DNA of 32,055 bases from Roseiflexus sp. (GCA_025062325.1 JANXAL010000052.1:1-32055), one strand, 5' to 3'; shown: positions 1 to 32,055, counted from the first letter of the stretch. The notes: generated by a model from the sequence alone, not told the origin. Translations and numbers: made by a program.

Positions 1-633
1 GTGCCGCCGCAGGAAGTCATCACGCTTGATAACGTGACGATCAAGGTCAACGCGGTGCTCTACTTCATGGTCGTTGACCCCGAAAAGGCGGTGGTAAAGG
101 TGATGGATTACATCCGGGCGACCATGCAGATTGCACAGACAACCCTGCGCAGCGTGGTCGGGCAGGTGGAACTAGACGAACTGCTCGCGCGCCGTGAGTC
201 GATCAACGAGCGGTTGCAGCGCATTATCGATGAGCAGACCGAACCGTGGGGCGTTAAGGTCACGATCGTCGAGGTGAAGGATGTCGAATTGCCGCAAGGG
301 ATGCAGCGCGCAATGGCAAAGCAGGCGGAAGCCGAGCGTGAGAAGCGCGCCAAGATCATCCACGCCGACGGTGAGCTGGCTGCAGCGCGCATGCTCGCTG
401 AGGCGGCCAGTATCATCGCCAGTGAGCCGGTGACGCTCCAGTTGCGCTATCTGCAAACTCTGACCGAAATTGCAGTCGAGAAGAACAGCACGATTATCTT
501 CCCGCTGCCGGTTGACACTATTAAGATCTTCATGGATGGACTCGAACGCGCCAAGCGCAACGGCGCCGCTTCAGTGACGCGTCACGAAGAATTGACCGAA
601 CAATCGCGCGAACACGATGGTCAGGCGGCGTAA
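1..633 (+). CDS. Stomatin/SPFH (band 7) family protein, 5'-truncated by window
   Basis: This is the C-terminal part of a prohibitin-homology (band 7) membrane-scaffold protein of the stomatin/slipin group. The visible 210 residues begin inside the band 7 domain at [20 protein letters not shown], the usual stomatin signature. They continue through VRxVVGQ-type residues ([17 protein letters not shown]), the [36 protein letters not shown] region that forms the family coiled coil, and the closing IIFPLPVD motif. Stomatins normally have an N-terminal membrane hairpin and 30-60 more residues, so the GTG at base 1 is almost certainly an internal Val codon and the true start lies upstream. The family organises lipid microdomains and often pairs with a NfeD-like protease; no partner is visible here. 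The stop overlaps the end of the convergent TPR gene by 13 bp. Confidence 0.9.
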
Positions 634-1403
634 TCCCCGCGCCTGGAGCGAATCGCCTGATCGATCTCTGCAATGCGCTGGATTACGATGGAGCGTTGCG
701 CAGCGCTACAACGGGACAGGAGTGCGCGCGCGGCGCTGAGCGCGAGCGTTGCTTCCGCCATCCGTCCTTCCTGCATCAGATGGTGCGCCAGTGCGCAGTG
801 CAGTGATACCTCGGCATCTGGCTCCGGTCGGTGTCTCAGTCCGGCGCGTAGCTGGTCTTCGATCAGCTCGGCGCAAGCTCCGGCGGCGGCCAGCGCCTGC
901 GCCAGATACAGTCGCGCTGCGGCGCTCGTCGGGTCCAGCTCCAGCGCTTGACGTGCGGCGATTTCTGCAGCTTGCACCTCTCCCTGCTCAAGGAGAGCGC
1001 CGCTTAGGGCTGCAGCGATGGCTGATCGGTTCGGCGCCAGTTGCTGTGCTCGCCGTAACAGACGTACAGCAGCCGCGCTATCGCCGCGTGCCAGCGCAAC
1101 GGCGCCGCGCAGCGCCAGGGCATCCGGCGACCAGGGATGGAGCGCGGACGCCACCGTCGCCAGCGCATCGGCAGTCTCCCATCGTGCCTGAATGAGTGCG
1201 CCACTCGTCAGATAGAGTGCTGCAACACGGCTGATGAAGGTCACAACCAGCAGCGTGACTCCTGCTCCAATCCAGATTGATGGTGCAATGGTGTTAACGA
1301 CGAGTAGTACGACAATAATGACGCCTTCGGGCGCGATCAGCAGCATCTGTGCCAGGCGGCGTTGCAGCGTCGCAGCATGACCAATTGTTGGGAAGATTGC
1401 CAT
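621..1403 (-). CDS. Membrane-anchored TPR-repeat protein
   Basis: A 260-residue protein of unknown specific role. The N-terminus has two adjacent hydrophobic segments (about residues 20-40 and 42-65) with a short turn between, which would form a membrane hairpin. The rest (about 75-255) is Ala/Leu-rich helical repeats with TPR spacing: [41 protein letters not shown] and [20 protein letters not shown] are three recognisable units. TPR arrays bind other proteins, but no partner can be named. I chose the ATG at 1403 over the GTG six bases upstream because AGGAGG lies 8 nt before the ATG and almost touches the GTG. The gene stands alone and converges on the stomatin gene with a 13-bp overlap. A perfect 6-bp inverted repeat (GTGACA/TGTCAC, 1461-1477) lies 58 bp upstream and could be an operator. 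Confidence 0.75.
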
Positions 1404-1515
1404 TGTCACACCCTCCTCGACAATCTGATGCCGGGCTCACCATCAGCATACCAGGAGGTTGTGACAACAACTGTCACTTCGCAAGGGCATTGTGGATGAG
1501 GGGTGCGTGCCTTGG

Positions 1516-1629
1516 GTTCCAGGCATGCATCGTCAGACGGCATCTGACGCTTATTTTTTGACCGCGAATAAAAACCGCCCGCGATCATTGAGTTCCAGGT
1601 ATGCATCGTCGGAAGGCGTCTGACGCTTC
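1516..1629 (+). repeat. Pair of 38-bp direct repeats, first copy with hairpin
   Basis: Copy 1 (1516-1553) and copy 2 (1592-1629) both read GTTCCAGG-Y-ATGCATCGTC, then a variable stretch, then TCTGACGCTT; they are 76 bp apart. Copy 1 contains a perfect 7-bp inverted repeat CGTCAGA/TCTGACG (1531-1549) followed by TTATTTTTT, which looks like an intrinsic terminator on the plus strand. Copy 2 has lost the left arm (CGTCGGA). No plus-strand gene lies directly upstream, so a terminator role is unclear and a dispersed repeat is the safer label. Confidence 0.6.
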
Positions 1630-1700
1630 AGGCTGATGAAGATTGAGCAAATGATTCAGTATCGCCCGGGACGCTTCAGACTGAAGTCCTCGCATGAACC

Positions 1701-1730
1701 ATCCGTGTTCGTCCGTCTCAATCCGTGCGA
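1701..1730 (+). repeat. Decamer repeat array (ATCCGTGTTC type)
   Basis: Three 10-bp units lie head to tail: ATCCGTGTTC, GTCCGTCTCA, ATCCGTGCGA, with a partial fourth (ATCGTG). The same three units, with small changes and in another order, recur at 19802-19831. Confidence 0.65.
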
Positions 1731-1738
1731 ATCGTGTG

Positions 1739-3034
1739 CTACCGCGCGCCACGCAACTGCGCCTGTGTCGTAGTGTTGTCGTTATGCTGCTGCACCGACT
1801 CGATAGCGGCGCTGTAGGCCCATTCTAGTCGTTCGGCGGCGGCGTCCCAGGTGTGATACTGCTCAACATACCGTCTTCCGGCAGCGCCGATAGCGGCGGC
1901 ACGCTGTGGATCGTCCATCAGGCTAAGGATGGCGTTGGCATACTCGTGGGGCTGGTCAGCCAGCAAGAGATCGCGTCCTTCGACGGCGTGCAACGCGCGT
2001 GATACCTGCCGGGCTGCGACGACTGGCGTTGCCAGCGCCATAGCTTCGAGCACTTTGTTCTGAATGCCAACGCCATAGCGAAGCGGGGCGACAGCCAGGG
2101 TTGCACCGGCAATCGCCGGGCGCAGGTCGTCCAGGTAGCCGGTGACGGTCACGCGACGGTCGGCTGCCAGCGCGCGCACCGACGGCGGCGGCGCGCTTCC
2201 GGCAATCACCACGCGCGTCTCGGGGCGGCGTGCCCAGACCAGCGGCATGATGTCGCGCACCAGGTGGAGCGCTGCAGCTTCGTTCGCATGGTAGCTCATC
2301 TTGCCGCTGAAGACGATCGTTGCGCTCTCGCGCGCAACTGGCTGAGGGGCGAAATAGTTTAGATCAACGCCATTGGGCACGACCGTTATCGCCTCCTGTG
2401 TATCGTCGTCGTTGGCATCGGTAAGCCAGCGCTGCGCTTTGGGTTGTAGAGACGGACCTAGGTGGCGGCGGAGGGTGCGCAATGCCCAGGCATCCTCCGG
2501 CGACGATACGATGATCTGCTCGAAGTGCCGAGTATATCGCGCCTCGTAGGCGCGGGTGCGCGCCAGGTCGAGCAGTGCGAGTGCGCGGCTCTTGAGCGAT
2601 GGACTGCCGCGGAGTGCGCGTTCGAACAACAGGCTGATGCTATCCACTGAGTCGAGCACGGCAGGGGTGCGCATGAGCGCATAGCCGAGCGCTGAGGCGC
2701 GCAGATGCTCAATGTGTGCGATATCATACCGTCCGCTACGATCTTCGGTTCGCACCGCGTCGCGCAAACGTTGCCCAAAACTGAGTGCTGCCTGCAACGG
2801 CAGGTCGCTGGGGAGCGCGCGTAGCGCATTCCAGAGCATTTCAGTTTTGCTCACGTAGACAGTGACGATCCGCGCGCATATGTCGCGCAGCGCATTGAGC
2901 GCCGGACCGTCGTCTGCATTCGCGCCACAAACCAGTGTGATCCGATGACCGCGTTGCGCCAGCGCCCGGATGAATCCATATGGTCGCACCCGAATGGGGG
3001 ATGGAACATAGGCGGAGATGAACAGAATATTCAT
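1739..3034 (-). CDS. Glycosyltransferase family 4 (GT-B fold)
   Basis: A 431-residue retaining glycosyltransferase that would move a sugar from an activated donor to a lipid-linked or surface glycan acceptor at the inner membrane face. The N-terminal Rossmann half starts MNILFISAYVPSPIRVRPYG, with the glycine/basic loop typical of family 4. The C-terminal half has the phosphate-binding strand IVFSGKMSYHANEAA (about 245), VVIAGSAPPPSVRAL, the VTGYLDDLRPAIAGATLAVAPL segment, and the donor-binding motif GVGIQNKVLEAMALATPVV, which supplies the conserved Glu residues. ATG at 3034 has GAGGG 6 nt upstream. It lies 35 bp downstream of a second family-4 enzyme on the same strand, so the two probably act in the same glycan pathway. 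Donor and acceptor cannot be read from sequence. Confidence 0.85.
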   Translation of the reverse strand: MNILFISAYVPSPIRVRPYGFIRALAQRGHRITLVCGANADDGPALNALRDICARIVTVYVSKTEMLWNALRALPSDLPLQAALSFGQRLRDAVRTEDRSGRYDIAHIEHLRASALGYALMRTPAVLDSVDSISLLFERALRGSPSLKSRALALLDLARTRAYEARYTRHFEQIIVSSPEDAWALRTLRRHLGPSLQPKAQRWLTDANDDDTQEAITVVPNGVDLNYFAPQPVARESATIVFSGKMSYHANEAAALHLVRDIMPLVWARRPETRVVIAGSAPPPSVRALAADRRVTVTGYLDDLRPAIAGATLAVAPLRYGVGIQNKVLEAMALATPVVAARQVSRALHAVEGRDLLLADQPHEYANAILSLMDDPQRAAAIGAAGRRYVEQYHTWDAAAERLEWAYSAAIESVQQHNDNTTTQAQLRGAR

Positions 3035-3048
3035 CGTCGTCCCTCTTC

Positions 3049-3090
3049 GGTTTCCGGTTCTCGGTTCTCCTACCCCCTACCCCCTACCCC
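3049..3090. repeat. Six-unit heptamer repeat array
   Basis: Six 7-bp units follow one another in strict phase: GGTTTCC, GGTTCTC, GGTTCTC, CTACCCC, CTACCCC, CTACCCC. The array fills the gap between the two glycosyltransferase genes and runs into the upstream gene, so that gene's TAG stop (3070-3072 on plus, CTA) and its last residues VGVGGRG are made of repeat. The minus strand has three runs of five G separated by TA and could form G-rich structures. It resembles the short tandemly repeated repetitive (STRR) heptamers known from cyanobacteria. Confidence 0.7.
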
Positions 3091-4290
3091 CACCATCCGC
3101 TCATACACCCGATCCATCGCCGGACATACGGCGCGCCAGTCGTAGCGTTCGAGCAGTCGTTTGCGCCCGGCTGCCGCCAGTCGCTCACCGAAATCGGGGT
3201 CGCACAGCAGGCGCACGACAGCGTCGGCGAATGCCTCTGGCGTGTCGCCGACCAGCAGATGTTCGCCGGGAACCAGGTCAATGCCTTCGTAACCGATCGT
3301 TGTGGACACGACCGGAATGCCGCGCGCCAGCGCTTCGAGGATCTTTACCCGCATGCCGCCGCCGCTGCGCAGCGGAACAATCAGGCACGCTGAAGCGGCG
3401 ATGTATGGCGTGGGGTCTGGCACGTAGCCGGTCACTTCAATGGTCGGGTCCTGTTCGGGCAGCGCGCGTACTTCCGCTACCGGGCGCTGCCCGACGATGA
3501 AGAAGCGCACTCCCGCCACCTGACGTTTGATCAGCGGGTAGATGCTGCGGGCGAACCAGAGCACCCCATCGACATTCGGAGGCCACATCATGGTCGCCAG
3601 GCTGAGAATGCCGCGCGCACGCGGTTGACGCGCGATCGGCTGTTCGCGTTCGGCATCGATGGCAATCGGAATAACCGGAATATCGCGCTCTGTCCCCATG
3701 GCTTCGATCAGCGCCCGGCGATCCTCGTGGCTGACGGCTGTAACCGCCTCAAACTCACGGCAGACCCGCCCTTCGTAGGTGCGCAACCGCCGCCACTCGC
3801 GCTCCCACAGAAGCCGTTTGAGGCCGCGTTCCTGCGCCGCCACCCGGCGAAAGACCGTCCAGACCGCGTTGTGTTCGTCGAGCAGGCGCGGCAATGGCAA
3901 TGGCTCGGCGAACTGCGCCATGTTGAGTTGATCAGCATGCACCAAGTCATACGGTCGTCCGGCAATCTCTGCTTCGCGCACTAGGCGCGCCAGCAACCGG
4001 TGCATGGCAACGCTGTCATCACGCTCGATGATCCACGAGCGCCCGCGCACCAGGCTGCCCGCCAGGGTCAGCAGATTGCGAACGGTAGACCGTATGAGCG
4101 GAACAGTATGCACTTCGGCGACCAGGTTGCGCAATGCGGCTGCATCGGCCTCTTCCTTCGCGTTGCGTGTGAAGCAAACGAGCGTGACCCGATGGCGCGA
4201 CGCCAGATGGCGCAGCAGGTAGTAGGTTTTGATCTTCGGACCGCTATCGGGCGGATACGGGACGATCTGTGTCAACAGGAGGATATTCAT
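3070..4290 (-). CDS. Glycosyltransferase family 4, PEP-CTERM/EpsH-associated type
   Basis: A 406-residue GT-B glycosyltransferase. The start MNILLLTQIVPYPPDSGPKI is typical of the sugar-transferase group often found with exopolysaccharide/exosortase loci; the assignment to that subgroup is from memory of the motif. The donor half has ILSLATMMWPPNVDGVLWF (about 235), the VTGYVPDPTPYIAASACLIVPL segment, and GGGMRVKILEALARGIPVVSTTIGYEGIDL with the conserved Glu pair. The final residues VGVGGRG and the stop codon are encoded by a CTACCCC heptamer array, so the natural C-terminus may have been altered by repeat growth. It is first of two same-strand glycosyltransferases and divergent from larB. 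No strong Shine-Dalgarno precedes the ATG. Confidence 0.85.
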   Translation of the reverse strand: MNILLLTQIVPYPPDSGPKIKTYYLLRHLASRHRVTLVCFTRNAKEEADAAALRNLVAEVHTVPLIRSTVRNLLTLAGSLVRGRSWIIERDDSVAMHRLLARLVREAEIAGRPYDLVHADQLNMAQFAEPLPLPRLLDEHNAVWTVFRRVAAQERGLKRLLWEREWRRLRTYEGRVCREFEAVTAVSHEDRRALIEAMGTERDIPVIPIAIDAEREQPIARQPRARGILSLATMMWPPNVDGVLWFARSIYPLIKRQVAGVRFFIVGQRPVAEVRALPEQDPTIEVTGYVPDPTPYIAASACLIVPLRSGGGMRVKILEALARGIPVVSTTIGYEGIDLVPGEHLLVGDTPEAFADAVVRLLCDPDFGERLAAAGRKRLLERYDWRAVCPAMDRVYERMVGVGGRG

Positions 4291-4396
4291 AATGAACCGT
4301 CTTCAATACTCATCTGAGCGTGATTGTACGGTACTGGCATAAAAAGATGCTAAACTTCATGTGGCATGATGGTAACAGGGGAGTAATGATACGCCG

Positions 4397-5107
4397 ATGA
4401 CCTCTGCACGCGATTATCTTGAACAGTTCGCCAATCTCGACCTGGGACGCGCTGCGCGCAGCGGCGTGCCGGAAGTTGTGCTCGCCGAACACAAGACCGC
4501 TGAGCAAACCATCGCTATCGCCCGGCGCATCCTCGATACGGTTGGGCGCGTCCTGATCAGTCGCGTGTCGCCGGAGACACGGTTGGCGCTCCAGGCAGCG
4601 TTCGCTGACACGGTCGAGTGGACGGTCTACAGCGGAGGGCGCACGCTGACGCTGAACAGACCAGGGGTCACTCCGCCGCGGCATGGTGGGCGCGTCGGCG
4701 TGCTGACCGCCGGAACCGGCGATCTGCCAGTGGCTGAAGAGGCAATCGCGCTCTGCATCGAAATGGGGTGCGACATTTGGCGCGCCAGTGATGTCGGCGT
4801 CGCCGGGTTGCATCGTCTGTTCGAGCCGCTGCGCGCTATGCTCGACGCATCGGTTGATGTCATTATTGTCGCAGCGGGAATGGACGGCGCGCTGCCGTCG
4901 GTCGTGGCAGGTCTGGTCGATGTGCCGGTGATTGGGCTGCCGACATCGATCGGGTATGGCTTTGGCGGCGGCGGTGTCGGCGCGCTGACGAGCATGCTGC
5001 AGACCTGCGCTCCGGGGCTTGCAGTCGTCAACATCGACAACGGCATCGGCGCCGGGGCAATCGCTGGACGGATCGCCAACCGGGCAGCGGCGGCCCGGCG
5101 GCGATGA
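4397..5107 (+). CDS. larB: Nickel pincer cofactor biosynthesis protein LarB
   Basis: LarB carboxylates nicotinic acid adenine dinucleotide at C5 and hydrolyses the phosphoanhydride, the first step in making the nickel-pincer nucleotide cofactor of lactate racemase and relatives. The 236-residue length fits the family. The C-terminal two thirds resemble the PurE/AIR-carboxylase fold: GGRVGVLTAGTGDLPVAEEA (about 97-116), VIIVAAGMDGALPSVVAGL (about 154) and GLPTSIGYGFGGGGVGALTSM (about 180) are the nucleotide and CO2 binding loops. A GGGGAG lies 13 nt before the ATG, which is rather far. The stop overlaps a possible ATG of the next frame (ATGA at 5104-5107), and larE follows on the same strand. 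Neither larC nor larA is in the window. Confidence 0.9.
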   Translation: MTSARDYLEQFANLDLGRAARSGVPEVVLAEHKTAEQTIAIARRILDTVGRVLISRVSPETRLALQAAFADTVEWTVYSGGRTLTLNRPGVTPPRHGGRVGVLTAGTGDLPVAEEAIALCIEMGCDIWRASDVGVAGLHRLFEPLRAMLDASVDVIIVAAGMDGALPSVVAGLVDVPVIGLPTSIGYGFGGGGVGALTSMLQTCAPGLAVVNIDNGIGAGAIAGRIANRAAAARRR

Positions 5108-5229
5108 CCGTCACTGATGCAAGCAGGGCGAAGGCAGTAGTAGAAGGGGCGCGCCAGCCGCCCCGATCATCGCCCGCGAAGGGGTCGTCCGGCAGAGGTG
5201 ACGGTCATCTATGGGTGAGGATGGAGTCT

Positions 5230-6072
5230 ATGACCAACACATGCACACTGGAATTCAAATACGAACATCTCCAGGCGATCCTACGCGAGATCGGTTCAGC
5301 GCTGATCGCGTTTTCCGGCGGCGTCGATAGCACGCTATTGCTGAAGGTGGCGCACGACACACTCGGTGATCGCGCGATTGCCGTCACTGCTGACTCCGAA
5401 ACTTACCCGCGCGAGGAACTCGAGCAGGCGTGCGCGCTAGCAGCGCTGATCGGCTGCCGTCATATCGTGGTGCGCACTAATGAATTGTCCGACGAGAACT
5501 ATGCACGCAACGAGCCGGATCGCTGCTACTACTGCAAGCGCACACTGTTCACCGAACTCCAGCCGCTGGCTGCCGAACTCGGCGTCGCCGCCATCCTCTA
5601 TGGCGCAATGGCGGATGACATCGGCACGCACCGTCCCGGTCACCGTGCGGCGATGGAATTCGCCGTGCGCAGCCCACTGATCGAGGCCGGGTTGGGGAAG
5701 CAGGAAATCCGCGAACTGGCGCGACGCCTCGGCTTGCCGAACTGGAACAAGCCGTCATATGCCTGCCTTTCGTCGCGGATCGCCTACGGCGAACGGGTGA
5801 CCGCCGAGAAATTGCGCATACTCGACGAAGCTGAGCGGTTTCTGCGTCACCTGGGGTTCACCCAATTGCGCGTCCGCCACCACGACACGATTGCGCGCAT
5901 CGAGGTGCTTCCTGAAGACTTGCCCGCAGTCATCGAACATCGTGAAGCGATTGTAGCGCACCTGAAGGCGTTGGGATACGTCTACGTCACCCTCGATCTG
6001 CAGGGATTCCGTAGCGGCAGCATGAACGAAGCGCGCCGGTCGGCACGCGCTGATATTGTACTGATCGAATAG
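5230..6072 (+). CDS. larE: ATP-dependent sacrificial sulfur transferase LarE
   Basis: LarE adenylates the carboxylated nicotinate nucleotide made by LarB and inserts sulfur, building the thioacid groups that hold nickel. The protein has the N-type ATP pyrophosphatase loop SGGVDS at about residues 29-34, a CYYC motif at 99-102, and KPSYACLSSR with Cys179, close in position to the sacrificial Cys176 of the Lactiplantibacillus enzyme. Whether this copy is the sacrificial or the iron-sulfur type cannot be settled by eye. The frame is open back to an ATGA overlap with larB at 5104, but the extra 42 residues are low-complexity. I chose the ATG at 5230 (280 aa) because GAGG sits 9 nt upstream and the sequence then matches the usual LarE N-terminus. 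An ATG at 5221 is the alternative. Confidence 0.88.
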   Translation: MTNTCTLEFKYEHLQAILREIGSALIAFSGGVDSTLLLKVAHDTLGDRAIAVTADSETYPREELEQACALAALIGCRHIVVRTNELSDENYARNEPDRCYYCKRTLFTELQPLAAELGVAAILYGAMADDIGTHRPGHRAAMEFAVRSPLIEAGLGKQEIRELARRLGLPNWNKPSYACLSSRIAYGERVTAEKLRILDEAERFLRHLGFTQLRVRHHDTIARIEVLPEDLPAVIEHREAIVAHLKALGYVYVTLDLQGFRSGSMNEARRSARADIVLIE

Positions 6073-6156
6073 TCTCAGAAAGGAAGAACAATTGAGACGA
6101 TGGTTCGACGTTCAACTCCAGCGAATGGCCGCGTCGCGCCCTAGCACCTTCTCGAT

Positions 6157-6501
6157 CTACGCTTTGCGTCGATCCATACCGGCGCCAGGGTCCGATATGT
6201 TGTCGTACCCGAACTCAATGTTGAAGCGCCCATCGCCATCCAGCGCATACGTCGTCTGCGGCCACGCCTCGAGGCCGCTGTCAATTGAGAGCTCTCGCAG
6301 GCAGAAACACAGATCGAACGGATCTCCTGAGTCATCGGTAAGGTACCGATAGACGCCGTCGCTACGGTCGGCAAACGGGCTGACGCTGCCGTAATCGTCA
6401 GCCATTTCGACGCACGCATACCCCTTGCTGAAGAGTTCTCCGATCATATCGATCATCTTCTGTCCGATTTGCTGATACAAATCTTCAAATTGCGCGTTCA
6501 T
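6157..6501 (-). CDS. YezG-like (DUF600) immunity-type protein, probably truncated
   Basis: A 114-residue protein with the layout of the YezG/DUF600 family, whose members often protect cells from polymorphic toxins (family knowledge, from memory). Visible matches are FEDLYQQIGQKMIDMI near the N-terminus, a central acidic variable part, and WPQTTYALDGDGRFNIEFGY near the C-terminus, close to the YezG pattern of W-T-x-L-x-L-x-x-x-G-K-F-x-I-D. After DRRKA there is TAG where relatives have a Trp; the same frame then reads IEKVLGRDAAIRWS to a TGA at 6112. This suggests a TGG-to-TAG nonsense change in a once longer gene. The frame also stays open upstream to 6639, but that part is unrelated to the family. 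No toxin gene is recognisable nearby. The zinc-ribbon gene is 150 bp upstream on the same strand. Confidence 0.55.
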   Translation of the reverse strand: MNAQFEDLYQQIGQKMIDMIGELFSKGYACVEMADDYGSVSPFADRSDGVYRYLTDDSGDPFDLCFCLRELSIDSGLEAWPQTTYALDGDGRFNIEFGYDNISDPGAGMDRRKA

Positions 6502-6652
6502 CGATCTAACCCAGGCAGAACCTGTGGCGTTGCCTTCGTGATCGGCGTATTGCGTTGCTGGAGCACTTCGGTTACGGTTACTGGCGGCAGCGAGCAAGTG
6601 AGACTTGCGGTGCACATGCGCCAATCCAGAGTACATCAAGCTGATAATCTGC

Positions 6653-7360
6653 CTATGCTTCCGCCCCCACCGCTTCGTCCAGCGTATAGCGCGCCACGTC
6701 GCCGCGAGCGATCAACAGCTCCTGAAAAGCCAGTATTTTCAGGATCACGTCGTCTATGATGCCAGGGCGTCTGCTCGCAATCACCTGCCTGGCTTTGGCG
6801 AATCTGCCCGCGCGACGCAGCAGGTCCACCAGGATTGCGGTTTCCGCCCCGCGCTGCTCTGTGATCTCCTGTCCGGACTCGATGGCCCGCATCACCATCT
6901 CGGCTGCCTTGCCACGACATTCCTGAGCGGCCTCAGGCTTCTCCTCGTCGTTGCACACCCAGGCGGCATGAACGATCGCCCACGCTGCTGAGGCGTAGTC
7001 GCCTGCACGTTCATCAACAATCGCCTGGCGCAAAAAACTGTTCGCCAGCTCAGGCATGGTGGAGTCCACGAGTTGCGCCCGGTACCGTATGCTCCTGACA
7101 GTAACTCCTGCATGCCCCGGCGCCTGGCTGATATCCGCGGCGCAGTAGCCGCATGCGGGGCAGCGTTGCACCCAGGCGAAGATTGTTGAGCGCGCCATTT
7201 CAGGCGGGCGCGAGTCGAGATCGGGTGCGCCGAACGCACTCGTGCTGCCGATTTCGATGTATTCGGATGCCGTACCCCAGACCGCGCAGGTTTTCGTTAC
7301 GGGATAGAGGGTGGTCGTGGTGTCCTCCCCGGTCTGACGCTCTGAAGTCGAGACGCGCAT
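6653..7360 (-). CDS. DUF2225-like zinc-ribbon protein with helical repeats
   Basis: A 235-residue protein of unknown function. The N-terminal third resembles the DUF2225-type zinc ribbon: a first knuckle at TKTCAVWGT (Cys25), then EIGSTSAFGAPDLDSRPPEM, then a second knuckle WVQRCPACGYCAADIS (Cys67, Cys70, Cys73). In relatives the first knuckle is CPxCG; here the second Cys is replaced by Trp28 (TGG), so one zinc ligand is missing. The C-terminal two thirds are helical and TPR-like (PELANSFLRQAIVDERAGDY, AAWAIVHAAWVC, ILVDLLRRAGRFAKA). The only ATG near the 5' end (7360) has AGGAGG directly touching it, too close for good initiation, and an in-frame stop lies 30 bp upstream. With the damaged neighbour, this suggests a locus in decay. 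Confidence 0.6.
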   Translation of the reverse strand: MRVSTSERQTGEDTTTTLYPVTKTCAVWGTASEYIEIGSTSAFGAPDLDSRPPEMARSTIFAWVQRCPACGYCAADISQAPGHAGVTVRSIRYRAQLVDSTMPELANSFLRQAIVDERAGDYASAAWAIVHAAWVCNDEEKPEAAQECRGKAAEMVMRAIESGQEITEQRGAETAILVDLLRRAGRFAKARQVIASRRPGIIDDVILKILAFQELLIARGDVARYTLDEAVGAEA

Positions 7361-7473
7361 CCTCCTGCAGATTGCGTCGGTGTGGCGGGTTCACTTTGGT
7401 TCGTTCTCTGCTTACTGTGAAATCTGGTTGTATGACTCCTTCGTGAGCAGTCCATATTAGCGCACCTCATACC

Positions 7474-7562
7474 AACGAATCCCCGCTCGTGCGGGGCTGG
7501 TGTTCAGGTCACGATGTGGGAGCAACGAACGCAAAACGAATCCCCGCTCGTGCGGGGCTGGT
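7474..7562 (-). CRISPR. Two-repeat, one-spacer CRISPR remnant, type I-E-like
   Basis: Two identical 28-bp repeats (7474-7501 and 7535-7562) start 61 bp apart, exactly the 29+32 period of type I-E arrays. The base completing a 29-nt repeat differs between copies, leaving a unique spacer of 32-33 bp at 7502-7534. On the minus strand the repeat has five bases, then CCCCGC, a 4-nt loop (ACGA), GCGGGG, then ATTCGTT. This is the same layout as the E. coli I-E repeat and gives the array orientation. No third repeat is found one period away on either side and no cas gene is in the window, so it looks like an orphan or decayed array. Confidence 0.7.
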
Positions 7563-7811
7563 CCCAGGCATGCGTCCACGCCGAGGCGAGGGGCGGCGGC
7601 GCCCGTCGTGCGATGAGCCAGAAGGTTCAAAGGCGGGCGGCGCGGCAGGGGTTGCCTGACAATGCGTGCCTGTACCTGTCCTCTGGATAGTATCACGATG
7701 TATCCGAACCCACAACGCCGTATCTTCCGCTCCTTTCTCGCCATCCTCTCGAGCGGCAGCGTCTGTGCAGGAATACCAATGTTGACAAATCAAGCGTCGC
7801 CTGCGCTGCAA

Positions 7812-7876
7812 GCTGAAGCCCTTGCTCAGGGCGCGCGTGTCTCGTGAGACTTGCACGCGCTGAGTAAGGTCTCAGC
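7812..7876. repeat. 65-bp imperfect inverted repeat
   Basis: The arms pair as GCTGA, CCTTnCTCA (one G-T mismatch), GCGCGTG and TCTC around a GT turn at 7844-7845, with small bulges: roughly 24 pairs over 32 positions. No flanking direct repeat or transposase is visible. It could be a MITE-like element, a REP-type repeat or a structured RNA. Confidence 0.55.
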
Positions 7877-7906
7877 ACGCGACGGTACTGGAGTTCCTGG
7901 CAAAGC

Positions 7907-7935
7907 GTAAGGGCAGGTCTCAGACCCGCCCTTAC
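7907..7935. repeat. 29-bp near-perfect palindrome
   Basis: Two 14-bp arms, GTAAGGGCAGGTCT and AGACCCGCCCTTAC, flank a single C, with one mismatch. The centre leaves almost no loop, so as DNA it is a dyad or cruciform candidate more than a terminator, and no T-run follows. It lies 89 bp before the BMP operon -35 box. Confidence 0.65.
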
Positions 7936-8023
7936 ACCGTCCGAGACGTGGATGACAGGTATGGTGGCATGAGATGCAGCGTTGCCGTCGATTCATACCT
8001 GCACTGTAGCCATTCCCCCTCGT

Positions 8024-8052
8024 TTGGCATCCAACCACGACTGTGCTATAAT
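8024..8052 (+). promoter_or_regulatory. Extended -10 sigma-70 promoter of the BMP transporter operon
   Basis: TTGGCA (8024-8029), a 17-bp spacer, and a perfect TATAAT (8047-8052) preceded by TGC, an extended -10. Transcription should start near 8059, leaving a leader of about 128 nt before the lipoprotein gene. Confidence 0.8.
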
Positions 8053-8072
8053 CCGGCTGATTCCAGGAAGTT

Positions 8073-8169
8073 GGCTTCAAGACGCGAATCGTTGTGCTGT
8101 GGCCACTGCACGATTGTTGTGCGTCGTTGAAGCCGCATACAGATTCTTTGCCCGCGCCCTACCGGGCGC
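8073..8169 (+). promoter_or_regulatory. Structured 5' leader with two hairpins
   Basis: The first hairpin (8073-8134) has a basal stem GGCTTCAA/TTGAAGCC continued by GACGC/GCGTC with one bulged G, then inner AATC/GATT and GTGC/GCAC pairs closing on a 10-nt loop that contains the palindrome TGGCCA. The second hairpin, GCGCCC-TACC-GGGCGC (8154-8169), ends 3 nt before AGGAGG (8173-8178), the ribosome-binding site. Such placement could control translation start or mRNA stability. I do not recognise a known riboswitch class. Confidence 0.55.
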
Positions 8170-8186
8170 AGTAGGAGGAGGCGAGA

Positions 8187-9272
8187 ATGAAACGCTCGGT
8201 TTCTCTCATCATCCTGCTGCTCGTCTCGGCATTGATTGCCGCGTGTGGCGGGCCGCAGGCGGGCGGCGTCACTCCGACAGCCGCCCCCCCGACCGGCGCG
8301 ACTCCTGCGCCAGCCAAGCCTACCGAAGCAGATTGCCCCAAGCCTGAGGTTCTGTGCGTCGGTCTCGTGACCGATGTCGGCGAGATCGACGACAAGAGCT
8401 TCAACCAGTCCGCCTGGGAAGGCGTCAAGCGCGCTGAAGCCGAATTGGGCGCGATCGTCAACTATGTCGAGACGAAGGACGCCAAGGACTACGATGCGAA
8501 CATCGCACTGTTCACCGAGAAGGGGTACGACGTCATCGTTACCGTTGGCTTCGCGCTTGGTGAGGCGACAGCGAAGGCTGCCGCGGAAAATCCGAATGTG
8601 AAATTCATCGGTGTCGATCAGTTCCAGGCAACGACGATCCCGAACGTTGCCGGCCTGATCTTCGCTGAGGACAAAGCAGGTTTCCTGGCGGGCGTGCTCG
8701 CAGCCGGGATGTCGAAGAGCAACAAGATCGCCGCCGTGCTTGGCACTAACCTGGTTCCGCCGGTTGTCGCCTTCAAGGAAGGGTACGAGAACGGCGCGAA
8801 GTATCTCAAGCCCGACATTCAGGTGATTGCGACCTACCATCCGGGCGGTCTCGACACGGCATTCACCGACCCGAAATGGGGCGCCGACCAGGCGAAACTT
8901 GCGATTGACCAGGGCGCCGATGTGATCTTCGGCGCTGGCGGGAAGACCGGCAATGGCGCGCTGATCGAGACAGCGGCGAATGCCGATAAGGGGGTGTATT
9001 GCATCGGCGTTGACACCGATCAGTGGGAGACCGTGCCTGAAGCGCGCCCGTGCCTGATCTCGAGTGCGATGAAGCTGATCACGCCGGGTGTGTTCGACCT
9101 GATCAAGAAGGCGCAAGAGGGCAACTTCCCCTCAGGCAACTACGTCGGCGAGGTCGGGCTGGCGCCTTTCCACGACTTCGATGCGAAGATTCCGGCAGAG
9201 TTGAAGGCAAAGATCGCCGAGGTTGATAAGGGCCTGCGCGACGGCACGATTTCGACAGGGTACAAGCCGTAA
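8187..9272 (+). CDS. BMP-family substrate-binding lipoprotein (nucleoside-type ABC uptake)
   Basis: A 361-residue extracytoplasmic binding protein of the basic membrane protein (BMP/PnrA) family, which usually binds purine nucleosides and delivers them to an ABC permease. Residues 1-19 are a lipoprotein signal with lipobox LIAAC and lipidated Cys20, then a Pro/Thr/Ala-rich tether to about residue 50. The folded part begins with VLCVGLVTDVGEIDDKSFNQ and has typical BMP stretches: ESxxAKDYDANIALF-like, VTVGFALGEATAKAAAENPN, GLIFAEDKAGFLAGVLAAGM, and DVIFGAGGKTGNGALIETA. AGGAGG lies 8 nt before the ATG. It is first in an operon with two permeases and an ATPase. A hairpin follows the stop and may favour high binding-protein output. 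Substrate is inferred from the family only. Confidence 0.9.
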   Translation: MKRSVSLIILLLVSALIAACGGPQAGGVTPTAAPPTGATPAPAKPTEADCPKPEVLCVGLVTDVGEIDDKSFNQSAWEGVKRAEAELGAIVNYVETKDAKDYDANIALFTEKGYDVIVTVGFALGEATAKAAAENPNVKFIGVDQFQATTIPNVAGLIFAEDKAGFLAGVLAAGMSKSNKIAAVLGTNLVPPVVAFKEGYENGAKYLKPDIQVIATYHPGGLDTAFTDPKWGADQAKLAIDQGADVIFGAGGKTGNGALIETAANADKGVYCIGVDTDQWETVPEARPCLISSAMKLITPGVFDLIKKAQEGNFPSGNYVGEVGLAPFHDFDAKIPAELKAKIAEVDKGLRDGTISTGYKP

Positions 9273-9282
9273 TTGTGGCAGC

Positions 9283-9310
9283 GGGCTGCGTCCCTTTGGG
9301 GATGCAGCCC
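9283..9310 (+). terminator. Hairpin after the binding-protein gene (attenuator or terminator)
   Basis: Ten nt after the lipoprotein stop: GGGCTGC pairs with GCAGCCC, extended by a G-T wobble, T-A and CCC/GGG, around a TTTG loop. Only a weak T-rich tail follows, so partial termination or mRNA 3'-end protection is more likely than full termination. Binding-protein genes often have such a signal to make more binder than permease. Confidence 0.55.
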
Positions 9311-9570
9311 ATGTTTCTCACACGCGGTCTAGTGACAGACACAGGCTGGGAAGATCAAGCGCATCGTCTGGTTGTGCCGGGACTCTGCGGGCTGAGCCCT
9401 CGCTGATTCGGGTAAACCTCCGCGGGGCTGCTCTGTTCTGAGCTTTAGCCCGCAGTTAGAGGATGCGTGGCGTAGCGGCGCAAGTCTGGACTCACTATCC
9501 TCATCATCCGCTAGACGTCCGAGTTATTCAGTGTGCCTCTACCTGGCGGCCCCATCTGGAGCGAACGCAT

Positions 9571-10686
9571 ATGGAACGCGCTGAATTGCCATCTCCTCTC
9601 CAGGCGAGCCGCCTGGCGCCGGTGCGCAGTCTGCTGCGCGCGATGATTGTGCCAATCATGTCAGTTATTGTTGCACTGGCGATCGGTGCTGTGATTATCT
9701 CTCTCTCCGGCGCAAACCCACTGGTGGCGTACAGCGCGTTGTTCGAGGGGGGCCTGGGGAGCGGGCGGGCGATCGGGCGCACGCTCGAAAAGGCGACGCC
9801 GCTGATCTTTGGCGGGCTGGCAGTCTCACTGGCGTTCAAGTGCGGATTGTTCAACATCGGCGCGCAGGGTCAGTTGCTGCTCGGCGCGATATTTGCGGCG
9901 TTTATCGGATTCAGCCTGCAAGGGCTGCCAGCGGTGGTGCATATTCCGCTGGCGCTGCTGGTTGGCGCAATCATGGGCGCACTGTGGGCGGCGATTGCCG
10001 GCACCCTCAAAGCGCTCACCGGGGCGCACGAAGTCATCACTACTATCATGCTTAACTTCGTCGCCTTCAATCTGACCGACTGGCTGTCGGACGGACCGTG
10101 GAAGGATCGGTCGCCGGGAAACATTGTGGCGCGCACGCCTGCAGTTGCGCCTGAAGCGCGCCTGCCCGACATTGCTGGCGTGCCGCTGGGGATGATCCTG
10201 GCAGTGCTGGCGGCGATTGCGGTCTGGTGGCTGATCTGGCGCACCACAATCGGGTTCGAGTTGCGCACCGTCGGGCAAAATGCTAGCGCAGCCAGGTACG
10301 CTGGCATCTCGGTGCGTCGCATGACCGTGCTGGCAATGGTCGCCAGCGGTTTTCTTGCGGGCCTTGGCGGCGCCGTTGAGACACTCGGCGTTGTAGGGCG
10401 GTTTCAGCCCGGGTTCAATGTCGGGCTTGGCTTTCAGGCCATCACCATTGCGCTGCTGGCGCGCACCAACCCGATTGCTGTCATTCCGGCGTCGTTGCTG
10501 ATCGGCGTCATGCAGGCGGGCGCCAGCCGGATGCAGTTCAATTCGGGTGTGGCGTCCGAAATTATCGATGTTATTCAGGCGATCATCCTGTTCTTCGTCG
10601 CTGCCGATAGTATCATTCGCTGGATACTGCGCCTCCGCGCCGAAGAAGGTGAACGGGTGACCCTGAGCAGCGGCTGGGGATCGTAG
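9571..10686 (+). CDS. ABC transporter permease, BMP/nucleoside type (first permease)
   Basis: A 371-residue inner-membrane permease of the BPD_transp_2 (branched-chain/sugar/nucleoside) family. After a short N-terminus there are about ten hydrophobic segments. Recognisable stretches include TLEKATPLIFGGLAVSLAFK, CGLFNIGAQGQLLLGAIFAA, the cytoplasmic loop GAHEVITTIMLNFVAFNL that contacts the ATPase, and GQNASAARYAGISVRRM. The open frame starts at 9463, but I prefer the ATG at 9571. GGAG lies 9 nt before it, the upstream 36 codons are not family-like, and MERAELPSPLQ gives a normal length. It is followed after 13 bp by the second permease. The 298-bp gap after the lipoprotein gene has hairpins but no clear promoter. 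Confidence 0.88.
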   Translation: MERAELPSPLQASRLAPVRSLLRAMIVPIMSVIVALAIGAVIISLSGANPLVAYSALFEGGLGSGRAIGRTLEKATPLIFGGLAVSLAFKCGLFNIGAQGQLLLGAIFAAFIGFSLQGLPAVVHIPLALLVGAIMGALWAAIAGTLKALTGAHEVITTIMLNFVAFNLTDWLSDGPWKDRSPGNIVARTPAVAPEARLPDIAGVPLGMILAVLAAIAVWWLIWRTTIGFELRTVGQNASAARYAGISVRRMTVLAMVASGFLAGLGGAVETLGVVGRFQPGFNVGLGFQAITIALLARTNPIAVIPASLLIGVMQAGASRMQFNSGVASEIIDVIQAIILFFVAADSIIRWILRLRAEEGERVTLSSGWGS

Positions 10687-10699
10687 GGGGAAGTGAGGC

Positions 10700-11740
10700 A
10701 TGCAGATTACGGACACACTGGCGCGACCGTCGGTAGCGCGGCTCCCATGGGTGACAATCGGGGTATGGGGCGGGTTGGCAATCCTGGTTCTCGTCGCCTA
10801 TGCGCGCGCGCCACAGGCGACGACGGCAGTGCTTACTTCGACCATCCGCCAGTCAACGCCGATCATCCTCGGTGCGCTGGCAGGCATTATGTGCGAACGG
10901 TCTGGGGTGATCAACATCGGCATCGAGGGCATGATGTTGATTGCTGCGTTCCTCGGCTTTATGTTCAATGTATGGACGGGCGACCTGCTCCTGGCGACGA
11001 TGGGGGCGCTGCTTGTCGGTGCGGCGGTTGGCGCGTTCCATGCGCTGATGTCAATTACGCTCAAGGTCGATCAGATCATCGCCGGGACGGTCATCAATAT
11101 CCTTGCTGTGGGTCTGACCGGCTATTTCTACCAGCAGGGTCTGACGACGCGCGGCAAATTGACGCCGGTGAGCATTCCAGTGCTGGCGGACATCCCAATT
11201 ATCGGTCCGGTGTTCTTCAGCAACCCGCCGATCACCTACGCCTCGCTTGTCCTGATCGTCGTCATTCATGTGCTCCTGTTTCGCACCGTCTGGGGGTTGC
11301 GCACGCGCGCCGTGGGCGAACATCCCGCTGCAGCCGATACCGTCGGCATTGCGGTCAATCGGGTGCGCTACATCAATGTCATTATCGGCGGCATGCTCGC
11401 CGGTCTGGCGGGCGGATTCCTGACGCTCGAATCGGTTGGCTCATTCGAGCGAAATATGACTAATGGACGCGGCTTTGTGTCGCTAGCAGTGATGATCTTT
11501 GGCAAATGGACGCCATTTGGCGCCTGGGGCGGGTCGTTGCTGTTCGGTTTCGCCAATGCGCTCCAGTCGCAGATCCAGTTCCTCAAAAATCAACTTCCGC
11601 CCTGGCTGGCGTGGATCGGTGATCTGCCGCCGCAGTTCATCGGAATGTTGCCATATGTGTTGACGATTGCCGTTCTGGCTGGCTTTGTCGGACGCGCCCG
11701 TCCGCCAGCCGCAATCGGAAAAGTGTACGAGAAGGAATGA
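10700..11740 (+). CDS. ABC transporter permease, BMP/nucleoside type (second permease)
   Basis: A 346-residue membrane protein paired with the preceding permease, so the transporter channel is probably a heterodimer. Family stretches are STIRQSTPIILGALAGIM, CERSGVINIGIEGMMLIAAF, the ATPase-contact loop KVDQIIAGTVINILAVGL, and RTRAVGEHPAAADTVGI. Eight to ten hydrophobic helices are visible. AGGGGGA lies 8 nt before the ATG. The stop overlaps the ATPase start in an ATGA arrangement, a sign of translational coupling. Confidence 0.9.
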   Translation: MQITDTLARPSVARLPWVTIGVWGGLAILVLVAYARAPQATTAVLTSTIRQSTPIILGALAGIMCERSGVINIGIEGMMLIAAFLGFMFNVWTGDLLLATMGALLVGAAVGAFHALMSITLKVDQIIAGTVINILAVGLTGYFYQQGLTTRGKLTPVSIPVLADIPIIGPVFFSNPPITYASLVLIVVIHVLLFRTVWGLRTRAVGEHPAAADTVGIAVNRVRYINVIIGGMLAGLAGGFLTLESVGSFERNMTNGRGFVSLAVMIFGKWTPFGAWGGSLLFGFANALQSQIQFLKNQLPPWLAWIGDLPPQFIGMLPYVLTIAVLAGFVGRARPPAAIGKVYEKE

Positions 11741-13329
11741 CGATGACCGTTGAGCCTGAGATCGTTCTCGAAGCGCGCAATATCACCAAACGGTTTCCTG
11801 GAGTCGTGGCGAATGAGAATGTTAGCCTGAAGTTGTATCGTGGTGAAGTGCTTGCGCTCCTTGGCGAAAATGGCGCTGGCAAAACCACGCTGATGAACAT
11901 TCTCTACGGTCTGTATCATCAGGACTCAGGCGAGGTGCTGATCCGCGGCGAGCCGGTGCGGATCAGCAGTCCAAGCGAGTCGATCAAACGCGGGATCGGC
12001 ATGGTTCATCAGCACTTTATGCTGGTGCCAGTCTTCACGGTTGCCGAGAATATCATCCTTGGGGCCGAAACCAGCAAAGGTCCGTTTCTTGATCTTAAGG
12101 TCGCTCGTCAACGGATCCGCGAATTGTCGCGGCAGTATCATCTCGATGTTGATCCCGACGCCTATGTGAAAGACCTGTCAGTCGGTCAGCAGCAGCGAGT
12201 CGAGATTATCAAGGCGCTCTACCGCAACGCTGATATTCTCATCCTTGATGAGCCGACAGCGGTGCTGACGCCGCAGGAAACCGAAGAGCTGTTCGCCATT
12301 ATTCGCTCACTAACGGCGCGGGGCGCGTCGGTCATTTTTATTTCGCACAAACTGAAAGAAGCGCTAGCGATTGCCGACCGGATCGTGGTGCTCCGGCGCG
12401 GGCGCGTGGTCGGCGAGACGACGCCGCGTGAAGCGACGGAACGCAGTCTGGCGGAGATGATGGTCGGTCGCAGCGTGATGCTGGAAGTCGAAAAAGGCGA
12501 GGCGCATCCCGGTGCACCGGTGCTAACCCTCGAGAATGTCACCGTTCTTGACGATCGCGGTCAGCAAGTGGTCAATGGCGTATCGCTCGAAGTGCATGCT
12601 GGCGAGATCCTGGGCATCGCTGGCGTGCAGGGAAATGGTCAAACCGAACTTGTCGAGGCGATCACCGGTTTGCGCCCGGTGCATTCAGGGCGAGTGCGGA
12701 TCAACGGGCGCGATGTGACGAACGCTTCGCCGCGCCGCATCAGCGAAATCGGCTGCGTCCACGTCCCCGAGGATCGCCAGGAAGACGGCCTGGTGCTGAC
12801 CTATAGCGTCGCCGATAACTTGGTGCTCAACATCTACTACGCGCCGCCGTTCGCTCACGGTGTGGTGCGGGACGACCGTGCGATCCTTAACCACGCGAAC
12901 CGCCTGATTGAGCGTTATGACGTGCGCACCCCTAGCCCGCTCACCCTCGTATCGGCGCTTTCCGGCGGCAACAAGCAAAAAGTGATCATCGCGCGCGAGC
13001 TTTCGCGCGAAGGGCGCCTGCTCATCGCCGCCCAACCGACGCGCGGCATCGATGTTGGCTCTATCGAGTTCATTCACCAGCAGATCATCGCCGAACGCGA
13101 CCGGGGCGCGGCAGTGCTGCTCGTGTCTGCAGAACTCGATGAGATTATGGCGCTCTCCGACCGGATTGCCGTGATGTATCACGGGCGGATCGTGGCGACC
13201 ATGCCCGCTGCCCGCGCCACGCGCGAAGAGTTGGGGCTGCTGATGGCGGGTGCGCAACCGTCGAATGTTGTCCAGGAACCGGCGACGGACGGACACGCGC
13301 CGGTGAGTGTTCAACGGCGTGGCGTCTGA
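11737..13329 (+). CDS. ABC transporter ATP-binding protein, duplicated type, BMP/nucleoside uptake
   Basis: A 530-residue ATPase made of two fused nucleotide-binding domains, as in sugar and nucleoside importers (RbsA/NupO type). Domain 1 has Walker A GENGAGKTT (about 42-50), signature LSVGQQQR (about 148) and Walker B ILILDEPTAVLT. Domain 2 has a degenerate Walker A (GVQGNGQTE, no Lys), signature LSGGNKQK and a Walker B with Gln in place of the catalytic Glu (LLIAAQPTRGID), normal for this family, so only one site should hydrolyse ATP well. The start could be ATG 11737 (overlapping the permease stop) or ATG 11743. It is last in the operon; here permeases precede the ATPase, while many BMP operons have the ATPase directly after the binder. 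It overlaps the convergent nicotinate phosphoribosyltransferase gene by 19 bp. Confidence 0.92.
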   Translation: MTMTVEPEIVLEARNITKRFPGVVANENVSLKLYRGEVLALLGENGAGKTTLMNILYGLYHQDSGEVLIRGEPVRISSPSESIKRGIGMVHQHFMLVPVFTVAENIILGAETSKGPFLDLKVARQRIRELSRQYHLDVDPDAYVKDLSVGQQQRVEIIKALYRNADILILDEPTAVLTPQETEELFAIIRSLTARGASVIFISHKLKEALAIADRIVVLRRGRVVGETTPREATERSLAEMMVGRSVMLEVEKGEAHPGAPVLTLENVTVLDDRGQQVVNGVSLEVHAGEILGIAGVQGNGQTELVEAITGLRPVHSGRVRINGRDVTNASPRRISEIGCVHVPEDRQEDGLVLTYSVADNLVLNIYYAPPFAHGVVRDDRAILNHANRLIERYDVRTPSPLTLVSALSGGNKQKVIIARELSREGRLLIAAQPTRGIDVGSIEFIHQQIIAERDRGAAVLLVSAELDEIMALSDRIAVMYHGRIVATMPAARATREELGLLMAGAQPSNVVQEPATDGHAPVSVQRRGV

Positions 13330-14678
13330 ACGCGCTGCAGGTCCGGGTTATCGCAGGCGCGCCGCCCGACCTTGGCCATATCGTACCAGGTCCCGCCGAC
13401 CTTAACCCGCACCACGTCAGCGGTGAAGTCGTTGTTGGTCCCCTCTTCCTCGCTATTGGAAAAGAGCGACGAGCCGACGCCATAAATATCCACCGGCACT
13501 CCAAGCTCCTCGAAGCGCCGGATCTTTTTCGGATTAAAGCCGCCAGTCGCAACGATTTTCACATCGCGGCACCACTGCTGCGCCGGTTCCACCCACTCCG
13601 GGGGGAGCGACCAGCGCTTCCAGGCGTCGTCGATTGCCTGGCGCAGGTAGAAGATCAAGCGCGGGTTGACTCCCAGATCCAGTTTGCGGTTGCCGAGCGG
13701 CGGCACGCTGACATCGCGCAGTTTGTCGCTCGTGTCGGGGCGCACGCCGAACAGCTTGTAGCGCCGCGCTTCGGTCGTCTGGCCACTGTCCATCAATTCG
13801 CGGTACCGCTGGAACATCGCGTCCATCACCGCCAGCGCCGTGCCAACGCAATCATTTTCAAAGTCGATCAGGGCAATACGCGGTATCTCGATCGGACGGG
13901 TTTCGGCGAACGCCAGCATACATTCAACCGTGTCGCCAAGGAATGCGGCAATCGCGGCATGTGCAATTGTGCCGCCGCCAAATCCGCCCCACCAGTCGCC
14001 CTGGGCGTCGGTCGAGATGAACGCGCCGAGGGTTTTGCCGTAGTCGAGGTTGAAGCGCTGCACGGCGATATTGTACGCATACCCGTCAGCCGCCTGCACT
14101 TCGTGGGCATCGAAGCGCGCCGGGAAGAAGAGCACCGGTTTCCCGCGCGCCGCGACCAGCACGTTGTAGACATTCGTGGCAATCCGGGTGGCGCGGGTGA
14201 GCGCTCCGAGCGTTGGCGTCTCTAACAGCGCGAAGTCCCGATACCGGCCACGCACGCGCAGCACTGGCTGCACATTCATCGGGTCACCGTCGTAGCGCAC
14301 GATCACCCCATCGTGAACGGCATCGACTTCAAGCTGGTCGTATGTGTTGACAAAGTTGCCCTGGTCGTCGAAGTAACCAGTGCAGAGCTGCAACATCGCC
14401 AGCGCCTTGTCGACGCCAGCAACGACCGAGAACGGGCGGCGGCGGGTGAACCACTGCATCTCGACCTCGATATTGCCGATATCGACATCGTTGAGCGGAA
14501 TGCCCATCTTGGAGAGCCGGGGTGAAACGCCGCCAAACCGATAGCCGCGCTTCGCCAGCGTCGTCAGCATACCGACAATATTCTCGAAGTACTTATCAGA
14601 ATACCATCCAGTACGCATGCGTTCAGCGTCGAGCTTAAACGTCTCGTTCGTCAGGCGACGGTTATCGAAGATACTCAT
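13311..14678 (-). CDS. pncB: Nicotinate phosphoribosyltransferase
   Basis: This enzyme joins nicotinate and PRPP (with ATP) to make nicotinate mononucleotide, the entry step for salvaging nicotinate into NAD. The 455-residue protein shows the N-terminal region KLDAERMRTGWYSDKYF, FVNTYDQLEVDAVHDGVIVR, GYAYNIAVQRFNLDYGKTLG, STDAQGDWWGGFGGGTIAHA near the middle, and the phosphate-binding part VKIVATGGFNPKKI followed by VDIYGVGSSL. I placed the start at ATG 14678, with GGGGA about 9 nt upstream and MSIFDNRRL giving a normal N-terminus; the frame is open to 14855, but that part overlaps the promoter. The gene has its own near-consensus promoter with an inverted repeat at the -10, and it converges with the nucleoside transporter operon. 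Confidence 0.88.
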   Translation of the reverse strand: MSIFDNRRLTNETFKLDAERMRTGWYSDKYFENIVGMLTTLAKRGYRFGGVSPRLSKMGIPLNDVDIGNIEVEMQWFTRRRPFSVVAGVDKALAMLQLCTGYFDDQGNFVNTYDQLEVDAVHDGVIVRYDGDPMNVQPVLRVRGRYRDFALLETPTLGALTRATRIATNVYNVLVAARGKPVLFFPARFDAHEVQAADGYAYNIAVQRFNLDYGKTLGAFISTDAQGDWWGGFGGGTIAHAAIAAFLGDTVECMLAFAETRPIEIPRIALIDFENDCVGTALAVMDAMFQRYRELMDSGQTTEARRYKLFGVRPDTSDKLRDVSVPPLGNRKLDLGVNPRLIFYLRQAIDDAWKRWSLPPEWVEPAQQWCRDVKIVATGGFNPKKIRRFEELGVPVDIYGVGSSLFSNSEEEGTNNDFTADVVRVKVGGTWYDMAKVGRRACDNPDLQRVQTPRR

Positions 14679-14703
14679 AGCGGTATCCCCAGATATTATT
14701 GTT

Positions 14704-14730
14704 ATATTGACACTATTATGAGTATCATAT
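14704..14730 (-). promoter_or_regulatory. Inverted repeat at the pncB promoter, candidate operator
   Basis: ATATTGACACT (14704-14714) and AGTATCATAT (14721-14730) are inverted copies with one mismatch and one extra base, spaced by 6 nt, and they cover the -10 box and probable start site. NAD genes in other bacteria are controlled by NrtR or NiaR at such positions, but I cannot assign the regulator. Confidence 0.45.
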
Positions 14731-14752
14731 GAGAAGCGGGTAGATTTGTCAA
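14724..14752 (-). promoter_or_regulatory. Sigma-70 promoter of the nicotinate phosphoribosyltransferase gene
   Basis: On the minus strand: TTGACA (14752-14747, perfect), a 17-bp spacer, TATGAT (14729-14724). The start site should be near 14717, about 40 nt before the ATG. Confidence 0.75.
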
Positions 14753-14775
14753 GCGCACCGAGGGGAAAAGCGCAA

Positions 14776-14818
14776 AGGTTACAGGTTGTAGGCGAGAGGC
14801 GAGAGGGGACGAGGCGAG
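14776..14818. repeat. Six-unit heptamer repeat array
   Basis: Units AGGTTAC, AGGTTGT, AGGCGAG, AGGCGAG, AGGGGAC, then one extra G, then AGGCGAG. The units differ but keep the 7-nt phase and the leading AGG, as in the array at 3049-3090. It sits between the divergent promoters of pncB and the 84-aa gene. Nothing else is recognised in the 14753-14952 part of this gap. Confidence 0.65.
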
Positions 14819-14952
14819 AATGGTTGATAGGCTGGATTCGATATTGCTGCCGCATTCACTGTATTCGCCAGCGTATTCGCTTATTTGCCGACAGCAGGAA
14901 GGCAAGGCCAGCGGGCCGCGATCTCTAACGCGCGGTTCTTAGTTCTCAGCGC

Positions 14953-14981
14953 TTGACAACGAACAAATGTTCTGATACACT
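14953..14981 (+). promoter_or_regulatory. Promoter with embedded LexA-type (SOS) box
   Basis: TTGACA (14953-14958), a 17-bp spacer and TACACT (14976-14981) form a good sigma-70 promoter. The spacer contains CGAACAAATGTTCT (14960-14973), which matches 13 of 14 positions of the Gram-positive LexA consensus CGAACRNRYGTTYC, including the whole GAAC-N4-GTTC dyad. A repressor bound there would block RNA polymerase, so the downstream 84-aa gene may be damage-inducible. Confidence 0.65.
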
Positions 14982-15029
14982 AAGCCCAGAGATTGAACGA
15001 GCATCCGTGCCGACAAAGGAGGCCCTGCC

Positions 15030-15284
15030 GTGTACATGATGTGGTTCGACGACAATAACAAGAAGCCAGTCGAGCGGAAAATTGAGGAGGCAATAGCAGC
15101 GTATATGCGGCATTTCAAAACGCGCCCGAATGTGGTGCTGGTCAACGAGGCAGATCGCACCGAGCTGCCCGGTATTCAGGTGCGAGTCGCCAGTTACGTC
15201 CAGCGCAACAATTTCTGGGTCGGTTGGGAAGACGCGGTGGCTCTCAGCGCAGCGGCACAGGTCGCCACCACGGGCACTCGTTGA
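15030..15284 (+). CDS. Small protein of unknown function, possible SOS-regulated gene
   Basis: An 84-residue protein I do not recognise. It has an amphipathic helix-like stretch (VERKIEEAIAAYMRHF, about 14-29), then RPNVVLVNEADRTELPGIQV (strand-turn-strand), then VQRNNFWVGWED, and an Ala/Thr-rich tail. No signal peptide or membrane segment is visible. The start is the GTG at 15030: a full AAAGGAGG (15015-15022) lies 7 nt before it, and the ATGs at 15036 and 15039 are too far away. This excellent ribosome site and the strong promoter with a LexA-like box argue that it is a real gene. Its last 41 bp overlap the end of the convergent TPR/zinc-ribbon gene, so the tail may be the less conserved part. 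Confidence 0.75.
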   Translation: MYMMWFDDNNKKPVERKIEEAIAAYMRHFKTRPNVVLVNEADRTELPGIQVRVASYVQRNNFWVGWEDAVALSAAAQVATTGTR

Positions 15285-15804
15285 CGGCAGCCCATGTCAG
15301 CGGGCTGGTGAGGCCCTGGAGTTGCTTGCAACGGGGATCATCGCGAAAGACGCAGTTGTTGCATGCGTGCACCGGCGCATTGCACTGCCAGCAGAATGTG
15401 GCGACGCTATAGAGAGTCGCTCGACACTGCCAGCACATGATCTCGACCACCTCATTCTCGTCAAATGGCGGCGGCGGAACCCACGGACCCGACCGGTCCT
15501 GCGGCTGTGCGGCAACATTCGTGGCTGACGGTGCCGCAGCGACGTTGCTCCGACCGTGGGTACGCAACCATTCTAATCCTGCCCGGGCAGCAGCATTGTT
15601 CGGATTGATCGCCAGAACATTTTCCAGTGCGATCTGCTGATCCTCCGGGTCCTCGACTGCGCCGCTCAACCAGAGCCACGCCTGCTCGTTGTGTTCATCG
15701 CGCTCAATAACCTGCATGAGCAGACGACGCGCTTCCTCGCGTCGTCCTTCGCTCAGTGCCAGAGCGCCTTCGTACAGCCAGCGCGCCAGTTCTGTGTCAC
15801 TCAT
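15244..15804 (-). CDS. TPR plus C-terminal zinc-ribbon protein
   Basis: A 186-residue soluble protein. The N-terminal half is TPR-like (ARWLYEGALALSEGRREEAR and DEHNEQAWLWLSGAVEDPED, followed by ALENVLAINPNNAAARAGLE; about residues 5-80). A Pro/Ala-rich linker (about 85-115) leads to a cysteine-rich region with CWQC (124-127), CWQC (138-141), CNNC (148-151), Cys159 and Cys177, enough for two zinc sites. These parts suggest an adaptor that binds protein or nucleic acid; no enzyme motif is seen. Its ATG follows the stop of the secreted repeat protein by 1 bp, so it is the third gene of the PHP operon. It overlaps the convergent 84-aa gene by 41 bp. Confidence 0.8.
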   Translation of the reverse strand: MSDTELARWLYEGALALSEGRREEARRLLMQVIERDEHNEQAWLWLSGAVEDPEDQQIALENVLAINPNNAAARAGLEWLRTHGRSNVAAAPSATNVAAQPQDRSGPWVPPPPFDENEVVEIMCWQCRATLYSVATFCWQCNAPVHACNNCVFRDDPRCKQLQGLTSPLTWAAVNECPWWRPVPLR

Positions 15805-15805
15805 A

Positions 15806-16750
15806 TCAACGTATCTCGAAAAGCGCTACGCGTTCAACGCCGCTGCTGACGCCGCGCACAACCATTGACCATTGACCGGGCGGTGCGTCATCAGGCGCTA
15901 TCCACGACCATTCCGCCCGCCCATCGTTAATCGCTACCCGCTCAACCGTCGCCTTTTCGGCGCGACCGTCGGGACGGTTGACCCAGAAGATTACTCCTTC
16001 GCGCCCTTGCAGTCCTTCGGCAAAAAACTGAAACAGCGATCCTGCCCGACCGCGTCCCGGCGTAACACCAACCAGCGCTATCGGTCGTTCGATGGTTACT
16101 GCCAGCGTTTGCTCAAATCGGCTATTGCCGCCCCTTACGCGGAAACGCCAGACGCCAGGCGCAGCGTTGTCCGGCGCCGTCCATGCCCAGTCGACCCGTC
16201 CGTTGAAGATCCGCGGCTGTTCGACCGCGACCAGCGTTTCCTCGCCGTCGGGCGCGGTCAGGAAAAATCCGATGGGATCGTCGGGGGCGAACCCAGCAGC
16301 AAAGAATACAAACCGCGTACCAGGTCGTCCAGTGGTTGGGTGCGCATTGGCGTCGGGCGCGGCTGGCGCAGGCGGCGGCAGAATGGTAAAGAGTCCGACG
16401 CGCACCGCGCCGCTGCGCTGACCGCGTGCGACCAGCGACCAGGTTCCCGGTTGAACGTCATTCGGTGCTGTCCAGCTCCAGGCAGCGCGACCATCGCGGG
16501 CGACGCGCCGCTGCAGTTCGCTGTCGGGTCGGGCAGGCAGCGCGCGACCGTCGGGCGTGTTGACCCAGATATCGATCCCTTCGCCGCTCTGGAACCCATC
16601 TGCGAGAAAATTGAAGCGCGTCCCTGCCTGCCCGGAGGATGGATAGACCGTTGCTGGCAGGAGGGAATCCTGCGCCGCTGCGACGCGAGATACGCCGGGC
16701 GCTACTAGCGCCGCCAGTATGACGAATGCCAGGAAGAGACGCTTCGGCAC
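15806..16750 (-). CDS. Secreted protein with three Ig-like repeats
   Basis: A protein of about 314 residues. The start MPKRLFLAFVILAALVAPGV is a Sec signal with likely cleavage after AAA, before QDSLLP. Three similar units of about 90 residues follow. Each has a P-x-x-G-x-x-G-T/S-x-F-x-F-x-A-x-G-F/L opening, a D-x-W-V-N-x-P-D-G-R-like middle, a G-R-A/V-x-W-S/A-W-T/I-A-P-D/N strand pair and a P-G-x-W-S-x-V-x-R-G close. This looks like tandem beta-sandwich modules exported to the cell surface. The open frame extends upstream to 16996, but that part is the shadow of the PHP gene. I chose GTG 16750, with AGGTGG 5 nt before it; GTG 16759 is the alternative. It lies between the PHP gene (13 bp away) and the TPR/zinc gene (1 bp away). 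Confidence 0.75.
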   Translation of the reverse strand: MPKRLFLAFVILAALVAPGVSRVAAAQDSLLPATVYPSSGQAGTRFNFLADGFQSGEGIDIWVNTPDGRALPARPDSELQRRVARDGRAAWSWTAPNDVQPGTWSLVARGQRSGAVRVGLFTILPPPAPAAPDANAHPTTGRPGTRFVFFAAGFAPDDPIGFFLTAPDGEETLVAVEQPRIFNGRVDWAWTAPDNAAPGVWRFRVRGGNSRFEQTLAVTIERPIALVGVTPGRGRAGSLFQFFAEGLQGREGVIFWVNRPDGRAEKATVERVAINDGRAEWSWIAPDDAPPGQWSMVVRGVSSGVERVALFEIR

Positions 16751-16763
16751 AGCATCCACCTGC

Positions 16764-19085
16764 CTACAACTCTCCGTACTCATCGAGCAGTTCGCGCCAC
16801 TCGCCAGACAGTTCATCGCGGCGCGCAGCATAGTAGATATGGTCAACCCCGTTTTCATCGCGGTAGACCAGATCGACCTGCTTGCGCATCGGGCGCATGT
16901 ATCCAAGGTTGCCCCACCAGCGCACCTTGCTCTCATCGAGCGGCGTGTCCTGGAGCGCCATGCGCGCTGCATACTGGCGAACCGTTCCTTCTTCAATGTC
17001 CTGCAGACGCCATGGTACGTTGCTTAGTTCACCGGTGCGCAGGTTGCGGAAGACGAAACGACGCTCACCGAACTCATCAACGATGATATCCACCACCTCG
17101 ATGCCGGTGCGTGGGCGTGGCACGCGGATCAGGTTCAGCCATGCCTCAGTCAATTTCTCACGCGGGACGCCAGGATACTCCTTGACCTCATTCCCTTCCT
17201 TGCTGCGCATCATGAGGTCAAAGTACACGTTGCCCTGCGCATCGCGCCCGATGCGCCAGATGCCGCCGCGTCCACGCCAGCGCGGTCGTCGGTCGCCCCA
17301 TGGCGCCTCGCCATTCCCCAGTTCCTCGAACAGATCCGGATCGCCCGGCGCATCATCGCCAAACGAGCGCGGCTCATGTTCGAGCGCCTCGCCGGCGCGG
17401 TCGTTGATCAGCGCCTGCCAGGCAGGACTCAAGCCCCAATCGGAGACGCCGAAGAAGATATGGTCGATGACGCCGTTTGCATCACGGTGCACAAGGTCGT
17501 ACTTGGTGCGGTTGCCCTGTCGGTAGGCGCGCCATAGACCGAGGCGACCCTTCCATTTCACCTGGCTCTGCAGATCGATCCGCCCTTCGCGCACGTCCTC
17601 GTATCGGCTGATCGCGTATGCCCACAACCCCTGCGCATGCTCGCGCGTGACTCCCGATGTGGTGCGCAGGTCGCGCACTTCATACAACCAGACGCCACCG
17701 CGCTTTTGGGCTTCGACAATCTCGACGCCGCTGCGTGGCAGGTCCAGTTCCTGACCGTTGTCAAGCGGCGTGGAGGCGCCTTCCGCCAATGCGCGCCGAC
17801 ACAGTTGAATAATTTCGGCGCGATCAGCAATGACCGTCTCGCCTCCCTGTCGTGTATAGATAACGCCGTCGCTCCCGACGTAAGGCGGCGATTCGGTGGC
17901 ACGCACCTCGACACGCAGCAGGTCGCGCCCTTCATAGGCGATCAACTCGAACGTCAGGTACGGTTGCGGTGTCAGTCGTTCCTGGACGCTGCGCCGCAAC
18001 GTTTCGCTCAACTGATCCGGATGTTCAACGCCGGTCAGTTCGGCGCCTGCGCCGCCGACAATTAGGGTCCCGCCGCCGACATTCGCCAGGGCTGCTACGT
18101 CTCGCCAGAGCGTCTCGGCAGCCGACTCTGGCCGCAGAACCTGACGATCGTTCTGGGCGCCAAACCGCAGCGAGTCGATCTCCCACTGCTTCTGATCGCG
18201 CTTGGGAACTCGCACCCGGTCAAAATCATTCGATGTGAACAATTCTTTCAGCGCAGCGAATGTCGGCGCTGGCAACAGAAACTCGACATAACGATCACCA
18301 ATCCCGTGGCGATGCCAGCCATCCCCTTCACCGGCATTCACTCGCCGGAGCCGATGCGCATCAGACCCCTGGATGCAGAACATGCGGCGCTCATAATGTT
18401 CGGTCTTCCCGTTGTAGAATGTCGGCGACGTAAACTTTTCGTGGTCGGTGTAAAAATTGATGAATTCGAGCGCGTGCAACGCCGGATGCTGGGTGGCGGC
18501 GACCCGCGCCTGACCGCTCGTGCCCATTCGCAGCGTCTCGGTAATGACGCCGTTCGGTCCGTTGGCGTGCGGCGCGATGACAATGCCGCCAGCGCGGTTG
18601 ATAATTTCGTAGGCGTCCGTCACATGCCGCGTATCGGCAATCGAACATGCCCCTTTCTTGAGCAGGTCAGGCGGAACGCCAAGTTGCAGCAGCGTCGCCT
18701 CGATCAGGCTGATAGGGCGATCTGGCGCAAAAATTCCCAGAATGTGCGCACCATAGTGTGATGTGAATTCAAACCCGGGCAGGACTGTAATCCGCGACAG
18801 CAAACGTCGGTACTCATTGAGACGATTCTGTTCCTCCTCAGTAATACGCTGTTGGCGTTCGAGCGCCTGGAGAAACTCGATCTCCTGACGCATCAATTCG
18901 TAACCATGAACCGTGTTGTGATCGGTAAATGCGATGATATCGAGACCTCGTCGCTCAGCCTCCTGCAGAATGCTAAGAAACGTGACATCTGGCTCCGCAT
19001 AGTCTTCTGAGGCAGGAGTATGAATATGTAAATCTGCTCGAAACCATCGCATTCCTCCCGTTGAACCATTCCCGCTTTGCGACAT
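16764..19085 (-). CDS. PHP phosphoesterase fused to AlbA_2/Schlafen-like and duplicated C-terminal domains
   Basis: A 773-residue multidomain protein. Residues 16-250 are a PHP metal-dependent phosphoesterase with a full ligand set: DLHIHT (His20, His22), FTDHN (Asp55, His56), LPGFEFTSH (Glu106), GAHILGIF (His114), IAPHANG (His173) and QGSDAHR (Asp242, His244). Residues about 320-430 resemble the AlbA_2 domain of Schlafen-type proteins: LWRDVAALANVGGGTLIVGG, later GVIYTRQGGETVIADRAEI. Then a module of about 110 residues occurs twice (about 453-560 and 660-770; G-x-E-x-V, F/Y-x-V/F-R-x-L-R-T, W-x-G-x-L-G, D-L-V-x-R-D-x-N-G-V-x-D-H-I), with a partial copy near 604-655. No signal peptide is visible. 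ATG 19085 has GGAG 8 nt upstream. It heads a three-gene operon. Substrate and role are unknown; nuclease or nucleotide phosphatase activity and a defence or repair role are only inference. Confidence 0.8.
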   Translation of the reverse strand: MSQSGNGSTGGMRWFRADLHIHTPASEDYAEPDVTFLSILQEAERRGLDIIAFTDHNTVHGYELMRQEIEFLQALERQQRITEEEQNRLNEYRRLLSRITVLPGFEFTSHYGAHILGIFAPDRPISLIEATLLQLGVPPDLLKKGACSIADTRHVTDAYEIINRAGGIVIAPHANGPNGVITETLRMGTSGQARVAATQHPALHALEFINFYTDHEKFTSPTFYNGKTEHYERRMFCIQGSDAHRLRRVNAGEGDGWHRHGIGDRYVEFLLPAPTFAALKELFTSNDFDRVRVPKRDQKQWEIDSLRFGAQNDRQVLRPESAAETLWRDVAALANVGGGTLIVGGAGAELTGVEHPDQLSETLRRSVQERLTPQPYLTFELIAYEGRDLLRVEVRATESPPYVGSDGVIYTRQGGETVIADRAEIIQLCRRALAEGASTPLDNGQELDLPRSGVEIVEAQKRGGVWLYEVRDLRTTSGVTREHAQGLWAYAISRYEDVREGRIDLQSQVKWKGRLGLWRAYRQGNRTKYDLVHRDANGVIDHIFFGVSDWGLSPAWQALINDRAGEALEHEPRSFGDDAPGDPDLFEELGNGEAPWGDRRPRWRGRGGIWRIGRDAQGNVYFDLMMRSKEGNEVKEYPGVPREKLTEAWLNLIRVPRPRTGIEVVDIIVDEFGERRFVFRNLRTGELSNVPWRLQDIEEGTVRQYAARMALQDTPLDESKVRWWGNLGYMRPMRKQVDLVYRDENGVDHIYYAARRDELSGEWRELLDEYGEL

Positions 19086-19190
19086 AAAGAATACTCCAAG
19101 AGATGATATGATGTTATGCTTTGATTGCCTGTCTCTGCGCTAACACGACCAATCTGCGCCGATAGATGCTTGATTCAACGCCAGGGTTTT

Positions 19191-19240
19191 CGTGGCGATG
19201 GTCTTCACTCTTCTTTCCCCGTCCTCGACCGTTCGCCACG
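19191..19240. repeat. Inverted repeat upstream of the 111-aa gene
   Basis: CGTGGCGATGGTC (19191-19203) and GACCGTTCGCCACG (19227-19240) pair as 8 bp plus 4 bp with a small internal mismatch, around a 23-nt pyrimidine-rich loop. It lies in the divergent gap between the PHP gene and the 111-aa gene and may be a leader structure. Confidence 0.4.
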
Positions 19241-19351
19241 GGTGTTCACCCACCTCCTCTCTCGTTGCACTCACGTTCCGCTTTAATTGGTATCATACCC
19301 TAAAGCCCGTTATCCTGCAATGTGAACGTGCCAGATTTAGGAGGAGGCGCT

Positions 19352-19687
19352 ATGCCCGAGACGCCGGAGCAGATCGATGATCTGATCTACGTCCCTAACC
19401 CCAATTATCCGTATCCCTTCCCGGTTCCGCATCCGCCACATTTCTGGATGACCGAGCAGACCGGCAAACTGTCGGTTGCGGTCGAGCGGTATCTCAGCGG
19501 TGAACGGCTCTCGCCTGAAGATCTGCGGTTGCTGCGATCCTATTTGCGCCAATATGTGGCGCGTGCTGTGATTGCTAAGGGGGCTGATCGGCAGGCGCTA
19601 CTACGAAAGATCGACACGCTGAAGAGCAATCGCGACGTTGAGCGGTTTGCCGGTGAACTCTCGAAGGCGGGGATCGAACCGTTCTGA
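19352..19687 (+). CDS. Small conserved-looking protein of unknown function
   Basis: A 111-residue soluble protein I do not recognise. The N-terminal third is rich in Pro, Tyr and Asn (VPNPNYPYPFPVPHPPHFWM) and looks extended. The rest is helical: LSVAVERYLSGERLSPEDLR, LLRSYLRQYVARAVIAKGAD, LLRKIDTLKSNRDVERFAGE. Starting at ATG 19352 puts GGAGGAGG about 5 nt upstream; the frame is open 10 codons further, but that start has no ribosome site. It is transcribed alone, divergently from the PHP operon. The strong ribosome site and consistent composition argue for a real gene. Confidence 0.7.
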   Translation: MPETPEQIDDLIYVPNPNYPYPFPVPHPPHFWMTEQTGKLSVAVERYLSGERLSPEDLRLLRSYLRQYVARAVIAKGADRQALLRKIDTLKSNRDVERFAGELSKAGIEPF

Positions 19688-19801
19688 GAGGGCGGTGTCC
19701 TTAGGATCGCACCAGGAGAGCGGATTGCTTAGACAATCGGCATCCAGGGCGAATGATTCCCGTCCGCCTGCCGCGAAGTGAGGATGGCTCAGTCTGTAAG
19801 A

Positions 19802-19831
19802 ATCCGTCTCGATCCGCACGGATCCGTGTTC
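19802..19831 (+). repeat. Decamer repeat array (ATCCGTGTTC type)
   Basis: Three 10-bp units: ATCCGTCTCG, ATCCGCACGG, ATCCGTGTTC. All three match units at 1701-1730 with up to three changes, in a different order. The junctions create the palindrome GATCCG-CA-CGGATC (19811-19824). The rest of the gap 19688-19923 has no gene that I can support. Confidence 0.6.
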
Positions 19832-19923
19832 TATGACGCACTGGGCTCACGAGAAGGAGCCGTGGTTCAGCGTCTGATTGATCGCTTGATGCGTGTCAGG
19901 CAGGTGCATTAGCGCGGACGACG

Positions 19924-20724
19924 TCATCTGGCGCGGATCCATGCCTCGTGCAGTTCCACGAGATCGCGAAAGACAAAATCGGGCTGGATAGCGCTCTGCT
20001 CCAGCATCTTCAGCGTCGTGACGCCGGTTAGCACGAGTGCGCTGGCAAGACCTGCAGCCCGCGCTCCGGCGATGTCGGTGTCAAGGCGGTCGCCGATTGT
20101 CAGCGTGTGTGTTGCGTCCGCCCCTAGAATCTCGGTTGCAGCGCGAAACATGGTCGGTCCCGGTTTGCCGATGACGAACGGTTCGGTCTCTGTGCTTACG
20201 CGCAGCAGCGCCAGGAGCGCGCCACACCCCGGCACGATCCCGTCCTCCGCGGGAAAGGTGGTATCAGGGTTCGTTCCAACGAAACGTGCACCTGCGCGGA
20301 TGAGCAGGCACGCCTTCCGCAACCGCTGGTATGTTACCTCGAAGTCCATCCCGACGACGACAAACGCGGGATGCTCTTCATCTTCGACGAAATAGCCGTC
20401 GCCGAAGAGTGCGCTGCGTAATCCGTCCATGCCAATCGCAAAAATCCCCGTGCCACGCGGCGCTTGCGTTTCGAGCCAGCGCCGTGTCGCCACCGAGGAG
20501 GTGATAATGCGTGAGGCGGGGATGTGGATCCCCATGCTTGCGAGTTTGGCCTCGTACTGAGCAGGAGTCAGGGTGGCGTTGTTCGTGCAGCAGGCGTAGA
20601 TTATACCGCGTGCGTCGAGGAATGCCAGCAACTCGCCGACTCCCGGCAGCGCCCGCGATCCGCGATACAGGACGCCGTCCATATCAAAGAGCACAGCAGC
20701 GAAACGGTTCAGTTCAGATGTCAT
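19924..20724 (-). CDS. HAD-superfamily hydrolase, subfamily IIA (NagD-like phosphatase)
   Basis: A 266-residue cytosolic phosphatase. HAD motif I is FDMDGV with nucleophile Asp14 and acid/base Asp16. Motif II is CCTNNA (about 45-50), motif III Lys187 in GKPGP, and motif IV GDRLDTD (211-217). The cap between motifs II and III is of the large C2 type that defines subfamily IIA, whose members dephosphorylate sugar phosphates, nucleotides, glycerol phosphate or phosphoglycolate; the substrate here cannot be told. It starts 9 bp after the argS stop, and its GGAG ribosome site overlaps the end of argS, so the two are cotranscribed. Confidence 0.88.
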   Translation of the reverse strand: MTSELNRFAAVLFDMDGVLYRGSRALPGVGELLAFLDARGIIYACCTNNATLTPAQYEAKLASMGIHIPASRIITSSVATRRWLETQAPRGTGIFAIGMDGLRSALFGDGYFVEDEEHPAFVVVGMDFEVTYQRLRKACLLIRAGARFVGTNPDTTFPAEDGIVPGCGALLALLRVSTETEPFVIGKPGPTMFRAATEILGADATHTLTIGDRLDTDIAGARAAGLASALVLTGVTTLKMLEQSAIQPDFVFRDLVELHEAWIRAR

Positions 20725-20733
20725 AGCGCTCCA

Positions 20734-22575
20734 TTACATTCGTTCAGGGGCTTTGATGCCGAGCAGTGCCAGACCGTTACGCAATGCCTGGGCTGTTGCC
20801 GCCACCAGGCGCAAACGCGCAGCGCGCAGCGCAGGCGTTTCTGCCCTAAGGACGGAGCAGTCGCGGTAGAATGCCGAGAGCGCCCGCGCCGTCTCATAGC
20901 ACCATTCAGCAACAACGAATGGTGCATACCGTTCGCCCGCTTCGCGCACCGCGCCAGGCAGCTTTGCCAGTTGCTTGATCACCGCTGTTTCCGAGGGATG
21001 CGTCAGCAACGCGGCGTCGCCGTCCTCTGCGCTCACGCCTTCGTCTGCCGCTTTGCGCAAAATCGAGCAGCAGCGCGCATGCATGTACTGGATGTATGGC
21101 GCACTGTTCCCTTCAAGCGCCAGCATGCGGTCCCAGTCGAGCCGGATGTCGCGCCGGGGATCCTGGTACAGGTCGTTATAAATCACAGCGCCGACGCCAA
21201 CCGCCTCAGCAATCGCTTCTTTTTCTTCCTCCGACAGATCAGGGCTCGCCTGATCAACGACAGCGCGTGCGCGAGTGTGCGCGTCATCCAGAAGATCTGC
21301 CAGATAGACCATATTGCCAGCGCGAGTCGAGAGCGGCCGTCCTTGCTGATCGAAGATTGTCCCAAACTTCACGTGGATCAGTTCTGTGTTTTGCGCGTAC
21401 CCCATTGCGCGCGCCAGCGCGAACAATTGCCGAAAGTGCAATTCCTGCCGGGCATCGACCACGTAGATGATCTTTGTCGGATGAAATTCGCGCTCACGAT
21501 AGACGATGCATGCTAGGTCACGAGTGTGGTAGAGCGTGCCGCCATCGTTCCGCTGCAGCAAGAAGGTCGGCAATCCCGGCTCAAGCTCCTTAACCACGAC
21601 AGCGCCATCCTCATCGCGGTAGGCGACGCCTTTTGCCATCGCTTCCTGGATCACCCCATCAAGCATGGGCGCATAGAAGCTTTCGCCGAGCGTGTAATCG
21701 AACCGCACCCCCAGCCGGTCGTAGTTGCGCTGATTGGCTTTAATTGTCAGATCGACCATCCACTGCCATAGTTCGCGCGCCAGCGGATCGCCCTGTTCGA
21801 GTTTGAGCGACCACATGCGCGCCTCATCGTCGTGGTTGGGTTGCGCCGCGCGCTCCTGCAGCTCTGCGATCCATTCGCGCTTCGCTAGCGCTTCCGGGTC
21901 ATTCTGCTCGAGGCGCTTCGCCCATTTTGCCGCCTCTTCGCGCAATGCCACATCCTCTTTAATGAGCGCGCTGTAGCGCGCATACAGTTTATCGAGTGCA
22001 GCAATCGCGTCTTCGTCGTCGCCTTCCGGTTTGCCCCACCGCACAACAGCGGCGATGTTCACGCCAAACTGCTTGCCCCAGTCGCCTAGGTGATTGTCGC
22101 CGATGACGCGATAGCCGAGAAAGTCGAAGATATGGTACAGCGACTGACCAATGATTGTCGAACGAATATGCCCGACGTGCATGGTTTTCGCCACATTGGG
22201 CGACGAATAGTCGATGACTATCGTTTTCCCGGCGCCCTGATCGTCGCTGCCGTACCGTGCGCCGAGCTGCTCGACCTCTGCGAGAACCGCAGCCGCCAGG
22301 CGTGCGGCGTCGAGGGTGAAATTGACAAACGGACCGATTGCAACAATTGATCCAATCAACGATCCCGGCGGCGCCTGCGCCTTTTCAACGATACGCTGCG
22401 CCAGTTGCGGCGGTGCGATGCCCGTCTCCTTTGCAGCGCGAAACGTCGGAAACGCCAGATCAGCCGGAATATTCGGCTTGGGCGTGACGAGTTCAATAAG
22501 ATGCTCAGCGACCAGGTTAGTCCCGGCGATAGCAGCGTGCGCCTCGCGCACGAACCGATCAAGCGCGTACTCCAT
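20734..22575 (-). CDS. argS: Arginyl-tRNA synthetase
   Basis: Class I aminoacyl-tRNA synthetase that charges tRNA-Arg, needing the tRNA for activation. The 613-residue protein has the N-terminal ArgS domain, the active-site motif SSPNVAKTMHVGHIRSTIIG (HIGH box as HVGH, about 125), a long insertion, and GRPLSTRAGNMVYLADLLD (about 390-410) in the place of KMSKS, a loss usual in ArgS. The C-terminal DALR anticodon-binding domain ends with MHARCCSIL... to LALLGIKAPERM. ATG 22575 has AGAGGA about 5 nt upstream and gives the usual length; the frame is open another 55 codons, but that stretch lies in a repeat-rich gap. Confidence 0.93.
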   Translation of the reverse strand: MEYALDRFVREAHAAIAGTNLVAEHLIELVTPKPNIPADLAFPTFRAAKETGIAPPQLAQRIVEKAQAPPGSLIGSIVAIGPFVNFTLDAARLAAAVLAEVEQLGARYGSDDQGAGKTIVIDYSSPNVAKTMHVGHIRSTIIGQSLYHIFDFLGYRVIGDNHLGDWGKQFGVNIAAVVRWGKPEGDDEDAIAALDKLYARYSALIKEDVALREEAAKWAKRLEQNDPEALAKREWIAELQERAAQPNHDDEARMWSLKLEQGDPLARELWQWMVDLTIKANQRNYDRLGVRFDYTLGESFYAPMLDGVIQEAMAKGVAYRDEDGAVVVKELEPGLPTFLLQRNDGGTLYHTRDLACIVYREREFHPTKIIYVVDARQELHFRQLFALARAMGYAQNTELIHVKFGTIFDQQGRPLSTRAGNMVYLADLLDDAHTRARAVVDQASPDLSEEEKEAIAEAVGVGAVIYNDLYQDPRRDIRLDWDRMLALEGNSAPYIQYMHARCCSILRKAADEGVSAEDGDAALLTHPSETAVIKQLAKLPGAVREAGERYAPFVVAEWCYETARALSAFYRDCSVLRAETPALRAARLRLVAATAQALRNGLALLGIKAPERM

Positions 22576-22725
22576 ACCGTCCTCTACGTAATATGACAGC
22601 GGCAGTATACCGGGAACCTGTGCTGAACGCAAATCCCACGATCCGCACGCGAGCGGCGGGCAGGGAGGCGCCTCACGAGCGGAGATTTTTCTAACAGACC
22701 CATACATTGCATCGCCCGTTTTGGG

Positions 22726-23115
22726 CGTTAGGGTGCGCAAACTCTCCTTCTTCTCTTGTGGGAGAAGGGGGCTCCCACAAGGTTAGCAAGCCCTCACGTC
22801 GCATCATCCGTGTTGAGCGTCGGGATGCTCTAACTCCCCTTCTCTCCCCACTCCCCGCATGCGGGGGGCGCAAGGGGGTGGGAGAAGGGGAAAAAGAGCG
22901 TCGGGATGCGGAAAACATTCATTGCACCCTAAGAACTCTACACGTGTGAGCCGGGGGGATGAGGGGAAAAGGCGCCAGGATGCGGCAAACCCGCGTCGCA
23001 CGCCGAAAAGCCGACACATGAGAGCAGGGGGATGCGGGGAAACAAGGCGTCAGAACGCGAAAAAGGACGCTCGCACGTCAAAAAGCCCGTCCCTGCAGGC
23101 GGGGAGGTTCGCAGA
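22726..23115. repeat. Degenerate tandem units of 74-91 bp
   Basis: Five units begin with variants of GCGTCGGGATGCGGAAAA, at 22726, 22817, 22898, 22972 and 23047, spaced 91, 81, 74 and 75 bp. Several units end in G-rich segments such as GGGGGATGAGGGGAA. The first unit holds a perfect 10-bp inverted repeat CTTGTGGGAG/CTCCCACAAG (22755-22781), and the second a CCCCGCATGCGGGG palindrome inside CCCCTTCTC/GAGAAGGGG. Both strands are open for short stretches, but the frames simply read the repeats. Confidence 0.6.
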
Positions 23116-23281
23116 CTAGCGCGTCCTCTGGAGAACGAGACCGGCGGCAGCAGATTATCGCACGCCCATTAGTTCTCATGCGCTAGGCTGAGAAATCAGG
23201 CAGTCTGCAGCACCAGCGCTGTTCACGCACTCCAGGCATGCGCACGCACTGTTGCTGTAAGAGATTGTTCATCTAGACTGC

Positions 23282-23311
23282 TTGAGCGCACGTGATAGTC
23301 TATGCTACGAT
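23282..23311 (+). promoter_or_regulatory. Possible promoter of the histidine kinase operon
   Basis: TTGAGC (23282-23287), an 18-bp spacer and TACGAT (23306-23311): four of six matches at each box. No Shine-Dalgarno is evident before the ATG at 23371. Confidence 0.35.
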
Positions 23312-23370
23312 AAGCAATCGGTAAAATAGTCGTTATTGCGCTGGCCTTCAGCGGTGCGACTCTCTACCGT

Positions 23371-26055
23371 ATGTCGGTTCGTCGATCAATTCGTTTGACG
23401 ATACGCTCCAAGATGATGCTGGTGGCGCTCGTGCTCGCATTGGCGCCATTGATCTTTGTGAGTGCGCTCAGCCTCTCGGCGCTCGAGCGCGCCCGCAGCA
23501 TTGCGGTGCAGACTGCATCGGACGCCCTGCGCGCACAAGCTGAAGAAGACCTCGTGCGCTGGGTAGCCGATAAGGCCAACCTCTACGACGCCAAACTGGA
23601 TCGCGTCCACCATCAGGTCGAGACGATCGTCAGGTACCAACCGGTCGAGTCTGAGGTTGCGAACACGCTCCCGGACCGTCTCTGGGTTGCACCGAATGGT
23701 CCTACGCCCGACGCTCTGCACGCCCACGCCAGTACCGTTGCGCTCGCCCGTCAGTATATTCCCCTTCTGCGCGCGTCCGTTGATCGGGAAGGCATCGTGA
23801 GCCTGGGGTATGTGGCATTCGAGGATGGCGGCGTCATCGCCTTCGACCATGATATTATCGACGTTCTAGACGCCATCAAGCCGTTCGATCCGCGCCAGCG
23901 CAGTTGGTACGTTGCTGCGCGCGAGGCTGGCAAGGCGGTATGGGTTGATACCTATGTCGACGCCAACACTAAAAAGTTGACTACAACCTGTGCTGCGCCG
24001 ATCTATGACCGAACTGGCGCGTTCATCGGCGTCGTCGGCTTCGATGTCTTGCTGGAAACGATCCAGCAGGATATGCTGTCGATCGACACCCCTCCCGGCG
24101 GCTCGGCGTTCCTGCTCAATCAGCGTGGCGATGTGCTGCTGCACAATGCGCTGTTGAGCCGTCAAGGGCGCTGGGATCAACCAATCGTCACCGACAATCT
24201 CCTGAGCGACGCCAATCTGCAGTTGCGCGACATCGCCAGGCGTATGACGCGCGCCGAACAAGGTGTTGCGCGCCTGACCATTCAGAACGAAGAGGTGTAC
24301 CTGGCGTTCGCTCCGATCCCCAGCGCAGGGTGGAGCGTCGGCATTGTCGTCCCCATCGCTGAAGTCATCGGACCGGCGCAGCAGGTCAGCGAAGTGATTA
24401 CCCAGCGTCAGGACGTGCTCAGTGGGCAGATTATTCTGGTGATTGCGCTGAGCGTCGTCCTTGTCTCATTGGTGAGTATGCCAGTAGCGCTGGTTCTGAC
24501 GCGCCCCTTGCGGGAGTTGCAAGCGGCGGCGCAGCGTGTCGCCGCTGGCGATTTGACCTACCGCGTCCCTGAGTCGGGTGACTATGAGATTGCAAATGTC
24601 GGGCGTTCGTTCAACACCATGACCGATGCGCTCCGCGAGAAGATCAACGAACTGGAGATGAACCTGCGGCAACTGGCAGCCTTGAATGAGGTATCGAACC
24701 AGTTTCGCACGATTGGATCGGTGCGTGAACAACTTGATGCCATTCCGAAGGGAGCGTGCGAGTGCCTAGGGTTTGAACGCGCCGTCCTCTACCTGATTGA
24801 ACAGCGCCAGTTGCGTCCCGCGAGCGCCTGGGTGCATACGAATAAGGCGGATCAGGCCGCTCGCGTGCTGGCGGATGCTCAACCGATTCCGCTCGAGAGC
24901 GAGACGGTGGCAGCGGAGGTAGTGCGGAGCGGGCGGGCAGTGATTACCGGCGAGGCGACTGCGCAGTCTCCGTCGGGCAATACGGTGCAGGCGCCATTGT
25001 TCGGGCGCGAGAAACGGGTCATTGGTCTGCTCGTTGCGTCCTTCGACACCTCAGGACGGATACCAACGCCGCGCGACGCCGCACAGTTGATGACCTATGC
25101 CGGCATGGCTGGTCTGGCTCTCGAAAATACGATGCTCTACGCCGACCTCGAGCGTCAGGTGGCGCAGCGCACGGCGGAATTGCGCGCTGCTCTGGCGCGC
25201 GCACAGGAGGCGGATCGCCTGAAGAGTCAGTTCCTAGCCGCAGTGTCGCATGAACTTCGCACGCCGCTCAATGCCATCATCGGGTTCTCGACCGTCATGC
25301 TCGATGAGATCGATGGCCCAATCACTCCGTTGCAACGTGAGGACCTGAAGATCATCAACCGGAATGGTCGTTTCCTGCTGCATCTGATCGATGAGTTGCT
25401 CGATCTGGCGCGCATTGAAGCCGGCAAGATCGACCTGGAGCTGGCGCCGCTCGATGTGCGCGCCCTGATCGTCGAGGTGACCGAAACTGTCCAGGGGTTG
25501 TTGCACAACCGGCACATTGCGCTCAACTTGTTGGTGCCTGAACGTCTGCCATATGCCTATGCCGATGCCGCCAGAATCCGTCAGGTGCTCCTCAATCTGC
25601 TATCGAATGCGGTCAAGTTTACGACGCAGGGGAGTGTGACCGTCAGCGCGCGCTGCGTCGCAGCGCCCGACAGTTACCTGGGATCGCCGGGTTCGAGCGC
25701 CGTCATCGTGCGTAATGGACAGCGTCTGCATCTCTACATCGAGGTTAGCATCCGTGATACCGGCATTGGCATTGCGCCAGAAGACCTGCCGCGCATCTTT
25801 GAGGCGTTCCATCAGGTGCGCTCTGGCGACCGACGGCGCGGCAGCGGGCTGGGCCTGGCAATCAGTCGGCGTCTGATCGAGGCGCACGGCGGGCGTATCT
25901 GGGCAGAAAGTGAGCCTGGCAAGGGCAGCATCTTCACCTTCATCCTTCCGTGCGCGGTTGTGTCGCGCAGCAATCGTCCCGATGGCGACTCCGACCCGGC
26001 AGGCGTTCCGGCGGTTCAGCACGTTGAGGTTCACACCACCCTTATCGACCAATGA
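23371..26055 (+). CDS. Membrane sensor histidine kinase (Cache-HAMP-GAF-HisKA-HATPase)
   Basis: An 894-residue sensor kinase. TM1 is at about 14-37. The outside part (about 40-350) looks like a double Cache sensor: RQRSWYVAAREAGKAVWVD and APIYDRTGAFIGVVGFDV are typical of small-ligand Cache folds. TM2 is at about 353-376, then a HAMP linker (RPLRELQAAAQRVAAGDLTY), a GAF-like domain (about 445-590), a coiled coil (LERQVAQRTAELRAAL), HisKA with phospho-acceptor His627 in SHELRTPLN, and the ATPase domain with N box LLNLLSNAVKF, G1 DTGIGI and G2 GSGLGLAIS. It should phosphorylate the hybrid protein encoded next, whose start overlaps its stop (ATGA). No transcription factor lies nearby. Ligand unknown. 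Confidence 0.9.
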   Translation: MSVRRSIRLTIRSKMMLVALVLALAPLIFVSALSLSALERARSIAVQTASDALRAQAEEDLVRWVADKANLYDAKLDRVHHQVETIVRYQPVESEVANTLPDRLWVAPNGPTPDALHAHASTVALARQYIPLLRASVDREGIVSLGYVAFEDGGVIAFDHDIIDVLDAIKPFDPRQRSWYVAAREAGKAVWVDTYVDANTKKLTTTCAAPIYDRTGAFIGVVGFDVLLETIQQDMLSIDTPPGGSAFLLNQRGDVLLHNALLSRQGRWDQPIVTDNLLSDANLQLRDIARRMTRAEQGVARLTIQNEEVYLAFAPIPSAGWSVGIVVPIAEVIGPAQQVSEVITQRQDVLSGQIILVIALSVVLVSLVSMPVALVLTRPLRELQAAAQRVAAGDLTYRVPESGDYEIANVGRSFNTMTDALREKINELEMNLRQLAALNEVSNQFRTIGSVREQLDAIPKGACECLGFERAVLYLIEQRQLRPASAWVHTNKADQAARVLADAQPIPLESETVAAEVVRSGRAVITGEATAQSPSGNTVQAPLFGREKRVIGLLVASFDTSGRIPTPRDAAQLMTYAGMAGLALENTMLYADLERQVAQRTAELRAALARAQEADRLKSQFLAAVSHELRTPLNAIIGFSTVMLDEIDGPITPLQREDLKIINRNGRFLLHLIDELLDLARIEAGKIDLELAPLDVRALIVEVTETVQGLLHNRHIALNLLVPERLPYAYADAARIRQVLLNLLSNAVKFTTQGSVTVSARCVAAPDSYLGSPGSSAVIVRNGQRLHLYIEVSIRDTGIGIAPEDLPRIFEAFHQVRSGDRRRGSGLGLAISRRLIEAHGGRIWAESEPGKGSIFTFILPCAVVSRSNRPDGDSDPAGVPAVQHVEVHTTLIDQ

Positions 26056-27236
26056 GCGAACCGGTGACCATTCTGTACATCGAAGATAACCGCGATAATC
26101 AGTTACTTGTGCGTCGCATTTTGGAGGCGCGCGGGTATGTGCTCCACGTCCGCGAAGATGGGCCTTCCGGTATTGCATTTGCGCGTGAAAGCCAACCATC
26201 GCTCATCCTGGTCGACATCAACATTTCAGGGATGGACGGCTATGAGACAACGACCCGCTTACGCAGCCTGCCGCATCTGCGGGCAACGCCGATTATTGCG
26301 ATTACTGCCGATGCTCGCCCTGGAACGCGCGAACGGGCGTTGACCGCGGGATGCGACGGATTTATCGCCAAGCCCATCGATCCGCGTCTGTTCCCTGACC
26401 AGATTGCCGAATTCCTTGGTGGAAAGCGTGAACTGCTGCCCAAGAGCCTGGAGACGGTCATGCTGCGCGAATACAACGCCAAGCTTGTCGAGCGGCTCGA
26501 GCAGCAGGTGCGTGAACTGAGCGCCCGCAATGCCGAACTGCAAGAGCTTGATCGCCTTAAGAACACCTTTCTCGCCACTCTCTCGCACGAGTTGCGCACG
26601 CCGCTAACGGCGATCCTCGGCTACCTGGAGCTGTTCGAGCGGCGCACGCTCGGGCCATTGAACGAGGTGCAGAGGCAGGCAATCAGCATCATCGCCCGCA
26701 ATGCGCAGACACTCTCGCGCATCCTCAACAATCTGCTCTATCTGCAAGAGGTGCGCTCGACCGAGATCCGGCGCGTGCCGGTCATCATCCACGAAGTGTT
26801 ACAAGAGGTTATCGCTGAAATGCAACCGCTGGCGCGTGCGGCGAATGTAACGCTCTCCGCCTCGCTTCAGCCAACTGCGGTGTATAAAGGCGATCCGATC
26901 GGCATTGGTCAGGCGCTGCGCGCCCTGATCGACAATGCCATCAAATTCACGCCTGGCTTCGGGCGTGTCGAGGTAACGCTGATCGATGAACCTTCGCGAG
27001 TGCTGGTGCGAGTGGAAGACACGGGGATCGGCATTCCTGCCGAAGCGCAGGAAAAAATTTTTTTGCCCTTCTACCAGATTGACGACACCCTGGCGCGCCC
27101 CTACAGCGGCGCCGGGCTTGGACTGGCAATCGCCAAACACGTCATCGAAGCGCACGGCGGGCAACTGACAGTTCGGAGCGCCGTCGGCGCGGGGAGCACC
27201 TTTACCGCCGTGCTGCCGCGGGAGCAGGGGCGCTAG
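26052..27236 (+). CDS. Hybrid response regulator-histidine kinase (REC-HisKA-HATPase)
   Basis: A 394-residue soluble protein. REC domain at about 5-122: acidic pocket Glu11/Asp12, phospho-acceptor Asp55 in LVDINISGMDGYE, Thr in AITAD, and Lys107 in FIAKPID. A coiled coil (about 140-168) leads to HisKA with His178 in TLSHELRTPLT and an ATPase domain with N box LIDNAIKF, G1 DTGIGIP and G2 GAGLGLAIAKH. So it can receive a phosphate from the upstream kinase and is itself a kinase, which makes it a relay whose final output protein is elsewhere. It overlaps the upstream gene by 4 bp and converges with the SEDS gene with a 35-bp overlap. Confidence 0.9.
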   Translation: MSEPVTILYIEDNRDNQLLVRRILEARGYVLHVREDGPSGIAFARESQPSLILVDINISGMDGYETTTRLRSLPHLRATPIIAITADARPGTRERALTAGCDGFIAKPIDPRLFPDQIAEFLGGKRELLPKSLETVMLREYNAKLVERLEQQVRELSARNAELQELDRLKNTFLATLSHELRTPLTAILGYLELFERRTLGPLNEVQRQAISIIARNAQTLSRILNNLLYLQEVRSTEIRRVPVIIHEVLQEVIAEMQPLARAANVTLSASLQPTAVYKGDPIGIGQALRALIDNAIKFTPGFGRVEVTLIDEPSRVLVRVEDTGIGIPAEAQEKIFLPFYQIDDTLARPYSGAGLGLAIAKHVIEAHGGQLTVRSAVGAGSTFTAVLPREQGR

Positions 27237-28620
27237 CAGAAATGCGCAACAGCAACCCGATAATCAAAAAATTTATGATGATGGACGAACCGCCATATGA
27301 GATGAACGGCAACGTGATGCCGGTCAGCGGAATGACACGCAGATTTCCGCCGATGATGATGAAGGTTTGTGTTGCAATAATCGTGGTCAGTCCAACAGCA
27401 AGCAGTTGCTCGAATCCGCGAAAGCGCCCAGAAACGCGCATAGCGATATGGTAGCCGCGAAAGATTAGCAACAAATAGGCGATCAGCACCGCCAGGCTCC
27501 CCGCAAGCCCCATCTCCTCCGCCAACGCGGTAAAGACAAAATCGGTATGCACTGCCGGGATAACGGTAGGCAAACCCTGACCAAGCCCGGCACCGAACAC
27601 ACCCCCTGATGCCAAAGCATAGATCGCCTGAACGATTTGATACCCGCTGCCCTGCGCGGTCGCCCATGGGTCAAGCCAAATGGTCACCCTGGTCTTCACC
27701 ACCGCCACGATGTCGTACAGCACATACGAGCCTGCGCCAAAGGCGCACAATCCGGCGATCACATACCAGCCGCGCCCTGTCGCCACGTATAGCATCGCCA
27801 GAAAGATGCTGAACAGGAGTAACGCAGCGCCCAGATCGCGCTGTGCAATGATCAACCCCATCGCCAGCCCCCACATGGCGATCAGCGGCACGAGATACGG
27901 CAACGGCGGTAATGGTAACGGACCGAGACGGTAACCGGCGGCAACAACCTCACGATGTTCGTTCAGATACGATGCCAGAAAGATGACCAACACAATCTTG
28001 AGCAATTCGGATGGTTGAAACAGGAAGAAGCCGAGGTTGAACCAGGCGCGCACGCCGCTGTTGTTTGGATCGACGCCAAAGAAGAACGTCGCCAGAATCA
28101 ACGCGACTCCCGCCGTCAGCCAAGCGTATCGATGGTGATCGAGCCAGTCCATCAACGAAGTGCGCTGATACCGCCGCAACAGATCATCCCAGGGAACAAA
28201 CAACACGATAGAGCAGACGACAATCCCCAGCAACACCCAGAGCGTCTGCCGATCGTCGATCCCGGCAAAACAGAGCGCTAGCGACCCATCGCGCCCCCGG
28301 CACCCGATGGCGAGCAAATCGGGTTCGAGGCGGGCGATCAGCATCAGTCCCAGTCCGGTGAGCAGGGCTACTAGCGGAAGCACCATCTGATCCGCGTTGG
28401 GCAGGCGCCAGCTCAGACCGAGCGACATCGCCAGAAAGAGGAGGAAAGGCAGGATTGAAGGCCACAAAATATCGGCAAGGCCGTGTAGCGTGACGGATGC
28501 GGTTGAGTCGTCGGCATTGACTGTCAGCGCCACGAGCGTGTAGCCAGATGCGAAGAAGAGGAGCGCGATGAGCAGAAGCCGGAGTTCAGCGCTGCGCAGG
28601 CGCCAAGGACGTCGGAACAT
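27202..28620 (-). CDS. SEDS-family peptidoglycan glycosyltransferase (FtsW/RodA/SpoVE)
   Basis: An inner-membrane polymerase of lipid II, needed for cell elongation or division with a partner class B PBP (none in the window). The 472-residue protein has about ten to twelve membrane helices. Family motifs are FNLGFFLFQPSELLKIVLVI, the catalytic-loop Asp262 in AQRDLGAALL, YQIVQAIYALASGGVFGAGL, HTDFVFTALAEEMGLAGSL and GNLRVIPLTGITLPFISYGG near the end. FtsW and RodA cannot be told apart here. Between early helices is a short Gly/Arg/Asp loop (CRGRDGSLALCFAGIDD) that I do not recall from standard members. I chose ATG 28620, 3 bp after the upstream stop; GTG 28647 would add nine residues and overlap that gene. 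It is cotranscribed with the YchF-like gene. Confidence 0.87.
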   Translation of the reverse strand: MFRRPWRLRSAELRLLLIALLFFASGYTLVALTVNADDSTASVTLHGLADILWPSILPFLLFLAMSLGLSWRLPNADQMVLPLVALLTGLGLMLIARLEPDLLAIGCRGRDGSLALCFAGIDDRQTLWVLLGIVVCSIVLFVPWDDLLRRYQRTSLMDWLDHHRYAWLTAGVALILATFFFGVDPNNSGVRAWFNLGFFLFQPSELLKIVLVIFLASYLNEHREVVAAGYRLGPLPLPPLPYLVPLIAMWGLAMGLIIAQRDLGAALLLFSIFLAMLYVATGRGWYVIAGLCAFGAGSYVLYDIVAVVKTRVTIWLDPWATAQGSGYQIVQAIYALASGGVFGAGLGQGLPTVIPAVHTDFVFTALAEEMGLAGSLAVLIAYLLLIFRGYHIAMRVSGRFRGFEQLLAVGLTTIIATQTFIIIGGNLRVIPLTGITLPFISYGGSSIIINFLIIGLLLRISASAPAPAAARR

Positions 28621-28622
28621 GG

Positions 28623-29705
28623 TCAGATATTGAAAAGGAAATGGCACACGTCGCCGTCCTGCACGATGTACTGCTTCCCTTCCATCCGCACGTACCCGTG
28701 CTTACGAGCTTCAGCCATGCTGCCAGCACGCACCAGATCATCGTAGGCGACGACTTCAGCGCGAATGAAGCCGCGCTGAATGTCGGAGTGAATGACACCG
28801 GCAGCTTCGACGGCTGGCGTTCCACGGCGAATTGTCCAGGCGCGCACTTCTTCAGGACCGGTAGTGAGAAAGCTGATGAGACCCAGCAGTTCGTAGGAGA
28901 GCGCAATGACTCGGTTGCGTGCCGGTTCCGTGATTCCAAGGTCGTCCATAAAGGCGCGCGCTTCCTCATCGTCGAGTTGGGCGAGTTCGGCTTCGATCTT
29001 GCCGCAGAGCGTCGCCACGCCGCTCCGTCGATGCTCGTAGCGGATTGTCGGCGGATGCTTCAGTTGATCTTCACCGATGTTGATGGCAAGCAACAGAGGT
29101 TTAGCGGTGAGAAACTGATAGCCGCGCAGCAAACGTTCCTCGTCGGCGGTCAAATCGATATCGCGGATGGGCGTGCCGCCTTCCAGCGCCGCCTGAATGC
29201 GTACCAGCACATCGCGTTCCACGATGCGCATCTCGCGCTCCTTCGCCGACATCTTGCCGATCTCAGCGTTCAGGCGCGTCAGGCGACGCTCAATGATTGC
29301 GAGGTCGGAAAAGGCGAGTTCCAGATCAACCGCCTCGATGTCGCGCAGCACATCGATACTGCCATTCGGGTGCGGCACAAGTTCGTTCTCGAATGCGCGA
29401 ACGACGTGAAGGAGCGCATCGGCGCTGCTGATATAGTTGAGCACGGCTGGCGGCAGCCCGCCACTCTCGCGGGCGCCGCCGCTCAACCCGCCGATATCGA
29501 TATACTGCACATCGGCATACGTGACTTTTTTGGGTTTGAACATCCGCGCCAGCACCTCGAGGCGCGGATCGGGCACCTTGACGGTCGCCAGGTTGGGCGT
29601 TAACTGTCCGGAACTATAGGCGGTTGTTTCCGCTGTACCACCGGTGAGTGCGTTGAAGACGGTGGTTTTGCCGCTGTTGGCAAGGCCAATGATTGCAATT
29701 TTCAT
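28623..29705 (-). CDS. ychF: YchF/Obg-type P-loop NTPase
   Basis: A 360-residue cytosolic nucleotide hydrolase of the Obg/YchF group, whose members prefer ATP and bind ribosomes. Motifs: G1 GLANSGKTTVFNALTGG (in place of the usual GLPNVGKS), G3-type region VQYIDIGGLSGGARESGGLP, helical region with ERRLTRLNAEIGKMSAKERE, NIGED in the G4 place (the canonical G4 is not GTP-like, as in YchF), and a C-terminal TGS-like part EVRAWTIRRGTPAVEAAGVI...DIQRGFIRAEVV...YIVQDGDVCHFLFNI. ATG 29705 starts MKIAIIGLANSGK; the frame is open to 29792 without a ribosome site. It is a divergent member compared with E. coli YchF. It is followed 2 bp later by the SEDS gene. Confidence 0.85.
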   Translation of the reverse strand: MKIAIIGLANSGKTTVFNALTGGTAETTAYSSGQLTPNLATVKVPDPRLEVLARMFKPKKVTYADVQYIDIGGLSGGARESGGLPPAVLNYISSADALLHVVRAFENELVPHPNGSIDVLRDIEAVDLELAFSDLAIIERRLTRLNAEIGKMSAKEREMRIVERDVLVRIQAALEGGTPIRDIDLTADEERLLRGYQFLTAKPLLLAINIGEDQLKHPPTIRYEHRRSGVATLCGKIEAELAQLDDEEARAFMDDLGITEPARNRVIALSYELLGLISFLTTGPEEVRAWTIRRGTPAVEAAGVIHSDIQRGFIRAEVVAYDDLVRAGSMAEARKHGYVRMEGKQYIVQDGDVCHFLFNI

Positions 29706-29747
29706 AGCAGTCTGGTCTGTATTTTTGCGCATGATCGCCGCCTGTCC

Positions 29748-29776
29748 AGTATAGTATGTCTGTGCGATTACAGCAA
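29748..29776 (-). promoter_or_regulatory. Sigma-70 promoter of the ychF-SEDS operon
   Basis: On the minus strand: TTGCTG (29776-29771), a 17-bp spacer, TATACT (29753-29748). The start site would be near 29741, some 36 nt before the ATG at 29705. Confidence 0.65.
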
Positions 29777-29865
29777 GGGCAGCATGCCGCACGTCGAAGA
29801 CGCTGTGTCGTAGGTTCTACTTGCAGGACAGCAAAGTTTTGACCGAAGCTTAACTTCAAGCCACT

Positions 29866-29893
29866 TTTACCTGGCTCTCGGTTAGGCTATAAT
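29866..29893 (+). promoter_or_regulatory. Promoter of the ECF sigma operon
   Basis: A perfect TATAAT (29888-29893) with TTTACC (29866-29871) 16 bp upstream. The leader to the sigma gene is then about 160 nt, with no structure that I can name. No ECF-type GGAAC box is seen. Confidence 0.5.
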
Positions 29894-30062
29894 TGGGAAG
29901 AGCGATGTCGGGAGCGAGATTACTACGCAGGTGAAGTTTTCGTTATTTCCTGGTGCGGATTGTGCGTAACTTCAGGTTATTTCGTCGCGTTGGTATTGAA
30001 TAGGCAACCTGTTCTTACCAGCAGCGGCAGAGGCATCAGCGTCTACCGAGCGGCAGGAGAAT

Positions 30063-30659
30063 ATGGTTGCTGATGCAAACGTCGAACTTCCAGTCATCAT
30101 TGCTCGCGCTCAAGCGGGCGATGAGTCGGCGTTCGGCGAGTTGTATGCCAGATATGCCAAGCACGTCCTGCGCTATATGTACGTGCGCACACGCGAACCG
30201 GAGCTGGCGCAGGATCTGACGCAGGAAGTGTTCATCCGCGTCATCAAGGGCATCGGCGGGTTGCAGTATCGTGGAGAAAAGATGTTTCTGGGCTGGTTGT
30301 ACACCATAGCGGGGAATGTCTTAGTGGGTCAGGCGCGACGGCGGCAGATCGCTGCTTCGTCACTCAGCGACTCCGTGGACATAACTGATCCGCGTGGGCA
30401 GGAGGCGGTCTCATCGCTGTTCGAGCGTCTTTCGTTGCAACACGCGATTGCGCAACTTACGGCTGAGCAGCAGCTTGTGTTAATGCTAAAATTCTTTGCA
30501 GACATGACCAACCAGGAAATCGCGGCAACTATTGGCAAAACTGAGGGCGCCGTCAAGGCATTGCAGCATCGAGCAATTCAGACGTTGCAGCAGATACTCA
30601 ACCAGGAGCCTGCTGAAACGTTGATGGTTCGAGCTGTCGGCGGCGTGGATGCGTCCTGA
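30063..30659 (+). CDS. ECF-type RNA polymerase sigma factor
   Basis: A 198-residue sigma-70 family protein with only regions 2 and 4. Region 2 spans about 22-95: FGELYARYAKHVLRYMYVRT, the conserved ELAQDLTQEVFIRVIKGI, and FLGWLYTIAGNVLVGQARRR (core binding and -10 recognition). Region 4 spans about 125-182: AIAQLTAEQQLVLMLKFFAD, MTNQEIAATIGKTEGAVKAL, a helix-turn-helix that reads the -35. AGGAG lies only 3 nt before the ATG. A membrane protein with anti-sigma layout begins 34 bp downstream, so the sigma is probably held inactive until an envelope signal. Confidence 0.88.
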   Translation: MVADANVELPVIIARAQAGDESAFGELYARYAKHVLRYMYVRTREPELAQDLTQEVFIRVIKGIGGLQYRGEKMFLGWLYTIAGNVLVGQARRRQIAASSLSDSVDITDPRGQEAVSSLFERLSLQHAIAQLTAEQQLVLMLKFFADMTNQEIAATIGKTEGAVKALQHRAIQTLQQILNQEPAETLMVRAVGGVDAS

Positions 30660-30693
30660 TCGCTCTTCGTCTCGTGGCAGATGTGGTAAGCGA

Positions 30694-32055
30694 ATGATTC
30701 GTCGCAGCCAACAGACAGCGTTACAAGAAGCGTTCGATGAAGCGCTCACTCGTCTGTTAAGTGGGGCAGACGTTAATGAGTGCCTGGCGCGTTACCCGCA
30801 GCTAGCCGTAGATCTGGAGCCGTTGCTGCAGGTGGCAGGTATGGTGCGTGCTGAAGCGGCGTTGCCTCTGCCGCCTGAACTGGAACGCTGGCTGCCAACC
30901 GGCGCTCAGGAGTTTTCTGCAATCGCCCGGCAGATGCTCGCACAACGGCGTCAAGCCCGTCATCTGCTGCGTCCTCTCCGCAAAGCGACGGTTCAGCGCA
31001 TTCTGGCAGGCGCGCTGGCGTTCACGGTATTGCTGGCATCGATTGATACCGCTTCAGCGCAAAGCTTGCCCGGCGATCCGCTCTATGCCTGGAAAGTGGC
31101 GCGTGAGGACCTGACGCTCTCCATTGTCGCCGATCCGGTGCAGCGCAGTAAATTGCATATCGACTATGCTCGCCGTCGCATTCTGGAAATCGAGACATTG
31201 ATTGCCAGCGGTAGCGCCGTTGATCCGCACTTGCTCGAAGAACCCCTCGCTCTTCTGACGGCTCACGTCCGTGGTGCGTGGATCGAAAGCCGTGAGATCG
31301 GTGGTGAAGATGTGTCGTATGATGTGGCGGTGCTGATCAACGAGGTGCAGGCAGCGCTTGCACGGGTGGCGTCGAAGGTTCCAGATGCAACACCACTGAT
31401 TGGTACAGTGCAAGAACAACTTGGGACGGTTATAGAACCGACTGCGGCGCCTGTCTCCACAGCGACCCCTTCGCAATCGCCTGGACTGATGCTGGCAACG
31501 ACGGTAGCGCCGATTGATACGCCAACAGCGGATGCGGGCGAACGGGATTCCGGGTTTGATGACAGTCCCACGCCTAGCGAGGATGCTTCAGATGGTGCGG
31601 CAACCCCGCCACCGACCGCTCGCCCGCCGCGTCTGTCGCCAACACCAGGGCAGAATTCGCCGACCGTCATTAGCGCACCAGCGCCAACCCGCACGCCCGT
31701 GCCTGGGTTGCCTACAACAACCTCGTTACCGTCGCCAACAGCAACGCAGACAACAGTGCCAACCAATGTTTCGCCCACGGATACGCCGTTGCCAACGCAT
31801 ACCCCATCACCGATACCAACGCCGCCGCCGACTGCGACTCGTATTCCTCCCACGGAACCGCCGTCGGCCAGTTCGACGCCGCAACCACCGCCAACCGCTC
31901 GTCCACCGCGTCCGACTCTGACACCACGCCCGACGGCGACGCCCACGCCTGTGCCGCCGACGGCGACGCCCACGCCTGTGCCGCCGACGGCGACGCCCAC
32001 GCCTGTGCCGCCGACGGCGACGCCCACGCCTGTGCCGCCGACGGCGACGCCCACG
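30694..32055 (+). CDS. Membrane anti-sigma-like protein (DUF5667 type) with Pro/Thr-rich repeats, 3'-truncated by window
   Basis: The frame is open for 454 codons to the window end. Residues 1-98 are cytosolic and helical (SQQTALQEAFDEALTRLLSG, CLARYPQLAVDLEPLLQVAG), as in partners of ECF sigmas. A single membrane segment is at about 101-121 (ILAGALAFTVLLASIDTASA). Outside lies a region like DUF5667 (LPGDPLYAWKVAREDLTLSI, DPVQRSKLHIDYARRRILEI; about 124-215), then from about residue 249 a Pro/Thr/Ser-rich stalk that ends in perfect PTATPTPVP repeats. The layout suggests regulation of the upstream sigma factor by a surface or wall-linked sensor. The ATG at 30694 is 34 bp after the sigma stop; no strong Shine-Dalgarno is visible. 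Confidence 0.75.
   Translation, partial: MIRRSQQTALQEAFDEALTRLLSGADVNECLARYPQLAVDLEPLLQVAGMVRAEAALPLPPELERWLPTGAQEFSAIARQMLAQRRQARHLLRPLRKATVQRILAGALAFTVLLASIDTASAQSLPGDPLYAWKVAREDLTLSIVADPVQRSKLHIDYARRRILEIETLIASGSAVDPHLLEEPLALLTAHVRGAWIESREIGGEDVSYDVAVLINEVQAALARVASKVPDATPLIGTVQEQLGTVIEPTAAPVSTATPSQSPGLMLATTVAPIDTPTADAGERDSGFDDSPTPSEDASDGAATPPPTARPPRLSPTPGQNSPTVISAPAPTRTPVPGLPTTTSLPSPTATQTTVPTNVSPTDTPLPTHTPSPIPTPPPTATRIPPTEPPSASSTPQPPPTARPPRPTLTPRPTATPTPVPPTATPTPVPPTATPTPVPPTATPTPVPPTATPT
31930..32055 (+). repeat. 27-bp perfect tandem repeat, at least 4.7 copies
   Basis: Units start at 31930, 31957, 31984, 32011 and 32038 (the last cut by the window end), identical in every base. Each encodes PTATPTPVP, so copy changes keep the frame. 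Identity at DNA level means recent expansion. Proline-rich spacing like this is used for wall-spanning stalks. Confidence 0.9.

Follow-up and report, generated by a model that had tools for sequence, protein, structure and literature searches.

The described systems closest to the locus considered here are the PHP-ATPases of the TrlF/Ppl/Spaf_1101 kind, endonuclease Q (EndoQ), RNase AM and TM0559, all of which carry a PHP domain, together with the Schlafen/AlbA_2 proteins and the Hsp20–Lon operon. Ppl is an anti-phage protein, and the Schlafen-type fold is usually found in nucleic acid proteins. For EndoQ, the reported conserved residues are D6, L7, H8, H10, E76, H84, H139, E167, S191, D192, A193 and H194, with SDAH named as its most conserved motif (PMC4357722). 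The literature searched contained nothing that pairs the terms "PHP domain" and "AlbA_2", and nothing on a PHP–AlbA_2 family. The window, i.e., the whole stretch of DNA analyzed here (32,055 nucleotides of Roseiflexus sp., GCA_025062325.1 JANXAL010000052.1:1-32055), encodes such a protein on its minus strand, directly followed by two further genes in the same direction.

Domain architecture of the PHP–AlbA_2 protein

The gene at 16764..19085 (minus strand) encodes a probably cytosolic protein of 773 amino acid residues, which combines a PHP domain, a Schlafen/AlbA_2 domain and a C-terminal repeated domain. The AlphaFold model of the full protein consists of three parts (mean pLDDT 76), with pLDDT values of 36-58 over residues 175-261, the region around the PHP active site. 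The PHP domain (residues 12-282; 18240..19052, minus strand) was delimited by fold match and invariant ligands. Its Pfam match (PHP, residues 18-107, E 1.6e-4) scored 22.5 bits, under the gathering score of 26.4, and the NCBIfam models of TrlF (residues 11-284, E 1.9e-29) and Ppl (residues 11-248, E 1.4e-19) gave 103 and 69.6 bits against cut-offs of 350 and 1000, respectively. No NCBIfam family cut-off was reached, and the protein does not belong to a characterized housekeeping family, a point raised in an earlier note made from the sequence alone. The metal-ligand set H20, H22, H56, E106, H114, H173, D242 and H244 is invariant in 23 aligned sequences, and the motifs HxH, H, E, H, H and DxH are present and kept in all compared rows outside genus g8 (see below). 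Judged from these residues, the metal site is intact and nuclease-like, of the EndoQ/TM0559/TrlF–Ppl kind, and may confer metal-dependent hydrolase activity.

The best structural match of the PHP part is EndoQ (5zb8: Z 15.8, 259 residues aligned, rmsd 5.4; 7k30: Z 15.4, 225 residues aligned, rmsd 3.6), and residues 12-282 also match TM0559 (Z 13.2) and RNase AM (Z about 10). When the PHP profile was compared with PDB sequences, RNase AM was matched at 7.2e-5 and EndoQ was not among the matches. The conserved EndoQ residues have plausible counterparts in D18, L19, H20, H22, E106, H114, H173, E207, S241, D242, A243 and H244, assigned by motif and spacing and not by direct alignment. The last four of these form the SDAH motif (residues 241-244; 18354..18365, minus strand), which was located in the family alignment. 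Since the EndoQ residue set is largely common to PHP proteins, its presence demonstrates an intact site without placing the protein in EndoQ. A four-cysteine (Cys4) finger of the EndoQ type is absent, C147, C237 and C429 being the only cysteines among the 773 residues.

The Schlafen/AlbA_2 domain (residues 297-437; 17775..18197, minus strand) was assigned from a Pfam match (SLFN_AlbA_2, residues 323-418, E 4.9e-12) and from its fold, which aligns with the AlbA_2 domains of RecG-related proteins and DIP2311 and with mammalian Schlafens at Z 9-13. The E-x4-E-F-K motif is absent from the 12 family members aligned and present, in the same alignment, in a canonical AlbA_2 protein (L154); the Pfam match begins after the position of this motif. 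The domain is a Schlafen-type fold devoid of the nuclease motif and appears to be silent. In this alignment, three stand-alone AlbA_2 proteins of Chloroflexales (L150, L151 and L153; about 240-264 aa) also lack E-x4-E-F-K.

The C-terminal repeated domain (residues 450-773; 16767..17738, minus strand) is built of units A-B, B' and A-B. This arrangement fills the C-terminal 320 residues in Chloroflexales, and the shorter distant members possess a single A-B. The domain was found in 42 of the 301 Chloroflexota genomes sampled, namely the sampled Chloroflexales and 12 others, and all matches sit inside PHP–AlbA_2 genes; outside Chloroflexales, the protein is sporadic in this phylum. No match to the domain was obtained in Pfam, or in the PDB by sequence profile. 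Predicted alone, the region reached a pLDDT of 84, its best VIA Z was only 3.5, and Foldseek returned no match at E below 0.001; in the genomes sampled, the domain is specific to the family, and it may still resemble a known fold.

The three adjoining genes and their relatives

The earlier note had proposed that three genes, separated by gaps of 13 bp and 1 bp, form one functional unit. The ORFs were recovered at the same positions, in one direction and with the same gaps: the PHP–AlbA_2 gene is followed by that of a secreted protein with three Ig/MG2-like repeats (15806..16750, minus strand; 314 aa from GTG) and by that of a TPR and zinc-ribbon protein (15244..15804, minus strand; 186 aa). 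The middle protein has a signal-peptide-like start and three repeats (MG2, E 1.7e-8, Pfam), and the third one contains TPR_19 (E 2.8e-6) and two CxxC pairs, its double zinc ribbon being matched only below the cut-off. Pfam and NCBIfam profile searches thus agree with the domains assigned earlier (PHP, AlbA_2, Ig-like repeats, TPR/zinc). Orthologues of all three genes have open frames in sister genomes, demonstrating that these are real genes and not chance ORFs. A divergently oriented small conserved gene (19322..19687, plus strand; 121 aa), outside the coordinates given in the earlier note, matched no Pfam, NCBIfam or PHROGs family. The scan for promoters and terminators gave results near or below chance, with no excess of terminator-like signals. 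An 84-aa ORF at 15030-15284 (plus strand), which overlaps the TPR gene (on the opposite strand) at the latter's 3' end, is 67-90% conserved in Roseiflexus and in genome G009 and may be a real gene.

Each protein of the trio was searched separately in 60 relatives, and the window genes were mapped onto the fetched loci; ORF calls of the neighborhood survey were mechanical and were then checked with tblastn. The PHP–AlbA_2 protein is encoded in 56 of the 60 Chloroflexales genomes, nearly always as one full-length copy (four copies of family f2 and one of f4 were reported in two pieces in one frame, and two further copies are truncated at contig ends or by divergence). Among named loci, those of Roseiflexus MAGs stand closest to the PHP gene (93-96% identity); with peptide patterns resembling the window, the genome-contig scan extended only to close relatives. 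The maximum likelihood tree of 55 members, which is unrooted and unsure in the order among long distant branches, recovered the taxonomic groups with as few changes as possible. It is consistent with vertical inheritance of an old Chloroflexota protein, single-copy in Chloroflexales, and the PHP gene behaves like a core gene of this order.

The collinear trio occurs in 7 of the 60 genomes, six of the genus Roseiflexus and G009 of a sister genus, in which an inserted selA (TIGR00474, E 4.5e-167) separates the Ig gene from the TPR gene; of the 56 relatives that possess the PHP gene, 49 lack the arrangement. This selA gene, encoding L-seryl-tRNA(Sec) selenium transferase, lies at 11191-12570 (plus strand) of L118. 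The Ig-like protein is one of a repeat family, for which each genome gave many partial matches, and its gene adjoins the PHP gene only in Roseiflexus and G009. Orthologues of the TPR/zinc-ribbon protein exist in other genera, unlinked to the PHP gene: in G006 and G011 the two genes are on separate large contigs, and in the closed genome of Herpetosiphon (G042) they are ~1.8 Mb apart. The small gene at 19322-19687 stays beside the PHP gene throughout Roseiflexaceae, with Kouleothrix, L036 and genus g8 included, and this link is phylogenetically wider than that to the Ig or TPR genes. In the 60 relatives searched, the three genes have three different histories, and their juxtaposition is confined to one lineage and does not amount to a conserved system. 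Of the earlier proposal, adjacency therefore stands for Roseiflexus and G009 and fails in the other related genomes, and the idea of one functional unit was not borne out, given a PHP gene in 56 relatives and the complete trio in only 7. The combination had also been put forward as undescribed, which holds for the PHP–AlbA_2 protein alone (below the NCBIfam cut-offs, with an unmatched C-terminal domain) and not for the trio.

The possible defense system or island suggested by the earlier note likewise received no support from PADLOC, phage and viral searches. The neighbors in the window are housekeeping genes (argS, nicotinate phosphoribosyltransferase, an ABC transporter, larE, sensor kinases and an FtsW/RodA-type protein), and no island of defense genes was found in it. 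For the trio, PADLOC returned a single match, to the PHP domain of Ppl, and for ten neighbors generic ATPase similarity only. Searches of PHROGs, phages and viral contigs yielded nothing beyond PHP or generic ATPase similarity, and a defense system was rejected on these grounds. The plasmid matches listed cover the PHP domain only (<=39% of the query), several being annotated as Ppl or TrlF.

Linkage to Lon and Hsp20, and the PHP copies of genus g8

Outside Chloroflexales, 9 of 12 genomes, representing 8 families, have the PHP–AlbA_2 gene directly downstream of Lon and in the same orientation, so that chance adjacency is not credible. Hsp20 precedes Lon in 6 of these 9 loci and a gene with a receiver domain separates Lon from PHP–AlbA_2 in 4, giving the usual order Hsp20–Lon–(receiver)–PHP–AlbA_2. 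The position of these distant relatives directly behind Lon, often with Hsp20, makes a stress or quality-control factor likelier than a new defense system. Adjacency to Lon is absent from the window and from every Chloroflexales locus examined. Roseiflexus, Chloroflexus, Herpetosiphon, two f2 genomes and G011 have retained an Hsp20–Lon pair at another place in the genome. From the gene orders, we infer an ancestral Hsp20–Lon–PHP–AlbA_2 unit that was split in Chloroflexales; because the tree is unrooted, the Lon link may alternatively have been gained in the non-Chloroflexales lineages. We considered an obligate partnership with Lon and discarded it, since several genomes retain the PHP protein although their examined Lon genes have no Hsp20 neighbor (G028, G037, G049, G052, G006, G009, G010 and g8). 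In the window, the region preceding the PHP gene contains no heat-shock element of the CIRCE type.

Most genomes (G000 and other Chloroflexales) gave two to six Lon matches, an unusual number of paralogues, and only one of the Chloroflexales Lon classes adjoins Hsp20. In genome G234 (L105, 853-6522 and 7980-13086), a perfect CIRCE precedes an hrcA–grpE–dnaK–dnaJ-like cluster, named from reading of the sequence and not by profile search; this cluster and the Hsp20–Lon–receiver–PHP–AlbA_2 genes are a few kilobases apart. The PHP frame of this genome carries one TGA.

In genus g8, the metal-binding motifs of the PHP domain are destroyed in all 10 genomes examined (two with partial copies): TDHN is replaced by TGIG or TDLG, and SDAH is gone. 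The complete copies have open frames of 735-771 aa. The orthologues concerned are L116, L124 and L138-L145. Between the window protein and those of g8, identity is 27-30% in the PHP part, 31-37% in AlbA_2 and 59-60% in the C-terminal domain, and the two g8 branches share 55, 52 and 77% identity in these parts, respectively; in lineages with an intact site, the PHP part is conserved about equally to the C-terminal domain or more. These substitutions mark the g8 protein as a putative natural pseudoenzyme. Loss of the site with conservation of the C-terminal domain implies that the latter probably has a function for which catalysis is not needed.

Proposed role and comparison with described systems

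We tentatively favor, at somewhat less than even confidence, the reading that PHP–AlbA_2 serves heat-shock proteostasis, either as a phosphoesterase directed at nucleic acid or as a scaffold, the Roseiflexus trio being incidental. A client, either nucleic acid or ribonucleoprotein, would be bound by the Schlafen fold together with the C-terminal domain; the PHP site, with a substrate suggested by its fold, would hydrolyze a phosphate ester of this client, within a response to heat or protein damage in which Hsp20 holds and Lon degrades clients. The g8 protein, having lost the site, would be left with binding or scaffolding alone. Against this reading, the PHP domain is closest in sequence to the defense proteins TrlF and Ppl, the partnership with Hsp20 and Lon is not obligatory, the PHP gene of the window has no CIRCE before it, and the model is of low confidence around the active site; sharing an operon also speaks only indirectly for a common role. 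A more specific version, in which an undescribed component of the Chloroflexota Hsp20–Lon stress response joins a PHP nuclease and a silent Schlafen fold to new C-terminal repeats that would recognize damaged or stalled nucleic acid or RNP, with g8 as pure scaffold, is possible, though rather doubtful.

Unlikely, in our estimate, is a small-molecule phosphoesterase, in which the PHP domain would hydrolyze a nucleotide signal or by-product formed under stress (pAp or an alarmone, for instance) and the AlbA_2 and C-terminal domains would sense a ligand. The weak NCBIfam matches to small-substrate PHP enzymes (3',5'-nucleoside bisphosphate phosphatase and cyclic phosphate dihydrolase), the presence of the AMP-bound PHP structure 2yb1 among the structural matches (Z 8.8) and the receiver-domain gene in four Lon–PHP operons point in this direction; however, these NCBIfam matches span the first PHP motif only, far below cut-off, EndoQ and TM0559 fit the fold better, and the usual occurrence of the Schlafen-type fold in nucleic acid proteins argues for another kind of client. 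A non-catalytic scaffold, whose PHP reaction would be secondary even where the site is intact, accords with the g8 proteins, which have no metal site and a conserved C-terminal domain, but is quite improbable in view of PHP ligands that are invariant in all other lineages examined and of a PHP part at least about as conserved as the C-terminal domain. We consider still less probable a DNA-repair endonuclease of the EndoQ kind, nicking at deaminated bases: the best structural match and the agreeing residue set favor it, whereas the missing four-cysteine finger, the absence of EndoQ from the PDB sequence matches, a gene context of proteostasis and not of DNA repair, and retention as a pseudoenzyme in one genus stand against it. 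Finally, a three-gene and possibly anti-phage system, in which an exported Ig-like protein, a TPR/zinc adaptor and a PHP effector would act together, suggested by the short gaps, single direction and collinearity of the trio (with an insertion in G009) and by the kinship of the PHP domain with Ppl and TrlF, is highly improbable given the 49 PHP-bearing relatives with other arrangements, the selA gene inside the trio, the lack of phage matches and of a defense island in the searches described, and the universal, single-copy, vertical pattern of the PHP gene.

The placement of the gene directly behind Lon in distant relatives, often with Hsp20, suggests a tie between hydrolysis of nucleic acid or nucleotides and protein quality control. 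Chloroflexales almost universally keep this uncharacterized protein, with a C-terminal domain unmatched in the libraries searched, and genus g8, with its dead PHP domain, separates catalytic from non-catalytic roles without mutagenesis.

As for the Hsp20–Lon operon, 9 of the 12 non-Chloroflexales family members adjoin Lon, 6 of them with Hsp20 before it, whereas the PHP genes of Chloroflexales, including that of the window, no longer do so. The AlbA_2 fold is shared with the Schlafen/AlbA_2 proteins (SLFN11-14, DIP2311 and RecG-related proteins), but in the window protein it lacks E-x4-E-F-K and is fused behind a PHP domain. RNase AM and TM0559 share the PHP fold and are single-domain proteins, lacking AlbA_2 and the C-terminal repeats. 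With EndoQ, the protein has in common the PHP fold and a counterpart of each reported conserved residue; it differs in having AlbA_2 and C-terminal repeats instead of a Cys4 finger, and in its lack of a repair context. The TrlF/Ppl/Spaf_1101 PHP-ATPases possess a similar N-terminal PHP domain over about 240-270 residues, but the window protein does without their AAA-like ATPase half and is encoded by a chromosomal core gene, not an accessory one.
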